Below are positions 1 to 64,000 of a stretch of DNA of 64,000 bases, in pieces. The stretch comes from Phormidium tenue FACHB-1052 (GTDB taxonomy: Bacteria; Cyanobacteriota; Cyanobacteriia; Phormidesmidales; Phormidesmidaceae), in the NCBI RefSeq assembly GCF_014696675.1, contig NZ_JACJQN010000001.1, positions 744,001 through 808,000 of the forward strand, written 5' to 3'. The notes under the pieces are model-generated. The model was not told the origin of the DNA and made no database searches. It saw only the letters and a program-made list of their open reading frames with translations. The position numbers and the translations under genes are program-made. Position 1 is the first letter of the stretch, and every line of letters begins with the position of its first letter.

Positions 1-133
1 CGCCCGAAAGCAGGGCAATAAAAAACTGAGGCCCCGAAAAAATAAGGGCAGCATCTTCAGGAGTTGCAACTCCTGGAGATACTACCTGGGCCAGAGGGCC
101 ACTTAATAGGTCTAATCCAATGTGCTCAATCAC
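1..133 (-). CDS. Conserved membrane protein, N-terminal fragment (runs off left edge)
   Basis: The complement of the first 133 bases is open to the window edge. It begins with a GTG at 131-133, preceded by an AAGGA-like ribosome binding site about 8 nt upstream. The 44 visible residues read VIEHIGLDLLSG, then a Pro/Gly/Ala-rich turn, then a hydrophobic stretch (FFIALLSG) that looks like the start of a first membrane helix. I believe this N-terminus belongs to a conserved cyanobacterial integral membrane protein of unknown function, but I cannot name the family. The rest lies outside the window. Confidence 0.55.
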   Translation of the reverse strand, partial: MIEHIGLDLLSGPLAQVVSPGVATPEDAALIFSGPQFFIALLSG

Positions 134-785
134 GGTACTGTTCCTTTGAAAATTGCAACTGTCTTGATGCCGCTTGGTCTACCCGTTTCTAGTAACTGTT
201 AGTGGAGATACTGAGAATGCAGTTTGATCTGCCAAAGACTAGAAGGCTATGGGTGAGGTTTGACTTGGCGATCGCTCTTAGCGCTTCGGGACATAAAACC
301 GATGGAGCAGTTGCCAAGACTAGGTCTCACAAAAAATAGACTTAAAAAATGAAAAATCTGAGTAGTCTGAGTCGCAACTCTAGATACATCAGGACAACCA
401 ATACAGCCTCTAGGCTTACATCAAACTCTATTAGTCCCCAAAAAGCATCTATCCCACTGCCTAATTCTTTGGGGGGATAATATGTGCGTCTAGACCCGAT
501 TGGGTCTAGGGTAGGGCCGATGGTGGACTGGCCCTTCGGGGGAGCGATCGCCCCTAGCCCCCCTCTTGGCACTCCAAAACCTCCGCAACTGTTCGACAAA
601 GGCTTTAGCCTCTGCTTAGCTATCCAATCTACCTATCGGGTTAAAGTCGGGCTAGATCGCAGTAGCTCGTCAACAACACCGTGCGAGGGTGCCGCCAGAG
701 TGAAGTGTACCTCTTGACGGATGATGTCTCCAAACCCTGTCGTTACGTTATGGAAAGGAAAAATTAGAAAGCAGAGGAATAACCC
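134..785. other. Intergenic region upstream of the CsbD-like gene
   Basis: About 650 bases separate the divergent left-edge gene from the CsbD-like gene. Open frames of 77-128 codons exist on both strands, but they overlap each other, are Pro/Arg/Leu-rich and lack convincing ribosome binding sites, so I do not call them. One HIP1 octamer lies near 544. Promoters for both flanking genes must lie here; I could not place them with confidence. Confidence 0.4.
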
Positions 786-968
786 ATGAGCATTCAAGAT
801 AGGGCTGAAGCCACCGGCAAGAACATTCAAGGTAAGGCGCAGGAAGCAGCCGGTAAAGTTACCGGAAATACTTCCGACGAAGCGAAAGGCAAGTCTAAGC
901 AGGGCGAAGCCAGCGTTCAGCATGCCAAAGAAGATGTCAAAGATCAAATCAAAAAAGTGATTGATTAG
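786..968 (+). CDS. CsbD family general stress protein
   Basis: A 60-residue, highly charged protein rich in Lys, Glu, Ala and Gly. It shows the CsbD pattern (GKNIQGKAQEAAGKVTGN, then a KGKSKQGEA repeat and a C-terminal amphipathic helix). CsbD-like proteins are small, probably disordered or helical proteins induced by general stress in bacteria; the molecular role is unknown. GGAAAGGAAAAA and AGAGGAA lie upstream as possible Shine-Dalgarno sequences. The gene is monocistronic, with a very strong terminator about 30 nt after the stop. Confidence 0.9.
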   Translation: MSIQDRAEATGKNIQGKAQEAAGKVTGNTSDEAKGKSKQGEASVQHAKEDVKDQIKKVID

Positions 969-997
969 GATTGACTGACGGTTCTTCGTGAGCCGTA

Positions 998-1047
998 GAT
1001 CAAAAAAGGAGAGCATCAAAATTGCTCTCCTTTTTTGATCGTTTTTT
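998..1047 (+). terminator. Rho-independent terminator of the CsbD-like gene
   Basis: A perfect 18-bp stem (998-1015 with 1023-1040) encloses a 7-nt loop and is followed by seven T residues from 1042. The stem itself contains A6/T6, so it could work in both directions. Confidence 0.92.
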
Positions 1048-1287
1048 TGAAATTAAGTATTTTTAAACGGGGGCAGTGTGTGGGCTCATCCGCCATGGAG
1101 TGCACAAGCAAACGGCAAAACCAATATCCTGAGTTTCTATGTCTAAGGTTTCTATGTCTAAGGACTGTTTAGAAAAGGATAGTTGCAACTTTATCATCTT
1201 GTGAAAATTATCGTGTAAAAGATGTGGCTGTTGCTACACCCCCAGCAGGATAAGACGAGTTTTGACCTGTATTCCCACGCGATCGCC

Positions 1288-2622
1288 ATGGACTCTGAAC
1301 CCCCAAGTCTGCGTCTGCTGATCACGATGAATTTAGGCTTTTGGGGAGTGCAGATTGGCAATGGTCTGCAAACTGCCCACGCCAGTGCCGTTTTTGAGAG
1401 CCTGGGGGCCGAGGCCAGCCAGTTGCCCCTGCTGTGGCTGGGGGCACCGTTGATGGGGCTGCTGGCCCAGCCGATTGTTGGCGAACTCAGCGATCGCACC
1501 GTCAGCCGCTGGGGCAAGCGGCAGCCCTACTTTCTGGGCGGTGCGGTGATCGGAGCGGCGATGCTGGTGACGATGCCCATGGCCACCAGTCTGATGCAGG
1601 CGGTGGCGCTGTACTGGGTGCTACAGCTCGCCCTCAATGTCAGCGTTGCCCCCAGTCGCCCCTTTGTGGGGGATTTGCTGTCTCCGGCCCATCGCACCCT
1701 GGGCTACTCGCTCCAGGGGTTCTGCATTGGGCTGGGCACCATCTGCGCGGCGGGGTTGCCCTGGATGTTAGAGCATGTCTTTCGCCTAGAACCCGTCTCC
1801 CACGCCGGTATTCCCGACGTGATTCGCGGAGCCTACTGGGTGGGGGCAGCGTTTTGTTTAGTCGGTACCCTGGCCACTTTTTGGGCCGTGGAGGAACCGA
1901 CCCACGAGGTGATGGCTCTCCCTCACGAACCAGCGGGCGATCGCCTACCGATGCTAGCGGCGATCGCTCAGGCGGTAACGGATCTGCCCCCGATGATGCG
2001 GCATCTGGCGGCGGTGCAAGCCCTGAGCTGGGCTGGCATCTACTGCATTTTTGTGTACCTGCCCAATGCGATCGCCCTCAACGTTTTGGCCACCCCCGAC
2101 CGTTCCATAACCAGTTATGCCCACGGCGTGGAGTGGGCCGGTCTTTGTACAGCCTTTTATAACCTGGTCTGCCTTGGGGTTTCCTGGGCCATTCCCTCCC
2201 TGAGCCAGCGCTGGGGTCGGGTGACGGTGCATGCCTGTTTTCTGATGGCTGGCTGCGTGGGCCTGCTGTCACTGCTGCTGGTGCACAGCCGCTACCCGGT
2301 ACTGCTCTCAATGGTGGGGCTGGGCATCGCCTGGGCCAGCATCTTGTCCATTCCCTACTCGCTGCTGATGGATGACCTGGCAGAGGGCCAGAGCGGCGTC
2401 TACATGGGGATTTTCAACGGCTTTATTACCCTGCCTCAGATCGCCATGTCCCTGGGGTTTGGCTGGGTCATGAAGGCTCTGCTGCAAGACAATCGCCTTT
2501 GGGCGCTGGCGCTGGGGGGCATCTTCCTGGGGCTGGCGGCTTTGCTCATGTTGCGCGTACCAGAACCCACTGGGGCTGATGAAAGCAAATCGGCAAGTGC
2601 CCTGGCTACAGCGCAAAAATAG
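1288..2622 (+). CDS. MFS transporter, sugar (GPH/SLC45-like) type
   Basis: A polytopic membrane protein of about 444 residues with roughly 12 hydrophobic helices. The N-terminal half carries an MFS-like loop (GELSDRTVSRWGKRQPY) between helices 2 and 3, and later NVSVAPSRPFVGDLLSP. These recall the glycoside/sucrose-type (GPH, SLC45) branch of the superfamily, so the substrate may be a disaccharide; that is inference. The frame is open from an ATG at 1222, but the extra 22 residues do not look coding-like, so the ATG at 1288 is preferred. Neither start has a clear ribosome binding site. The gene stands alone. Confidence 0.8.
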   Translation: MDSEPPSLRLLITMNLGFWGVQIGNGLQTAHASAVFESLGAEASQLPLLWLGAPLMGLLAQPIVGELSDRTVSRWGKRQPYFLGGAVIGAAMLVTMPMATSLMQAVALYWVLQLALNVSVAPSRPFVGDLLSPAHRTLGYSLQGFCIGLGTICAAGLPWMLEHVFRLEPVSHAGIPDVIRGAYWVGAAFCLVGTLATFWAVEEPTHEVMALPHEPAGDRLPMLAAIAQAVTDLPPMMRHLAAVQALSWAGIYCIFVYLPNAIALNVLATPDRSITSYAHGVEWAGLCTAFYNLVCLGVSWAIPSLSQRWGRVTVHACFLMAGCVGLLSLLLVHSRYPVLLSMVGLGIAWASILSIPYSLLMDDLAEGQSGVYMGIFNGFITLPQIAMSLGFGWVMKALLQDNRLWALALGGIFLGLAALLMLRVPEPTGADESKSASALATAQK

Positions 2623-2723
2623 CTACAACGGGAGACTTGACCTGCCCCCTTTGAGCGATGTGGCCAACCCTTTCAGAAAGTTACTTTGGTTTTATTCAAA
2701 CGCTACTCAAAGAGGTGAATCCC

Positions 2724-3074
2724 ATGGATACTCAAAATTCTGAAGAGCGCAAGCCCATCAGCCAGCCCCTCACCCCTGAGGAGGTTTCTCCCGAGCAGCG
2801 GGCGGAAATGAAAAGAGCCATGAAAGAAGATGACCTCGTGCTCAACCCCGGCGACTACGTCAAGGGCGAAAAGACACTCGAAGAAAAGTCTAAGCAGGTA
2901 GCGGTTGACACGGCTGACATTACGGGCGATCGCATCGTCGTCCCCACCTACTTCGTTGTCGATGACACTGATGGAGAACAAAAAGCTCTGCACCACATCA
3001 AGGATGCAGAGGAAATCTCCGACGTCATTCGCCAGGCCCGCATTGATGAAGACGGCAATCGCACCTGGAACTAG
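2724..3074 (+). CDS. Conserved hypothetical acidic protein
   Basis: I do not recognise the family. The 116-residue product is soluble, charged and lacks membrane segments. The middle contains LNPGDYVKGEKTLEEKS and then a more ordered part (ITGDRIVVPTYFVVDD, HHIKDAEEISDVIRQARIDE). The open frame extends up to 2658, but AGAGGTGA immediately before the ATG at 2724 favours that start. The next gene begins 23 nt after the stop, so the two are probably cotranscribed. Confidence 0.7.
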   Translation: MDTQNSEERKPISQPLTPEEVSPEQRAEMKRAMKEDDLVLNPGDYVKGEKTLEEKSKQVAVDTADITGDRIVVPTYFVVDDTDGEQKALHHIKDAEEISDVIRQARIDEDGNRTWN

Positions 3075-3097
3075 CCCCATCCCAGCTTTGCTCCACC

Positions 3098-3361
3098 ATG
3101 AAATACCCTGCCCATAACCCCAACGCTTCTGTCCTGTCAGTCAGGGCTCAAGACAGCAGCTTGCCTGCTTTTCTGACTCGGGTTTCGCTGTCTATTCTGG
3201 CGCTGCCCTTGGGTGGATACGTCCTCGGTAGCCTTGCTGACAGGCAGCTACAAGGGGAAATTTCCTGGGCGATCGCCGTGGCCCTGCTGGGCTTAACCGC
3301 TGGGCTAATCCACCTCTGGATGTGGATGAAACGCCCGGCCCCTGAACAGACTCTCAAATAG
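3098..3361 (+). CDS. Small two-helix membrane protein
   Basis: An 87-residue protein of unknown function. After a polar N-terminus of about 25 residues there are two hydrophobic helices (about residues 27-46 and 57-76) separated by a short polar loop, with a basic C-terminus (MKRPAPEQTLK). Such a hairpin topology is common among small cyanobacterial envelope proteins. It follows the preceding hypothetical gene closely. Confidence 0.6.
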   Translation: MKYPAHNPNASVLSVRAQDSSLPAFLTRVSLSILALPLGGYVLGSLADRQLQGEISWAIAVALLGLTAGLIHLWMWMKRPAPEQTLK

Positions 3362-3579
3362 TCGAGGTTTGTGGGCATGAGTTCCGCCTTCCCTAGAAAG
3401 CGGGGTCGGGGCAAATGCTACTCTATAAGCTGGTTTAGCAGACTGCTAAACCAGCTAGCTGCCGTATTTACTCTCAGAAGTTCCTGGCCAAAGCTATGTT
3501 CACGCCAGCCTGAGGTATACCCCACACCCATCTCTGGTGTGGTCGCTAGCTTACTCGACTGTATCGCTACTGCGCCCCT

Positions 3580-4173
3580 ATGTTAGAACCTTCGCTGCTG
3601 CGCGCCCTAGTCTGGACAGACTATCGACTAGCGGTTTTATTCACCGTATTTTTGCCCCTGGTGCTGCTGATTTGGGCCTTTGTGCAAAAAAACGAATCCA
3701 TTCAGCACCTGCTCACCATCTACTGGAAGGTGGCCAGCCTGCTAATGATCACCGTCTATCTGATGATCGGCGGCTTTAATATCAGCTTTTTATCAGGGCT
3801 GATGGCGCGCATCCTGATTCCGGTGGGGCTGTGGTTTTGGGTAGACCTCAACGAAGAGATTCGCGAACAGCCCGACTCGCTGCTCAAGCTGCTGTTTAGC
3901 GCCTGGCGCTGGGCCATCACCCTCTACAACATCATTGGCGGGGCGATTGTACTCGGCTTTTTGCCCTGCGCCTTCTCCAACGCCCGCTTTGGCGCGGCTG
4001 ACTGCCAAACCTGGCTAGAGCCACCGCTGCTCTACAAAGAATATTTCCACGCGGGCTATACCAACGGATTTTTAGGCTTCTTTGGCATTTTGGGCCTGGT
4101 GGTTTATATGGCTTGCCTAGCCTGGTTTGTGTTTGTGCGCCTGGGCAAACAGGGTCGCCAGGCAATCAATTAA
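3580..4173 (+). CDS. DUF3177 family membrane protein
   Basis: A 197-residue integral membrane protein with about four or five hydrophobic helices. The sequence matches what I know of DUF3177, a family confined to cyanobacteria: an N-terminal LVWTDYRLAVLFTVFLPL helix, a central WFWVDLNEEI loop, and a C-terminal FLGFFGILGLVVYM helix. The function is unknown. The next gene starts six bases after the stop, implying a two-gene operon. Confidence 0.8.
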   Translation: MLEPSLLRALVWTDYRLAVLFTVFLPLVLLIWAFVQKNESIQHLLTIYWKVASLLMITVYLMIGGFNISFLSGLMARILIPVGLWFWVDLNEEIREQPDSLLKLLFSAWRWAITLYNIIGGAIVLGFLPCAFSNARFGAADCQTWLEPPLLYKEYFHAGYTNGFLGFFGILGLVVYMACLAWFVFVRLGKQGRQAIN

Positions 4174-4179
4174 TTTGCC

Positions 4180-4473
4180 ATGACTCCCGGTTTTCGACTA
4201 GAACAATACACTCTACGGATACCCCAAGTGGTGCTGCTGGTGCAGGCGATCAGCGATGGAGAAGTCGACGAGGTACTAATTTTTCGCGGCTTCTCTAGCT
4301 CACTGATGCACCCTACGGCAGCCGACCCTGAGGTGCCCGTACTGCCTGGAACCGCTGATATTAAGGCCATTGATATCATGGCTGGCCCCTACAATCCCGC
4401 TGCGCCTCAATACCTGCACCGGGGCCTTTCCTGGACTGACATGCTGCCTTTGTTAGAATCTGCTGGGGTTTAG
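4180..4473 (+). CDS. Conserved hypothetical protein (DUF7734-like)
   Basis: A 97-residue soluble protein conserved, to my knowledge, between cyanobacteria and plastid-targeted plant proteins. Recognisable stretches are YTLRIPQVVLLVQA, GEVDEVLIFRGFSSSLM and an aspartate/proline-rich segment (YNPAAPQYLHRGLSW). The family assignment is from memory and tentative; no biochemical function is known to me. It lies six bases downstream of the DUF3177 gene and is probably cotranscribed. Confidence 0.65.
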   Translation: MTPGFRLEQYTLRIPQVVLLVQAISDGEVDEVLIFRGFSSSLMHPTAADPEVPVLPGTADIKAIDIMAGPYNPAAPQYLHRGLSWTDMLPLLESAGV

Positions 4474-4574
4474 GGGTTGTTTTGGGGAAAGCAATGGGTG
4501 CGGGGTTTATAGGGTGAAGACTCTGCTAAACCTGGCTCCCATCCTTAGACCCTGTACCTTGCACCCTATACCCT

Positions 4575-5948
4575 CTACTCCTCTGTCTTCTCTTCCCGCA
4601 GATGCTTGGGTTGCCACCCTTCGTGATTTTTTTGGGGGGCGCGGGAAACGACGAGGCAGTTGTCGGGGGCATCTTTGCGTACCACTGACCCGGCGGCGAT
4701 GGTGACGTCGCTACCGATGGTGATGGGGGCAACGAGCACACTGTTGCTGCCGGTTTTGGTGCGATCGCCAATCACAGTCGGGTGCTTTTTATAGCCGTCG
4801 TAATTCGCCGTAATCGTCCCCGCTCCCACATTCACCTTATTGCCCAGGGTAGCGTCGCCGAGGTAAGACAGGTGAGCCACGTTGGTGCCCGCCCCCAGGG
4901 CCGATTTCTTAATTTCCACAAAGTTGCCGATGCGGCAGTTGTCGCCCACTACCGCATCGCCTCGCAGGTGGGCATAGGGACCAACTCGCGTACCATTGCC
5001 CACGGTGCTGTTACTCACCACCGAAAAGGCTACGGTGGCATCGGCCCCAATTTGACTGTTTTCAATCAGGCTACCGGGGCCAATGCGGCTGCCGGTGCCT
5101 ACCGTGGTTTTGCCCCGCAGATGGGTCTGGGGTTCGATCACCACATCAGGTTCAAGCTGGACGGTGGTGTCAATGGTGGTGCTGTCGGGGTCAATCAGGG
5201 TCACCCCCGCCGCCATCCAGTAGTCTTTGATGCGGTCTTGCAGAATAGCGTAGGCTTCGGCGAGCTGCTTGCGGCTGTTAATGCCAAAAATCTCCTGGCA
5301 GTCTTCTACATCTACCGCCATGGCCGGGGTCAGGTCTTTGACCACGTCAGTGAGGTAATACTCCTGCTGGTCGTTGTCGGCGCTGAGGTGGGGCAGCACC
5401 GTCATCAGCTTGGCCCAGTTAAAGCAGTAGATCCCGGCGTTGATACGCGGATTTTGGCGCTGGGCAGGGCTACAGTCGCGGTGCTCAACAATTTCGGTAA
5501 TCAAATTTTGCTCGGTGCAAAACACTCGCCCATAACCCGTGGGGTCGGTGAACTGGGCCGTGAGCAGGGTGGCGGCGTTGCCCTTGCCTTGATGGGTTTT
5601 GACCAGGGTTTGAATGGTTTCGGGTCGCAGCAGCGGCACATCGCCGTTGAGCACCAGCAAATCGCCATCAAACCCCTCCAGATGAGGAATCACCTGCTGC
5701 ACAGCGTGGCCAGTGCCGAGCTGTTCGGTCTGCTCCACAAAGGTGAGACCGGGGATGTGGGCTAGGGCCGCTTTCACCTGATCTTGGCCAAAGCCGACAA
5801 CGATGATGGTGTGGCTGGGGTTGAGGTCGGCTAGCCCATCCAGCACGCGCTCGACCATTGATTTGCCGCCTACCGAGTGCAGCACCTTGGGCAGGCTCGA
5901 TTTCATGCGGGTGCCGCGCCCGGCGGCAAGAATGGCGACAGCGACCAT
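4575..5948 (-). CDS. glmU: Bifunctional GlmU (GlcNAc-1-P uridyltransferase / GlcN-1-P acetyltransferase)
   Basis: GlmU makes UDP-N-acetylglucosamine for peptidoglycan and outer-envelope glycans: it acetylates glucosamine-1-phosphate, then uridylates the product. The 457-residue length is typical. The N-terminal nucleotidyltransferase has LAAGRGTRM at residues 7-15 with a conserved Pro-Lys at 20-21. The C-terminal half is a left-handed beta-helix of hexapeptide repeats ([26 protein letters not shown]) and carries the acetyltransferase histidine in AHLSYLGDA. It is not obviously in an operon; a G-rich spacer separates it from the FTR1 gene upstream. Confidence 0.97.
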
Positions 5949-5993
5949 GGGTGATTGTCCTTAGTGGGGATGGCTCGAAGGAGTATATCGCGG

Positions 5994-6110
5994 TTTGGGG
6001 AGGGGTGGGGAGTAGGGGAGTAAGGGGGTGGGGGGTGAGGAAGATGGGGGAGGTGAGGGAGTGGGGAGTTAGGGGGTGGTGGATGGGGTGGTGGGGGGGA
6101 GAGAGGGGTT
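5994..6110 (+). repeat. G-rich low-complexity tract
   Basis: The plus strand from about 5994 to 6110 is nearly all G with T/A interruptions and many GGG to GGGGGG runs. It fills the space between glmU and the FTR1 gene, and its right part encodes the Pro/Thr/Ser-rich C-terminal tail of FTR1 on the other strand. Several G-quadruplex registers are possible. Confidence 0.6.
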
Positions 6111-6998
6111 GAGGCTGCGGAAGTAGCGGCTGCCGACGAGGGCTAGGAAGCTGAGGTAGGCCACGATTTGGAGTAGATATAGGTGATCGCGGTAGCCGAG
6201 TAGGGTTTTGAAGACAATGCCAGGGAATTGGCGATCGCTCAGAATGCTGCTGCCATCCCACACTAGCGGGCCGAGGATGCAGGAGCTTTGGGCGAAGCAG
6301 AGGTCGGCGGCGGGGTTGATTTGGCTGATGGCGGCTAGGGCCGCATCGAGATTCTTAAAGACTGACACTACCAGGCCGCCGACGATCAGGAGTAGCAATA
6401 TCCCCATCACCTGGAAGAAGCGCTTGAGGTTGATGCGCAGACCCCAGCGAAATAGCGCTAGGCCAATGAGCACGGCACCGAGCAGTCCTCCCACAGCCCC
6501 CGCGACGGCAGACACACTGGTTTCGACGTTGGTGAAAATAAACAGCACTGTTTCAAACCCTTCGCGCAGCACGGCGATGCAGACCAGGCTAAAGACGCTC
6601 CAGCCTGCGGTTTGGGCATCATCAAGGGCCGATCGCACCGTGCCTTCAATTTCGCCCTTCAGACTGCGAGCCTGGCGGGTCATCCACAGCAGCATCCAGC
6701 TCAGCATGATGATGGCGATCGCCCCAAACAGCACATTCAACAGCGGCTTGATCACCGTTTGCAGACTGGGCAGCACCTGCTGAATCTGCTGAAGCCCCAG
6801 CCCCAGCGCGATGCCGAGCATGACGCTGCCAGCTAGCCCGGCGGCGATGCCAGCATAGGCCCAGGAGTTGAGGCTTTGGCGGTTGGCCTTAGCTAGGCAG
6901 GCCAGCACAATGCCGACGACCAGGGCCGCTTCTACCCCTTCGCGCAGAGTGATAAAAAACGTGGGCAGGGCAGCGGTGAAATCCATGCTTAGGGCCAT
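6069..6998 (-). CDS. FTR1 family high-affinity iron permease
   Basis: A 309-residue polytopic inner-membrane protein with about seven helices. It has two copies of the FTR1/EfeU motif thought to bind ferric iron: LREGVEA around residues 18-24 and LREGFETV around 144-151. FTR1 permeases take up iron handed over by an oxidase or periplasmic partner; no such partner is adjacent. A second possible ATG lies four codons in (MDFTAALP). The last dozen residues are a Pro/Thr/Ser tail encoded by the G-rich tract and look like low-complexity accretion. Confidence 0.88.
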   Translation of the reverse strand: MALSMDFTAALPTFFITLREGVEAALVVGIVLACLAKANRQSLNSWAYAGIAAGLAGSVMLGIALGLGLQQIQQVLPSLQTVIKPLLNVLFGAIAIIMLSWMLLWMTRQARSLKGEIEGTVRSALDDAQTAGWSVFSLVCIAVLREGFETVLFIFTNVETSVSAVAGAVGGLLGAVLIGLALFRWGLRINLKRFFQVMGILLLLIVGGLVVSVFKNLDAALAAISQINPAADLCFAQSSCILGPLVWDGSSILSDRQFPGIVFKTLLGYRDHLYLLQIVAYLSFLALVGSRYFRSLNPSLPPTTPSTTP

Positions 6999-7112
6999 GC
7001 TGGAGTGTTATGGGGCTATTGGTATTGTGTCAAACAACCTCATCCTTTGCCGTGAATCTGGGCTAGGTCAGCGGCATGGGGGGTGGCATTTGTGGTTGGA
7101 AATGCGTTGGCC

Positions 7113-8693
7113 CTAGCCATCAACCACAATCCAGGCTCCCCCCCGGCGACCGTCGCCTATTCCTGAGAGAGTGCCGTCGGGGTCAACCGCTACGGCATGA
7201 ACGCCGCCAAAAAACATGCTGGGAGCCTGCCACCAGGTGCAAACGTCATCGCCGGTAATGCCCTGGGCCGCGATCGCCGCCTGTTCATAACCTGGCTCCA
7301 AATGCAGTGCCCCCCGTTCCCAGTGGAGCCGGGGCGCGCTGACGGCGGCTTCAATATCCATGTCAAAGTCGAGCACGTTCGACACCACCTGCAAAATCGC
7401 GGTGCGAATCCGGTTAGACCCACCCGACCCCAATACCAGGCAGGGCTTGCCGTCCTTCAGTACTACCGTGGGGGCCATCATCGACGACATCCGCTGGTTC
7501 GTCGGCCATTGGTGAAAGCCCTGGGGGTTGAGGTCTTCTTCCCCCAGCATGTTGTTCATCATGATGCCGGTGCCTGGGATGACGTAGGCCGAGCCTTCAC
7601 CGTTGGAGGTGGTGAGACTGGCGGCGTTGCCCTCGCCATCGACCACGCTGATGTGGGTGGTGCTGCCCCACTTGCTGCCCCCCCGGCTGAGAACGGCCTG
7701 AAACTGTTCCAGGTAGGGGGCAAGATGAGCCACACCTAAGAATTCCTGGGCAATCTCGCTACGGTAAAGGTGATCGTCGTAGCCCTTTTGGCGAGCCAGG
7801 TTGGTGAGACTCATCACCTCCCGCAGCATGGCTACGTGGCGAGGACTACCATGGGCAGTGAGAGCAGGGGAAGCCTGGGCCAATAGGTGCAGGGCAAAGG
7901 CAATCAGTGTGCCGCCGGAACTGGGGGGCGGGTTGGTAAGCAAGGTGGCGCTGCCGTAGGGCACCGCTAGCGGTTCGCGCTCGACGACTTGGTAGGTTTG
8001 CAAATCCTCTAGGGTGAGGTAGCCGCCGTGGGCCTGGCAGTCTTGGGCGATCGCATGGGCCAAATCTCCCCGATAAAACAGGTCGGCTCCCTGACGCGCC
8101 AGGTCGTCTAAAAACGCGGCAAAGTCGGGTAGATAAAAGCGATCGCCCGCCGTCAGCAACGTGCCACCCGGTGCATAGATTGCCCTGGCCTCGGCAGTTG
8201 CTGTGAGAATGGGAGCCAAAATCTGAAAGCAACCAGCCCGAAACGGCTCTACCTGAGTACCCTGGGTGGCCCAATGTTGGGCAGGAGCTACGATCTGCTT
8301 AAGCGGCAGTCGTCCCAGCCTTTGGTGGACATGGAGTAACCCGGCGATCGCCCCTGGCACCGCCATTGACCCTAAGCCAATGTGAAACTCCTGCACGGTG
8401 TCGCCAAAGTTGGCGTGGATGGGGTAAAAATCGGGCGATCGCCCAATCGCTTTCGAGCGGGGCGTCTGGCAAAAAAAGTCGAATAGTCGGTTTTCGCCCG
8501 CCGCTGTATGGGCCAGCAAAAAGCCGCCCCCCGCCAGGGAGGTCAACGACGATTCCACTACGCAGGCGGTGAAAGCGGCGGCGATCGCGGCGTCAAAGGC
8601 ATTGCCGCCCTGACGCAGCATCTCGGCACCGGCTTCGGCGGTAAGGGCGTGGCCTGCTGCGATCGCGCCCCGATTGACTTTAGGGATACTCAT
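7113..8693 (-). CDS. ggt: Gamma-glutamyltransferase / glutathione hydrolase
   Basis: An N-terminal nucleophile hydrolase of 526 residues that would cleave gamma-glutamyl bonds (glutathione and related peptides) after autocatalytic splitting into two subunits. The predicted nucleophile is the first Thr of GSTTHIS at about residue 345, followed by the usual downstream motifs (VDGEGNAASLTTSNGEGS and PGTGIMMNNML). PPPSSGG and GLGSMAVPG in the large subunit also fit the family. No signal peptide is evident, so it is probably cytoplasmic, closer to YwrD-like GGTs than to periplasmic E. coli GGT; that placement is inference. The DUF3288 gene stops upstream 17 nt from its start, so the two may be cotranscribed. 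Confidence 0.93.
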   Translation of the reverse strand: MSIPKVNRGAIAAGHALTAEAGAEMLRQGGNAFDAAIAAAFTACVVESSLTSLAGGGFLLAHTAAGENRLFDFFCQTPRSKAIGRSPDFYPIHANFGDTVQEFHIGLGSMAVPGAIAGLLHVHQRLGRLPLKQIVAPAQHWATQGTQVEPFRAGCFQILAPILTATAEARAIYAPGGTLLTAGDRFYLPDFAAFLDDLARQGADLFYRGDLAHAIAQDCQAHGGYLTLEDLQTYQVVEREPLAVPYGSATLLTNPPPSSGGTLIAFALHLLAQASPALTAHGSPRHVAMLREVMSLTNLARQKGYDDHLYRSEIAQEFLGVAHLAPYLEQFQAVLSRGGSKWGSTTHISVVDGEGNAASLTTSNGEGSAYVIPGTGIMMNNMLGEEDLNPQGFHQWPTNQRMSSMMAPTVVLKDGKPCLVLGSGGSNRIRTAILQVVSNVLDFDMDIEAAVSAPRLHWERGALHLEPGYEQAAIAAQGITGDDVCTWWQAPSMFFGGVHAVAVDPDGTLSGIGDGRRGGAWIVVDG

Positions 8694-8710
8694 AGCTGAG
8701 TAGTATATCC

Positions 8711-8998
8711 CTAGCTCCAGTCTTCGCGGCCTCGACCTAGCCCTTTGTAGACCTCGCCCTGCTGGTGGATGGCGCGGGTTTTTTCAAACAGTTCGGCCTC
8801 GGTGAGCTGCCAGCGAGTGAGAGCCTTTTTGAGGTCGGTCTGAATGTCACGGGCACCGGGAAAGCCTTCATAACGAGTGATCAGCCGGGCCAGTTCGACC
8901 AGGTTGTAGTCGTTGGCTTCGCCCGCCAAAAGCTGGTTCACGACCTGGCGATCGGTCTTGTACTGAGGATGCTGCTGGTCTTTAGTGATATCAGCCAT
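8711..8998 (-). CDS. DUF3288 family protein
   Basis: A 95-residue soluble protein matching the cyanobacterium-restricted DUF3288 family (DQQHPQYKTDRQVVNQLL at the N-terminus, LARLITRYEGFPGARDI in the middle, AELFEKTRAIHQQGEVYK near the end). The function is unknown. It ends 17 nt before the gamma-glutamyltransferase start, suggesting cotranscription. Confidence 0.85.
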   Translation of the reverse strand: MADITKDQQHPQYKTDRQVVNQLLAGEANDYNLVELARLITRYEGFPGARDIQTDLKKALTRWQLTEAELFEKTRAIHQQGEVYKGLGRGREDWS

Positions 8999-9051
8999 GG
9001 GGCAGTACCTGATTTGATCGGCTTTGTAACAACGCTATGCACCTGAAACAC

Positions 9052-9383
9052 CTATCTAGGACGACTAACTCGCAGCAGCTTATCTTGAAGAGTCACCTCA
9101 TGGCAGACAGCCTCATTAATTTGATGAACTAGTCCGAGGAAGTCTCGATTTTCAGAGCAAACAATGATTTCATCATGGTTAGAATTCGCTGGTGTAGCTT
9201 GCTGAAGTCACGGCGATTTTGCGTTAAGACAGTAAGCTGATTGGCGATCGCAAAGGCCAGAACATCGGGATCATCCGCTCCTGCTTGCCCGGCTTCTTGA
9301 ACGGTCGTGACATGATGGCCAAATCTGCGCAGTGCTTCTACAACAGGACGAGGAAACTGCTCATCAGCGTATAGCTTGGCCAT
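9052..9383 (-). pseudogene. DUF5615 PIN-like toxin gene, frameshifted
   Basis: The first part reads as a DUF5615 (PIN-like, VapC-related) protein: KLYADEQFPRPVVEALRRFGHHV, a conserved acidic pair (GADDPDVLAFA) and LTQNRRDFSKLHQ. After that the frame gives a non-family tail and stops at 84 residues. Moving by one base at about 9188-9189, as if one G were lost from CAGGCG, restores a typical family C-terminus (NHDEIIVCSENRDFLGLVHQ, then a tail) ending at 9052-9054 and giving about 110 residues. Either the gene is recently inactivated or this is a sequencing error. It follows the DUF433 gene by two bases, the usual antitoxin-toxin order. Confidence 0.8.
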
Positions 9384-9385
9384 GA

Positions 9386-9745
9386 CTAACGTTCAGGGGC
9401 ACCGTCCGCAGCATTTTCCTGTTCTTGAAGGGCGATCGCGATTTCCTCAGGGTGAGCATCGGCGTAGGCCCAAACATTGACTAAATCTGCTGCCGTCAGG
9501 TGGGGATAAGCCTCCAGCAGTTCTGCATCCGTAGCGCCCTGCCGCCGCAGGCTAACAAACAGCCAAACGGGTAAGCGAGTCTTGGCAATGCAGGCATCAC
9601 CACCCATTACCTCGGGAATTTTGGTAATGCCTAAAGAAGGCCGACTCAGGGTTTCAGTCAAAATCTGCAAGGCGTCGCCCCTCTCTGCGGCGGTGAGGGT
9701 TTGAAACTGAGTCTTCAACGATTGAGAAGTCATAGGTGCGATCAA
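9386..9745 (-). CDS. DUF433 domain protein, putative antitoxin
   Basis: A 119-residue protein with a C-terminal DUF433 helix-turn-helix-like domain ([53 protein letters not shown]). DUF433 proteins commonly precede DUF5615 PIN-like proteins and are regarded as antitoxins. Its start codon overlaps the mnmA stop by four bases, and the DUF5615 gene begins two bases after its stop, so translation is probably coupled along mnmA-DUF433-DUF5615. Because the toxin gene is frameshifted, the antitoxin may now be an orphan. Confidence 0.85.
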
Positions 9746-10857
9746 TGGCTAAGGGCTCCAGCTTCGGTCATAGGGGCAGATAGCTCAGGGACAGCGGCCT
9801 CAATTAAGCCACCACCGAGCACCCGATCGCCGTCATACCACACCGCCGCTTGGCCGGGGGTAACGCCAAACTGAGGCTCGTCAAACACAATCCGTACTCG
9901 GTCGCCTGTGCCGTTTCCAGACGCTAAGGGAACTAGCGTCGCCCCCACCGCCTCACTGCGATAGCGAATTTGCACAGAGACCTTCATGGGTTCCTGGGGG
10001 GCGGCGATCGCCACCCAGTTCACCCGCTGCACGGTGCAGTCGGGCAGGTGGGCATCGCTGCGATCGGCCACGATTACATGGTTTTTGCCCATGTCAAAGC
10101 CCACCACGTAGAGCGGGTTAGCGGCAGCAATGCCCAGGCCTTTGCGCTGACCAATGGTGTAGTGGTGAATGCCGGTGTGCTGACCGAGAATGCGGCCTTC
10201 GGTATCGACAATGTCGCCGGGTTTGGGGGCCAGGTACTTATCCAAAAAGGTCTGCATCGAGCCGTGGTGCTCGATCAGGCAAAGGTCTTGGCTGTCAGGT
10301 TTCTCGGCGGTGTGCAGGCCCAGCGCGGCAGCCACACGGCGGGTTTCGGTCTTAGTTTGGTGGCCGAGGGGAAAGTCACAGGCGGCCAGCAAATCCTGGG
10401 TAAGGTCGTAGAGAAAGTAGGACTGATCTTTGGCCGGGTCAACGGCGCGGCGTAGCTCATAGCGACCCGTCTCAGCATTTTGAGTGATGCGAGCGTAGTG
10501 ACCAGTGGCAATGCGATCGCACCCCAGCTCCTCCCGCGCATACTGCAACATCGGCCCAAACTTGACCGCTCGGTTGCACTGCGAGCAGGGCAGCGGCGTA
10601 ATGCCGCTGCCGTAGCCGTCTACTAAATAGTTAATGATTTCGCGCTCAAATACCTCGCGGCTATCGACCACGTGGTACTCAATGCCCAGGTCTTCGCAGA
10701 GTTTGGCCGCATCGACCATGCCCTCAGAGCAGCACTGACCCTTGCCCTTCATTAGCCACAGGGTGAGGCCCACCACGTCATATCCCTGCTGGTGCAGGGT
10801 CGCCGCCGCTACAGAGCTATCTACGCCGCCGGAGAGCCCGACTACAATCCTTTCCAT
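9742..10857 (-). CDS. mnmA: tRNA-specific 2-thiouridylase MnmA
   Basis: MnmA thiolates uridine-34 of Glu, Gln and Lys tRNAs, activating the base with ATP. Visible signatures are the PP-loop ([10 protein letters not shown]) at the N-terminus, the catalytic cysteine region [19 protein letters not shown], and the second cysteine in DSQDLCLIE. The chosen ATG (MERIVVG, 371 residues) gives the usual length; the frame extends another 22 codons upstream without family similarity. The stop codon overlaps the DUF433 start, an unusual attachment of a toxin-antitoxin module to a housekeeping tRNA gene. Confidence 0.95.
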
Positions 10858-10991
10858 GGCCAAAATGCTGCGCCTAAACCGCTGATGAGAGTTTACGGGT
10901 GGAAATTTCACCTTACAAGGCAAAATTTCAATCTAGCTTTCCATTCTAGCTCACGGCCTTTGGCCCTACGGAAGGTTTGGCATAGCTGCGG

Positions 10992-11420
10992 CTACACCGT
11001 CAGCGGCACAGTTTCAATCAGCGGGCAAATATCCCCCGGCTGCGGGCGGGGCTGCGACTCGGCCCAGCGATCGCGATACTCCTCTAAATCGGCCTTAAAC
11101 GCTGTCATTTGCTGAATTTGGTCTTCTAACTGCTGAATTTTGTCTTGCAGCAGCGATCGCACAAACCCACAGGGCACATCTCCCCGTTGATGCACGTTGA
11201 GCACATCCCCCACATCCTCCAGGGAAAATCCCAACGCCTGAGCTTTCTTAATAAACTGCACTTGGTGTACGGCCTCTGGTGAATAGTAGCGGTAGCCGTT
11301 GTCGCCCCGTTGCGAGCTGAGCAAACCCAGGCTTTCGTAGTAGCGCAGTGCCCCCACCGCAACGCCAGTTTGCTTAGCCACATCGCCAATTTTGAGACCC
11401 GTTGCCACAGCCATAGTCAA
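10992..11420 (-). CDS. MerR family transcriptional regulator
   Basis: A 142-residue regulator with the N-terminal MerR winged helix-turn-helix (LKIGDVAKQTGVAVGALRYYESLGLL, NGYRYY) followed by a long dimerisation helix (about 85-120). Two cysteines stand out: one in GDVPCGFV before the coiled coil and one in GDICPLIE near the C-terminus. These correspond to two of the three mercury ligands of MerR; the middle cysteine is absent. A thiophilic metal or redox effector is possible but unproven. No metal efflux gene is adjacent; the divergent neighbour encodes a DUF3105 protein. Confidence 0.88.
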   Translation of the reverse strand: MTMAVATGLKIGDVAKQTGVAVGALRYYESLGLLSSQRGDNGYRYYSPEAVHQVQFIKKAQALGFSLEDVGDVLNVHQRGDVPCGFVRSLLQDKIQQLEDQIQQMTAFKADLEEYRDRWAESQPRPQPGDICPLIETVPLTV

Positions 11421-11548
11421 CCTCCAACCTAGACATTCCCATCCTAAACCCTATAGCTCACTACAGAGTCTAGCCCCCACACCTCACCGCCCGCGGTCGC
11501 CGCTACACTGGTCAACAAGACCTATGTTGATAGTTTTACCTGGAGATT

Positions 11549-12139
11549 ATGACTCGGACTGCACGATCTAAGCGTCGCCGCACCTCTTCTAGCGCACTGT
11601 CGCTGATACTTGGCCCAGTGGGCATTACCGCGCTCATGGTCGCCCTAATTGGCGGGCTGTGGTACCGCAACCGCCCTCAGTCGGTAGCCTTTGAGCCCAA
11701 CACCACCGTTGGCGAAGCAGCAATGGCGGCGATCCAGACCTTCCCCGACCAGGGGCAGGCTCACGTTAATCCTGGTCAGGCAGTTAATTACGACAGCGAC
11801 TTCCCCACCTCTGGCCCCCACGACCCCAATCCTGTTTTGCCGGGGGTTTACGCCCAAGAGCAGCGGTTAGAAGAACTGGTGCACTCCATCGAGCACGGCA
11901 ACATTGTGATCTATGTTGACCAGCCTGGGCAGGCCGCCATGGACACGCTCACGGCCTGGGCCAGCGAATTTCCAGGTCTTTGGGATGGGTTGGTGGTAGT
12001 GCCCAAAGCCGGACTAGGCAAAGAAGTCGTGCTCACCGCCTGGACAAAAAAGCTAATTTTGCCCGAATTTGAGCCAGAAGCCGCCGCCACCTTCATCGAC
12101 GCCTATCGCGGACGCGGCCCCGAGAACCCAGTGCGGTAG
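11549..12139 (+). CDS. DUF3105 domain-containing membrane-anchored protein
   Basis: A 196-residue protein with a basic N-terminus, one transmembrane anchor (about residues 18-38) and an extracytoplasmic DUF3105 domain. Diagnostic features are HVNPGQAVNYDSDFPTSGPHD, then LVHSIEHGNIVIYV, with conserved His residues that look like a metal site. The function is unknown. The start follows CCTGGAGATT, a good ribosome binding site. It is divergent from the MerR gene. Confidence 0.82.
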   Translation: MTRTARSKRRRTSSSALSLILGPVGITALMVALIGGLWYRNRPQSVAFEPNTTVGEAAMAAIQTFPDQGQAHVNPGQAVNYDSDFPTSGPHDPNPVLPGVYAQEQRLEELVHSIEHGNIVIYVDQPGQAAMDTLTAWASEFPGLWDGLVVVPKAGLGKEVVLTAWTKKLILPEFEPEAAATFIDAYRGRGPENPVR

Positions 12140-12201
12140 CTAAGGAATGAGTCAATCGGGAAAAATTTCGCACCGAGAAAATTCCCCTTTGAGCCGTCGT
12201 T

Positions 12202-12235
12202 TCCGTAGGGGCAAACGACCGTTTGCCCCTACGGA
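12202..12235. repeat. Interspersed palindrome (CCGTAGGGGCAAACG type)
   Basis: A near-perfect 16-bp inverted repeat with a 2-nt centre (202-217 / 220-235 of this kilobase). In my experience this GTAGGGGCAAACG...TTTGCCCCTAC unit recurs in intergenic regions of many cyanobacteria. Here it may also serve as the terminator region of the DUF3105 gene, although no T-run follows. Confidence 0.7.
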
Positions 12236-12333
12236 GAAGCTCGTCCCAATCCATGCCCTTAAGTTTCATGCTGCGGCCAGCGTTGGTGGATGGCTCTGGG
12301 CACCCTAGGTTCAGCAGTCTGTAAGGTTGGCCA

Positions 12334-14235
12334 ATGCTGACATCATCGCCCCATCAATTGTTTATGGTTAGCGGCAAGGGCGGCGTGGGCAAAACCACTC
12401 TTTCCTGCGGGTTTGCGCGGCAGCTAGGCCAACAGCACCCCAACGAAACGGTGTTGCTGCTCTCTACCGACCCGGCCCATTCCCTCGGGGATGTGTTGCA
12501 GCTTCCTGTCGACAATACGCCCCACCCCCTGCCCGACTTGGCGAATGTGCAGGTGCGCGCCCTGGATGCGCTGCTGCTGCTAGAGCAGTTTCGGGCTGAC
12601 TATGGCACCGTACTAGAACTGCTGGTTGAGCGGGGTAGTTTCGTTGAGGGCGATGACCTCAGCCCCGTGTGGGATATGGGCTGGCCCGGCCTTGACGAGC
12701 TGATGGCGCTGCTGGAGATTCAGCGAATTTTGCGCGATCGCGAAGCCGATCGCGTCGTCGTCGATATGGCCCCCAGCGGCCACACCCTCAGCCTGTTTGC
12801 CCTGATGGATTTTCTCGATACCTTGCTAGAGGCGCTGGGGCAGTTTCAGCAAAAGCACCGCACCCTGACCGAAACCCTGGCGGGTCGCTACACCCCCGAT
12901 CATGCCGACCAGTTTATTACTGACATGCGCCACGACCTAGAGCAGGGTCGGGCGCTGATTCAAGACCGCGATCGCGCTGCCTGCTGGGTGATCGGCATTC
13001 CCGAGCCGATGAGCTGGGCTGAGAGCGATCGTTTCATCACGGCTTTGGGACGGTTAGGCGTTCCCCTCGGGGGTCTAGTGATTAACCGCGTGCTGCAAGA
13101 ATCGGGCCAAGTTTTAGAAAGCCACCGCCGGGTGCTGGCCGAGTTTGAGGCGATCGCCCAGGGCCAGCCAGTGCTGTGGTTGCCAGCCCAAACCCAGGAA
13201 CCCTTAGGCGGAGTCGCCCTCGATGCCCTCATGCCCCAGCTCATGCCCCTGACCTCAGCGCAGACGCTAGCCGATCCTGCCGCAGCGCTCTCCCCCCTAC
13301 TCCAATGGCCGCAGCCAATTTCCCCCGGCGTGGAAGACCTAATCACCGCAGGGCGACGGCTGATTGTGGTGGGTGGCAAGGGGGGCGTGGGCAAAACCAC
13401 CATATCGGCAGCCCTGAGCTGGGGGCTGGCAGAGCGCCATCCCGAGGCCAACCTGCGGGTCATGTCCATCGACCCAGCCCACTCCCTGGGCGACGCCTTT
13501 GGCCAGCCCCTCAGCCACGAACCCACCCTGCTGCGGCCTAATCTCCAAGCCCAGGAGGTCAGCGCCGACATGGTGCTCGACCAGTTTCGCACCGACTACC
13601 TGTGGGAGCTGGCCGACATGATGGCGGGCGATGGTGATATTGCCAGCGGCATTCAAATGGCCTATGGCCCCGCCGCCTGGCGGCAGATCGTCGCCCAAGC
13701 CCTGCCTGGTATTGACGAAATGCTCTCGCTGATTACCGTCATGGATCTGCTGGAGCGCAATGAGCAGCAGCTGATTGTGCTCGACACCGCCCCCACCGGT
13801 CATCTGCTGCGGTTTCTAGAGATGCCCACCGCCCTGGGCGACTGGCTGGGGTGGATCTTTAAGCTCTGGATTAAATACAAAGATGTGGTGGGTCGGGTGG
13901 AGTTTATGGGTCGCCTGCGCACCCTGCGCCAGCGCGTGCTGGCCGCCCAAGACAAGCTCAAAGACCCGCAGCACACCGAGTTTATTGGCGTGGTGCAAAA
14001 CCAGGCGGCGATTTTGGCCGAGGCCAGTCGGCTAACTCACACTTTGGGCGATCGCGGCATTGCCCAGCGCTATATCGTCCACAACCGCTACCAGGTTGGC
14101 AGCGATTTACCGGCTGAGCTGTTTCCCCACCAGTGTGTGGTGCGACTGCCCGCGCTGGTGCCCTGCCCTAGCGCTCTTGACCAGGTAAAGCAGGCCGCCC
14201 ATCTGCTGCTCGCTCCAAAGTCGCCCCAGGCTTAG
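12334..14235 (+). CDS. Tandem ArsA/GET3-type ATPase
   Basis: A 633-residue protein made of two fused ArsA/TRC40-like ATPase halves. P-loops with the deviant Walker A signature are SGKGGVGKTT at residues ~13-22 and GGKGGVGKTT at ~345-354. The second half keeps the canonical switch DTAPTGHLLRF; the first has DMAPSGHTLSL instead. The architecture is that of ArsA (arsenite pump ATPase), but no arsB or arsenic regulator is nearby and the metal-binding cysteines of ArsA are not obvious. A GET3-like role with tail-anchored membrane proteins is an alternative. Each half also has the STDPAHSLGD / SIDPAHSLGD motif. Confidence 0.85.
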   Translation: MLTSSPHQLFMVSGKGGVGKTTLSCGFARQLGQQHPNETVLLLSTDPAHSLGDVLQLPVDNTPHPLPDLANVQVRALDALLLLEQFRADYGTVLELLVERGSFVEGDDLSPVWDMGWPGLDELMALLEIQRILRDREADRVVVDMAPSGHTLSLFALMDFLDTLLEALGQFQQKHRTLTETLAGRYTPDHADQFITDMRHDLEQGRALIQDRDRAACWVIGIPEPMSWAESDRFITALGRLGVPLGGLVINRVLQESGQVLESHRRVLAEFEAIAQGQPVLWLPAQTQEPLGGVALDALMPQLMPLTSAQTLADPAAALSPLLQWPQPISPGVEDLITAGRRLIVVGGKGGVGKTTISAALSWGLAERHPEANLRVMSIDPAHSLGDAFGQPLSHEPTLLRPNLQAQEVSADMVLDQFRTDYLWELADMMAGDGDIASGIQMAYGPAAWRQIVAQALPGIDEMLSLITVMDLLERNEQQLIVLDTAPTGHLLRFLEMPTALGDWLGWIFKLWIKYKDVVGRVEFMGRLRTLRQRVLAAQDKLKDPQHTEFIGVVQNQAAILAEASRLTHTLGDRGIAQRYIVHNRYQVGSDLPAELFPHQCVVRLPALVPCPSALDQVKQAAHLLLAPKSPQA

Positions 14236-14467
14236 GACAGCCAAATTTAGCTCAGTATTTCTAGGGCTGCACCTGTCAGTTTTGAGGTTCAGCAGGGCAT
14301 ACTAAAGCCAGTTCTGGGCTAGATTGGGCGGGGCGGTAGCAGGGTATTTGAAACCCACACTGAGCTGTCGCTATATTCTTCGGCCCCAGCACAGACTTTC
14401 CGGAAACCTGAACTATACTTAATGGCACCGCCTACCATGGCCTTCGACACCGCGAGAGGAATCAACT

Positions 14468-15031
14468 GTGGCAAATCATAGGATTTTGGTCATCGATGAT
14501 AGCCGGGTGATTCGCATGCGGGTGCGCGACATGCTTCCCCAGGGCAATTTTGAAGTCATTGAAGCCCAAGATGGTGTAGAAGGCATGGATGCCATTCGCA
14601 GCCAGCGCCCCAACTTGATCATGCTCGACTTCCTGCTGCCCCGCATGAGCGGCTGGGAAGTCTTCCAAGAAATTCAGGCAAACCCAGACCTCCAGAACAT
14701 TCCCCTGGTGCTGATGTCGGGCCGCAAAGAAGAAGTTACCGAAAAAATCACCGAGCCCTTCGAGTACTTCGAGTTTATTCAAAAACCCTTTGAGCAAAAA
14801 GAACTAATCGAAGCTATCAAAGCGTCGATGGTCAAGGCCCGCAAGCCGCGTCGTACCCCGATGACAGCCCCCGCCTCAGCAGGGACTGCGGCGTCATCCG
14901 GTGGTGGCGATGTGAGTGCCGCCGAATTCCAGGCTCTCCAGGCCCAGGTGGCCCAGCTTCAAGGCGAGGTGGCCCAGCTCAAAGGCCAGCTAGGCAAAAT
15001 GCTGGCCTATATCAAGCAAAAGCTGAAGTAG
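14468..15031 (+). CDS. Response regulator with C-terminal coiled coil
   Basis: A 187-residue protein starting at GTG, preceded by GAGAGGAA. Residues 1-125 form a receiver domain with acidic residues D10-D11, phosphoacceptor D54 in LIMLDFLLPRMSG and K106-P107. The rest is an Ala/Ser-rich linker and a Gln/Leu heptad segment (FQALQAQVAQLQGEVAQLKGQL) that should dimerise or bind a partner as a coiled coil. There is no DNA-binding domain and no histidine kinase nearby. Output is therefore likely by protein interaction. Confidence 0.9.
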   Translation: MANHRILVIDDSRVIRMRVRDMLPQGNFEVIEAQDGVEGMDAIRSQRPNLIMLDFLLPRMSGWEVFQEIQANPDLQNIPLVLMSGRKEEVTEKITEPFEYFEFIQKPFEQKELIEAIKASMVKARKPRRTPMTAPASAGTAASSGGGDVSAAEFQALQAQVAQLQGEVAQLKGQLGKMLAYIKQKLK

Positions 15032-15134
15032 AGCAATTGGGGGCGGCGGCGATACAACAGGCATTGTGTTGCCGCCACCCACCAGAACGGGTACTGCATC
15101 CTAAGCTCAGCCAGCTTTTAAGCTCATACGACTA

Positions 15135-16946
15135 CTAGCGGGGTTCAATAGCCCCGCTTTTTGCGGTTTTGTGGACGCCATCACCGTTGTGGTTGTGGTG
15201 TTCTGTAACGTTAGGCAGCTCCGTAAACGCCTGCTGGGGTACCCCGATGGCAATGCCCGCCTTGTCAAAGGCGATGCGCAAGCGGCGGCGAAACTCACGT
15301 GCCACCAAAAACTGTTTGAGGGGTCGGGTGCGAATCCAAATCAAAAGGGTGAGGCCTGCGTGGGTCATGCTCTCAACCCCCAGCATTTCAACCGGGTTGA
15401 GAATGGCGTAGCGCCACTCGGGGTCACTGGCCATGATCTGGGCGGTCTCGTGTAGGACCCATAGGGCCTCATCGACGTTGGTACCGTAGGCCACATCAAT
15501 GAGGATATTGGCCCGTGACCAGCTGCGACTGAGGTTTTCGACCTGGGCAATCAGGCTGTTGGGCAGGGTGACCAGTCGACCGTCCTCACCGCGAATTTGA
15601 GTAATCCGCAGATTGAGATTTTCGACAATGCCGGTGGTGGTGCCGGTGGTCACCAGGTCACCGATGGCGTATTGGTCTTCTAGCAAAATCAAAAAGCCAT
15701 TGACCAAGTCTTTAACCAAATTCTGGGCCGCAAAGGAAATGGCCAGGGCAGAAATCGCCCCAAAGGCCAGCAGCGACGCTGGAGCAATTCTTAGGGTTTG
15801 GAGCACTAGCAGGGTGGCTAGGGCGTAGATGACAGCCGTCTTCAGTCCTTTAAGCGCACCGATGATGGTCGAAATGCGCATCGATTTGCGCTGAATGTCG
15901 TCCAAATCGCCCAGCTCATTTTTGCTCCAGGCCTGAGCTACTCGCTCAATGGCCAGGTTAGCCAGTCGGTTGAGCAAGCCGGTAAAAAACCAGGTCAGCA
16001 GCAGCAGTACCGGAATGGAAAACAGCCCAAAGGCATAGCTGCGGGTTTGCGGGAAAATGTAGAGCCCGCTGGCGATGCCCGTAATCCACACGAAGGCAAT
16101 GCCCCAAAACATCAGCCAGCGCAAAAAGGCTACGACCTGAAGCCGCTGGGCCAGGGTGAGCTGGTAGCTAAACACCTGCAAGAGCTGCTGCTCGGGGACA
16201 TCGGCTCCGGGGGAAATGGGGAGATTGTTTTGGGCCGTTTGTTTTTGCTCTAGCTCACTTTTGCGCCTGCCCAGCACTCGCCAAATGCCGGTTAGCACAA
16301 GGGTGAGCAGCAGGCTGGCTAGCAAAATCCAGACAGTGCGGCGAATTTGCCGCTGGCGAGCTTCGGGCAGGCGGCTGTCGACGGCCTGCCGCAGCGAGTC
16401 GCGCAGCACGGCCTGCCAGCGGTCAGCCAGATCGAGTTGTGACGCCCCGTTGTACTGAGCATCGGTGTCGGTGATGGTGAGCAGTACTCTCGGCTCAATC
16501 AGGCCCGATTCGATCGCAAATAGTACCGGTTGGCCGCTAATGGTTTCAATGCTGACATTGAGGGATGAGCTATCGACGGCGTTGTCGTCATAGATCCGCT
16601 CCAGGGTGCGATTGACCACCTGGTTGAGGTTGGTCTCGATCTGCCGCGCGCGCACCTCGACGGGCACCTCTGTGCCTGATTCATTGCGGTTAAACACCGC
16701 CGGGGAGGCGATATCGAAAAGGGAGGTGCCATCGAGGGTGATCGGCGTGGTCTCAAGCAGGCCAATGCGCTCTACCCCGGCTGGGGGGAGGGTGCTGTTG
16801 CCGCCGAAGGGGTTGGAGATTTGGGCCACGGCTGGAGACAGGCCCCAGCCTAGGGCGAGCAACAGTCCCAGCAGGGCTAGCAGCAGCTGCATCCACCGTT
16901 GGGGACGGCTAGACCTAGTCGTCGGTTTGGGTGTGGGTCTGGGCAT
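15135..16946 (-). CDS. MscS-family mechanosensitive channel, large form
   Basis: About 603 residues. A signal peptide (LLLALLGLLLALGWGLSPAVAQ) precedes a periplasmic domain of roughly 180 residues. Several membrane helices follow, then the MscS core: the pore helix region (LLAFGAISALAISFAAQNLVKDLVNGF), the beta domain (YAIGDLV, GIVENLNLRITQIRGEDGRLVTLPN) and a C-terminal alpha/beta domain. Such channels release solutes on hypo-osmotic shock. The open frame extends to 16991, but the ATG at 16944-16946 puts a basic N-terminus directly before the signal helix. It converges on the response-regulator gene. Confidence 0.88.
   Translation of the reverse strand: MPRPTPKPTTRSSRPQRWMQLLLALLGLLLALGWGLSPAVAQISNPFGGNSTLPPAGVERIGLLETTPITLDGTSLFDIASPAVFNRNESGTEVPVEVRARQIETNLNQVVNRTLERIYDDNAVDSSSLNVSIETISGQPVLFAIESGLIEPRVLLTITDTDAQYNGASQLDLADRWQAVLRDSLRQAVDSRLPEARQRQIRRTVWILLASLLLTLVLTGIWRVLGRRKSELEQKQTAQNNLPISPGADVPEQQLLQVFSYQLTLAQRLQVVAFLRWLMFWGIAFVWITGIASGLYIFPQTRSYAFGLFSIPVLLLLTWFFTGLLNRLANLAIERVAQAWSKNELGDLDDIQRKSMRISTIIGALKGLKTAVIYALATLLVLQTLRIAPASLLAFGAISALAISFAAQNLVKDLVNGFLILLEDQYAIGDLVTTGTTTGIVENLNLRITQIRGEDGRLVTLPNSLIAQVENLSRSWSRANILIDVAYGTNVDEALWVLHETAQIMASDPEWRYAILNPVEMLGVESMTHAGLTLLIWIRTRPLKQFLVAREFRRRLRIAFDKAGIAIGVPQQAFTELPNVTEHHNHNGDGVHKTAKSGAIEPR
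15137..15162 (+). terminator. Terminator of the response-regulator gene, inside the converging MscS gene
   Basis: AGCGGGG (15137-15143) pairs with CCCCGCT (15152-15158) around an 8-nt loop and is followed by T residues on the plus strand. It overlaps the last codons of the convergent mechanosensitive-channel gene. Confidence 0.7.
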
Positions 16947-17234
16947 AGAAAAACGCGATTCTCGTTTCGAGAGGCTTCGCCAGTGCAACAACAGGGCGGG
17001 GCAGGTTCACCCCTGGGTTGTTTTAGCATTCTGACAACCTCAGTTGCACAGCCTAGTCTACAAGTGTGTCAAACGTGAACCCCGTTCCACCGCAGCATTA
17101 GGATCCAGAACGTAGAAAACCACGCTCTGGAAATGCCCCAAACCAACGGCATGCCACCATTTCGATGCGCTGCAAAAAACGATGGGCTGAAGAGCCGCAA
17201 CGGCAAGTTCGTTAACTCCGTTCCCTAGGTGACC

Positions 17235-18221
17235 CTAGAAAAACCAGCCGTAGCTGTGTAGCCCTTTGCCGAGAATATTCACTCCCAGATAGCACACCCA
17301 CACCACCACAAACCCTGTGGCCGCGAGAATTGCTGGACGACGCCCCTGCCAGCCCTTGGTGATGCGGGCGTGGAGGTAGGCGGCAAACACCAGCCAGGTA
17401 ATGAGCGCCCAAGTTTCTTTTGGATCCCAGCTCCAGTAGGAACCCCAGGCTTCGTTGGCCCACACCGCCCCGGCAATGATGCCAATGGTGAGCAGCGGAA
17501 AGCCCAGGCCAATCATGCGGTAGCTGATGTTGTCGAGGGTGTCGGCCAGGGTTAGCCGCTGGGGTGAGAGGGTGGCGGCAGCAGGTTTTTCGAGCACCGC
17601 CGCGCCCCCGGCAGACATTGTCATCACAGACGAGGCTTCAGCGGCGTCATCCTCAGCCCGGCGCAGCTTGACGTTGCGAAAGCCGCCGGTGCCCACGGAG
17701 CTGCCTTTAAGCTCTACTGCCTGGCCCTGGGTGACGAGGAGGAATGCGATCGCCAGCAGTGCCCCCACCAGCAGCGCCGCGTAGCTCAGCAGCATGACGC
17801 TGACGTGCATCATCAGCCAGTTCGACTTGAGTGCGGGCACCAGCGGCTCTGACCCCTGCATGGTATCGGGCAGGGTCAGGGTGGCAAAGGCGGCGATCGC
17901 CATAGCAATAGGAGCAGTGACGGCCCCCACCAGAGCGCTGCGGCTCATGCGCTCGGCCACCAGGTGCATAGCGGTGATTCCCCAGGCTAGGGCAAACAGC
18001 GACTCATAGAGGTTACTCATGGGGAAGTAGCCCCCCTCAATCCACCGGGCACCGAGCAGGGCGGCAATGGTGAGGTTGCCCACGGCCATGGCGGCGGTGC
18101 CCAGCGATGGCAGCACGCTGGCCTTGGGAAACGCCACCCCGCACCAATAGAGCAGCATTGCCGCAAACAGCACCGCAAAGGATGCGTTGTCGAGCCAGCC
18201 CTGGAGCGCAATCAAATCCAT
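17235..18221 (-). CDS. ccsB: Cytochrome c biogenesis protein CcsB (CcsA/ResC type)
   Basis: A 328-residue polytopic membrane protein of system II cytochrome c maturation, which delivers heme to apocytochromes in the thylakoid lumen or periplasm. The heme-handling WWD-type motif is visible as [18 protein letters not shown] near residue 265, with flanking histidines ([24 protein letters not shown]). Nomenclature varies: the plastid homologue is CcsA and databases often use CcsB for this subunit. A hydrophilic insert rich in Ala/Glu (about residues 178-220) lies between helices. The partner Ccs1/ResB is not in the window. Confidence 0.92.
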
Positions 18222-18307
18222 GTTCGGTAGCCACGAGGAGTCTCTCCTATCGTACCGATTTTTTGGGCCGACTTTTGCGGGGTGACTTGTCGAGGCGGCG
18301 GTGAGAG

Positions 18308-20146
18308 TTATTGGGGAGTGGAGGGAGCGGTATCGGGAGCGGCCTCGGGGGTAGCTCCTGGAGTGGGAGTGGCTTGGGGCTCGGCTCCACCAGGGAGGGG
18401 GCCGGGGCGATCGCCCCGCTTGAGCGCCACCGCAATGTCGTAGCGCACCTGGCGATCGCTGAGCACCGTCGCCGTTACCCCGATCGCCTCGATCGCCTCA
18501 GAACTCAGCAACCCATCCTGGGGCAAGGGCGGCAGCAGCAGGTTGTTTTCGACCCCGGTGAGGGTTTCTAGATTGATAAAAAAGTGGCCGTTGTTGGGGC
18601 GCGGTGCGTTGCCAGTAGTGGTCTGGAAGAGGTCATTTTCACCCAGGCTGCGGTTGGGGGCTGGGGCCACCTGCTCGGCGATGCCCTGACCCAGGGTAAA
18701 AAAGGCAATGTCGCCGTCGAGCCAGCCGTGGGCCATCACCAGCGAGTCAAAGGGAGACGTCCAGCGGGTGACGGGCACGCCGCCCAGCTCCGTAGTCTCG
18801 ATCGCAAAGCGGTAGCGGCTCTCCATCACGGCGTCGAGCTGCTCAAAGGTGGCGGTGGCGGCTTCGCGATCATTGGTTTTAACCATCAGCACCAGGGCCG
18901 GGTTTGGCAGCGGCGGGGCATTGTCACCATTGGCCAGTGGGGGAGGGTTGAGCACCCCCAGGGCAAATTCTCCGGCCATCCAGGGCAGCAGGTTTTCTTG
19001 CAGGCTTAGGCCAGTAGCGGTTTGCAGCCCCACAGATAAATCGCTAGCTCGCACCGGCAGCAGGGCCGAGAGTTGCTCGCCAGCCTCAAAATCTTCCCAA
19101 AACTGCTGAAAGTCGCCCCCTGACACTGCCACCAGAGTACCCGCAGGCAGTCGCTGGGGCATTTGGTCGGCCCGGTTGCCGGTGGCAAAGGTTTGAGGGC
19201 CGGGTTCGAGCCAGCTAATGCCCTGGAAACCAACGCCGCGATTTTGCAGCGCGATCGCCCCTACCAGCCCCCGTGGGGTCTGAAACGCCCGCAGCCGAGC
19301 CGGGGCAATGGGTGGGTCAGCCGCCGCTGCCACGGTTTGAGACAGGGCCGGTACATCTACATAAAAGCGGGCTAAAGGCCGAGTTTCGGTAAGTTGCTCA
19401 AAGGCTTTGCCCACCCCAGGACGAGTCACTAATGACTCGCCTCCTCGATAGGTGTCGATCGCTCGCTTCAGCAGGGGCAACTGCGGACTGAGCACCGCCG
19501 TTTCGGCGTCGAGCACGGCGGCGTAGAGGGGTGTGTCTGCCTCGCCATTGAGCTGCTGTAGGGCAATGCCTCGGTAAGGGGCATCTTCTACCGACTCAGC
19601 GGCTCCCAGGCGATCGCCCAGATCGTTTTGAGCGCGGTTGGCGTCGGCAATGGGGATGATGACGACCACGTTTGAGGCTAAGGCCAGCTCGGGAGCGGGC
19701 AGCGACGGGGGCAGATCGCTGGGGCCGGTCTCAACGGGCAACACCGCCAAGGTAATCTCGGGGCCAACCCAGGGCTGAATGTCGCGGGCAAAGTTAAGAT
19801 CTTGGTCGGCCAGCAGGCGATCGCGCCACTGCACTAGCTGCTGGTCAAACTGGGCCTGGGTAGCCTCGGTGCCAAACTGCCGCAGCCGTCGCCACTGAGC
19901 TTCATCGCTGCTCAAGGCCACCACCGCTAGCGCATCAGCCGGAATGGCATTGGCCCCAGCGGGCAACGTTTTGGCGAACTGTCCATGTCGCGAGGTGGCC
20001 CAAAAGGTCAGCGCGCCGCCACCAATAAAGAGTAGAGCTGCGCCCACGGGCAACAGCAGCGGAGGCTTTTTCTGCAGCAGCTTAGAATGCAACACTATGG
20101 GAGCCTGGCCAATTTGTCCTGCCACTCTAGCAAAGAACTCCAACAA
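18308..20146 (-). CDS. DUF3352 domain-containing protein
   Basis: A 612-residue protein of the cyanobacterial DUF3352 family. One N-terminal transmembrane helix (about residues 32-52) is followed by a large extracytoplasmic domain beginning with [20 protein letters not shown], and a Pro/Thr/Ala/Glu-rich C-terminal tail. The function is unknown. It starts 23 nt downstream of the stop of the small anchored protein encoded on the same strand, so the two are probably cotranscribed. Confidence 0.82.
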
Positions 20147-20169
20147 CGAACCAAGGATTCTACTGCGCC

Positions 20170-20730
20170 CTAGCGGAAGCGAAAATCGTATCCGGCGTAG
20201 CGATCGCCCTCATAGAGCACCACCAGCCAGGTTTGGGGGTCAAACTCCAGAGGGTAGGCCTCGCGATCAGCGGGCAGCCCCGCCTCAGTTTTGCCCGGCG
20301 ACAGCACGCAGTAGGGCATTTGAAGGAATTCCTGTACCGTAGCCTTAGGCGCTTGCAACTCGGTTTCTAGGAGCTTTTTTATTTGGTCGCGCGAGACTAG
20401 CGCCTTGGGCTGCTCTTGCCGAATGCAGGTAAAGGCCTCGGCCTCCTGCACCTTGGCCTGATCGAGGTTGGGCGAAACCAGCAGGGCGGCTAGAGCGAGC
20501 ATTGAGCCCCCGGCCATGCCTCCGGCCATCAGCACCTGGCGAGGCCGAGGTCGATCTGGAAGGGCTCCAGAGGCAGCTCGTCGAGGTTGAGGGGCATAGG
20601 CATAGGAGCCAGGCTGAGTCCGCAATGGCTGCGGTGGCTTCGACTGGAGGTTCTCCGGGCGAGGATGCACCGGCTGGGGCTGGGGGGGCTGATAGTGGGC
20701 TGATACAGGGTAAGGAGGACGTTGAACCAT
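20170..20730 (-). CDS. Membrane-anchored hypothetical protein with Pro-rich N-terminus
   Basis: I do not recognise this 186-residue protein. The first 65 residues are Pro/Gln/Arg-rich and presumably cytoplasmic; a single helix (about 67-88) follows, then a soluble domain of about 95 residues with two cysteines (FTCIRQ and PYCVLS) that could form a disulfide outside the membrane. The C-terminus (LVVLYEGDRYAGYDFRF) is beta-like. It is upstream of, and probably cotranscribed with, the DUF3352 gene. Confidence 0.65.
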   Translation of the reverse strand: MVQRPPYPVSAHYQPPQPQPVHPRPENLQSKPPQPLRTQPGSYAYAPQPRRAASGALPDRPRPRQVLMAGGMAGGSMLALAALLVSPNLDQAKVQEAEAFTCIRQEQPKALVSRDQIKKLLETELQAPKATVQEFLQMPYCVLSPGKTEAGLPADREAYPLEFDPQTWLVVLYEGDRYAGYDFRFR

Positions 20731-21419
20731 GGCGTTGACCTTTACTGTCTACCGTTTTGGATCAGGGGAGCGCCCAACTTTAGCGGGCAACCAAAGTAGC
20801 ACCTCTAGCCCTGAAACTTTGCTTGAAGCAAAGAACTAGCACAGGGATCCTTAAGCACAGGTGTTCTGCGCTAGGGGTGAGTGCCGCTGGGCTAGATAGT
20901 GATTCGCCGCCGAGGGAGCATAGCCCCAAAATGGAACCTGGGTGGCAGCGAAGAGAGTGAGAAATCAATAAACTCAAGTATAGTACTAAAATACTATTAG
21001 GCGCTCAGGTAGGCCGGTTTTTCGTTACGGTTAGAGAAGCCGTCTTGTTTCTCAGTAATTGCTCAACCGGGTTAACAGGTGCTACTGATGAGAGAGGGCG
21101 GGTTTTGATTCGTTGGCTGTAGGTCATGGGTTCCCGTTACCAGGTTTCTCTAGTTTTGTTAGGTTCCATCTGCTGAAGCAGTTCTAGCAGCGGTATAACT
21201 TGCCCTTGGAGTAACTCTAGGGGCGGCTTTTGGCGAGACTCAGCTCGCATGTAGTCTCCCTGATGTCTGAATCTTTGGCCATGATGAAGACGACCGCGAT
21301 CGCCAGGTGGTGACAGGCCATAAAAGATGCCATACAGCATAAAGCCTTATCACGTAACGGCCTCATGCTGCATCCTGACTTAATTTGGCTATGGTGTAGA
21401 CAGCATCCTTGATCGTTTC
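20731..21419. other. Intergenic region between divergent genes
   Basis: Nearly 690 bases with no convincing gene. Minus-strand frames of 65-67 codons (20780-20977 and 21137-21340) have no family resemblance or good ribosome binding site. A short AT-rich dyad (ATAGTA...TACTAT) lies at 20980-20997. Promoters for the flanking divergent genes are expected here. Confidence 0.4.
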
Positions 21420-21833
21420 ATGCTGCAAATTACCAACCGCACCGCCATTCCGCTTAGCGAAATTGAGTTAAGCGCCGTCCGTTCCCAGGGGGCGGGAGGT
21501 CAAAACGTCAACAAGGTGGCCACTGCCATTCACCTGCGGTTTGACATCAATGCATCTTCCCTATCGCCCCTCTATAAAGAACGTCTGCTCAACCTCAATG
21601 ACAGCCGCATCACTAAAGAGGGAGTTGTCATTATCAAAGCCCAGCAGCATCGCACCCAAGAGCAAAACCGAGAAGATGCCCTCGATCGCCTCAAAGTTTT
21701 AGTCAAAAGCGTCACCATCACACCGAAAAAGCGCAAACCCACTAAACCCTCAAAAACTGCCAAGCGCAAACGCCTCGATAGCAAAGCGAAGCGTGGACAG
21801 ATTAAATCTCTGCGGGGTAACGTGCGCGACTGA
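21420..21833 (+). CDS. arfB: Peptidyl-tRNA hydrolase ArfB (YaeJ/ICT1-like)
   Basis: A stand-alone release-factor-like hydrolase that rescues stalled ribosomes. The GGQ catalytic motif is in RSQGAGGQNVNKVAT (about residues 22-36), and the 137-residue length and strongly basic C-terminal tail (KKRKPTKPSKTAKRKRLDSKAKRGQIKSLRG, given in parts) match ArfB. That tail inserts in the mRNA channel in the E. coli protein. The gene is monocistronic as far as can be seen. Confidence 0.93.
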   Translation: MLQITNRTAIPLSEIELSAVRSQGAGGQNVNKVATAIHLRFDINASSLSPLYKERLLNLNDSRITKEGVVIIKAQQHRTQEQNREDALDRLKVLVKSVTITPKKRKPTKPSKTAKRKRLDSKAKRGQIKSLRGNVRD

Positions 21834-21914
21834 GATGCCTTTGTCGCGCCCTGAATAGCGGGCGAAAATCTTTCTGCGAACCCGTGCCCAGCCTGACAAA
21901 CCCTGCTAATGTGA

Positions 21915-22553
21915 ATGTCTGAATTCTGCCGCCAACGGGTGAAGACATCGCCAGTGCTAGCACCATTTGAACTACTGTGGGCTTTGATTGGGTTGGTTCT
22001 CACCATTGTGGCCACCTGGATGGAAGCCTTTACCCTCAATGCTCCCTGGACCTGGGGACAGTCTGGCATGGCACTGCTGTCGCTAGGGGTGAGCTTTCAG
22101 GTGGGGGCTGTGCTGCTGACCGGCTGCGTGGGGGGCAAAAACGCGGCGGCGCTGTCGCAGGTTGCTTACTTGGTGCTGGGGCTAGCGCTGTTTCGAGTGT
22201 TTGAGTTTCCAGTGTTTACTCAGGGGGGCGGCCTGAGCTACGTGCGCGAGCCGGGCTTTGGCTATCTGATTGGCTTTGTGCCCGCTGGGTGGGTGTGCGG
22301 CTACCTGGCCTTTCAAAACCCGCCCAAGCTAGAGACGCTAGCGCTGAGCGGCCTCAGCGGGTTGGGCATCATCCACGGGCTGGGCATTCTTTACCTGACT
22401 CTCGCCTCCCTGCTAGGCTGGTTGCAGACCGTATCGGCCTCCTACTGGGAGTTGCTGGTGGGATACTCTATTTTGCCGCTGCCGGGCCATCTGGTGGTAG
22501 TGTGTGCGGTGGCAGTGCTGTCGCTGGTGCTACGACAGCTGTTGTTTTACTAG
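21915..22553 (+). CDS. BioY family biotin transporter
   Basis: A 212-residue membrane protein with about six helices and the BioY substrate-binding signature region (REPGFGYLIGFVPAGWVCGYLAF around residues 112-134). BioY is the S-component of the biotin ECF transporter and can sometimes work alone. The lspA gene starts four bases beyond the stop, a pairing I recall from other cyanobacteria. An ATG at 21915 fits the N-terminus; no other ECF components are near. Confidence 0.82.
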   Translation: MSEFCRQRVKTSPVLAPFELLWALIGLVLTIVATWMEAFTLNAPWTWGQSGMALLSLGVSFQVGAVLLTGCVGGKNAAALSQVAYLVLGLALFRVFEFPVFTQGGGLSYVREPGFGYLIGFVPAGWVCGYLAFQNPPKLETLALSGLSGLGIIHGLGILYLTLASLLGWLQTVSASYWELLVGYSILPLPGHLVVVCAVAVLSLVLRQLLFY

Positions 22554-22557
22554 GCCC

Positions 22558-23058
22558 ATGAGAGTGCGCAATCGTTGGTTTTGGATCGCCGCTGGGGTTG
22601 GGCTAGCCCTCGATCAGCTGACTAAGTTTTGGGTGGCTCAAACCTTTGAACTCACCACCCCTCCCGACTCGCTGCCCATCTGGCCAGGGGTGTTTTACTT
22701 TACCTATGTCACCAACAGCGGGGCCGCTTTCAGTCTGTTTAGCAACAACGGCGAGTGGCTCAAGTGGCTGTCGCTGGCTGTCAGTCTGGGGCTTATTGCC
22801 TTAGGTTTAAAAGCACGATTGCCCAACCGCTGGGAGCAGGTGGGCTACGGGTTCATTCTCAGCGGGGCGTTAGGCAACGGCATCGATCGCCTTCTGTCGG
22901 GCGAAGTCATTGACTTCTTAGACTTTCGGCTGATTCGCTTCCCGATTTTTAACGTGGCTGATGTGTGCATTAACATCGGTATTGTCTGCCTGCTGGTGGC
23001 GGCGCTGAGGGAACCGCAGCCACCTAAGCGAGGAAATGAGGGAGGGAGAGAGTTTTAA
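22558..23058 (+). CDS. lspA: Lipoprotein signal peptidase (SPase II)
   Basis: LspA cleaves signal peptides of diacylglyceryl-modified prolipoproteins in the membrane. The 166-residue protein has four helices and the family blocks: DQLTKFWV near the N-terminus, TNSGAAFSLF, GNGIDRL...GEVIDFLDF and FNVADVCINIG. The two catalytic aspartates are in the last two blocks. The ATG at 22558 directly follows the BioY stop and begins MRVRNRW; earlier in-frame codons overlap bioY and are not used. Confidence 0.95.
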   Translation: MRVRNRWFWIAAGVGLALDQLTKFWVAQTFELTTPPDSLPIWPGVFYFTYVTNSGAAFSLFSNNGEWLKWLSLAVSLGLIALGLKARLPNRWEQVGYGFILSGALGNGIDRLLSGEVIDFLDFRLIRFPIFNVADVCINIGIVCLLVAALREPQPPKRGNEGGREF

Positions 23059-23065
23059 ATGCCTA

Positions 23066-23135
23066 GTTTTGAGTTTTGAGTTCTTTGGCTATTGAATTCA
23101 AAACTCAACATTCAACATTCAAAACTCCCCTAACC
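23066..23135. repeat. AT-rich filler repeat (TTGAGTTTTGAGTT / AATTCAAAACTC) between convergent genes
   Basis: GAGTTTTGAGTTC and GAATTCAAAACTC form an imperfect hairpin followed by repeated CAACATTCAA units. Related sequence occurs at 27271-27320 and around 60050-60330. Located between lspA and glgP, it may act as a shared terminator. Confidence 0.6.
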
Positions 23136-23145
23136 CATCACTCCC

Positions 23146-25677
23146 CTACTCCCCCGCCACCGGCACTGCTTTCACCTTCCAGATCTCGCGGGCATAGTCG
23201 GCGATCGTGCGATCGGCGGAGAATTTGCCGATGCGAGCGGTGTTGAGAATGGCCATGCGCACCCAGCGATCGCGGTCTTCATAGGTGCGGCTGACATGCT
23301 CTTGACACTGCACGTAGGCGGCAAAGTCGGCCATCACCATATAGGGATCATCGACCAGCAGCGAATCGAGAATGGGCAAGAACAGGTCAGGCTCGCCGGG
23401 CGAAAATAATCCTGAGGCGATCACATCCAGGGTGCGCTTCAGCTCGGGGTTGGTGTCGTAGTAGTACCAGGGGTTATGGCCCACGGCCTTACAGGCCGCA
23501 ACCTGCTCCGTGGTCAAACCAAACAGGAAGAAGTTGTCGGCTCCCACCTCCTCGCGGATTTCTACGTTAGCGCCATCGAGGGTGCCAATGGTAAGGGCAC
23601 CGTTGAGGGCAAACTTCATGTTGCCGGTGCCCGAGGCCTCCATGCCAGCAGTCGAGATCTGCTCTGACAGGTCAGAGGCCGGGAACAGCCGCTGGGCCTG
23701 GGAGACGTTGTAGTTGGGCAAAAACACCACCTTCAGCCGCCCATTGACGCTTGGGTCATTGTTGACCACATCGGCGACCGCGTTGATCAGCTTCACCACT
23801 AGCTTGGCCATGGCATAGCCGGGGGCCGCCTTGCCGCCAAAGATCACCGTGCGCGGCACGACGTGATCCCCAGGGTTTTGCACCATGCGGTTGTAGAGGG
23901 TGATCACGTGCAGCACGTTCATCAGCTGCCGCTTGTACTCGTGGATGCGCTTAATCTGCACATCAAACATGGAGTCGGGGTTGACCTCTATACCCACAGC
24001 GTCATGGATGTAGCGGGCCAAACTCCACTTGTTTTCTTGCTTGATGGCCTGCCAGGCGTGGCGGAAGGCCTCATCGTCCAGGTGGGCCTCTAGCTGCTTG
24101 AGATCGTCGAGGTTGGTAATCCAGCTATCGCCGATGGTTTCAGAGATTAGCTGGGCCAAGCGGGGGTTGCACTGCAACAGCCAGCGGCGGGGGGTGATGC
24201 CATTGGTCTTGTTGCTAAATTTGTCGGGCCACAGCTCATAGAAATCTTGCAGCACCTCCTGCTTGAGCAACTCGGTATGCAAGGCGGCGACGCCGTTGAT
24301 GGCGTGGCTGCCGACGCAGGCCAGGTTGGCCATCCGCACCCGGCGCTCGCCGCCTTCTTCAATCAGAGAAAGGCGTTCGAGGCGATCGGGGTCGTTGGGG
24401 TAGCGCAGCTTAACCTGGGCCAAGAAGCGGTGGTTGATTTCGTAGATGATTTCGAGGTGGCGGGGCAGCAGCTTACCAAACAAATCCACCGACCACTTCT
24501 CTAGCGCCTCGGGCATGAGGGTGTGGTTGGTGTAGCCAAAGGTGCGCTGGGTGATTTGCCAAGCGGCAGCCCACTCGAAGCTGTATTCATCGATCAGCAG
24601 ACGCATGAGCTCGGCGACGCCAATGGCCGGGTGGGTATCGTTGAGCTGAATGGCGGAAAACTCGGCCAAATTCCCTAGGTTGCTGTGGTCGCGCAGGTGC
24701 AGGCGAATGATGTCTTGCAGCGAGCAGGCGACGAAGAAATACTGTTGTTGCAGACGCAGCTCTTTGCCCTGGCGAGTTTCGTCGTTGGGGTAGAGCACCT
24801 TGGTGATGTTCTCGGAGATCATCTTGTTGGCTACCGCCCCAAAATAGTCGCCAGCGTTAAAGGCATCAAGGTCAAAGGCTTCTCCGGCCTCGGCCTTCCA
24901 AAGCCGCAGCAGGTTGACATTGTCGGTGCCATAGCCCGGCACTGGCACATCGTGGGGAATGCCAATCACGGTCTGGGCCTGAATCCACCGCACCTGGTAG
25001 TCGTCGTCACCGTCTTTCTTATAAACCTCGGTGTGGCCACCAAACTTGATCTCAACCCGGTAGTCGGGGCGGGCAATTTCCCAAGGGTTGCCGTAGCTGA
25101 GCCACTTGTCAGGCGCTTCGACCTGGTGACCTTGGCGAATGAGCTGGGTAAAGATGCCAAACTCGTAGCGAATGCCGTAGCCGATCGCAGGCAGGTTAAG
25201 CGTCGTGAGCGAGTCCATAAAGCAGGCGGCGAGGCGACCCAGCCCGCCGTTGCCTAGGCCCGGCTCGGCCTCACGCTCGAGCAGTTCGTCTAGATCTAGC
25301 CCGCAGTCAGCCAGGGCGTGGCGCATGGTGTCGTACATGCCCAGGTTGATCAGACCGTTGCCGAGCTGGCGGCCCATGAGAAATTCTGCCGACAGATAGT
25401 ACACGTTTTTGGCCTTCGCTTCGGCGTAGGTCTTGGCTGTGCGAATGCGTTTTTTCAGCAGCTGATTGCGTACGCTGTGGGCCAGTGCTGTGTAGTAGTC
25501 GTGGGCATTAGCAAACTGTTCGTCTTTGCCTTGTACCCAGTGCAAGTTGTTGACCAACGCCTGCTGAATTTGGCTCACCTGCGTTTCAGCATCGAGCGCA
25601 ACACCTGCCGAGCCTAACGACAGTGGCACCTCTGTCTCTGTGTTTGATTCGGGCAGACGAATAGATTGCTTAGCCAT
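23146..25677 (-). CDS. glgP: Glycogen phosphorylase
   Basis: Glycogen phosphorylase releases glucose-1-phosphate from alpha-1,4-glucan using pyridoxal phosphate. The 843-residue protein shows the active-site region EASGTGNMKFALNGALTIGTLDGANVE (PLP lysine in NMKFALNG), LGNGGLGRLAACFMDS and GIPHDVPVPGYG. The frame runs 47 codons further upstream, but the ATG at 25675-25677 (MAKQSIRLPES) matches the usual beginning. It converges with lspA. It works opposite to the glycogen synthase located at 30.4-31.9 kb in the same window. Confidence 0.96.
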   Translation of the reverse strand: MAKQSIRLPESNTETEVPLSLGSAGVALDAETQVSQIQQALVNNLHWVQGKDEQFANAHDYYTALAHSVRNQLLKKRIRTAKTYAEAKAKNVYYLSAEFLMGRQLGNGLINLGMYDTMRHALADCGLDLDELLEREAEPGLGNGGLGRLAACFMDSLTTLNLPAIGYGIRYEFGIFTQLIRQGHQVEAPDKWLSYGNPWEIARPDYRVEIKFGGHTEVYKKDGDDDYQVRWIQAQTVIGIPHDVPVPGYGTDNVNLLRLWKAEAGEAFDLDAFNAGDYFGAVANKMISENITKVLYPNDETRQGKELRLQQQYFFVACSLQDIIRLHLRDHSNLGNLAEFSAIQLNDTHPAIGVAELMRLLIDEYSFEWAAAWQITQRTFGYTNHTLMPEALEKWSVDLFGKLLPRHLEIIYEINHRFLAQVKLRYPNDPDRLERLSLIEEGGERRVRMANLACVGSHAINGVAALHTELLKQEVLQDFYELWPDKFSNKTNGITPRRWLLQCNPRLAQLISETIGDSWITNLDDLKQLEAHLDDEAFRHAWQAIKQENKWSLARYIHDAVGIEVNPDSMFDVQIKRIHEYKRQLMNVLHVITLYNRMVQNPGDHVVPRTVIFGGKAAPGYAMAKLVVKLINAVADVVNNDPSVNGRLKVVFLPNYNVSQAQRLFPASDLSEQISTAGMEASGTGNMKFALNGALTIGTLDGANVEIREEVGADNFFLFGLTTEQVAACKAVGHNPWYYYDTNPELKRTLDVIASGLFSPGEPDLFLPILDSLLVDDPYMVMADFAAYVQCQEHVSRTYEDRDRWVRMAILNTARIGKFSADRTIADYAREIWKVKAVPVAGE

Positions 25678-26600
25678 AAGAACCCTTAATACTGTAGTAA
25701 TCACACAAGAATTCGCTGGCAGCCCGTAGGCTCGAAGCAGATACCGCAATGGTCCTAGATTGCCTGTAGAGGCGATCGCATTACCCAAGACAAATACCCA
25801 GGGCAATTCACCATTCACGTTGACAACTTGGTCTCAATGACTTGAGACGTTTACACCAACAAACTCAAACATGGATTGGCTCACTCACCAGTGCTGGGGC
25901 AATAAATTGACCCCTTAGCTTGACGGGAGTGAACTCATTTTAACTGGCCGCGAATAAAACTCTGTTGCCTAACCAACTCTGAAAAGCGGTAGGCGAAAGA
26001 AAAAAGCCCGCCGCGCGCCATAAAAGATTCCTAAACTGGCAGCACAACTCTCGATAAAACATGCTGGCGATCGCCCTAACACCGCTAACTACAGCGATCG
26101 CAGAGTCCTTAAAAGAATGTTAAGGGCAATATTATGAGTAGGTGATTTAGAAGTATTAAGTTAAATGTATTAGTGCGTCAGAGAGCCTATTTTGCCGACA
26201 CAAAATTTTGAATCCCTCTCCCTGCGGTCGTTTCGCGTGTAAAGAAAATGTTATGAAGGATTCTAAATATTGCTAGAAGCCACTTCACATTGCTTAACGC
26301 CATGCCTCTATTGCCCCTAAAGAGCGCCGTCGCTGATGCGTAGCAGGCTTGTGATTATCTTAATCAATTTATCGATAAAGTGAATTTTAGATTAAACGGT
26401 CTAGCGGCTAGTGTCAGCGTTTTTAGATAATAAATACTGATTCATTTAAGATCCGGTTCGCTTGAACCCTGCGGCCAGAGGCATGACTTTACGGAAGCAA
26501 CACAAACAGTTATTTCAAAGCAGGGGAAAGGAGCATTTCTTCGCTTTTCTAATCAAGACAAGCTTAAGGACACACTGATCTTAGGGTTTGGGTTTAACAG
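25678..26600. other. Long intergenic region between glgP and upp
   Basis: About 920 bases without a convincing gene on either strand. The segment from 26100 to 26580 is markedly more AT-rich than its surroundings. HIP1-type sites occur near 25772 and 26067. I see no tRNA, riboswitch or clear terminator. It probably holds the glgP promoter. Confidence 0.4.
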
Positions 26601-27233
26601 CTACTTAGTGCCAAATAGGCGATCGCCCGCATCCCCCAGCCCTGGCAAAATGTAGCCACGCTCGTCCAGCTTTTCATCTACGGCGGCAGCGTAGAGGGGT
26701 ACGTCGGGGTGCTCACGGTGGAAGTGGGCGATGCCCTCGGGGGCGGCGAGCAAGCAGAGAAAGCGCAGCGATCGCGGTTTGGCCTGCTTCAGCGGGTATA
26801 GTGCTGCCACTGCCGTATTGCCCGTAGCGATCATGGGGTCAACGACAAGAACATCCCTGTCTGACAGATCCTCCGGCACCTTAAAGAAATACTCAATCAC
26901 CCGCAGGGTTTGGGGATCGCGGTAGAGTCCAATGTGCCCTACCCGCGCCGAGGGCATGAGTTCTAAAATGCCGTCGAGAATGCCCTGCCCCGCCCGCATG
27001 ATCGAAACCACAACCAGCTTTTTCTCTGGAGCCAGCACCGGGGCTTCCATCGTAGCCATGGGCGTTTGAATGGTTTCTAGCTTGAGGGGCAGATCGCGTG
27101 TCACCTCGTAGGCCATCAGCAGGCTAATTTCCTTGAGCAACGTGCGAAACTTTGCCGTGCTGGTCTCAGCTCGACGCATGAGGGTGAGTTTGTGCTGGAT
27201 GAGGGGGTGGTCGATGAGGTGGAGATCGGGCAT
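26601..27233 (-). CDS. upp: Uracil phosphoribosyltransferase
   Basis: Converts uracil and PRPP to UMP. The 210-residue protein has family blocks [12 protein letters not shown], the PRPP-binding [18 protein letters not shown] and the C-terminal [15 protein letters not shown]. It is the last gene of a minus-strand cluster with URC4 and URC1 homologues. In the yeast URC pathway a uracil phosphoribosyltransferase (Urc6) is a component, so here Upp may feed uracil degradation as well as salvage. Confidence 0.95.
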
Positions 27234-27270
27234 GGGAAGTGTAGGGGAAATGGGTAAGCGAGGGAAGGGG

Positions 27271-27320
27271 AAAATTCAAAATGGAGAATTCAAAATTTTG
27301 AATTCTCCATTTTGAATTTT
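27271..27320. repeat. Perfect 50-bp palindrome between URC4 and upp
   Basis: Bases 27271-27295 are the exact reverse complement of 27296-27320, with AAAA/TTTT at the centre. The arms contain the AATTCAAAA filler motif found elsewhere in the window. It could act as an mRNA-processing or attenuating hairpin within the operon. Confidence 0.9.
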
Positions 27321-27325
27321 GAACT

Positions 27326-28597
27326 CTAAAACACCGTGCCATCACTGGCCAATTGAATCGGTGGCCCTCCACCTGCCCGCCTCTCCCCAGCGATCTGTCG
27401 CCCCGCTGTCCAGGTGCCACCCTGGAGAACTTTGACCAGGGGTAGCGTTTCGGCATCCAGACTCAACGACTGGCGAAGGTGAGTAGCGAGGTCATCGAGC
27501 AGACAGAGGGTGAGGGCACGCCATTCAACAATTAGGGGCGAACCGGGTGTATGGGCGGTTTCAGCCGCAGCGGGATCCTTCAGGCTCAGCACGCCACAGT
27601 CCATGAACAGACCCCCGTTGCGGTATTCAGCTAGGCCAGTGAGCTGATCGAGGTTGGTGATGGTGAGGCCCAAGTCTTGCAGGGGTTCCAGCAGTGAATA
27701 GGTGAGCCACTGGGAGAGCTTGTGGAAGGGTACTAAGTTGCTGCCGGGGCCAGTATCAGGCAGTTGAGGATGGGGCCACACGTCGCCCAGATTGATCCCC
27801 GCCAGCTCTACCCGTCCGGGCCAGATTGGCCCCAAGCCCAGCAGGATGGTTTGCAGGATGGTCGTTGCCGATAGCTGGCTATGGGAGGCAGTTTGTAGCC
27901 AGTAATTCACTAAGTTGCCTGGCCGGGGCAGATCAGGCCCAAAGAATTGAGGCTGTTGGTGCAGGGCGTGGCCGAGTTTTTGCAGCAGCGCTACTCGTCC
28001 TTCCAGCCCTAGCAGTGGATTGTTGTCGTGAACCTGGAAAGCTTCGACAAGGCGGTTAGCGGTGAGTTGCGTGAGTCCGTGGGCGTCGGCTTGCCAGGGA
28101 TGGTCGGGTTGGCTAGAGAACAGTCCGGCGGTGAAGCTGTGAAAGCTGGCGATCGCCAATCCTTCCGATCTGGCAAACCCCAGCCCCGTCCCCGGCTCCA
28201 CGTACCGCCACCGATTCCCCGCCCCGGCATCTAGCAGCACGCTGGTGATCGCCAGATCCACCTTCAGCTTTGTCCGCTCTACAGGATCCAGCCTCGATAA
28301 CTCTGGCTCTAGAAGGTCTAGGCGCGATCGCCCCGCTACCTCAAAATGCCGCCAGCGGGAGTGAAAGGGAATGTCGCCATCGGGATACTGCTGTCGCATC
28401 ACGTCGAGCACGTAGGCGGTGGTGGCGGGCAGGGCTTCGGGATGATAGCGAAAATGCTGGAGCCGATCCTGCTCGGCTAAGTGGAAAAGGGCGCGGGTGC
28501 GATCGCGAATCGCCTGCGGACGTTGCAGGTAAGCGATCGCGGCCTCCGCCGTAGGGTGGTCACCGCCCACCATCCCACCCCCGCCTAAAGTCACCAT
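27326..28597 (-). CDS. URC4/Urg3 family protein (DUF1688), uracil catabolism
   Basis: A 423-residue soluble protein of the DUF1688/URC4 family. Recognisable blocks include RDRTRALFHLAEQDRLQHFRYH, PDGDIPFHSRWRHFE, GLAIASFHSFTAGLFSS and EYRNGGLFMDCGVL. URC4 is required for uracil degradation in the yeast Lachancea kluyveri but its reaction is unproven. The gene starts two bases after the URC1 stop, so they form an operon with downstream upp. The start ATG (28595-28597) is followed by a Gly-rich stretch; a second ATG is eight codons in. Confidence 0.85.
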   Translation of the reverse strand: MVTLGGGGMVGGDHPTAEAAIAYLQRPQAIRDRTRALFHLAEQDRLQHFRYHPEALPATTAYVLDVMRQQYPDGDIPFHSRWRHFEVAGRSRLDLLEPELSRLDPVERTKLKVDLAITSVLLDAGAGNRWRYVEPGTGLGFARSEGLAIASFHSFTAGLFSSQPDHPWQADAHGLTQLTANRLVEAFQVHDNNPLLGLEGRVALLQKLGHALHQQPQFFGPDLPRPGNLVNYWLQTASHSQLSATTILQTILLGLGPIWPGRVELAGINLGDVWPHPQLPDTGPGSNLVPFHKLSQWLTYSLLEPLQDLGLTITNLDQLTGLAEYRNGGLFMDCGVLSLKDPAAAETAHTPGSPLIVEWRALTLCLLDDLATHLRQSLSLDAETLPLVKVLQGGTWTAGRQIAGERRAGGGPPIQLASDGTVF

Positions 28598-28599
28598 TC

Positions 28600-29910
28600 C
28601 TACTCCAAACCCCGCCCTTTGATCTGGGCCAAATCTTCTTCTGTCGGTGCAACCTTGTCGGTGTAGTAGCCCGCCGCCTTCTTGGCCTCAATTTCCACCC
28701 GCGCATCGGGCGGCACCAGGTCGTCGGGGATCGGCACCCGCTCGACAATCTCGATGCCCGATCGCACTAGGGCGTTGTACTTCATGTCGCTCATCGACAC
28801 GAAGCGATCGATGCGGGTCACCCCCAGCCAGTGCAGCACATCGGGCATCAGCTCTTGAAAGCGCACATCCTGCACCCCGGCCACGCATTCGGTGCGGGCA
28901 AAGTAGGCGTCGGCGCGATCGCCCCCTTCCTGCCGCTTGCGGGCGTTATACACCAAAAACTTGGTCACTTCCCCCAGGGCGCGCCCTTCCTTGCGGAAGT
29001 AGACGATCAGCCCCGCGCCCCCGGCTTGGGCTGTAGCAATACATTCTTCCAGGCCGTGCACTAGGTAAGGGCGGCAGGTGCAAATGTCAGAACCAAACAC
29101 ATCCGAGCCGTTGCATTCGTCGTGAACCCGTACCGCTAGGGGGCGAGCCGGGTCAGTGATCGCGTCAGGATCACCCACGATATACACCGTAATGCCGCCA
29201 ATGGGGGGCAAAAACACCTTCACATCAAACCGCGTCACCAGCTCAGGGAACATTCCCCCAGTCTGCTCAAACAGGGCGTAGCGCAGATCCTCTTCACTCA
29301 CCCCCAGGCGCTGGGCCACCCCCGGCAGATACCACACCGGCTCTACGGCTGCTTTTGTCACTACTAGATCGCCGCCGGGTTTAACGATTTTGCCGTCTTC
29401 TTTAATTCGTCCCTGGCGCACCGCCTCTAGCAACTCCGGCATTTGAATGTGGGCGCGGGTGACGGCGATCGTGGGGCGAATATCGATGCCTTCAGCAATT
29501 TGGGACGCGTATAGGTTGCCGACCAAGGCCCCAAAGGGGTCGAGGGAGACAATTTTTTCAGGGTCAGCCCAGCTGGGATGGGGGCCAATGGGAATAGTGG
29601 GCGCTGTATTGGTAAAGTCAGGCTTATGATCAGGATCCAGCACCCCGCTGGCCACCGCCAGGGCGCGGTACACGGCATAGGAGCCAGAATGAGTGCCAAT
29701 GGCGTTGCGGTGGTTGGGATCGCTAACCGTCGCCACGATCGCCCCACGCTGGAGCGGATCCCCATGGCCCCACTGCACTGGGATGCCTTTGAGCCCAGAC
29801 CGATTGGAATGAGAGGTGAGCACTATATGGCGGCGCTTGGGCAAGGTTTCCGCCTCGGGTAGACCGGGTTGAGCCAGGTTTCCCGCTGCCAAACCGTTAC
29901 CATCACTCAT
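28600..29910 (-). CDS. URC1-type GTP cyclohydrolase II-like protein
   Basis: A 436-residue protein with an N-terminal extension of about 200 residues and a C-terminal GTP cyclohydrolase II fold. The three zinc cysteines are present (HDECNGSDVFGSDICTC), but the catalytic loops differ from riboflavin-pathway RibA: RKEGRALGEVTKF replaces the usual EGRGIGL, and SMSDMKYNAL replaces TNNPRK. These deviations, together with adjacent URC4 and upp, point to the URC1 branch, thought to open the ring of a uracil-derived nucleotide. No ribB fusion is present. First gene of the operon. Confidence 0.88.
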   Translation of the reverse strand: MSDGNGLAAGNLAQPGLPEAETLPKRRHIVLTSHSNRSGLKGIPVQWGHGDPLQRGAIVATVSDPNHRNAIGTHSGSYAVYRALAVASGVLDPDHKPDFTNTAPTIPIGPHPSWADPEKIVSLDPFGALVGNLYASQIAEGIDIRPTIAVTRAHIQMPELLEAVRQGRIKEDGKIVKPGGDLVVTKAAVEPVWYLPGVAQRLGVSEEDLRYALFEQTGGMFPELVTRFDVKVFLPPIGGITVYIVGDPDAITDPARPLAVRVHDECNGSDVFGSDICTCRPYLVHGLEECIATAQAGGAGLIVYFRKEGRALGEVTKFLVYNARKRQEGGDRADAYFARTECVAGVQDVRFQELMPDVLHWLGVTRIDRFVSMSDMKYNALVRSGIEIVERVPIPDDLVPPDARVEIEAKKAAGYYTDKVAPTEEDLAQIKGRGLE

Positions 29911-30100
29911 AGGTGCCTCATGGAGCAGAAACCACTAATCTGCCACACTTTTTCTCGGATAAACCGCTCACAAGTGACAGACAGCAGTGACTTCATTCTT
30001 TCTTGAGTTTACATTGGGGATCAGCCCAATCCTCAGAGGCGCATTGAACGATTCCGATGTCCCATACTCAGGGGTACAGGAAAAAAGATTCACATTGCAA
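29911..30100. promoter_or_regulatory. Probable promoter region of the URC operon
   Basis: This 190-base AT-richer gap lies upstream of URC1 and downstream of the small hypothetical gene on the same strand. I found no specific operator by eye. No separate gene is visible. Confidence 0.25.
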
Positions 30101-30394
30101 CTATTTGGCTTCAACTTTCTCAACTAGGAACTGGGCCTTTGCCACTACCCATGGCTCAGTTTTTTCACTATTTGCTATTTTCTTTAGCGCATCTGCGGCA
30201 CGATCTTCCCGAATAATACGTCGAGCTGACAAAACCCTAGTCTTTGCACCGCTTTCTTCGTAGCCCTCAATTTTCGTCAAAGCATCAATCAAGTCATCAT
30301 CATTCTTTTCAGCATCAGAGAATGCTTCAAAGTATTTTACGAAGCATCCCATTCCAATTGATTGGATGCCTCTCTTGAGCTGCTCGTCATCCAT
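30101..30394 (-). CDS. Small hypothetical helical protein
   Basis: I do not recognise this 97-residue, charged, all-helical-looking protein (EGYEESGAKTRVLSARRIIREDRAADALKK). Its DNA is clearly more AT-rich than the flanking glgA and URC genes, hinting at recent acquisition. It begins 25 nt after the glgA stop on the same strand, with AAGG eight bases before the ATG, so it may be read from the glgA transcript. Confidence 0.6.
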   Translation of the reverse strand: MDDEQLKRGIQSIGMGCFVKYFEAFSDAEKNDDDLIDALTKIEGYEESGAKTRVLSARRIIREDRAADALKKIANSEKTEPWVVAKAQFLVEKVEAK

Positions 30395-30419
30395 TTACAC
30401 AACCTTGATACTGCATTCG

Positions 30420-31901
30420 TTAAGACTTCGACAACGACGACTTTGGAAAGTTCGCCTCCCCTGTTGTCTCCGTTGATTTTTCTAGCTTAGTCACTTCCGG
30501 CCCAGGCTTAGCTAGCTGGTCTTTAAAGTCGATCCCCAGCATTTCGCTGTAGAGCTTGACGTAGTCGATCGCCGATTTGTCCCAGCTAAAGTCTTGCTCC
30601 ATGGCCCGCTGCTGTAGCGCCCGCCAGGCATCCTTAAAGCGGTAGCCTTCCCAGGCGCGAATCAGGCAGGTAAACAGATCGAGCGGCTCGTAGCGGTCAA
30701 AGCAGTAGCCTGTGCCCGCTTGATGCTCAGGGTCGTGGTGCTGCACCGTATCCACCAGGCCGCCCGTGCGCCGCACTACTGGAATACAGCCGTAGCGCAT
30801 GGCAATCATCTGGCTAATGCCGCAGGGCTCAAACCGCGACGGCATCAGAAACGCGTCGGCTCCAGCGTAGATGCGGCGACCCAGTCCCTCGCTGTAGAGC
30901 AGGTAGGTGGCCATGCGGCCCCGGTAGCGGCTGGCCATCTGCCAGAGCTGGGTTTCGTAGTAGCGATCGCCCGTGCCCAGCAAAATAAACTGCGCATCGG
31001 TGTACGACAAAAACCGATCCAAAATTTGCAGAATCAGGTCGAGCCCCTTCTGCTCGACCAATCGGCCCACTAGACCCACCAAAAAAGCCTTTGAGTTGAC
31101 CTCTAGACCCAGCTCTTCTTGAATAGTGATCTTGTTAGCGCGACGCTGATCGAGGGTGTCAGCGGTGAAGTTTTTAGCGATGTAGCGATCGGTGGCTGGG
31201 TCGTAAGACTCATCATCAATGCCATTGAGAATGCCGCTCAGCTTGCCGCTGATAAACGACAGCAGCCCTTCCAGCTCTTCGCCGTAGTCGGGGGTTTTAA
31301 TTTGCTGGGCATAGGTGGGCGATACCGTGTTGACGCGATCGGCAGCCTGCACCGCCGCCGCCATGGTGTTGTGCCCCTGCATATACCACGGGCACCAGGT
31401 AATGCGCTCTAGCTCCCAGCGCCACGGCCCCTGGTAAGCCAGGTTGTGGATCGTAAACACCGTGCCAATGTCGGGCGACTGCTGCATCCACACCGGAATC
31501 ATGCCCGTGTGCCAGTCGTGGCAGTGAATGATCTGGGGCTTCCAGTAGTTCCAGGCAAACTCAGCCGCGCCGTTGGCAAAGAAGGTAAACCGCCAGGCTT
31601 CGTCGTCGCCGCCATAGACCTTGCGAGGGTCAAAGGCGGGATGGCCAAATAGATACACCGGCACGTCCGACTCAGGCAGAGTAGTCTCGTACACCGCAAA
31701 GTCGTTAAACATGGCGGTGCCTTTCCACACCGGCTCTTCAGGAATATCGACCTTGTCAGGCAAAAAGCCGTAGTAGGGCATGAAGATGCGCACATCGTGC
31801 CCCATTTTGCGCAGCACTTTAGGCAGAGAACCCACGACGTCACCCATACCGCCGACCTTAGCCAGGGGTGCCGCTTCCGCTGCTACAAAAAGAATTTCCA
31901 T
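30420..31901 (-). CDS. glgA: Glycogen synthase (ADP-glucose type)
   Basis: Elongates alpha-1,4-glucan from ADP-glucose. The 493-residue GT5-family protein begins [24 protein letters not shown], with the substrate-binding K-x-G-G motif at about residue 15, and ends with the catalytic [15 protein letters not shown] region. The last 30 residues are a variable polar tail. Most cyanobacteria have two glgA paralogues; I cannot say which this is. Its neighbours suggest no glycogen operon; glgP lies 5 kb away. Confidence 0.95.
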
Positions 31902-32152
31902 ATCGCCCGCCCTGCTGTTGGATCAATCGGTTGTCCTCAGTCTACGGGGGTGTGGGCGTTATGCCTAGATCATTGGCCCTCAGCCATTCTCCATTTCGGG
32001 GCCCACGCTCGACCCCGCCGAGAGCTGCCCTTCCCCTCGATCGCAGCTCGGCCAGTTGCCCGATTCACGAGCGGTTTGGGCAACTGGCCCTAGACGATCG
32101 CGACCTGCGTCTAGAACGGCAGTGGCCACAGAGGTTGGGCAAGGGCAATGGT

Positions 32153-32476
32153 CTAGCTCAGGTACTTAGTTAGAGTTTCGCTATATTCGTCGTATTTTTT
32201 TGCCCCCACCAAGGTCTCCGCGACATCGCCCTGCTGAAAGAACATCACGGCGGGAATGCTGCGAATGCCGTAGCGCTTGGCCACCGCCTGATTGGCATCT
32301 AGATCGAGCTTGAGGACTTTGACGCGATCGCCGTATTCGTCGGCTAGCTGATCCATCAGCGGGGCCACTAGCTTGCAGGGGCCACACCAGGCCGCCGTAC
32401 AATCGACCACAAACAATGACTCTGCACTGAGCAACGCATCAAACTCAGTTTCGTTTTCAATGTAGGCAGCGGGCAT
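32153..32476 (-). CDS. trxA: Thioredoxin
   Basis: A 107-residue thioredoxin with active site AWCGPCK near residues 28-34 and the cis-proline in RSIPAVMFF. It reduces disulfides in target proteins of carbon metabolism and antioxidant defence. The frame extends 22 codons upstream, but the ATG at 32474-32476 (MPAAYIENE) gives the standard length. The catalytic motif is preceded by VVDCTAAW rather than the more usual VDFWAxW, marking it as an m-/y-variant or cyanobacterial-specific type. Confidence 0.92.
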   Translation of the reverse strand: MPAAYIENETEFDALLSAESLFVVDCTAAWCGPCKLVAPLMDQLADEYGDRVKVLKLDLDANQAVAKRYGIRSIPAVMFFQQGDVAETLVGAKKYDEYSETLTKYLS

Positions 32477-32875
32477 AGGTGAAATCTCAGTTAAAAGCCT
32501 ATTCTCCCACGGGGATGGTTCAGGAAACCGGTCGCTCCCCATCGCCCCTTTCCCTAGATAAAGTGGGCGAGGCGGCTAAAACTGACCTAAGCAAGAATTT
32601 GCTCAAAGTCGGGGCCATCAAAATATACAAAACTTTACAAGTAAAACGCTAGATATACGGTTGCACGTTGTTTGTTGCTCCACAACTAGTTTTTATTTAG
32701 CAATTTGACCGTCTAAGGTTCCACCAGCTTTTCAAACGTGCTAGGGTATCTCCAGAGATTTAGAGTTCGGTTAGCAGCATTTGTTTCTAGTACTAACGAG
32801 TTTTTCCGTTTTTCCATTGACAGACTTCTCTCCGAAATTTTGCTCTGTACATCCTTTAATTTTTGGAGAAAAGAT

Positions 32876-33205
32876 ATGTCAATCTACGTAGGCAACCTGT
32901 CCTATGACGCTACCAGCGAAGACCTAACCTCTGTATTTGCAGAGTACGGGTCTGTTAAGCGGGTACAACTTCCCACCGATCGTGAAACCGGGCGCATGCG
33001 CGGCTTTGCCTTCGTTGAGATGTCTGCTGATTCTGAAGAAAACGCCGCCATCGAAGCCCTAGACGGTGCTGAGTGGATGGGTCGTGACCTCAAAGTCAAC
33101 AAAGCTAAGCCCCGTGAAGATCGCGGTGGCGGCGGTGGTAACTTTGGTGGTGGCGGCGGTGGTCGTCGTGGCGGTGGCGACAGCTTCTCCCGCGGCGGTT
33201 ACTAA
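32876..33205 (+). CDS. RNA-binding protein, RRM with glycine-rich tail (Rbp)
   Basis: A 109-residue single-RRM protein. RNP2 is IYVGNL (residues 3-8) and RNP1 is RGFAFVEM (about 41-48); the last 30 residues are Gly/Arg-rich. Cyanobacterial Rbp proteins are typically cold-induced and bind RNA. The ATG at 32876 follows TTGGAGAA; the open frame upstream to 32738 is probably untranslated leader. The AT-rich leader and TTGACA at 32817-32822 (possible -35 box) would fit cold-shock-type regulation, which is inference. Confidence 0.92.
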
Positions 33206-33248
33206 ATCTGTCCTGCGGCTTGGCTCTAAACGCTAGGCTACCAGCAGT

Positions 33249-33287
33249 AAAAAGGGACTTAGGCATGACTGCCTAAGTCCCTTTTTT
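33249..33287 (+). terminator. Rho-independent terminator of the rbp gene
   Basis: A perfect 17-bp stem (33249-33265 with 33270-33286) with TGAC loop ends in a T6 run. The A5 on the left arm makes it potentially bidirectional, also serving the convergent adenosine deaminase-like gene. Confidence 0.93.
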
Positions 33288-33325
33288 AATGTATGTTCTT
33301 CATCGTCTCTTACCCCAACGTGGCG

Positions 33326-34396
33326 CTAAGACGGCATCAGTACCTCTTGGCTGATGCCGTTGTTGATGGAGTGATTATGGGGCGACACTTGCAGCATATC
33401 GGTGAGCAGCGTAGTGGGGGGCTGGCTGTGGGGCCAGGCAAAGGCGTGGCGAAAGGCCGCTTCCTGGCAGGCTTGCAGCTCTTCAAAGCCGATCACGTCG
33501 TGGGTGAGCAGGTTTTCGTACTCAAAGGGCAGTCGCACGTTATGCAGCCCGGCGTTGTCGGTGCAGATGGCAATATCGACCCCGGCCTCAAAGCAGCGAT
33601 CGAACACGACCTTGAGCTGACTAATCTCCTCTAGGGTGCCGGTCTTGAGGTAGGTGGTGGGGCACACCTCCAAGCACTGGCCTCGGGCCGCCACCTCCGG
33701 CAGCAGCTCCGGGTGCCGCAGTGGAATTTGAATGCCGTGGCCAATCCGCATCAGGTAGGGCAGCAGCTTGGGATGGTCGCCATCGACAGTTTCGTAGAGG
33801 TGGCCTGTGGTTTTGAGGCCTAGATCCTGGGCGCGTTGGTAGAGTTGGGTAAATTCGTCGATGCGATCGCCGTACTTGGCATCACCGCCCGCCACATCCA
33901 CAGCGCACACGTACTCAGGGTATTGCCCCGCCAGTTCCACAATCGCCTGGTTCACCTCGTGGGGCAGCCGCGAGTGCATACAGAGAATCTGCTTAGTCAC
34001 AATCGGGTACTCAGGTTGCTGGCTGGCTCGCCCGACAATTTCGACAATCTCAGCCATCGCCTCAATGCGCTGGTTCTGGGTCAAATGCTCAGGGGTGCGC
34101 AGGTAGGGGGTGTAGCGCAGCTCTAAGTAGGCCAGATTTTCAAAAATGTAGGCACCCCGAATCAAGCGATAGATGAAGTAGGGCAAAGCCTCGTAGGTTT
34201 GCACACTCTCGACGAGGGTATGCAGCTCTAGATACTCTGCGAGGGTGTTGCGAGGACGGGTGTAAAACTGCTCAAACGCCGGATAATCAGCAAACTGGCC
34301 CGACAGATCGGGGCGATTGCGCTCAAAATAGCGCCACAGTACTCGGGGTACGACAGAACCGCCCAGATGGCGGTGTAGCTCGGCATATAGACTCAC
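33326..34396 (-). CDS. Adenosine deaminase-like amidohydrolase
   Basis: A 356-residue TIM-barrel deaminase of the ADA family. Zinc ligands and catalytic residues align as ELHRHLGGS (HxH), TTGHLYET (HxxE in place of HAGE), IGHGIQI and ICTDNAGL. The last replaces the usual TDDP, so the metal Asp is kept but the purine-contacting Asp is Asn. The substrate may be adenosine or another aminopurine. The frame extends to 34558, but GGAGG sits five bases before a GTG at 34394-34396 that begins VSLYAELHRHL, while the extension crosses an interspersed repeat, so GTG is chosen. Confidence 0.85.
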   Translation of the reverse strand: MSLYAELHRHLGGSVVPRVLWRYFERNRPDLSGQFADYPAFEQFYTRPRNTLAEYLELHTLVESVQTYEALPYFIYRLIRGAYIFENLAYLELRYTPYLRTPEHLTQNQRIEAMAEIVEIVGRASQQPEYPIVTKQILCMHSRLPHEVNQAIVELAGQYPEYVCAVDVAGGDAKYGDRIDEFTQLYQRAQDLGLKTTGHLYETVDGDHPKLLPYLMRIGHGIQIPLRHPELLPEVAARGQCLEVCPTTYLKTGTLEEISQLKVVFDRCFEAGVDIAICTDNAGLHNVRLPFEYENLLTHDVIGFEELQACQEAAFRHAFAWPHSQPPTTLLTDMLQVSPHNHSINNGISQEVLMPS

Positions 34397-34450
34397 GGGA
34401 ACCTCCGCCTTAGTGAAGATTTGATGGGCTAAGCCCGCGATCGCCCCTCC

Positions 34451-34497
34451 GAACCGACGCGTCTCTTGCGGAGAGGCTGCGCCCATGGCGATCGCAA
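34451..34497. repeat. Interspersed cyanobacterial repeat fragment upstream of ada
   Basis: The sequence GCGTCTCTTGCGGAGAGGC followed by TGCGCCCATGGCGATCGC is a repeat type common in Nostocales and Leptolyngbyaceae. It includes a small hairpin (GTCTCT/AGAGGC) and a HIP1 octamer. Confidence 0.6.
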
Positions 34498-34705
34498 ATC
34501 CGTAGGAAATCTGAAGAAATGTAAACTCAATCTGCCTCCGTTCTATCGCATATTTCACTCATTGGGTATAAGGTTAAACACATTTAATTTGCTAGGGGTT
34601 CGGGCTTTAGGTAGAATTACCCCTTGAGCAGCGCTGCAAATTCCAAGTTGACACAATGACATTTACCTAGTGATAATGGGAATTTGTGTGAACTTTAGAG
34701 CCTGA

Positions 34706-36046
<1,341 letters not shown>

Positions 36047-36096
36047 GGCTTGGCAGGTTTGTTTTTTTGAATTTATTTCTAACGGGGGGATTTTCC

Positions 36097-36693
36097 ATGG
36101 AACTGACTATTGAGTGCAAATCGCGCGATGCAAAGGCTAAGCCTAACGCCCTACGCCGCGAAGGGCTGCTGCCGGTAGTTCTTTACGGTCACCAAGGCAC
36201 TGAGTCGGTGTCGCTGACCGTCAACCAAAAAGATGCTGACCTGCTGCTGCGCAAGGCCGCCGTCAACAACACCATGATTGACCTCAAAATTCCAGATATG
36301 CCTTGGAATGGCAAGGCTCTGCTGCGGGAAGTTCAGGCCCACCCCTGGAAGAAAACCGTGTACCACCTCAGCTTCTTTGCCGTTAAGGCCCAGGATTTTG
36401 TGGAAGTGGGCGTAGTGCTCAACTTTGTGGGGGAGCCCACGGGTGTGAAAGACGATGGCGGTGTGCTCAACACTGAGATCAACGAAGTTACGGTCAAGTG
36501 TAAGGCGATCGACATCCCTGAGGCGATTGAGGTAGATGTATCTGGGCTGGCTGTGGGTGACTCACTCACCGTGGCTGACCTGGTGCTGCCCGAGGGCGCT
36601 GTGGTAGCTGGCGACCAAACTCAAACCATTGCTACGGTGCTCCAGGGCCGCATGGCTGAGGGCGAAGGCGAGGCCGAAGCGGCGGCAGAATAG
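36097..36693 (+). CDS. rplY: Ribosomal protein bL25, CTC form
   Basis: A 198-residue bL25: N-terminal 5S-rRNA-binding domain (ECKSRDAKAKPNALRREGLLPVVLYGH) plus the C-terminal CTC beta domain (VEVGVVLNFVGEPTGVKDDGGVLN, then DIPEAIEVDVSGLAVGDSL) and an acidic Glu/Ala tail. The ATG at 36097 follows a G6 run (GGGGGGA) as ribosome binding site. It starts 50 nt after purA and may be partly cotranscribed. Confidence 0.94.
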   Translation: MELTIECKSRDAKAKPNALRREGLLPVVLYGHQGTESVSLTVNQKDADLLLRKAAVNNTMIDLKIPDMPWNGKALLREVQAHPWKKTVYHLSFFAVKAQDFVEVGVVLNFVGEPTGVKDDGGVLNTEINEVTVKCKAIDIPEAIEVDVSGLAVGDSLTVADLVLPEGAVVAGDQTQTIATVLQGRMAEGEGEAEAAAE

Positions 36694-36727
36694 GCTGGCT
36701 CGCTAATACGGCAAGTTTTAATCCCTA

Positions 36728-36757
36728 GGGGCTAGGAAACATATTCCTGGCCCCTTT
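36728..36757 (+). terminator. Probable terminator of rplY
   Basis: GGGGCTAGGAA pairs with TTCCTGGCCCC around ACATA, followed by only TTT. The stem is strong and the T-run weak. Confidence 0.6.
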
Positions 36758-36788
36758 GTAGCGTTAGGCACTTTTTGGCAGGTAGAAT

Positions 36789-38324
36789 ATGGCCGATTTT
36801 GCACTTCCCGAGTTGATTCAGCAGATGAGTCAGCCGGGGTTTTATCCCCACCCGGTAGTTGAGCCGATTCGGCTGCTGCAAACCCACGTGTCCTATGTGC
36901 TGCTGACCGGCGACTACGCTTACAAAGTGAAAAAGCCGGTAAATTTCGGCTTTCTAGACTATTCCACCCTGGAGAAGCGGCAGCACTTTTGCCAAGAGGA
37001 ACTGCGGCTTAACCAGCGGGGGGCCGGAGCGCTGTACCTAGAGGTGGTCGCTCTGGGCCAGACCGGCGATACCTACCACCTGGGCAGCGGCACGCCCGTG
37101 GAGTATGCCGTCAAAATGGTTCAGTTTCCGCAGGATACGCTGCTCAGTTCCCTGTATGATCGCGGCGAACTCACCCCAGCCCTGATGGTAGAGCTAGCAG
37201 CGGCAGTGGCCGACTTTCACCTGGGAGCCGAAACTAATGACCACATCCGCACCTTTGGCGCAGTGGAGCAGATTCGCCAGGCCTTTGACGAAAACTACGA
37301 GCAGACCACTGGCTTTATCGGCGGCCCCCAGACCCAGGCCCAATTCAATGAGACCAAGGCCTACACCGACTCTTTCTTTGCGGCCCATGGCGATCTGTTT
37401 AAACGGCGGGTTGAACAAAACTGGATTCGCGCCTGCCACGGCGACCTGCACCTAAACAATCTGTGTCGCTGGCAAGATCAACTCTATCTCTTTGACTGCA
37501 TCGAGTTTAACGAGCCCTTTCGCTACGTCGATGTGATGTACGACGTCGGCTTTGTGGTGATGGATTTGCTGTCTAAGGACTGCGCTACTCTGGCTACGGT
37601 GTTCTTAAACCACTATGTAGAGCGCACTGGCGACTGGGAAGGGGTGCAGCTGCTGCCCCTGTACATTAGCCGCCAGGCCTACGTGCGGGCCAAGGTGACC
37701 TCATTTTTGCTCGGCGACCCGTCGGTGGATGAGGAGAGTAAGCGCAAGGCTGCTGAGACGGCGGCTAGCTACTACCGCCTCGCCTGGTCGGTGTGTCAGC
37801 CCCGCAGCGGTGCAGTTTATGTGATGGCTGGGCTATCCGGTTCGGGTAAGTCCACCACCGCTCGGCAGTTAGCGAGTCAAATCAACGGCATTCACCTGCG
37901 CAGCGATGCGGTGCGCAAGCACCTAGCCGGGGTGCCCTTAGACCAACGAGGCGACGACAGCCTCTACACCCCAGCCATGACGGAGAAAACCTACGATCGC
38001 CTCCTCACCCTGGGTATTGCCCTAGCCCAGGCAGGCTACCCGGTAATTCTCGATGCCAAGTACGATCGCCAGGCCCTGCGTCAGACTGCAATTGAGACCA
38101 TTCAGCAGGCAGAACTGCCGGTGAGCATTTTGCACTGCACGGCTCCCCCTGAGGTATTGGAGCAGCGGGTGCGCGATCGCGCGGGGGACATTGCTGACGC
38201 CACCGTAGCGGTGCTCCAGCGCCAGCAGATGGAGCCCTTTACTGCGGTTGAGCAGCCGCTGGTGCAGGCGATCGACACCACCCAGGCGGTGCCCCTGCAA
38301 ATAGCCGCTATAGTAGGGGCATAG
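36789..38324 (+). CDS. Aminoglycoside-phosphotransferase-like / P-loop kinase fusion
   Basis: A 511-residue two-domain protein. Residues 1-330 form an APH-like kinase fold with Brenner motif CHGDLHLNN at about 216-224 and metal site LFDCIEFNEPFR. Residues 345-511 are a P-loop nucleotide kinase (GLSGSGKSTTARQLAS near 348, then LRSDAVRKHLAG, VILDAKY). The fusion is widespread in bacteria and often annotated as AAA-family ATPase. Substrates are unknown. A small GTG-start membrane protein gene follows 42 nt later. Confidence 0.88.
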   Translation: MADFALPELIQQMSQPGFYPHPVVEPIRLLQTHVSYVLLTGDYAYKVKKPVNFGFLDYSTLEKRQHFCQEELRLNQRGAGALYLEVVALGQTGDTYHLGSGTPVEYAVKMVQFPQDTLLSSLYDRGELTPALMVELAAAVADFHLGAETNDHIRTFGAVEQIRQAFDENYEQTTGFIGGPQTQAQFNETKAYTDSFFAAHGDLFKRRVEQNWIRACHGDLHLNNLCRWQDQLYLFDCIEFNEPFRYVDVMYDVGFVVMDLLSKDCATLATVFLNHYVERTGDWEGVQLLPLYISRQAYVRAKVTSFLLGDPSVDEESKRKAAETAASYYRLAWSVCQPRSGAVYVMAGLSGSGKSTTARQLASQINGIHLRSDAVRKHLAGVPLDQRGDDSLYTPAMTEKTYDRLLTLGIALAQAGYPVILDAKYDRQALRQTAIETIQQAELPVSILHCTAPPEVLEQRVRDRAGDIADATVAVLQRQQMEPFTAVEQPLVQAIDTTQAVPLQIAAIVGA

Positions 38325-38366
38325 GCGCTTGCCTAGCCTCGCTAGCGCCCCAGAGAGGATGTACCG

Positions 38367-38654
38367 GTGGCCGACAAAATTATTCCACCAGCGCTAAAAA
38401 TTTGGCTGGCCTTTCTATTTATATTCTTGCTGCTGGGCTATGGCGTGGTGCCCAGCATTTTGTTGGGAGCGGTGGCTGGGTTTGCCGGAGGCACCATCAA
38501 TGCGTGGTGGATGACCCCTGGTGGCGAGCCCACCACCACCCTAGAACTGCCGGCCCCGCTGCGCCAGCTCAACCCGAGACGGCTGCCCCTGGGCAACCTC
38601 TTGCGGCGCGGCGGCACCCAGCGGTTGCCACGGTTGCCTCGGGCGCGGCGGTAG
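38367..38654 (+). CDS. Small membrane protein, basic C-terminus
   Basis: A 95-residue hypothetical protein starting at GTG (38367) with GAGAGGAT upstream. It has two hydrophobic helices (about 12-30 and 33-48) and an Arg/Pro/Leu-rich C-terminal half (RRLPLGNLLRRGGTQRLPRLPRARR, shown in part). I recognise no family. It lies between the kinase fusion and dprA, both on the same strand. Confidence 0.6.
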   Translation: MADKIIPPALKIWLAFLFIFLLLGYGVVPSILLGAVAGFAGGTINAWWMTPGGEPTTTLELPAPLRQLNPRRLPLGNLLRRGGTQRLPRLPRARR

Positions 38655-38708
38655 GGCAGACGGGAGAATACGGGCATACTGAGCGGGAGAATCTTACCCC
38701 CGTCCAGC

Positions 38709-39872
38709 ATGTCAGAACGAGCGTATTGGGTGGCCTGGGCTCAGGCCCACGGCCTTGGCCCAATTTTGTTGAAGCGACTGTGCAGCCACTTTGGCACCCT
38801 ATCCAGCGCCTGGCATGCTGATGGAGCTGACCTGCTAGAGGTAGAAGGTATTGGCCTGGGGACGGGGGCCAAGCTGGTGGAGTATCGGCAGAAAATTTCT
38901 CCGCTAGAGCTACTGGCCAGCTACGAACAGCAGCACTCCAATTTTTGGACACCAGCCGATGCGGAGTACCCAGCCCTACTCTACGAAATTACTGACCCGC
39001 CACCGCTGCTGTTTTATCGGGGACAGCCTGAGTTGGCCGCTGCCCTGCGCCTGGTGCCATCGGTTGGGGTGGTGGGCACGCGCAACCCATCGGACTACGG
39101 CCAGCGCTGGACTCGCCGTCTGACTCAGCAACTGGTGACCCACAATGTGATTGTGATCTCGGGGCTGGCCAAGGGGGTCGATCGCTACGCCCACCAGCAG
39201 ACCCTAGACAGCCACGGTCTCACCATCGCGGTGCTGGGGACGGGGGTTGACCAGGTTTACCCTCTGGTCAACCGCGATCTGCACGATCGCATTGCCCGCC
39301 ACGGTCTGTTGCTCAGCGAGCACCCCGACGGCACTCCCCCCGATCGCGCCCACTTTCCCCGCCGCAACCGCATCATTGCCGGGCTCAGCCGAGCGGTGGT
39401 GGTGACCGAGGCCCCGGCGCGATCGGGGGCACTGATTACAGCGCAGTTGGCCAATGACTATGGCCGCGATGTATTTGCGGTACCGGGGTCGCTGGATAAC
39501 CTCAACAGCGAGGGTTGCCTAGGGCTGATCAACCAGGGTGCCCAAATGATTTTGAACGACATGACGCTGATCGCCGCTCTCGGCCAGATGCCCCAGATCG
39601 GCAGTGAATCGGCGGGCGATGCCTTGACGGGAAAGGGCGATTCGCGAAGCGATCCGTCCCGGAATCGCCCAACCGTAAGTCCCCCGGTGCTGCCGCCCTT
39701 ATCCCCAGTTATGGCCCAGGTAATAGCCGCTATTAGCGACGAGCCGATTTCCCTCGACGGCCTAGTGCAGCAGCTGGCCCAGCCCACCGGGGAGGTGCTG
39801 GCCACCCTCGTGCAGCTAGAGCTGATGGGTCTGGTCACCCAGCTGCCGGGCATGCGTTACCAGCGCGGTTAG
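38709..39872 (+). CDS. dprA: DNA-processing protein DprA
   Basis: DprA binds incoming single-stranded DNA and loads RecA during natural transformation. The 387-residue protein has an N-terminal helix-hairpin-helix/SAM-like region, the Rossmann core (VGVVGTRNPSDYG, VISGLAKGVDRYAH, PRRNRIIAGLS, ARSGALITA, VFAVPG) and a C-terminal winged helix. Between the core and the winged helix is an unusual GKGDSRSDPSRNRPTV segment encoded by an inserted interspersed repeat. The stop overlaps the convergent FHA gene by four bases. Confidence 0.95.
   Translation: MSERAYWVAWAQAHGLGPILLKRLCSHFGTLSSAWHADGADLLEVEGIGLGTGAKLVEYRQKISPLELLASYEQQHSNFWTPADAEYPALLYEITDPPPLLFYRGQPELAAALRLVPSVGVVGTRNPSDYGQRWTRRLTQQLVTHNVIVISGLAKGVDRYAHQQTLDSHGLTIAVLGTGVDQVYPLVNRDLHDRIARHGLLLSEHPDGTPPDRAHFPRRNRIIAGLSRAVVVTEAPARSGALITAQLANDYGRDVFAVPGSLDNLNSEGCLGLINQGAQMILNDMTLIAALGQMPQIGSESAGDALTGKGDSRSDPSRNRPTVSPPVLPPLSPVMAQVIAAISDEPISLDGLVQQLAQPTGEVLATLVQLELMGLVTQLPGMRYQRG
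39635..39670. repeat. Palindromic repeat inserted in the dprA coding sequence
   Basis: GGGCGATTC (39635-39643) and GAATCGCCC (39662-39670) bracket a GCGAAGCGATCC core. This is an interspersed repeat type I know from cyanobacterial intergenic regions; here it sits in frame within dprA, in the linker before the winged helix. Confidence 0.75.
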
Positions 39873-40447
39873 ACGTCGTGCCACACCGATTGGTCGCAGC
39901 GCTGCTGCAAAAACTCGAACCGCAGGCTGCCTAGCTTCACCAAGTCGCCGTCTTGCAGGTAGTGGCGCTGGGCCGGAGCCAGGCGGCGACCATTCACCCA
40001 GGTGCCCCCATTGCTGCCCAGGTCGGTGAGAAAAAAACCCTGCACTGGGTCAAAGTTGAGGGCCGCATGGCAGTCGGCAATCCCCGGCTGGGGCATGGGC
40101 ACGGCGCAGCGGCGACTCTGCCCCAGCAGCCAGCGGGTGCTGCACAGCGTGACCTGAATGGCGCGATCGGCGTTGATATTGGTGCTGAGAAAGGCGCGAT
40201 CGGTGGCCACAATGCCCTGCACATACCAGTCGGTGCGGTAGCAATGGTTTTGGGCCGTCAGAATGGGGTCAATAATATCGGCCACTTGCTCTAGGTCATA
40301 GCTCAAGTTGCGAAAGAGCGTATCTAGCATCCAGGGAGGCGAAGTGATTCCCGTTGGGGTCACTTCGCGAATCGCACCATTACCTGCTTGGGGAACAGTG
40401 CTAAATCGCTGATCTGGATCGGCAGAAAAGAAGGGGGAGGAAACCAT
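39869..40447 (-). CDS. FHA domain protein
   Basis: A 192-residue protein. The N-terminal 90 residues have no recognised domain. The C-terminal half is an FHA phosphothreonine-binding domain (RRCAVPMPQPGIADCHAALNF, then LTDLGSNGGTWVNGRRL and LQDGDLVKLGSLRFEF). FHA domains usually read Ser/Thr kinase signals; no kinase is nearby. The conserved Ser/His of the first loop appears as ADCHA. It converges on dprA with overlapping stop codons. Confidence 0.88.
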   Translation of the reverse strand: MVSSPFFSADPDQRFSTVPQAGNGAIREVTPTGITSPPWMLDTLFRNLSYDLEQVADIIDPILTAQNHCYRTDWYVQGIVATDRAFLSTNINADRAIQVTLCSTRWLLGQSRRCAVPMPQPGIADCHAALNFDPVQGFFLTDLGSNGGTWVNGRRLAPAQRHYLQDGDLVKLGSLRFEFLQQRCDQSVWHDV

Positions 40448-40857
40448 AACAAACCGTCGTTTTACCGCTAACTACGTCTCTAAAACAGGTCATTTATCAA
40501 CCGCAGCCTGGGCCGTAGCCTTATTTGGAAGGGGTGGGGTTGGGTGTAACCTGGCTTATGCACCTGCCCAAAGTTCAACAGGTAACGTTGGGCGTTGTAG
40601 AGAAACTCCTTAGGGACTGTGAGAATCACATGTGACGATTTTCCTCAGGTGCCTCGCCCAGTCAGGCTTGGCTCCTGCCATTAAACTGGGTTTCTACAGT
40701 AGGCACAATGCCGGGGCTAGGGATGCTTATAAAAGCTTTATAGTTTCTCCGCAAATCTACCGTTGAGCTTTAATCCGCTACTGGCACCGGCAGAGTTTGG
40801 CTCTACTCTGCTATATCATCGGAGGGTTCATTAAATGCCTGGCCAGGGTCTAACCCC
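40448..40857. other. Intergenic region between divergent genes
   Basis: About 410 bases separating the FHA gene and the acyltransferase, read in opposite directions. I found no RNA gene, strong dyad or small open frame that can be supported. Two promoters are expected. Confidence 0.35.
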
Positions 40858-42270
40858 GTGAACCCCTCCACCCGTGCTCAGCCACCGTTGAGCTTTATTC
40901 CCCCCGAGTTAGATACTCGGGTGCTAGCCCTGGTGCGCCTGGGGCTACCCTACTGGATGCGCTGGCGAGAACAGGTTCAGCACGTAGAGGTGGTCAACGC
41001 CGAGGGGCTGGTGCAGTTATTCAAAGCATTTGATGCTGGAGAAACCCGGTTTCTACTGGCCTTCCGCCATCCCAGCCCGCTCGACTCATTTTGCATAGGA
41101 CATTTGCTGTGGTATGCGGTACCCCAGCGAGCCCGAGAATTGGGTGTTGAGCTCAAGCGCCCGGTTCACGTGCACTTCATCTACGATCGAGGCATTCCCC
41201 TTTGGGCTGGTGCTTGGGTCGGCAAGCTCTACGCCAAACTGGGCGGCACCCCCATCCAGCGGGGCAAAGTCGATCGCCAGGGGCTGCGATCGGCCCGTCA
41301 TTTGCTGGCCAATGGGCAGTTTCCCCTCGCCGCTGCTCCCGAGGGCGGCAACAACGGCCACACCGAAATTGTCAGCCCCCTAGAGCCAGGGGTGAGCCAG
41401 ATGGCCTTTTGGTGTGTCGAAGATTTGCACAGCCAGGGACGCGCAGAGCAGATGGCGATCGCCCCTCTGGGCATCTCCTACCGCTACATCACACCGCCCT
41501 GGCGCGAACTCGATCGCTGGCTCGATCGCCTAGAGCAGGAGACTAGTTTGGCTCCACAGAAGCATCTCTACCCGCCCGGCGACACCTCTAAAACCGCCAT
41601 TGAGCAGCGCTATCGTCGGCTCTCCGACTTGGGTGAGCGTCTGCTCACCCTGATAGAAAATTATTACCGCCGGGTATATCGCGTGGCGCTTCCCGTAGTC
41701 GATTCTAGCGATCGCCTCGATGCTACGCCCCCGACTAACGCCCTGAGCAATCGCCTCGAAGCCCTGATGAATGCGGCCCTACAGGTGGCTGAAAGCTATT
41801 TCCAGCTCCAGCCCAAAGGCAGCTCCATTGACCGCTGCCGCCGCATTGAGCAAGCCGGGTGGGAGCATATCTTTCGTCAAGACGTTGCGGGCAACCCACG
41901 ACTGTCAGCGGTGGAGCTGGGGCTGGCCGATCGCGAGGCCGAAGAAGCCTCCCTGCGCATGTGGCACATGCGCCTAGTGGAGAGCTTCATTGCCGTCACG
42001 GGCCAGTACGTACGCCAGCGGCCCTCCGCTGAGCGCTTTGCCGAAACAGTGATGATTCTGCGCGATACGGTGTGCTTAATCCAGGGCAAAAACCCCTTCC
42101 CACGGCCCAAGCTGGGGCCACAGCGGGCGGTGCTCACGGTGGGGGAGCCGATCTCGGTGAGCGATCGCTGGCCCGCTTACAAAGCCAACCGCAAACAGGC
42201 CGTCGCCCAGCTCACCGCCGACCTGCAAGCGTCGCTAGAAGCCATGATTCCCCCGCCGCCTTCGGTATGA
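40858..42270 (+). CDS. 1-acylglycerol-3-phosphate acyltransferase-like protein
   Basis: A 470-residue member of the PlsC/LPLAT superfamily. The catalytic block is FRHPSPLDSF (Hx4D type), with the glycerol-phosphate-binding region AAPEGGNNGH about 90 residues later. The C-terminal 200 residues are an unusual helical extension ending in VGEPISVSDRW, itself a PlsC-like block. No transmembrane helix is obvious. The start is GTG at 40858. The ATPase gene begins 29 nt after its stop, so the three genes to 45.6 kb may form an operon. Confidence 0.8.
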   Translation: MNPSTRAQPPLSFIPPELDTRVLALVRLGLPYWMRWREQVQHVEVVNAEGLVQLFKAFDAGETRFLLAFRHPSPLDSFCIGHLLWYAVPQRARELGVELKRPVHVHFIYDRGIPLWAGAWVGKLYAKLGGTPIQRGKVDRQGLRSARHLLANGQFPLAAAPEGGNNGHTEIVSPLEPGVSQMAFWCVEDLHSQGRAEQMAIAPLGISYRYITPPWRELDRWLDRLEQETSLAPQKHLYPPGDTSKTAIEQRYRRLSDLGERLLTLIENYYRRVYRVALPVVDSSDRLDATPPTNALSNRLEALMNAALQVAESYFQLQPKGSSIDRCRRIEQAGWEHIFRQDVAGNPRLSAVELGLADREAEEASLRMWHMRLVESFIAVTGQYVRQRPSAERFAETVMILRDTVCLIQGKNPFPRPKLGPQRAVLTVGEPISVSDRWPAYKANRKQAVAQLTADLQASLEAMIPPPPSV

Positions 42271-42299
42271 TGGGCTAGGTTCTCTACGAGGCTGGCGCG

Positions 42300-43580
42300 G
42301 TGAACGACCTCTATCAGCGGTACATCGACACCTACCGCAAACTGAATCTGTTTCCGCTGCTCAAGTCAGAGGATATTGAGCGGTTTCGCATTACCCACAG
42401 TGCTGAAACCCTGGCCCGGCTGCGCAGCGCCATTGTCGCCAGCGAGGCCAACGGCAAGCTGATCTTTACGGGGCATCGGGGCTGCGGCAAAACCACCCTC
42501 CTCAATGAACTGGCCCTAGAGGTTCGCAAGCGGGGTCTGTTCGTCGAGTTTTTCTCCATCGCCAATATGGTGGAGATGTCGGATGTGAACCATATCAATA
42601 TTCTCTATGCGATCGCCCTGCGGCTGCTGCGACGAGCTATCCGCAACGATGTGCCGATTCCTGAAAGCACCCGCGAGAGCCTAAAGAGCTGGTTTACCCA
42701 AACCAAGTCAGTCACCTACACCGATCAGCTCAAGAAAGAGACTGCCCTGGGTGGCGACTTTTTCAAAGTGTTTACCGCCAAACTGCAAAAAGAAGACTCT
42801 TTTCGCCAAGAGATTAAAGAGACCTACGAGCGGCGGGTGTCTGAGCTGGCTCAGCACATCGATCTGATTGCCGCCGCCATTCAAACCGCTACGGGCAAGG
42901 AAGTCTTGGTGATCATTGATGATCTGGACAAGCTCGATCTGGGCGTGGTGGAGCCTATCTTCCGCGACAACATCAATGCCCTCTTTTCCCCTCAAATTCG
43001 CATTCTGTTTACCATTCCCATTGCGGTAGTGCGTGAGCCAGAATTGGTCGAAATTTTAGAAACCCAAAGCTCGATTTTGCTGCTCTCGGTGACCAAATTT
43101 TTTACCCGCGATGCCTCTCACCAGCCTGATGCCCAGCCCATAGAAGCCAACGTGGCCCGACTGCAAAGCATGCTAGAAAAGCGCATCGATGCCGACTTGA
43201 TCGAACCCGAGGTGATGCGGCAAATGGTATTGCTCAGTGGTGGTGTGCTGCGCGAACTGGTACGGCTGGGGCAAGAATGCTGCCGCGAATGCATGCTGCG
43301 CTTTGAGCTGGAGCCTGAGATTCGCGAGGTGAAAATTGACAGCGAGATTTTGGCCGCCGCTGTGAGAGAACTTCGCAAGCAGTACGCTCGGCCCTTGGGC
43401 AACAACCTCTACGAACTGTTGCGGCAAACCTACGAGTCGTTTACGCCGCCCGATACAGGCGATCCTAAGTTTTTAGAACTCCTCCACGGGCTGTATGTGT
43501 TGGAATATGAGAATGATGATCTCTGGTACGACCTACACCCCTTGGTAACTGACCTGCTAAAGCGCAAAAAACTGATCTAA
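42300..43580 (+). CDS. P-loop ATPase (AAA/STAND-like) paired with a TPR protein
   Basis: A 426-residue ATPase starting at GTG. Walker A is FTGHRGCGKTTLL at about residues 57-69; Walker B is EVLVIIDDLDKLDL at about 199-212. A charged helical insert (QLKKETALGGDFFKVFTAKLQKE) lies between them, and the C-terminal part (after residue 290) is helical and winged-helix-like, ending in LHPLVTDLLKRKKLI. This is the plan of KAP/STAND-type regulatory ATPases. No effector domain is fused. The adjacent TPR-membrane protein is the natural partner. Function unknown; a stress-sensing or defence role is speculation. Confidence 0.78.
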   Translation: MNDLYQRYIDTYRKLNLFPLLKSEDIERFRITHSAETLARLRSAIVASEANGKLIFTGHRGCGKTTLLNELALEVRKRGLFVEFFSIANMVEMSDVNHINILYAIALRLLRRAIRNDVPIPESTRESLKSWFTQTKSVTYTDQLKKETALGGDFFKVFTAKLQKEDSFRQEIKETYERRVSELAQHIDLIAAAIQTATGKEVLVIIDDLDKLDLGVVEPIFRDNINALFSPQIRILFTIPIAVVREPELVEILETQSSILLLSVTKFFTRDASHQPDAQPIEANVARLQSMLEKRIDADLIEPEVMRQMVLLSGGVLRELVRLGQECCRECMLRFELEPEIREVKIDSEILAAAVRELRKQYARPLGNNLYELLRQTYESFTPPDTGDPKFLELLHGLYVLEYENDDLWYDLHPLVTDLLKRKKLI

Positions 43581-43584
43581 CCCA

Positions 43585-43619
43585 CAGATCCCAAGGTTCT
43601 TTGAGAACCCTGGGATCTG
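43585..43619 (+). other. Strong hairpin between ATPase and TPR genes
   Basis: CAGATCCCA and GGTTCT on the left pair with AGAACC and TGGGATCTG on the right around a 3-nt loop. No T-run follows, so it is not a standard terminator. It may stabilise or process the mRNA and set the ratio of the two proteins. Confidence 0.7.
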
Positions 43620-43635
43620 CTCCCCGGCACCGCCT

Positions 43636-45585
43636 ATGCCCCCAGCCGACCTCTCACCGTTGAACGATCGCGAGTATCGCAAACTGCTGCTGACGCTGAC
43701 GCTCAACAGCCAGCAGCTCGACTTGCTGGTGGCCATTACAGACGATCGCAACCTACAAGACCAACTCATCACCGCCTACGAAACCGATCTGAGAGACCAG
43801 GGCATTGCCCCCCTACGCGCCCGCCTCGACCCCAAGCGCCCCAGCCTGCGCGCCACCCTAGAGGAACTGGTGGCCCAGACTCCGGCTCTGCAAAATGGGG
43901 AACCCGCTGTGGTGACGGTGTTGAATGCAGGCGAGCTGCTGGGGGTGCGCCTGAGCGACGAAAAATCTGAGCAGGAGAAGTTTTTCTTTTCGTTGCAGTG
44001 GACGCGGGAGGCGCTGCGAAATTTTGCTTTCCCGATTGTGCTGTGGTTACCGGATGCGGTGGCTACCCGCCTGGCCCAGCAGGCCCCCGACTTTTGGAGC
44101 TGGCGCGGCGGTGTATTTGAGTTTTTGGCGGAAGCGCGTGTGCCAGAGCGGGGTGGGATGGTGCCGCTGCCCAACCGCGATAGAGCAATGGAAGAACCCA
44201 GTAGCACAGTTGCCATTGAAGATCTGCAACAGCAGATTGCTCAGCTAGAGCAAACCGCCCCAGAATCGCCCCTGCTGATTACGCTCTACAACAACCTGGG
44301 CGAAGCCTATGAAGGCAAGTACAACTACAAGCAGGCGCTAGAGCTATACGAAAAAGCCCTGACTCTGGCTGAGGCCAAAGCCGACACGCCTGGGCAAGCT
44401 AAATCACTCTTTAATTTGGGGAATGCGCTGAGATATTGTGGGCGACCTTTTCAAGCGGTGGACTATTCTCAGCAAGCGTTGATCAAGTATCAAAAGCTGG
44501 GTGATCGCCAATGCGAGGGCGCTTCATTCGGTAATTTAGGCCTTGCGTACAATGCGCTGGGCCAATACCCCCTGGCAATTGAGTACCACCAGCAGTCGCT
44601 GGCAATCGCTCGCGCGATTGGTAATCTCCGAGGCGAGGCCGCTTCTCTGGGCAATTTGGGTCTTGCGTACGATGCGCTGGGCCAATACTGCCAGGCGATT
44701 GAATACCACCAGCAGAACCTAGCGATCGCGCGGGAGATAGGCGATCGCCGCAGCGAGGCCAATTCGCTGGGCAATTTGGGTCTTGCTTACTATTCGCTAG
44801 GGCAAGATCAACAAGCGATTGAGTATTATCAGCAACAGTTAGCAATCACACGGGAGATTGGCGACCGTCGAGGCGAGGCCGCTTCGCTGGGCAATTTAGG
44901 TCTTACGTATAATGCGCTGGGCCAATACTCCCAGGCGATTGAATACCACGAGCAGAACCTGGCGATCGCGCGGGAGATAGGCGATCGCCGCAGCGAGGCC
45001 AATTCCCTAGGCAATTTGGGCAATGCGTACAATCGCCTAGGAATGTTGCCCCAAGCGATTGAGTACCACCAGCAGAGCTTAGTGATCGCGCGGGAGATAG
45101 GCGATCGTGCAAGTGAAGCAGGTTCTTTGTGCAATTTAGGTTTGGTATTGAACTCTCTTGGAGAGTATCAACGCGCTATTAAGTATTTTCAAGAAGCTGT
45201 AACTATTGCGCATGAAATTGGCAAACGTAACTTTGAAGCCAATTCTCTTTTTAGCTTTGGCAATTCTCTAGCCAGGGTTGACCAAAAATGGGACGCCCGT
45301 CAAGCCTATGAAGCAGCCAGAGCACTATTCCAAGATATGGGTTTACAGAAAGAAGTTGAAGACTGCGATCGAGCCATTTATAACCTTGGTCAGATAGTTG
45401 TAGCCGAACCCAAGCACGCCCCAACCATTGGCGAACCACCGCCCAAAGACCCAGATTGGCTCGCCAAGTCTATGCCGACCCCACCACCCACCACCCTATC
45501 TACTCGCCCTCAAAAGTTGCCAGTCACCGTATGGTTTGTGGTGGGTATGGGGCTGGCCGGGTTGCTGTGGAGGCTCCTGCAATAG
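43636..45585 (+). CDS. TPR protein with degenerate N-terminal domain and C-terminal membrane anchor
   Basis: A 649-residue protein. Residues ~1-175 resemble a domain seen in cyanobacterial STAND/TPR proteins (LQWTREALRNFAFPIVLWLP, QQAPDFWSWRGGVFEF); it lacks a Walker A motif. Residues ~195-590 carry about nine 40-residue TPRs of the kinesin-light-chain type (ASLGNLGLAYDALGQYxxAIEYHQQ, LAIAREIGDRR). The end is a Pro-rich linker and one hydrophobic helix (WFVVGMGLAGLLWRLL), a tail anchor. The repeats are very similar in DNA. It follows the ATPase gene by 55 nt; its stop codon lies in an inverted-repeat element. Confidence 0.82.
   Translation: MPPADLSPLNDREYRKLLLTLTLNSQQLDLLVAITDDRNLQDQLITAYETDLRDQGIAPLRARLDPKRPSLRATLEELVAQTPALQNGEPAVVTVLNAGELLGVRLSDEKSEQEKFFFSLQWTREALRNFAFPIVLWLPDAVATRLAQQAPDFWSWRGGVFEFLAEARVPERGGMVPLPNRDRAMEEPSSTVAIEDLQQQIAQLEQTAPESPLLITLYNNLGEAYEGKYNYKQALELYEKALTLAEAKADTPGQAKSLFNLGNALRYCGRPFQAVDYSQQALIKYQKLGDRQCEGASFGNLGLAYNALGQYPLAIEYHQQSLAIARAIGNLRGEAASLGNLGLAYDALGQYCQAIEYHQQNLAIAREIGDRRSEANSLGNLGLAYYSLGQDQQAIEYYQQQLAITREIGDRRGEAASLGNLGLTYNALGQYSQAIEYHEQNLAIAREIGDRRSEANSLGNLGNAYNRLGMLPQAIEYHQQSLVIAREIGDRASEAGSLCNLGLVLNSLGEYQRAIKYFQEAVTIAHEIGKRNFEANSLFSFGNSLARVDQKWDARQAYEAARALFQDMGLQKEVEDCDRAIYNLGQIVVAEPKHAPTIGEPPPKDPDWLAKSMPTPPPTTLSTRPQKLPVTVWFVVGMGLAGLLWRLLQ
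44521..45240 (+). repeat. Tandem 120-bp coding repeats (TPR units)
   Basis: Six consecutive 120-bp units encode 40-residue TPRs. The unit at 44641-44760 and that at 44881-45000 differ at only about eight of 120 positions, pointing to duplication of a two-unit (240-bp) block or gene conversion. Confidence 0.85.
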
Positions 45586-45751
45586 GGTGCATTCGCGACC
45601 CCAAACCCACTCCTCCAACCATAAATCCTTGCTCCGCAATGCACCACTGCCCCATCACGAGAATCCCAATATCCGACTCCCTGCTGTGCATTGCGACGAG
45701 ACGAAGGTGAAAGGGTTGCAGCAGGGGCGATCGCGCCGCGAATGCACCCTA
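45583..45751. mobile_element. MITE-like inverted-repeat element at the TPR gene 3' end
   Basis: TAGGGTGCATTCGCG at 45583-45597 is repeated inverted at 45737-45751, bounding 169 bases with no coding capacity. The GTAGGGTGCATT terminal motif is familiar from dispersed cyanobacterial repeats. The left end supplies the TPR stop codon. Confidence 0.7.
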
Positions 45752-45755
45752 CAAT

Positions 45756-45944
45756 TCACCCTTTGAAGGCGACCCCAGTGGAGCGCTGCTTGGCTGCTAG
45801 AAGTCGCTGGCGCATCGTCTCGCTCTTAAGCAAATGCTGAGTCTCCAGTTCGCTCAGAATATCCCGCCAAAGCTGAATGGAGAGAATCACTCCAGTGACC
45901 TCTCCCTGGTCATCAGAAACGTATTGCACTTGGGGGTCATTCAT
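45756..45944 (-). CDS. Putative orphan antitoxin-like protein
   Basis: A 62-residue protein (MNDPQVQYVSDDQGEVTGVILSIQLWRDILSELE, in part) resembling short antitoxins of the Phd/RelB kind: a beta-rich N-terminus with VxGVILSIQLW, then a charged helix. The frame extends 17 codons upstream, but this ATG is preferred. No toxin follows: the next 170 bases downstream are the inverted-repeat element, which may have replaced a partner gene. The assignment is tentative. Confidence 0.5.
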   Translation of the reverse strand: MNDPQVQYVSDDQGEVTGVILSIQLWRDILSELETQHLLKSETMRQRLLAAKQRSTGVAFKG

Positions 45945-46003
45945 AGCGGTTAGCGATCGCTCTATCTGTTTGCAGTTTAACAGGAGTCCTTTCAAGACAA
46001 TCG

Positions 46004-46576
46004 CTACGGGACAATTGGCATCACCGTAGGCAGCGCGGCCAAAATGGCGTTGACTTGGTCGGTGTAATCGGTCTCAGCCATGGCAGGTATGCTATTCCCC
46101 ACCGCTACCGATTCGCCAATTTCAACCCAAGAACGGCAGCCGTTGTACCCAGCATGGCGGGGCAGCACCAGCGATGCATCTAGTCGATAGGCTCGAAGCA
46201 ACAGCCCATAGAGGGGGCGATCGGGTTGCCAGTTGAGCCGTTCTGCCACAAATTGCTCATTCCACACCAGGTAGGGCAGCAGGGCCACCACCTCTGCCTC
46301 TGCGCTGAGGGGCAGGGCGTGGGTAATGGTCGCCCACCCGTCAAACCGCACTTGGTCATCGTGAGCGACTTCCTCGGTGATCAGGGGTCGAAAGGCATCC
46401 TTCAGCAAGGCTGCTTTTTGATGTTCTGTGGTGGGCAGCAGCAACACTTGCCGCGCCGCCAGCGCAAACTGCCCCTTGGCTTCGCGAATGCCGCCCTTAC
46501 GCAGCAGCAAGATGGTTTCGCCCTGCAACAGAGCCGTAACCGCAACTTGCCATTCCTTTAAAACCCACGACACCAT
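46004..46576 (-). CDS. DUF1802 family protein
   Basis: A 190-residue soluble protein matching DUF1802, found mainly in cyanobacteria: WVLKEWQVAVTALLQGETILLLRKGGI at the N-terminus, FWLFPT-like region replaced here by QVLLLPTTEHQKAALLK, and YNGCRSWVEI near the C-terminus. The function is unknown. The HAD hydrolase gene ends 26 nt upstream on the same strand, so the two are probably cotranscribed. Confidence 0.82.
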   Translation of the reverse strand: MVSWVLKEWQVAVTALLQGETILLLRKGGIREAKGQFALAARQVLLLPTTEHQKAALLKDAFRPLITEEVAHDDQVRFDGWATITHALPLSAEAEVVALLPYLVWNEQFVAERLNWQPDRPLYGLLLRAYRLDASLVLPRHAGYNGCRSWVEIGESVAVGNSIPAMAETDYTDQVNAILAALPTVMPIVP

Positions 46577-46602
46577 AGCGTTTGCTCTCCATCGTTATCG
46601 GG

Positions 46603-47361
46603 TCAGCCGAACTCAGTCTCGGCAGTTAAATCATCCCACTGGCTTAAAACTAGGGTGGCACCGGGCACGGGCGATCGCCCCCAGGGCTCAGATACCGACA
46701 CAAACCCTGCGGCTTTAGCCTGTTCTGCCAAGGCTAGATCGACCCAGCTATCGCCGACAACTAGGGTGTGCGCGACTGAAACCTGGAGGTGATCGCACAA
46801 TACCCCCAGCAGCGTCGGATCCGGCTTCGGCGGATCCTCTGGCCCTGTCCCCTGCCACTCATCTACCCAGGGCAGCAGCTTGTAATAGGTCAAAAATTCT
46901 TCGACGAAGGCCGGGCTATCGGACGACAGCACGCCAATTTTGAGAGGACTCTGGTGCAACCGTTCTAGCATAGCCGCCGTACCTTCAAAAGGTGGGGTAT
47001 AGGCCGCCTTGCCGTTGCGGGCTGCATTCACCGCCGCAAAGCAGTCCGCCACCCACTCCGTAGCCTGCGCTAGGGAATGCCCCGCCTTCACCAGCACCGT
47101 TACCGCCCCCTGCTTATTGGCCTCGCGGGTGCCCGCCGCCATCAACCCGTCGGGGTCAATGCCGTGGGCAGAGACGCCAAAACAGTCTAAAAGGGCTTGA
47201 ATCAAGTCATCCCCCGCCCCCGCTGCCGCTGCGCAGGCCGCTGCCCGTGCCAGAGCCGTGCGCTGCAACAGATGGTGGGAGTTAGCCAAAGTGCCGTCTT
47301 TATCGAAGACAATCGCCTGCACGTTAGCGATCTGCTGTTGCCCGCACTGCACCCCAACCAT
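46603..47361 (-). CDS. HAD superfamily hydrolase, phosphoglycolate phosphatase-like
   Basis: A phosphatase of about 252 residues. Motif I is AIVFDKDGTLANS (nucleophile and acid/base Asp), motif II is IGVLSSDSP, motif III/IV is PKPDPTLL and VVGDSWVDLALA. A helical cap lies between motifs I and II. The substrate may be phosphoglycolate or another small phosphate ester. The frame is open to a GTG at 47388, but GAGG lies eight bases before the ATG at 47359-47361, so the latter is preferred. The product may include extra N-terminal residues. Confidence 0.85.
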   Translation of the reverse strand: MVGVQCGQQQIANVQAIVFDKDGTLANSHHLLQRTALARAAACAAAAGAGDDLIQALLDCFGVSAHGIDPDGLMAAGTREANKQGAVTVLVKAGHSLAQATEWVADCFAAVNAARNGKAAYTPPFEGTAAMLERLHQSPLKIGVLSSDSPAFVEEFLTYYKLLPWVDEWQGTGPEDPPKPDPTLLGVLCDHLQVSVAHTLVVGDSWVDLALAEQAKAAGFVSVSEPWGRSPVPGATLVLSQWDDLTAETEFG

Positions 47362-47488
47362 TCCTTCATCCTCAAGCACTGACATCACAGAGTTTCGTTA
47401 GAAATTCGCCGAAAAAAATAGCTTTCAAGCTCACCCACTATCCTAGATAATGGGAAGGTTTTGAAATTTCAACTATAAGCAGTTCACT

Positions 47489-49279
47489 ATGCGCACCCAC
47501 TACTGCGGCACCCTGCGGGCCAGCGACATTGGCAGCACCGTTACCCTGTTCGGCTGGGTCGATCGCCGCCGCGACCATGGGGGCGTTATTTTTATTGACC
47601 TGCGCGATCGCACCGGAGTCGTGCAGATCGTCAGCGACCCCGAACGCACCCCGGCCTCCTATCCCCAGGCCGACCCGCTGCGCAACGAGTATGTGGTCAA
47701 AATTCAGGGCCGGGTCAGCCAGCGCCAGGAGGGTTCCATCAACCCCAAGCTGCCGACCGGGGAGGTCGAGATCTTCGCCGACACCATTGAGCTGCTAAAT
47801 GCGGTGCGCAAGCCGCTGCCGTTTCAGGTCTCCACCGCTGATTCTGAGAGCGTGCGCGAAGATCTGCGGCTGAAGTATCGCTATCTGGATTTGCGGCGGG
47901 AACGCATGGCCCAAAACCTGCGCATTCGCCACGAAGTTACCAAAGCCATTCGCCGTTTTCTCGAAGACCAGGAGGGCTTCTACGAAGTCGAAACCCCCAT
48001 TCTCACCCGCTCCACCCCAGAGGGTGCCAGAGATTATCTGGTGCCCTCGCGGGTCAACCCCGGTGAGTTTTACGCTCTGCCCCAGTCGCCCCAGCTGTTC
48101 AAGCAATTGCTGATGGTTTCCGGGGTCGATCGCTACTACCAGATCGCCCGCTGCTTCCGCGACGAAGATTTGCGGGCCGATCGCCAGCCCGAGTTCACCC
48201 AGCTCGACATGGAAATGAGCTTCATGACCCAGGACGAGATTCTGGCGCTGAATGAAGCCCTGGTGGCCCACATCTTTAAGGAAGTGAAAGGCGTTGACAT
48301 CCCCTTACCCTTTCCCCGGTTGACCTACGCCGAGGCGATGGATCGCTACGGCAGCGACAAGCCTGACACCCGCTACGGTCTGGAGCTGGTGGATGTGTCT
48401 GACCTGGTGAAAGGCTGCGGCTTTAAGGTGTTCTCGGGCGCGATCGCAGACGGCGGCATCGTCAAAGTGCTGCCCATCCCCAACGGCAATGACCAAATCT
48501 CGAACGTGCGGATTAAGCCGGGCGGCGATGTGTTCAAAATTGCAGCGGATGCCGGGGCTAAGGGTCTGGCCTACGTGCGGGTGCGGGGCAATGGCGAAGT
48601 GGATACCATCGGCGCAATCAAAGACAACCTAAATGCCGATCAAATGGCGGAACTGCTGCGCCGCACTGGGGCCACCGAGGGCACGCTGCTGCTGTTTGGG
48701 GCGGGGCCAACGGATATTGTCAATGCCACGCTGGATCGGGTGCGCCAGGCGATCGCCCGCGAAATGAACCTAATCCCCGAGGGCACCTACAACCTGCTGT
48801 GGGTGACCGACTTTCCCATGTTTGAGTGGAACGCCGACCAGCAGCGCCTCGAAGCCCTGCACCACCCCTTCACCGCGCCCAACCCTGAGGATATTGACGA
48901 CCTCAAGACCGCCCGGGCGATCGCCTACGACATCGTGCTCAACGGCTACGAAATCGGCGGCGGCAGCCTGCGCATCTACCAGCCCGAGGTGCAGAGCCAG
49001 GTGTTTGACACCATTGGCCTATCTGAGTCAGAAGCCCGCGACAAGTTTGGCTTTTTGCTCGAAGCCTTTGAGTATGGCACTCCGCCCCACGGCGGCATTG
49101 CCTACGGGTTGGATCGGATTGTCATGCTGCTGGCGGGTGAGGAATCGATTCGGGATGCGATCGCCTTCCCCAAGACCCAGCAGGCCCGCTGTCTGCTCAC
49201 CCAAGCTCCCTCGGGTGTAGACGAAGCCCAGCTCAAGGAACTCTATATCGCCTCCACCTACGAGCCAGAGGAAGATTAG
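47489..49279 (+). CDS. aspS: Aspartyl-tRNA synthetase
   Basis: A 596-residue class II synthetase of bacterial type. The N-terminal OB fold ([22 protein letters not shown]) binds the anticodon; motif 2 ([24 protein letters not shown]) and motif 3 ([13 protein letters not shown]) form the active site, with the bacterial GAD insertion between. Many organisms with no AsnRS use a nondiscriminating form; I cannot decide that from sequence here. It is transcribed alone. Confidence 0.97.
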
Positions 49280-49424
49280 GAAAAATAGGTGGAGAGGTGA
49301 GACTGGCGGGTGTGACGAGCGCTCCCGACGTGGTTGGGCGCATCGTTGTCATCCGCAGGCTCGCCGTCGTTAATCTGACGGTGGTATAAAAACTTGCGCT
49401 ACTAACAGTAATTCGTGGCAACCT

Positions 49425-50909
49425 ATGGGCTTATTAGAGAAAGCCGATTGGGAGACACACCGAGCTATGTTGCAGCAGGAAAACGCCTCAAAACAACTAC
49501 TGCATCCGTTGGGAAAGCCAGGGGGGCGATGGCGTTATGTGCCCTGGGTAACGTTGGGTAGTTTACTGCTGCTTTGCCCTGCTGCTTTAGCGCAGGGCGT
49601 CAGCACGACTGACCTTCAAGTTGCCTTAGACACGGTGTGGGTACTGGTAGCCGGGTTTCTGGTGTTCTTTATGAATGCTGGCTTCTGCATGCTTGAAACC
49701 GGCTTTTGCCGCAGCAAAAACGCCGTCAACCTGCTGGCCAAAAACCTGATTGTGTTTGGCCTCTCGACCCTGGCATTTTGGGTAGTGGGCTTTGGCCTCA
49801 TGTTTGGCGACGGCAACCCTCTGTTTGGCTTCTCAGGATTTTTGCTGCAAGGGGCCGACAACAGCCCCGCCATTGGCGATGCCTACCGAGGCACCTATAG
49901 TGCGTTGAACTGGGCTGGGGTGCCGCTAAACGCCAAGTTTTTCTTTCAGCTAGCCTTTGCTGGGACGGCTGCAACCATTGTGTCTGGGGCCGTAGCCGAG
50001 CGAATTAAATTTTTGGCGTTCTTCATCTTTAGCCTGCTGCTGGTGGGCATCTCTTACCCCATCACAGGCCACTGGATCTGGGGCGGCGGCATGCTGTTTG
50101 ACCTGGGCTTCCGCGACTTTGCCGGTTCTACGGTGGTGCATTCTGTGGGCGGCTGGGCGGCCCTGGTTGGGGCGATTTTGCTGGGGCCACGGCGGGGGCG
50201 GTTTCAGGCTCGCCCGGTGGCGATGCCAGGGCACAACCTGAGCATTTCGGCGCTGGGCTGCCTAATTTTGTGGCTGGGCTGGTTTGGGTTCAACCCCGGC
50301 TCAGTCATGGCCGCTGACCCCTTTGCCATTAGCCATATTGTGGTTACCACCAATATTGCCGCTGCGCTCGGCGGGTTGGCCGCTACGGTGACATCTTGGA
50401 TTTATCTGAGCAAGCCTGACCTATCAATGATTATCAATGGCGTGCTGGCGGGGCTGGTCTCTGTGACGGCTTCCTGCGCCTACATTAATCTGGGCAGTGC
50501 GGCGCTGATCGGCTTGGTCGGCGGGGTCATTGTGGTTTTCTCGGTCACGCTGCTCGACGCGCTCAAAATTGATGACCCAGTAGGGGCGGTTTCGGTACAC
50601 CTGGTGTGTGGCACTTGGGGCACTGTAGCCCTGGGGCTGTTTAGCGCTACGCCAGGTGTGTATTCCTGGTACGACGAAGCCTCTGGGCCCCTGGCTGGAC
50701 TGCTGATGGGGGGCGGCATTCAGCAGCTACTCATTCAGATCTTGGGCATTGCAGCGGTGGGGGCATTTACCGTGTCCTTTAGCCTGGTGGGTTGGTTGAC
50801 GCTGCGGGCTACTGTAGGCATTCGCGTATCTGAAGCTGAAGAAATTCAGGGCCTTGATCTGGGCGAGCACGCGATGGAAGCCTACCCAGAGTTTCAGGTG
50901 GGGCCATAG
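49425..50909 (+). CDS. amt: Ammonium transporter (Amt family)
   Basis: A 494-residue membrane protein with 11-12 helices. The Amt signature is [21 protein letters not shown]; the twin pore histidines lie in [13 protein letters not shown] and [16 protein letters not shown]. An N-terminal hydrophobic segment ([18 protein letters not shown]) resembles a cleavable signal, as in several cyanobacterial Amt proteins. The ATG at 49425 is used; MLQQENAS at 49467 is an alternative. Nitrogen control by NtcA is likely for this family, but I could not find a convincing GTAN8TAC site at the right distance. Confidence 0.93.
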
Positions 50910-50942
50910 AGGTGAGGGGATGGGTGGGTATGGAAAACTCCC

Positions 50943-51647
50943 TTAGACAAAATGGTAGGGGGGAAGCGGTTCACTGAGAGTGATTTGCCAGTGGGTGGTC
51001 TGCGATCGCAACTCTTCCACCCGCTGCTCCAGACCCTCAGCGGCAGCGCGATCGATCAGCAGGTAGACCCGCGCCTCCCCGGCAGGGCTCTCGGCCTCGA
51101 GATAATTTTCGTAGGCAGCGTGAAGCTCATTGAGCACCTGCTCAAGCTCCTGGTGTTGCTGCTCTTGAGCAGCGGTTTGATCTTGGAGGCGCTGTTTTTT
51201 TGCCAAAAAGTAGTCGCGCCCGGTCAACCCCTCAGCCAGGGGCGGTAGCTCAACGGGTTGGGCCACCAGCTTGAGCTGGTATTCAACCTGGTGGCCTAGG
51301 ATGGCCAGTTTGGCGGCATAGTCGGCTCCCTGGCTGGCCAGGTGGGCCTTGAGATGCTCGATGGTGGCAATTTGCGTGCCAAACCGCAGGGGCAGCAGAG
51401 GCGTGTGCTGAAACAGCTCGCAGATGACGCGATCATGGCTGAGCACCGCATTGAGCAGTCGCGGTTCGTCGGTTTGCAGAGCCTGGAGATCGACACCAGT
51501 TTCAACTAGGGCAGCAACGTTGTCTACGGCAATTAGCTGGGTGGGTGCAGCCAGCCCCAGGGGCAGGGGCAGAGGTTGCAGAGGGCGAGGGCAAATACTG
51601 TAGAGGTAGATGGGCTCTTGGATCAGCCCTGGGGTCAGTGGAGACAC
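50943..51647 (-). CDS. GvpL/GvpF family gas vesicle protein
   Basis: A 234-residue protein with the GvpL/F layout: N-terminal alpha/beta domain (IYLYSICPR, LIAVDNVAALVE), the conserved LPLRFGTQIA block, then a long coiled-coil arm (FLAKKQRLQDQTAAQEQQHQELEQVLNE) and a C-terminal RVYLLIDRAAAEGL...ITLSEPLPPYHFV. GvpF/L proteins are minor constituents or chaperones in gas vesicle assembly. No gvpA, gvpC, gvpN or gvpK is in the window, so it is an orphan here. It is downstream of the degenerate-MazG protein gene. Confidence 0.87.
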   Translation of the reverse strand: MSPLTPGLIQEPIYLYSICPRPLQPLPLPLGLAAPTQLIAVDNVAALVETGVDLQALQTDEPRLLNAVLSHDRVICELFQHTPLLPLRFGTQIATIEHLKAHLASQGADYAAKLAILGHQVEYQLKLVAQPVELPPLAEGLTGRDYFLAKKQRLQDQTAAQEQQHQELEQVLNELHAAYENYLEAESPAGEARVYLLIDRAAAEGLEQRVEELRSQTTHWQITLSEPLPPYHFV

Positions 51648-51797
51648 GATATCTAATGCCTTTGGGATGCGCCACAGTTCGTTCTCACTCTAGGCGATTT
51701 GCTCTTTGGCAAGGGGTGAGATGTCATAAAGCGGCCAAAAAATTCACGGCCTTTGCCATCATTGGAACGGCGGCCAAATTATCTTGAACAGCTACCG

Positions 51798-53444
51798 CTA
51801 TAGCGTGGTTTGCAGGGTGAAGCACCAGTCGAGGGTGAGCTGCCCTGCCTGGCAACCGACTTCGGCATCGAGCCGGTGCAGGTGAATGGAGGTGCCCTGG
51901 CGCAGAGCTGCGATCGCAGGCGTATGCAAGCTCAGATCGCCATCCACCAGCGTGGTTAGATCGGCCACGGTGAGCGGCGGCCCCCAGGGGTCATCGGCCA
52001 CATCGACGGCGGCCTCGGCGGGTAGTGCCTGGGGTGTGGTGGGCAAGAGCCGTCCCCGGCCTAAGTCGACAATCCAGCTGCGATTGGAGGTAGTGAGCTG
52101 CATCAGCGGGCGCAGGTAGAGGCTGCCCTGCTGCCAGCTTAGCCCTGGCGGCAACACCTGAGCCGATACGCCCCCCATTAGCTGCATCACCCGTTCTGAG
52201 CTTTGGGCCAGGTGCCAGCGCAGTCGAGGCCACAGATCTGCTACCAACACCGGCTCATGGACAAAGGTGTGCTTAAAGAGGCCGCTAGCACCCTGCACCA
52301 GATCGGTGGCGGCGTAGGTGACACGATTACAAAGATCTTCCCGTTGGCGAAGCCGCTCCGAAGGAGTATCGCCCGCCTGGCCCAGCAGCATTTGAGGTAG
52401 ATGCTGCGCCACTACCTGCTCGGCGTAAGCACTCAGAAAAGTTTGAATCCAGCGTTCATTGGTGAAGGTGAGCCAGTCGCCCAGCACGCCAGCCGTAGCA
52501 TCGTCTGGGCCATCGACCAGAGTGCTGGCAAAGTCATCTAGGGTAAAGCCCGACGCCGTTGTCCCAGCGCGTTGCTCACCCCCCGGCGGCAGATACAGCG
52601 CATCGGGCATCGCCTCGCTATGGCTACTGTAGGACTGAGATGGCGCCTGGGTCTCCATTTCAGCCAGGTGCAGGCGGAGGTGCAAACTGCCGTTCTGCCA
52701 AAGTTGAAAGGGGCGGAGCGCCTCAACCTCGCAGCCGCCAGCGAGTAGAGCACCCAAGCCAGGCTGGGTGTAGCCCACTTGCCTAGCTACCTGAGTCAAC
52801 AGGTCACCGCAGGGCAAGGGCTGGCTGTCGAGGTCATTCTCTAATAGTCGAATTTCGATATCTTCGGCCAGATATAGCACCGGCGCTGGGTCTGTTTGCG
52901 TGACCAGATCCAGGGCATAGCCGGTCTCTTCTAGGGTGAGGGTGAGCACCGGCACCAGGCGCACAATGCAAATGCCCCCCTGGTTTTGGGGGTTAAAGAT
53001 GCGGGCTTGCACACCCTCGATCAGGCGCATCACTTCGTAGCCGCTGCTGGCGAGCAGCCACAGCAGGTGGGGCACCAACTGGGGCACCGGAACCAGGGTG
53101 CTGGTGACGGACGGCACCGATGCGGCTGACGCAGTTAGGTGATCCAGCAGTTCCCCCGTTTCTTCGCTCAGATAGGGGGCCAGGCTGTCGGGGGTTTGAG
53201 GCAGGTCGGCGGGCCAGCCGCCCAGGGGCGATCGCAGCCTCATGCTCTGGGCCACTAGCTGCTTCATTGCCGCCGCGATCGCTGGCTCACGACCCAGGGT
53301 GGGGCGCTCAATGGCCAAGGGCACCATGCGACACACCGTATTGCCCAGGGTTGCGGCTGTGGAACCCGGCAGCAAGGCCGGATCGGCCTGCAACCAGGGG
53401 GTCAGCGATCGCACAGCGGAAGAAACCATAGCAACAGCCCGCAT
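51798..53444 (-). CDS. Large hypothetical protein with degenerate MazG-like N-terminal motif
   Basis: A 548-residue protein I cannot assign. Around residues 75-105, RSPLGGWPADLPQTPDSL followed by APYLSEETGELLDHL resembles the MazG motif (CPWDxxQTHxSL, then YLxEEAYExxdAI), with EExxE kept but the leading CPW changed. The rest has at least two related blocks built as L-W-x-L-x-x-S...VMRLIEGVQARI/VMQLMGGVSAQV followed by beta-rich LYLRPL or GICIVRLV segments. The C-terminus is LTLDWCFTLQTTL. It lies upstream of the GvpL/F gene on the same strand. Confidence 0.7.
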   Translation of the reverse strand: MRAVAMVSSAVRSLTPWLQADPALLPGSTAATLGNTVCRMVPLAIERPTLGREPAIAAAMKQLVAQSMRLRSPLGGWPADLPQTPDSLAPYLSEETGELLDHLTASAASVPSVTSTLVPVPQLVPHLLWLLASSGYEVMRLIEGVQARIFNPQNQGGICIVRLVPVLTLTLEETGYALDLVTQTDPAPVLYLAEDIEIRLLENDLDSQPLPCGDLLTQVARQVGYTQPGLGALLAGGCEVEALRPFQLWQNGSLHLRLHLAEMETQAPSQSYSSHSEAMPDALYLPPGGEQRAGTTASGFTLDDFASTLVDGPDDATAGVLGDWLTFTNERWIQTFLSAYAEQVVAQHLPQMLLGQAGDTPSERLRQREDLCNRVTYAATDLVQGASGLFKHTFVHEPVLVADLWPRLRWHLAQSSERVMQLMGGVSAQVLPPGLSWQQGSLYLRPLMQLTTSNRSWIVDLGRGRLLPTTPQALPAEAAVDVADDPWGPPLTVADLTTLVDGDLSLHTPAIAALRQGTSIHLHRLDAEVGCQAGQLTLDWCFTLQTTL

Positions 53445-53515
53445 AAGGGGGTGAGGGATCTCCCTAGAGAGTGCCTAGTTTTGCGGCAAAATCCACAGGG
53501 TGTTGCAAATCTATG

Positions 53516-53545
53516 GGTAGGAGCACAGCATGCTGTGCCCTTACC
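53516..53545. repeat. Palindromic repeat at the leuD 3' end (AGCACAGCATGCTGTGC)
   Basis: GGTAGGAGCACAGCA and TGCTGTGCCCTTACC form a 30-bp imperfect palindrome overlapping the last codon and the stop codon of leuD. It resembles the dispersed GTAGGGGCAC...GTGCCCCTAC cyanobacterial repeat. Confidence 0.65.
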
Positions 53546-54128
53546 AAGCCACGTAGGGCAGCGTTGCCGCCGTGGCGCGAATCGCCTCGGCGTTGGCGAC
53601 GAGCTGACCGCAAGCATCCCAAGTGCCCGCCAAAAAGGCCTGACGCACTCCTTCGGGCATCGCCACAGCTCCCGTCTCGGCCCCAAAGGTCACGGTTTGA
53701 GTCACCAAATCGAGCGTTACCGCAGCTGTTGGATCGGCCTCTAGCGCGGCCTGCACCTGGCTCACCACCTCAAAGGTCGCCGTCAGACAGGGAATGCCGA
53801 TCGCAACGCAATTGCCAAAGAAAATTTCCGCAAAGCTCTCGCCCAGCACAGCTTTTATGCCCCAGCGGGCGATCGCCTGGGGAGCGTGCTCCCGCGATGA
53901 ACCGCAGCCAAAATTGCGGTTGACCACCAAAATTGTGGCCCCCTGGTACTGGGGCTGGTCGAAGGGATGACGACCCTCCAAAGCGGCGCGATCGTCGGCA
54001 AACACCTGCTCGCCCAGCCCGTCAAAGGTCACGCACTTGAGAAACCGAGCCGGAATGATGCGATCGGTGTCGATGTCGTTGCCCACGAGGGGAATGCCGG
54101 TGCCGGTAATCTGTTCTATCTGCGTCAC
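53541..54128 (-). CDS. leuD: 3-isopropylmalate dehydratase small subunit
   Basis: LeuD is the swivelling subunit of isopropylmalate isomerase in leucine synthesis. The 195-residue protein shows [22 protein letters not shown] at the N-terminus and [14 protein letters not shown] near the middle. The large subunit leuC is not in the window. The 3' end runs into a palindromic repeat. Confidence 0.95.
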
Positions 54129-54637
54129 TGCGATCGCTCCTTACCCTTTCGCCTCTAGCTTAAATCAGCCGACTACCTCCCTAGAGGCAACCGCCTACTA
54201 ATAGTAGCGTCTGGGTGCCCCCACCACAGCCCCAACATCCCAGCCCAAAAGCACTTTTGCCACCTGAGAGCAGGGTCGAAAACGCTGACTTTTCAACAGA
54301 ATGATAGTAGCTGTTAATCTAATCATAAACTTTAGTATCATCCCTAGCCATCCACAAAGCAGGGGAGTATCTTAATAGATAAGGAAGTGAATCGATTGAT
54401 ACAAAAAACGGTTTCTTCCCCGACAGATCGAATAGTTCAGTCCTGTAAATAGGAGGTACGTTATCGATTTAACGTCTGAATCTATCTCGTCAAATACCAG
54501 CAGCACTTTACTCGGTTGTTGATATTTCCTCTCTGTAACTGATGAGAGCTCTGTTAAGAAATGCCCAGAAACGCTATAAACCCCACGCGATGGTTTCTTT
54601 ACGACGGCATTTAAACATCTCTATTTAATCGGAACTT
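54129..54637. other. AT-rich intergenic region upstream of leuD
   Basis: About 510 bases with no long open frame. It includes an AGGAGGT-like sequence near 54451 followed by the short dyad ACGTTA...TAACGT (about 54458-54475), without an open frame behind it. The leuD promoter should lie near the left end. The right part leads into the candidate small transcript described separately. Confidence 0.35.
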
Positions 54638-54638
54638 C

Positions 54639-54752
54639 TTGAGGAAAACTCTCAAGGTAATCAGTCAAAGTGCTGCTGTCTCCGAATTGCTTAAACGACA
54701 TCCTGTCTGGAGGAGAATTATCCAGCCCATTGTGTCTAGTTACAGGCTATAA
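54639..54752 (+). CDS. Candidate small peptide gene (37 residues)
   Basis: A TTG-started frame encodes a basic, helical-looking 37-mer (MRKTLKVISQSAAVSELLKR, then HPVWRRIIQPIVSSYRL). Its stop is 12 bases before a strong GC-rich hairpin, which is why I list it. There is no good ribosome binding site and the start codon is weak. An alternative is that the region produces a noncoding RNA ended by the hairpin. Confidence 0.25.
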   Translation: MRKTLKVISQSAAVSELLKRHPVWRRIIQPIVSSYRL

Positions 54753-54764
54753 GGTTTAAGTTTA

Positions 54765-54797
54765 GAAGCCCCCGACAGATTATCTGCCGGGGGCTTC
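54765..54797. terminator. GC-rich hairpin, terminator-like
   Basis: GAAGCCCCCGaCAGAT pairs with ATCTGcCGGGGGCTTC, one A-C mismatch. No long T-run follows on either strand. It lies beyond the stop of the minus-strand gene at 54842 and also after the candidate plus-strand small transcript, so it may end either. Confidence 0.65.
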
Positions 54798-54841
54798 GCA
54801 TTAGTTAGAAACTTGCTTAAGTGAAGGGATTAAACCCAACC

Positions 54842-55072
54842 TTATCCCTCAACCCGCATACTCTGAGGCCCATGAATGAGTTCCGACAGTTCAGGCATGA
54901 TTAGATCGGCTTGGGCCGTAGGCATTGACCCCATCGCCGATATAGGCTCTTCAATCGGGGCAGGAGCCATCATATCGCTGGGCAAAAAGATGCGGGCACT
55001 GACCGCCAGCATCGCGACCGCAAAAATTAGCACAATCAGCAAGGGCGCAATGTAGGACCGGAAAAACGACAT
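54842..55072 (-). CDS. Small single-helix membrane protein
   Basis: A 76-residue protein of unknown function. One N-terminal helix (IAPLLIVLIFAVAMLAVSARIF, about residues 8-29; shown in part) is followed by a Met/Pro/Ala/Glu-rich tail (PSDMMAPAPIEEPISAM). A conserved-looking MSFFRSYIAP start and the nearby terminator-like hairpin support it as a real gene. It lies divergent to the secreted TPR protein. Confidence 0.6.
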   Translation of the reverse strand: MSFFRSYIAPLLIVLIFAVAMLAVSARIFLPSDMMAPAPIEEPISAMGSMPTAQADLIMPELSELIHGPQSMRVEG

Positions 55073-55426
55073 AGGGCGATCGCATGTGAAGGGATGTAAC
55101 TCATGCTCTCATCTTACACGGAAGCCGGGGCAGAGGGGATCAGGAAGAAGGAGGAGATGAAGATAACAGGGGAGATGAGAAGAAGGAATGCAACCGTCAG
55201 TGAGCTCAACCATTGAGGGTCACAACGGCTCGCAAGGTACGGCAGAGCGATGGGATAACAGCGGGTACTTACAATTCTAGAAAAAACTCTTTAACCCGTC
55301 TCTCAACCTAAATAAGCTGACCTATCATTAGCGCCAGGGGCGTGGGTGGGTATGCTGACAAAACAGTCTGCTTAGGGGCAGCACCAGCCTACTAAATCTG
55401 CAAACACCGTCGGTGGAGGGGAAGCC
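55073..55426. other. Intergenic region between divergent genes
   Basis: Roughly 350 bases. The left half is a purine-rich GGAGATGA/AGAAGGA low-complexity tract like others in the window (56916-56960, 5994-6068). Nothing else is evident; promoters of both divergent genes are expected here. Confidence 0.35.
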
Positions 55427-56914
55427 ATGAAACTGCGTTATGCCATTTTGCTATTGGGCTTGGGCCTGATGATTGGGGCCACCCCCGGAAGGGGCTACGC
55501 CCAAGCTCCCGCTGAGCCGGAGGTCATGGAACCCGAGGCGGCTGGCCCCGAGGAGATGGATCTCGAAGGCCTTGAGCCCACTCTAGCTGAGCCTGAAGCG
55601 CCCGAACCGGAAGCGGCTGAGCCCGGTCTGTCGGCTATTGGTGCCTACAACCAAGGGGTGGAACGCTACAACAGCGGTGACTATGACGCTGCCCTGGAAT
55701 CTTTTGACTTGGCGATCGAAAAAGATTCTAATCTGGCCAACGCCTACCTCTACCGAGGCCTAATCTACTCTGAGCAGGGCGACTACGATCGCGCCTTGAT
55801 TGACCTCAACCAGGCCCTCAGCCTTGAGCCTAGCAACACCAATGCCCTCTTTGCCCGAGGCAGCGTTTACTACCGCCAGGGTGAGTCTAGCCAAGCTCAG
55901 ACCGATTTCAACGCCGCCCTTGAGCTCAACCCAGACGCCGTCGGCGCTTACCTCTACCGCGGCCTGATCGACAGCGAACAGGGTCGCTACGATCTCGCCA
56001 TCGAAGATTTTTCCACCGCCATTGAGCTGACTCCCGACGATCCGACCGCCTACGTACTGCGGGGCTTTGCCCTAGAGCAAGTCAGCAACTACACTGCAGC
56101 TGTGGCTGACTTTAGCAAAGCCATTGAGCTAAATGGCGATCTGCCGCGAGCCTACATGGGGCGCGGGGTGTCGTACTATCACCTCGGATTGTTTGACACG
56201 GCCTTGAGCGACCTTAACGAGGCCGTCAACCGCGACCCGGAGATGGCCCGGGCCTACCTCAACCGCAGCTACGTCTATTTCCGCCAGGGGCGGCCTTCTC
56301 GGGCATTAGAAGATTTAGATCGCGCCCTAGCGCTCAACCCCGAACTGACCGAAGCCTATATGAGCCGAGGCACCGTTCGCGCCAGCCAGGGCAACTTCGG
56401 CGGAGCCCAGCAAGACTTTGCCCAGGTGCTACAACTCAACCCCGACTCGGCGATGGCCTACAAACAAAAGGGCGATGCACTCCTGCAAGCGGGGGATGCA
56501 ACCGCCGCGATCGCCGACTATACCGAAGCGCTGTTCCTTGACCCCGCCTACGCAGAGGCGTTTAAGGCTCGAGGCGACGCCCGCCTGTCTGCTGGGGATG
56601 TGTTTGGTGCGATCGACGACTACAGTCAGGCCCTCGCGGCGCAACCCAGCTACCTAGAGGCCTACTCGGCTCGCGGCTCGGCCTACCTACAGGTGAACCA
56701 ACCCCAAGATGCCTATCAAGACCTTACCCAGGCCATTGCTAGCTCCTCTAACAGCACTGACCCCAGGCTGTTCTACAACCGGGGTGTAGTGCGCGCCCGT
56801 TTGGGCGATGATGCCGGTGCCCGCCGCGACTTTGAGCAAGCCGCCCAGCTCTTTTTACAACAGGGCGAAGCCGCGGGCTATCGACAGACGCTGAATCAGA
56901 TGAGCCAGTTGTAG
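55427..56914 (+). CDS. Exported TPR protein
   Basis: A 495-residue protein with a signal peptide (LLLGLGLMIGATPGRGYAQA) and an acidic Pro/Glu/Ala linker to about residue 65. It then has some eleven classical 34-residue TPRs (e.g. AIGAYNQGVERYNSGDYDAA; LYRGLIYSEQGDYDRA), filling the rest of the protein. It should act as a periplasmic or thylakoid-lumen scaffold. The ATG follows GGTGGAGGGG, an excellent ribosome binding site. Its TPRs are unrelated in period to those of the protein at 43.6-45.6 kb. Confidence 0.85.
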   Translation: MKLRYAILLLGLGLMIGATPGRGYAQAPAEPEVMEPEAAGPEEMDLEGLEPTLAEPEAPEPEAAEPGLSAIGAYNQGVERYNSGDYDAALESFDLAIEKDSNLANAYLYRGLIYSEQGDYDRALIDLNQALSLEPSNTNALFARGSVYYRQGESSQAQTDFNAALELNPDAVGAYLYRGLIDSEQGRYDLAIEDFSTAIELTPDDPTAYVLRGFALEQVSNYTAAVADFSKAIELNGDLPRAYMGRGVSYYHLGLFDTALSDLNEAVNRDPEMARAYLNRSYVYFRQGRPSRALEDLDRALALNPELTEAYMSRGTVRASQGNFGGAQQDFAQVLQLNPDSAMAYKQKGDALLQAGDATAAIADYTEALFLDPAYAEAFKARGDARLSAGDVFGAIDDYSQALAAQPSYLEAYSARGSAYLQVNQPQDAYQDLTQAIASSSNSTDPRLFYNRGVVRARLGDDAGARRDFEQAAQLFLQQGEAAGYRQTLNQMSQL

Positions 56915-57025
56915 AAGGTCAGGAGATGAGGAAGGTGAGGATGATGGGGAGATAATGGACACAACCACTGCAAACGTGGCTATCCTTCTCCATCGCCTCA
57001 TCTCCCCTATCTCCCTCATCTCCCC

Positions 57026-57559
57026 ATGCATCACCTCTGGCGTGCCCTGCGGCTGACAATTCTGGCCCTCCTGCTGGGCTGTTTGCTGCTGCTGGCGCTG
57101 GCCGAGCCAGCTCTAGCCTCTATTCACACCTACCACGAGCAGCCTGGGCAAACGACCTACCGTTCACGCCAGAGCCTGCGTGACCAGACCGATCTGGCTT
57201 GGCAGGCTACGGTGTTTAAGCGCTACACAGAGGGCATTTTTCAGGGTACCTTTCTGCGTTTAGTAGGCTTTCCGGGACAGGCGGCCACAGATCCTAACCG
57301 TGACCTGGCTATTGAAACCGGCACTAGCGCTCAATGGCAAGCGCCGCACCAGCTCGATCCTCAAACCCAAGCGCTGCCCGATGGGGTTGCCCAATATCAG
57401 ATGGATGCCGTGCTAGCCAATCTTCAACGCCCGATTCCGTTGACGCTGCGGGTGCCGCTGCGGGGTGAAGGCACGGCTCGACTGGTTGCGGCTCCCTACG
57501 TGGTAGAAGAATGGTTGCAACTCTACGCCATGGTTGAAGCTGCCAGTACGGCAGATTAG
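57026..57559 (+). CDS. DUF3122 family exported protein
   Basis: A 177-residue protein of the cyanobacterial DUF3122 family. It has a signal peptide (LLGCLLLLALAEPALAS) and a beta-rich mature part starting IHTYHEQPGQTTYRSRQSLRD, with LRLVGFPG and the C-terminal VEEWLQLYAM. The function is unknown. It is preceded by pyrimidine-rich ATCTCCCC repeats. It follows the exported TPR gene by 111 bases on the same strand. Confidence 0.82.
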   Translation: MHHLWRALRLTILALLLGCLLLLALAEPALASIHTYHEQPGQTTYRSRQSLRDQTDLAWQATVFKRYTEGIFQGTFLRLVGFPGQAATDPNRDLAIETGTSAQWQAPHQLDPQTQALPDGVAQYQMDAVLANLQRPIPLTLRVPLRGEGTARLVAAPYVVEEWLQLYAMVEAASTAD

Positions 57560-58218
57560 ACAAAGGTAGAACGCTGTGGGATTGAACAGATTGGCGAGGG
57601 GGTTGAGCAAAACCACTGCGATCGCCAAGCCCATCAGCCAGCTATAGCCATCGCTCTTTTGATTAGAACAGGCGCAACAACGCTCCTTGAGGGCAGATGG
57701 CCCAGCGCTGGGATTTCATATTTAGGCTTTAAAAGTAAAAAGCCGGGTAAGGCGCTATCACTGAGGAGCGAACCTCCACAATGTCCTGTGGCCCTACCCG
57801 GTCTTAGCTTTGGAGCACACGCGAGTCTACAGGATGTTTTGATAATCGGCTATAAACCAAGATCCGCCAATACATGAAAGTTCAGGATCTTGTTCAGGTG
57901 ATAGGAAAACAAGGAGATTTTGGGTGAGAACTGCACCAAAAATCGTTCTCTCTCAAAGTCTAACTATAAATTCATTGGTCATCCCTATAATCGGGAACTT
58001 TCTGGGCGCAGAGGCGTCGCCCCTGACTACAAACATGGAGAGCCGTTCTGGTGGCTGATTTTGCCTTTGATTTAGCGTAAGAGAGCGGAGCGACCCTTGC
58101 TGGTCTATGTTGCGAAAGGCTAAGTAACGCAACGGTACGTACCAATCCCTAGCGGCATTGGGCTGGTCTGCCAATTCATCGCGTTAGGATAACCTTGCTA
58201 GTTTCGGACTATAGGTTC
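57560..58218. other. Intergenic region with a structured element and weak open frames
   Basis: About 660 bases. At 57735-57815 is a structured inverted-repeat element described separately. On the minus strand a frame over the DUF3122 gene end contains a membrane-helix-like stretch (GLAIAVVLLNPLANLF, near 57600) and another encodes 73 residues (57953-58174); neither has support as a gene. There is no tRNA. Confidence 0.4.
57735..57815 (+). ncRNA. Candidate structured RNA element (three-way junction)
   Basis: CCGGGTA (57743-57749) pairs with TACCCGG (57795-57801), extended inward by GGC/GCC and outward by AAAGC/GCTTT. Inside, GAGG-AGCGAA-CCTC and CACA-ATGTCC-TGTG form two adjacent hairpins. 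I cannot match it to a riboswitch or known sRNA. Confidence 0.35.
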
Positions 58219-58536
58219 ATGCTCGTCATTGTTCTAATTTTCGTTGTCGGTCTTACCCCAGCCTTGGTGTCAGCTTACTTAAGCGTACGGGCTGACCGAA
58301 ATGAAAAGTGCGGCAGTGACACGTCAGCTATGCCGACGACCTTGGGCCAGAGCATGCTCAAGCTGCTCGATGGCAATAGCGACATGCACTATGTCGATGG
58401 CATGGGCTATATGATCGGCGACATCACCTGCGACTTAAATGCGCGATCGCCCTACCTGCGCTGCGCGATGAACCCCATGGGGCCCTGCGACGGGTGTAGC
58501 GCCTATGAGCCCAAGGTGTTCGATCGCCAGTTTTAG
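58219..58536 (+). CDS. DUF6464-like small anchored protein with Cys cluster
   Basis: A 105-residue protein with an N-terminal membrane helix (VIVLIFVVGLTPALVSAYL) and a conserved C-terminal cysteine pattern (GDITCDLNARSPYLRCAMNPMGPCDGCSAYEP, shown as known family block in parts). This matches my recollection of DUF6464 of cyanobacteria. Its four clustered cysteines suggest metal binding or disulfides. The frame continues upstream to a TTG at 58195, but the ATG at 58219 starts just before the helix. Confidence 0.7.
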   Translation: MLVIVLIFVVGLTPALVSAYLSVRADRNEKCGSDTSAMPTTLGQSMLKLLDGNSDMHYVDGMGYMIGDITCDLNARSPYLRCAMNPMGPCDGCSAYEPKVFDRQF

Positions 58537-58595
58537 GCGCAACCCATGGGAATTCCCAAAAATATTTCCCAGCTGTGAGTTGAGCAACGATTTCT

Positions 58596-58628
58596 GAGAC
58601 ACCTAGGGCATGTCCCTAGGTGTTTCTG
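58596..58628 (+). terminator. Terminator of the DUF6464-like gene
   Basis: ACACCTAGGG pairs with CCCTAGGTGT around CATGT, extended by three pairs, then a short T/C tail (TTTCTGTT). Confidence 0.7.
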
Positions 58629-58704
58629 TTGCGGACAATTGGGGGTGGTCGGGCGATCGCACGTAGCACAAACGCCTACGCTACAATCCTTAAGATAATC
58701 CTCT

Positions 58705-58730
58705 AAACCCCGACCGGAATACCGGGGTTT
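58705..58730 (+). promoter_or_regulatory. Hairpin in the leader of the peroxiredoxin gene
   Basis: AAACCCCG (58705-58712) pairs with CGGGGTTT (58723-58730), about 70 nt before the peroxiredoxin start. It could be a 5'-UTR stability element or lie upstream of the promoter. Confidence 0.4.
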
Positions 58731-58802
58731 GTGGGAGAATAGCGAACGTGAACGCTGAGCAACTTTAATTTGCACCCTGTCGAGATTAAACGGAGATTTG
58801 AG

Positions 58803-59438
58803 ATGGCGCTTCAACTTGGCGATCAGGTACCTAACTTCACCCAGCAGACCAGCGAGGGTGAAATTGACTTTTATAGCTGGGCTGGCGATAGCTGGGTCGT
58901 GCTATTTTCGCACCCCGCTGACTACACCCCCGTGTGCACCACTGAGTTGGGCAGCGTGGCCAGGCTTAAGCCCGAGTTTGACAAGCGCAATGCTAAAGTC
59001 ATTGCCCTCAGCGTAGACAGCGCTGATTCCCACCAGGGCTGGATTGGCGACATTAATGAAACCCAGGGCGTAACCGTCAACTACCCGATCATTGCCGACG
59101 ACGACAAAAAGGTCTCCGACCTCTACGGCATGATTCACCCCAATGCAAACGCCAAGGTGACCGTGCGCAGCGTGTTCGTCATTGACCCCAGCAAAAAGCT
59201 GCGGCTGACCATCACCTATCCGCCGAGCACCGGACGCAACTTTGCTGAAATTCTGCGGGTAATTGACTCGCTCCAGCTCACCGACAACTACAGCGTCGCC
59301 ACCCCCGTAGACTGGAAAGACGGCGACGACGTAGTCGTAGCCCCCACCATTCCCACCGAAGAAGCCAAGCAGCGCTTCCCCAAGGGCGTGACCGAAATCA
59401 AGCCCTACCTGCGCATGACTCCCCAGCCCAACAAATAG
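58803..59438 (+). CDS. 1-Cys peroxiredoxin (Prx6 type)
   Basis: A 211-residue thiol peroxidase that reduces hydrogen peroxide and organic peroxides. The peroxidatic cysteine is in PADYTPVCTTELG (about residue 47), with Prx6-type blocks NYPIIADDDKKVSDLYGM and the C-terminal extension (PVDWKDGDDVVVAP, FPKGVTEIKPYLRMTPQP). No resolving Cys is present. The ATG at 58803 follows ACGGAGATT. It ends in a good terminator, so it is monocistronic. Confidence 0.95.
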   Translation: MALQLGDQVPNFTQQTSEGEIDFYSWAGDSWVVLFSHPADYTPVCTTELGSVARLKPEFDKRNAKVIALSVDSADSHQGWIGDINETQGVTVNYPIIADDDKKVSDLYGMIHPNANAKVTVRSVFVIDPSKKLRLTITYPPSTGRNFAEILRVIDSLQLTDNYSVATPVDWKDGDDVVVAPTIPTEEAKQRFPKGVTEIKPYLRMTPQPNK

Positions 59439-59463
59439 GGTCAGGGCATCACACACTACACCA

Positions 59464-59487
59464 GGCGCACTGCGGTGCGCCTTTTTT
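59464..59487 (+). terminator. Rho-independent terminator of the peroxiredoxin gene
   Basis: GGCGCAC-TGCG-GTGCGCC, followed directly by six T residues. Confidence 0.93.
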
Positions 59488-59560
59488 ATGACTAATTGAG
59501 TAGAGGCGGGGGCGGCGGCTGTATTACACTGCCCCTAAAGCTTCATTCTGTAGGTGTCCT

Positions 59561-60043
59561 GTGCTAGACGAGCAAGCTAAGAAAACCCTTTTGCGCAAGA
59601 TTCCCCACGGGCTATACATCTGTGGCGTCAAAGATGGAGATGACCTCAATGGCTTCACGGCGAGCTGGGTGATGCAGGCCTCCTTTCAGCCCCCCCTGGT
59701 GGTGAACTGCGTCAAAAACGACTCCACCTCCCACGCCATGGTGAAATCTAGCGGCGTGTTTGCCCTCAGCTTTTTAGAGGCTGGGCAAAAAGAACTGGCC
59801 CAAAACTTCTTTAAGCCCCTGCGCCGGGTAGGCAACAAGTTTGAAGACATCGAGTTTTACCCCGGCCCCGAAACCGGCTGCCCGATCATCAAAGACACCC
59901 TTGGCTATGTGGAATGTCGGGTGGTGGGCGCTGTCGAGCACGGTGACCACACCGTGTTTGTGGGCGAAGTGGTCGGGGCCGCTATTCACCGCGAAGGCGA
60001 CCCCCTGCTGCTGGAAAGCACCGGCTGGAACTACGGCGGGTAG
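59561..60043 (+). CDS. Flavin reductase-like FMN-binding protein
   Basis: A 160-residue flavin-reductase-domain protein beginning at GTG (59561). Typical blocks are KIPHGLYICGVKDGDDLNGFTASWVMQASFQPPLV (in part), NDSTSHAMVKSSGVFALSFL and a C-terminal HTVFVGEVVGA. It should bind FMN as a dimer and may reduce flavin with NAD(P)H or act within cyanobacterial flavoprotein systems. It resembles the C-terminal flavin reductase module of diflavin flavoproteins, but stands alone here. Confidence 0.85.
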   Translation: MLDEQAKKTLLRKIPHGLYICGVKDGDDLNGFTASWVMQASFQPPLVVNCVKNDSTSHAMVKSSGVFALSFLEAGQKELAQNFFKPLRRVGNKFEDIEFYPGPETGCPIIKDTLGYVECRVVGAVEHGDHTVFVGEVVGAAIHREGDPLLLESTGWNYGG

Positions 60044-60049
60044 ATAATG

Positions 60050-60141
60050 GATGAGTTTTGAGTTCTTAGTTTTGAATTTTGAGTTTAGGCATTACAGGTA
60101 CAACTCAACGCTCAAAACTGGGAATTCAAAATTCAAAATTC
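60050..60141. repeat. AT-rich filler repeat (AATTCAAAATTC family)
   Basis: Repeats of GAGTTTTGAGTT, TTTGAATTTTGAG and AATTCAAAATTCAAAATTC between the flavin reductase gene and the MITE-like element, continuing on its other side at about 60290-60310. Confidence 0.6.
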
Positions 60142-60289
60142 GGCGTTGCTGATCAACGGTATGATTTGCCCCCCTAGCCCCCAATTCTGGGGGGAACCAG
60201 ACGACTTCAAAGCCCCCCAAATTTGGGGGGTTGGGGGGCGATGCAGCAACTGTTGCTTTTGCAGATTCATTCCTCAATTCAGCAACGCC
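60142..60289. mobile_element. MITE-like element with GGCGTTGCTGA termini
   Basis: A 148-bp non-coding element bounded by GGCGTTGCTGA (60142-60152) and its exact inverse (60279-60289); weaker similarity continues inward. The centre holds a common C/G-run hairpin (CCCCCAATTCTGGGGG, CCCCCCAAATTTGGGGGG). It sits inside the AT-rich filler repeat, whose CAAAATTC units flank it on both sides. Confidence 0.75.
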
Positions 60290-60338
60290 CAAAATTCAAA
60301 ACTCCTCTCACTCCCCACCTCCCCTACCCACCCCAACC

Positions 60339-60692
60339 ATGCCCCTGATCAAAATTCAAACATCGATCCCCTCTCCGGATCGCGCCGAGGTCGAAGGGCT
60401 GCTGAAAAAGCTTTCTGCCAGTTTGGCCAGCCACCTAGGCAAGCCAGAATCCTACGTGATGACGGCTTTTGAGGCCAACATCCCCATGACCTTTGGCGGT
60501 ACCACAGACCCTGTGTGCTACATCGAGATCAAGAGCGTGGGCACCATGGGCGGGGCTAAAACCCGCGCCATGAGCCAGGAGTTTTGCACCCAGCTAGAAA
60601 CTGCCCTGGGCGTGCCCAAAAATCGCACTTACATTGAGTTTGTCGATGCCCCCGGTGCCATGTGGGGCTGGAACGGCGGCACCTTCGGCTAA
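60339..60692 (+). CDS. Phenylpyruvate tautomerase / MIF-like protein
   Basis: A 117-residue MIF/tautomerase-superfamily protein. Removal of the initiator Met exposes the catalytic Pro (MPLIKIQTS). Other blocks are SLASHLGKPESYVMTAFE, DPVCYIEIKSVG, and the C-terminal RTYIEFVDAPGAMWGWNGGTFG (in part). The CxxC oxidoreductase motif of vertebrate MIF is missing. The MITE-like element and filler repeat lie just upstream, so its promoter has probably been reshaped. Confidence 0.92.
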   Translation: MPLIKIQTSIPSPDRAEVEGLLKKLSASLASHLGKPESYVMTAFEANIPMTFGGTTDPVCYIEIKSVGTMGGAKTRAMSQEFCTQLETALGVPKNRTYIEFVDAPGAMWGWNGGTFG

Positions 60693-60760
60693 ACGGAAGC
60701 AGATAATGCCGAATCCGGCTTGTTTAACTGTAAGTTGAGATTTCGCAAGTAGCGATCGCC

Positions 60761-63700
60761 CTAAAACGGCACATCCTTGTCGGCGTGGGAGGGTTGCTTA
60801 GCTGCCGCCTCCGAGGGCTTCAGCAGCGTTTTATCAATCCCAGGGCTTAGGTCATCGTCCAAATCGACCACTTGGCCGTTAAAGAAATGGGCAAAGTTTT
60901 TTACCGCTCGATCAAAGTCGCTGGCGATCGCAGGTAAAGACGGCGGCGCAGGAGCAGCGGAACTGGCGTCTGCCGCAAGAGCAGGTTCAGGAGTTGCCAC
61001 CGGTTCTGCTGACGCGTCTGCCGGGGGCGCTGCAACGACAGGCGGGGGCGGAGGACTGAAAACCACTGGAGTGGGTGGAGTGGTATTTTGCTGCCCCGGC
61101 GCCTGGGAGATGTTGGGGGCTGGGGCCTCAGGCTTTGGGTCGGGCAGCACCTCCAGGGAAACCTGCACTTTGTGGTTGAGCACCTGCTGAAAGGCCGCCT
61201 CCACATTCTCGACGCGGCCCTGGGCCATCTTAAACAGTGGTCGAGAGCTGATGCCGACTCGGGCCACCACCCCGTCAAAAAACAGCAGGCTGCCCTGCTG
61301 CTGCATCAGGGCGCGGGTGCCTAAGGGCTCTAGTACGGCGATCACCTGAAGCCACAGCTGCCCCAGGTTAGGGGATGGGGTGGCGTTGGAGGTAGGCGGC
61401 GCGTCTTGGCCATTGTTGGGGGGCGAGTTTGATGCGGCGGCAGGCACGGGAGCTGGCGCTGGCGCTGTGCCATTGGCAGTTTCCGGCGGTAGCGCCGGGT
61501 CTGGTGAGGCGGGCGGCGGCACTGAGGCCGGTGGACTAACAATTGGCGGTGCTGGCTGCGGCGTGGGGATTGGTGCGATCGCCCCTCCGATCGCACCCGA
61601 CGACCGCCCGGCACTGATCGTTCCACCGACTTGCCCAGCCAACGTCGAGGGCAATAGCCCTAGCAGCGTCACTTCCAGCCACAGCCGAGGTTGGGTGGTG
61701 TTTTTGACCTGCCCCTCGGCGCTACGCAGGTGCTGTTGCCCTAGTAGCAGCAATGTTGGATCGAGAGGTTGCACCAGGGTTTGCATGTCAGCCCAGGTGG
61801 GGGGCGTGATAGCGACTAGGTCGTGGCGACCGCCCGCCGTCTTGGCAATCAGCAGATCGCGGTAGAACCCAGCCAGGTTTTGCAGCACAATCAGCGGTTC
61901 CCGGCCCCGATCCATCAGCTTGCGAGCAACGTCGAGCACGGCGGTGCCGTCGTCGCTGAGGATGGCCTGCACCAGGGCCAGCAGATCGCGCTCGGGCACG
62001 GCCCCCACCAGATCCCACACCGCATCGGCTTCTACAGGAGGCGCTAGCAGACTGAGCTGGTCGAGCAAACTCTGGGCATCGCGCAGCCCCCCTTGGGAAA
62101 CCTGGGCCACCAGCCGCAGGGCTTCGTCATTGATAACGATATTTTCCTGGTCGGCAATCTTCCGCAGGTGAGCGATCATCGGCTCTAGGGGAATGCGCCG
62201 GTAGTCAAACCGCTGGCAGCGAGAAATAATCGTCGGCAGCACCCGCTGGGGGTCGGTGGTCGCCAGGATAAACACCACATTGCTAGGTGGTTCCTCTAGG
62301 GTCTTGAGCAGCGCATTAAACGCCGCCGTACTCAACATGTGACAGTTGTGAACCAACAGCCCATTGGCAACAAAATTGTGGTTGTCTTCAACCTCAATGT
62401 CGTAGACCGGCTCAACTCCAGCGGGGCAGACAGATACGACCGTCTCCAAATTTGTAGTCCATTTCAGGAATGGAAAACTTTTGCAGATCGACCAGCCAGC
62501 TCCGAGCCGCCTTTGCCCCCGTTGCGATGTAGTCGTATCGCTTGCCGCTGAAGGCTTTTGTGTAGGATCTGACTTTCGCTGAGTAACCCAAGTCGGTGAG
62601 CCATTCAGCAATGAGCTGATTTTCTGCGGTGGTATAGCCTTCGGTATGGAACTGGATTTGGGGGCTGCCTTGGGGACTGAGGCTGAGGGAGCCATCATCC
62701 ATGTACCACCAGGCAAGTCCTTCTGGAGAAATCTGGGATAACCAGTCGCAGGAAACGACTTTCCATCCACCGTCGCTTCTGACGAGGTTGAAGGCCTGGA
62801 CAAGTTCAGGGTGGCAAACGGTTCGACAACAGATAGAGGTTGCACCGTAGCCGGCATTGGCTGTGCTGTATAGGCTTGGCTGCAAGTTAGAAAGGCGGGA
62901 TGCTTTGTATTCCATCCATGCCCGTTGCTGTTCTCCATGGGTCCAGGCCAGGCGGGGAAATCTGCTGTATTTGTTGGGAGAAATGATGGATCTATCCCCC
63001 AGCAGAGTGCCGTAGATAAGCCCAAGGGTTTCGGCAGAAAGTGGTTTGAGCTGTTCGTTAAGGTGCTCGGTTCTGAGATCCCAAAGCCCATGCCCCTTTC
63101 TGTAAGGGTGTTTTTCCCAATAACTTTGAATGCTTTTGAGTCCTTTCCCTTTTTGCTGCAAGAATTCTGGGATACCCAGCTTTTCGCCACAGCCGCATTT
63201 GCACCTTGGCCGCAGGAATTCAGCTTGCTCAAGGATAAGCTCAAGGCTGTAAGGTTTTTGGCCTTAGGTGTTGCCCCTAAACTGGTGCCCTCGTACGAAA
63301 CGCCGGAGTCGTCGATCAGAGCCAACTCTGTTGATGAGGGTGCCGCAGCCACAGGCGCAGGGGACAAGATCTTGCTCCCCGATTTGATGTCCCTTGCGGC
63401 TACCCATCCCTGATCAGTTCTAATCAAATGATTGCCAGTACATCTGATCCTACGATGAGTAGTCTGAATTTCCAAAATGTCTCGGGTGCCTTGGTCAAGC
63501 CAGCGCAGAACACGCTTAAACTCCCACACGCCTATTTGGTCGTCATAGCTGAGCACCTGCTTACCTTCGATCGCAGGGTCGTCGATCCTGACTAGGCCGT
63601 CTTGGGTAAGTACTAAGGAATCACCAGTCAGGCACTCGTCGATCACATAGACTTTGTAGCGACATTGCACTGGGGCAAATTGGGCGCGCTCGATCAGCTC

Positions 63701-64000
63701 GCGGATGTTATCGACCCCGGTGTTGCTGGCGGCGTCGATTTCAATAAAGTCGAGGGCCGAGCCGTTGGTGATCGAGCGACAGGTTTCGCAGGTGCCGCAG
63801 GGGTTTGGAGTGGGGTGATCTTGGGCAATACAGTTGAGCGACTTGGCCAAAATGCGGGCGCTGGAGGTTTTGCCCGTGCCCCGGGGGCCACAAAACAGGT
63901 AGGCCGGGGCAATGCGCCGCTGGTTGAGGGCGCTGGTGAGGGTAGTCGCGATCGCATCTTGCCCCACCAGAGCGCCAAAGGTCTGGGGGCGATACTTGTG
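60761..64000 (-). CDS. dnaX: DNA polymerase III gamma/tau subunit with intein (N-terminus beyond right edge)
   Basis: The clamp-loader ATPase subunit DnaX. The frame is open to the window edge (HKYRPQTFGALVGQDA...), so only some ten N-terminal residues are missing. Walker A is GPRGTGKTSSA, a zinc knuckle CGTCETC follows, and Walker B YVIDE is interrupted by a 430-residue intein before CHMLSTAAFNALLKTLEE. Sensor motif ISRCQRFDYRRI is intact. The C-terminal third is Pro/Ala-rich tau-like linker and ends in DKDVPF. Mature DnaX after splicing would be about 650 residues. In this frame the intein centre is not an endonuclease, although the -1 frame is. Confidence 0.95.
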   Translation of the reverse strand, partial: HKYRPQTFGALVGQDAIATTLTSALNQRRIAPAYLFCGPRGTGKTSSARILAKSLNCIAQDHPTPNPCGTCETCRSITNGSALDFIEIDAASNTGVDNIRELIERAQFAPVQCRYKVYVIDECLTGDSLVLTQDGLVRIDDPAIEGKQVLSYDDQIGVWEFKRVLRWLDQGTRDILEIQTTHRRIRCTGNHLIRTDQGWVAARDIKSGSKILSPAPVAAAPSSTELALIDDSGVSYEGTSLGATPKAKNLTALSLSLSKLNSCGQGANAAVAKSWVSQNSCSKKGKDSKAFKVIGKNTLTERGMGFGISEPSTLTNSSNHFLPKPLGLSTALCWGIDPSFLPTNTADFPAWPGPMENSNGHGWNTKHPAFLTCSQAYTAQPMPATVQPLSVVEPFATLNLSRPSTSSEATVDGKSFPATGYPRFLQKDLPGGTWMMAPSASVPKAAPKSSSIPKAIPPQKISSLLNGSPTWVTQRKSDPTQKPSAASDTTTSQRGQRRLGAGWSICKSFPFLKWTTNLETVVSVCPAGVEPVYDIEVEDNHNFVANGLLVHNCHMLSTAAFNALLKTLEEPPSNVVFILATTDPQRVLPTIISRCQRFDYRRIPLEPMIAHLRKIADQENIVINDEALRLVAQVSQGGLRDAQSLLDQLSLLAPPVEADAVWDLVGAVPERDLLALVQAILSDDGTAVLDVARKLMDRGREPLIVLQNLAGFYRDLLIAKTAGGRHDLVAITPPTWADMQTLVQPLDPTLLLLGQQHLRSAEGQVKNTTQPRLWLEVTLLGLLPSTLAGQVGGTISAGRSSGAIGGAIAPIPTPQPAPPIVSPPASVPPPASPDPALPPETANGTAPAPAPVPAAASNSPPNNGQDAPPTSNATPSPNLGQLWLQVIAVLEPLGTRALMQQQGSLLFFDGVVARVGISSRPLFKMAQGRVENVEAAFQQVLNHKVQVSLEVLPDPKPEAPAPNISQAPGQQNTTPPTPVVFSPPPPPVVAAPPADASAEPVATPEPALAADASSAAPAPPSLPAIASDFDRAVKNFAHFFNGQVVDLDDDLSPGIDKTLLKPSEAAAKQPSHADKDVPF
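62345..63634 (-). mobile_element. DnaX intein (protein-splicing element)
   Basis: It lies exactly between VIDE and CHMLS. The N-terminal block A starts with Cys (CLTGDSLVLTQDGLVRI), block B is CTGNHLIRT with its histidine, block F is VYDIEVEDNHNFVANG, and block G is LLVHN followed by the extein Cys. All splicing residues (Cys1, block B His, penultimate His, Asn, Cys+1) are present, so it should splice. Length is 430 residues in the DnaX frame. About 300 central residues in this frame resemble no endonuclease; they are the alternative reading of a LAGLIDADG gene in the -1 frame. Confidence 0.93.
62412..63161 (-). CDS. LAGLIDADG homing endonuclease in the -1 frame of the dnaX intein
   Basis: From a TTG at 63161 this frame encodes 249 residues. 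LAGLIDADG motif 1 is GLIYGTLLGDRS (about residues 47-58) and motif 2 is GLAWWYMDDGSL (about 148-159), a two-motif monomeric enzyme. The frame is actually open without a start codon back to 63263, adding KPYSLELILEQAEFLRP and a CKCGCGEKL zinc-like knuckle before residue 1. Further upstream in the same frame, across a TAA at 63264-63266, a second CACGCG knuckle and RRFVRGHQFRG continue the homology to an ATG at 63407. It is one base out of phase with dnaX. It has no good ribosome binding site, so expression may need frameshifting. Confidence 0.85.
   Translation of the reverse strand: MQQKGKGLKSIQSYWEKHPYRKGHGLWDLRTEHLNEQLKPLSAETLGLIYGTLLGDRSIISPNKYSRFPRLAWTHGEQQRAWMEYKASRLSNLQPSLYSTANAGYGATSICCRTVCHPELVQAFNLVRSDGGWKVVSCDWLSQISPEGLAWWYMDDGSLSLSPQGSPQIQFHTEGYTTAENQLIAEWLTDLGYSAKVRSYTKAFSGKRYDYIATGAKAARSWLVDLQKFSIPEMDYKFGDGRICLPRWS

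Follow-up and report, generated by a model that had tools for sequence, protein, structure and literature searches.

The dnaX locus

The window, a stretch of 64,000 nucleotides from Phormidium tenue FACHB-1052, carries at its end and on the reverse strand the replication gene dnaX, which is essential to bacteria. An intein coding sequence is inserted in the gene, and a LAGLIDADG homing endonuclease is encoded in the -1 frame of the same DNA (Table 1). A search of the source genome with a dnaX query gave a single match.

Table 1. Features of the dnaX intein and of related phage loci. Positions are those of the window, except in the phage rows.
Feature	Positions	Strand	Evidence and remarks
dnaX gene (DNA polymerase III tau/gamma)	60761..64000	-	1079-codon open frame; 5' end lies past the window
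DnaX intein, 430 codons, Cys1 to Asn430, +1 Cys	62345..63634	-	Translation; Pfam; NCBIfam
Splicing domain, N-terminal half, residues 1-96	63347..63634	-	High-confidence part of model
Endonuclease DNA as read in the DnaX frame, residues 97-388	62471..63346	-	Stop-free; predicted disordered loop
Splicing domain, C-terminal half, residues 389-430, blocks F and G	62345..62470	-	High-confidence part of model; conserved VYDIEVEDNHNFVANGLLVHN
LAGLIDADG_2 homing endonuclease gene, -1 frame, 331 codons + stop	62412..63407	-	Pfam; interrupted at codon 48; relatives open from same start
Presumed start codon, ATG	63405..63407	-	Overlaps the Gly-Trp codons of block B (GGATGG): third base of Gly, two bases of Trp
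First CxCGCG element (CACGCG)	63342..63359	-	Upstream of TAA; sequence
Premature TAA, endonuclease codon 48	63264..63266	-	Private to the window among closest relatives
Open -1 frame after TAA, 283 codons + stop, 852 nt	62412..63263	-	Contains the whole catalytic core
Second CxCGCG element (CKCGCG)	63186..63203	-	Cysteines invariant (20-row alignment)
LAGLIDADG motif 1 (LGLIYGTLLGDRSI)	62985..63026	-	Asp invariant (20-row alignment)
LAGLIDADG motif 2 (GLAWWYMDDGSLSL)	62679..62720	-	Both Asp invariant (20-row alignment)
Endonuclease stop codon	62412..62414	-	67 nt ahead of intein end, just before block F
Xanthomonas phage FoX3 gp40 (L168, MT161383)	2384-4750		Intein; -1-frame endonuclease of 213 codons, not annotated, with GTG at block B
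Pectobacterium phage Ymer (L166)	2303-5413		Split helicase with overlapping endonuclease gene
Pectobacterium phage Amona (L169)	2324-5434		Split helicase with overlapping endonuclease gene

The translated DnaX frame was unbroken across the intein (CLTGDS...LLVHN/C, 63634..62345), with 0 stop codons. The splicing blocks were complete and comprised Cys1, block B (CTGNH...QGW), block F (VYDIEV), block G (LLVHN) and the +1 Cys. The sequence features of a class 1 DnaX intein were all present, namely the N-terminal Cys, the TxxH of block B, the C-terminal His-Asn, the +1 Cys and continuity of the host frame. The intein matched the Pfam family Intein_splicing (E=1.8e-13) and scored over the cut-off for the NCBIfam N- and C-terminal intein regions, which bears out the preliminary description of this DNA, where the splicing blocks at both ends had been assigned to the DnaX frame. 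A model of the whole intein in this frame, obtained with AlphaFold from 26 sequences only, was ordered solely at residues 1–96 and 389–430, while the 292 residues between them had pLDDT values below 50, at about 30. The best PDB match of the model in a fold search was the DnaX mini-intein 7cfv. The central segment had no Pfam family up to E=10, in agreement with the long, stop-free and low-sense centre noticed earlier. Protein splicing in this genome is inferred from the intact splicing domain and remains a prediction.

The separate protein search of the -1 frame, proposed in the same description, did give an endonuclease family, Pfam LAGLIDADG_2 (PF03161, E=1.2e-20), and both LAGLIDADG motifs were recovered as claimed. 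From the block B start the frame measured 996 nt including the stop. Beyond the premature TAA, both frames were open for 852 nt, from 63263 to the stop at 62414..62412, close to the figure of about 850 nt given previously. A model of the 283 codons after the TAA (AlphaFold, 31 sequences) had a pLDDT of 87.3 and a pTM of 0.74. By both fold and profile, the closest solved structures were I-SceI and I-WcaI (profile E 1.5e-11 and 2.1e-14, respectively). These two enzymes are intron-encoded and share ~18–20% identity with the model in structural alignments, and the match covers the catalytic part alone, leaving out the N-terminal part with the CxCGCG elements. Any metal-binding role of the CxCGCG elements is a guess. 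A PHROGs search matched phrog_11023, a homing endonuclease with LAGLIDADG motif, and the three endonucleases submitted to NCBIfam matched no model there up to E=0.01. The two motifs with their Asp residues, the family profile and the fold identify a LAGLIDADG homing endonuclease, from which cleavage of the intein-less allele is inferred.

The gene is interrupted in this genome, however, and so fails the expectation of an uninterrupted endonuclease gene. The closest relatives (L034, from Nodosilinea sp. FACHB-131, and L035) have a sense codon where the window has TAA, and the in-frame stop at codon 48 indicates that the enzyme was probably inactivated recently. Eighteen substitutions were assigned to the window lineage in this region, and since 11 of them fell at endonuclease third positions, constraint on the endonuclease held until recently. 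Among the 20 aligned rows, an Arg following the Asp of motif 1 was found in the window only. Both catalytic motifs lie downstream of the TAA, where a TTG-started ORF of 249 aa is present; a shorter product from such a later start is possible, in the absence of expression data. The preliminary suggestion that the enzyme is made separately from the spliced protein thus holds here for a truncated or re-initiated product at best, and it is an inference, not a demonstrated fact, for every genome. The intein has probably been left competent for splicing and incapable of homing.

The class genome search gave one match to the -1-frame endonuclease in the source genome. Three LAGLIDADG_3 matches (L001, L002 and L003; contigs 1 and 36) were seen in long open frames of 1101 and 1372 codons in the same genome; these are probably other, in-frame inteins.

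Conservation of the overlap in cyanobacteria

Species genomes were scanned with an alignment of 20 endonuclease proteins, which gave 66 loci, 52 of them cyanobacterial (L034–L085). Pairing with both exteins was possible for 49 of the 52, and no DnaX-frame stop was present in any of these, without an open frame having been a condition of the pairing. The endonuclease started in the -1 frame at a recognised block B in 47 of the 49 paired loci, and the remaining two (L066 and L071) were read in a later parse. The -1 offset was common to Nostoc, Microcoleus, Planktothrix, Microcystis, Pseudanabaena, Leptolyngbya and others.

The later parse covered 57 inteins, being the window, 50 of the 52 named loci and six class loci (L007, L008, L015, L017, L018 and L023). 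L036 and L047, whose contigs end without a C-extein, were left out. An open DnaX frame was required at this stage, and no locus was lost by it, the two dropped ones being those that lack the C-extein. DnaX-frame stops were found in 0 of the 57 inteins. The endonuclease frame was open for at least 270 codons in 49 of them, 48 of which were apparently full length, while premature stops were present in six, the window included, and in-frame deletions had shortened three. The host frame was therefore never broken, whereas the endonuclease frame sometimes was. The endonuclease ended 49–91 nt ahead of the intein end, most commonly at 67 nt (25 of the 43 relatives in which this end was undisturbed), and motif residues were invariant or nearly so in the 20 aligned endonucleases. 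Because it starts in block B and stops just ahead of block F, the endonuclease is taken to be a nested gene with ends that overlap the splicing blocks. To judge from the parsed sequences, the overlap is the rule among related dnaX inteins and not a peculiarity of the source genome. A -1 frame riddled with stops in the relatives, with unconserved motifs, had been named beforehand as the pattern that would refute the overlap; it was looked for and was absent.

Longer inteins of 512–522 codons were seen in two Laspinema loci (L077 and L078) and in L023. They carry extra CxCGCG segments in the endonuclease, and the added length leaves both frames open; in Laspinema the block B start reads CTG. Genome G084 has a second, damaged copy of dnaX (contig 8, L030) that carries this overlapping type of intein, with two stops in the endonuclease frame. 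The Bacillaceae loci (L086–L099) were distant LAGLIDADG_2 relatives, the ORFs of L086 and L091 measuring 316 and 321 codons from stop to stop.

Selection on the two frames

The extent to which the endonuclease sequence alone would leave the DnaX frame open was estimated by shuffling synonymous codons in the 49 open endonuclease genes, a set without the interrupted gene of the window. The shuffling gave an expectation of 5.79 DnaX-frame stops per gene, against 0 observed, and the largest stop-free share of shuffles for any gene was 0.0085. For the third forward frame of the same genes 20.3 stops were observed and 21.0 expected. The earlier statement that such openness is improbable by chance is upheld by these values. 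Endonuclease-synonymous third-base changes across 22 disjoint pairs would likewise be expected by chance to have created 32.6 DnaX-frame stops, and none was seen.

Rates of substitution were compared by frame in aligned relatives, as the preliminary description had recommended, and changes were concentrated at endonuclease third positions. In the overlap, the rates at endonuclease positions 1, 2 and 3 were 0.183, 0.121 and 0.348 (183 pairs at distances of 0.10–0.25); in the N-terminal splicing half, those at DnaX positions 1, 2 and 3 were 0.192, 0.123 and 0.497. The third-position bias of the endonuclease was present at all distances, and in each distance bin the endonuclease frame exceeded the DnaX frame in amino acid identity. 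L058, which reaches 294 codons before a premature stop, belongs to the 49-gene set and was excluded from the 48-gene rate analyses. Kinship makes these sequences non-independent, and the pair counts carry no correction for it. At 475 informative synonymous changes, the replacements in the DnaX frame had a mean BLOSUM score of -1.64 against an expected -1.47, being slightly less conservative than expected. No amino acid conservation of the DnaX-frame middle beyond the avoidance of stops was detected in this substitution analysis of the overlap.

These comparisons show protein-level selection on the putative endonuclease in the relatives. They also show that the middle of the DnaX frame is apparently selected against stops only and otherwise drifts. 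From the substitution rates, the BLOSUM comparison and the AlphaFold models, the host frame is predicted to read the endonuclease gene as an unstructured, stop-free loop.

Presumed start codon of the endonuclease

The place of the presumed start codon in block B was occupied by GGATGG in 54 of the 57 inteins, GCATGG in one and GGCTGG in two, so that an NTG codon was present in all 57, with CTG in two. The block B Gly was encoded by GGA in 54 of 57 inteins, compared with 38% GGA elsewhere in the splicing blocks. This bias was rejected as proof of start-codon use: GGATGG is also retained by inteins without an endonuclease, and the bias may therefore be inherited. Shine-Dalgarno pairing was a modest improvement on expectation, averaging -2.6 kcal/mol over 40 distinct upstream sequences, against an expected -1.45 kcal/mol, with a median quantile of 0.295. 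Pairing in the window was poor (-0.1 kcal/mol), and the weakness of the predicted ribosome binding counts against an internal start. A -1-frame stop lay 1–29 codons upstream of the block B start in the 57 inteins. Slippery heptamers of the type X XXY YYZ were found in the scanned stretch of two of the 57 only, other types of slip site being outside the scan, and the conserved heptamer before or early in the overlap that would mark a programmed -1 frameshift was thus missing.

Distribution

The -1-frame protein was found, whole or partial, in 26 of 388 genomes of the class, that of the window included. The dnaX query matched in 353 of the 388, and at least 49 of these 353 genomes also matched along the N-terminal half of the intein, among the matches listed. 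The endonuclease frame reached at least 276 codons from the block B start in 19 of 49 inteins among the matches listed; in the others it was shortened, or interrupted as in the window, and many carried remnants. No DnaX-frame stop was present in this table of 49 listed inteins, in which the block B start of L147 was not read and L120 and L165 are from the same genome. Distances between inteins and between exteins were discordant for some pairs, with a correlation of 0.60 at fourfold sites. Homing would give discordance of this kind, an expectation that was considered without trees.

Phage relatives

Helicase inteins with a -1-frame endonuclease and no host-frame stop were found in two viral contigs (L100 and L102) and in Xanthomonas phage FoX3, inserted after Asp-Glu as in dnaX. 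Shuffling gave expectations of 4.24, 2.17 and 2.53 stops for L100, L102 and FoX3, with stop-free shares of 0.002, 0.056 and 0.030, and on account of these shares the evidence from each of the three is modest. Their block B codons were CTG, TTG and GTG, and in L100 and L102 an additional ATG lies farther upstream. Together with the occurrence in many cyanobacterial genera, these inteins bear out the stable overlapping-gene arrangement put forward in the preliminary description. The FoX3 gene carries the annotation 'putative DNA helicase' and, in a RefSeq record, 'head morphogenesis'.

The helicase of the Pectobacterium phages Ymer and Amona is divided between two ORFs. An annotated endonuclease gene bridges them, overlapping the tail of the first ORF and the head of the second and lying in the -1 frame of each; in Ymer, 13 host-frame stops separate the helicase halves. 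The helicase was similarly broken in Escherichia phages AN_ECEAS (from translations) and ES (from annotation only). The phages Koroua, Abuela and Sabo were also among the hits. In a further viral contig (L101, IMGVR_UViG_3300027896_004357, 2986-5677), the N-terminal half of a helicase intein ends at a stop and is followed by a related endonuclease and then by the C-terminal half, which has an ATG directly after the endonuclease stop and a different register; it has the appearance of a split intein whose putative halves enclose the enzyme. In-frame relatives were found in RNA ligase inteins (phage KLEP7 and Miltoncostaea, whose +1 frames hold 14 and 7 stops) and in a terminase. The plasmid scan returned one record, an in-frame RNA ligase relative. 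Viral scans gave no match with the Ymer endonuclease, FoX3 only with that of FoX3, and only L102 and L100 with that of L102.

A tree of 28 endonucleases contained a branch with 98/99 support that separated 16 overlapping and four split cases from three in-frame and five other sequences. Order inside the overlapping and split group was unresolved, and several branches were long. It is possible, though somewhat short of probable, that a distinct I-SceI-like clade exists as a gene of its own in the -1 frame of inteins, starting at an NTG in block B. The host frame would have been kept free of stops in cyanobacterial dnaX and in phage helicases, or lost in the Pectobacterium and Escherichia phages to give a split intein with a restart within the 3' end of the endonuclease gene. 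If this is true, overlapping endonuclease genes are a route to natural split inteins.

Origin and maintenance of the overlapping frames

The locus is very probably a mobile DnaX intein in which the homing endonuclease is no domain of the intein; it would be an overlapping gene nested in the -1 frame, with a start and stop of its own. A ribosome would read dnaX straight through the intein, and the splicing halves, as inferred from homology, would fold round a flexible loop, which would be discarded along with the splicing domain. Separate translation of the endonuclease would begin on this mRNA at the NTG of block B; internal initiation there is inferred from the constant position, the upstream -1-frame stops and the small number of slippery sites. 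By cutting empty dnaX sites, into which the intein would be copied, the enzyme would allow spread by homing, an inference based on the enzyme family and the patchy presence of the intein. Once the enzyme had decayed, the intein would persist by splicing alone, as is probably so in this genome.

Two linked compensating indels, which the preliminary description had offered as an alternative, or sequencing errors, might have shifted an ordinary in-frame endonuclease in this one genome. Nothing beyond the view from a single genome supports such an origin, which is left with practically no chance by the recurrence of the same offset in independent assemblies, in many genera and in phage helicase inteins. 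Synthesis by -1 ribosomal frameshifting, with the endonuclease fused to the N-terminal part of DnaX and the N-terminal half of the intein, would suit the openness of both frames downstream of block B and the weak ribosome-binding signal, and programmed frameshifting is known for the dnaX of some bacteria. It is nevertheless unlikely, given the -1-frame stops shortly ahead of the start, the near absence of slippery heptamers and the NTG kept in every intein parsed; the two phage inteins without an ATG at the block B spot (CTG and TTG) are neutral on the matter.

The -1 frame could also be a relic everywhere, with no enzyme made and the pattern due to shared ancestry. The endonuclease is indeed interrupted in the source genome and in five further inteins of the 57, three more are shortened, and at least 276 codons are kept in just the 19 of 49 class inteins noted among the matches listed. 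A relic would not be expected to retain the third-position bias at all distances, catalytic Asp residues invariant in 20 sequences, or the third-position excess on the window lineage, and this reading is very unlikely. That the middle of the DnaX frame is itself a functional protein segment, both frames being useful, is suggested by its long conserved openness and a few invariant columns; those columns are expected because the endonuclease codons are conserved, and with replacements no more conservative than expected, predicted disorder and no Pfam match, a function of the segment is exceedingly improbable. Placement of the endonuclease in an RNA intron nested within the intein and excised before translation would be in keeping with the closeness to the intron-encoded I-SceI and I-WcaI, but an excised intron would need no stop-free DnaX frame. 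Rfam searches for intron families found none at gathering scores in L034, L045, L102 and L168, nor any among matches up to E=5 in the window at 60700-64000, and a nested intron has scarcely any chance of being the explanation.

As a nested gene within an intein, the arrangement constitutes a natural dual-coding pair of ~1 kb in bacteria, with an essential replication gene as one partner and a clear reason why each frame persists: the host requires freedom from stops, and the parasite requires its protein. Splicing and mobility are separated within one element, and selection on each frame can be measured. Surveys of the host frame alone would record no endonuclease in such inteins and misinterpret their low-sense middle.

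Comparison with known systems

Homing endonucleases, inteins and out-of-frame endonucleases (ShiLan, PMC11855218, as far as the available part of that report goes) are already known kinds. An out-of-frame endonuclease inside an intein was not found in the available parts of the literature consulted (PMC11855218, PMC3443213, PMC11835236, PMC8529194, PMC12455656, PMC8899391, PMC3229294, PMC5009743 and PMC6293099). The variant not met in those portions is an out-of-frame LAGLIDADG gene that lies within an intact splicing domain and has been retained across much of a bacterial class, and its priority is left open. In the accessible part of PMC11855218, Gorbalenya 1998, 'Non-canonical inteins', is cited (reference 53) in a sentence on overlapping reading frames. 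The present case may already have been reported there or by Liu and Hu in 1997, and unpublished status is not claimed. The work of Liu and Hu is said to concern the Ssp DnaX intein.

The Ssp DnaX intein of Synechocystis, like that of the window, is 430 aa long. The DnaX inteins of Synechocystis (Ssp DnaX, PMC3443213) and Spirulina (7cfv) lie in the same host protein as that of the window, and the latter has the nearest fold to its splicing domain. Both have been studied as mini-inteins for splicing. The insertion of ShiLan, as described in the available part of PMC11855218, resembles the window in having an endonuclease out of frame with its own start and stop within the insertion, a stop-free host frame and a patchy distribution. 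It differs in that the enzyme is HNH, where that of the window is LAGLIDADG_2, in that no intein splicing domain was detected, so that the host protein retains the insertion, and in being from a phage and not a bacterial chromosome. The window thus shares the out-of-frame endonuclease and stop-free host frame of the ShiLan type, but not the HNH enzyme without a splicing domain.

The resemblance to full-length inteins of the ordinary kind lies in the splicing domain at the ends, the LAGLIDADG enzyme in the middle and the same presumed homing cycle. Ordinary full-length inteins such as PI-SceI have an in-frame LAGLIDADG domain. Their endonuclease is a domain in the host frame, with a +1 frame full of stops, as in the 14 and 7 counted above, whereas the window enzyme occupies the -1 frame. 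The 'fractured genes' of Dassa in 2009 are reportedly split inteins whose halves flank an endonuclease gene. The split inteins of Ymer and Amona share with the window a related endonuclease in the -1 frame of both halves, overlapping each. In Ymer the host frame is broken by its 13 stops and restarted, giving two ORFs, while in the window the intein is contiguous within one continuous DnaX frame, and the comparison offers a concrete path from a contiguous to a split intein.
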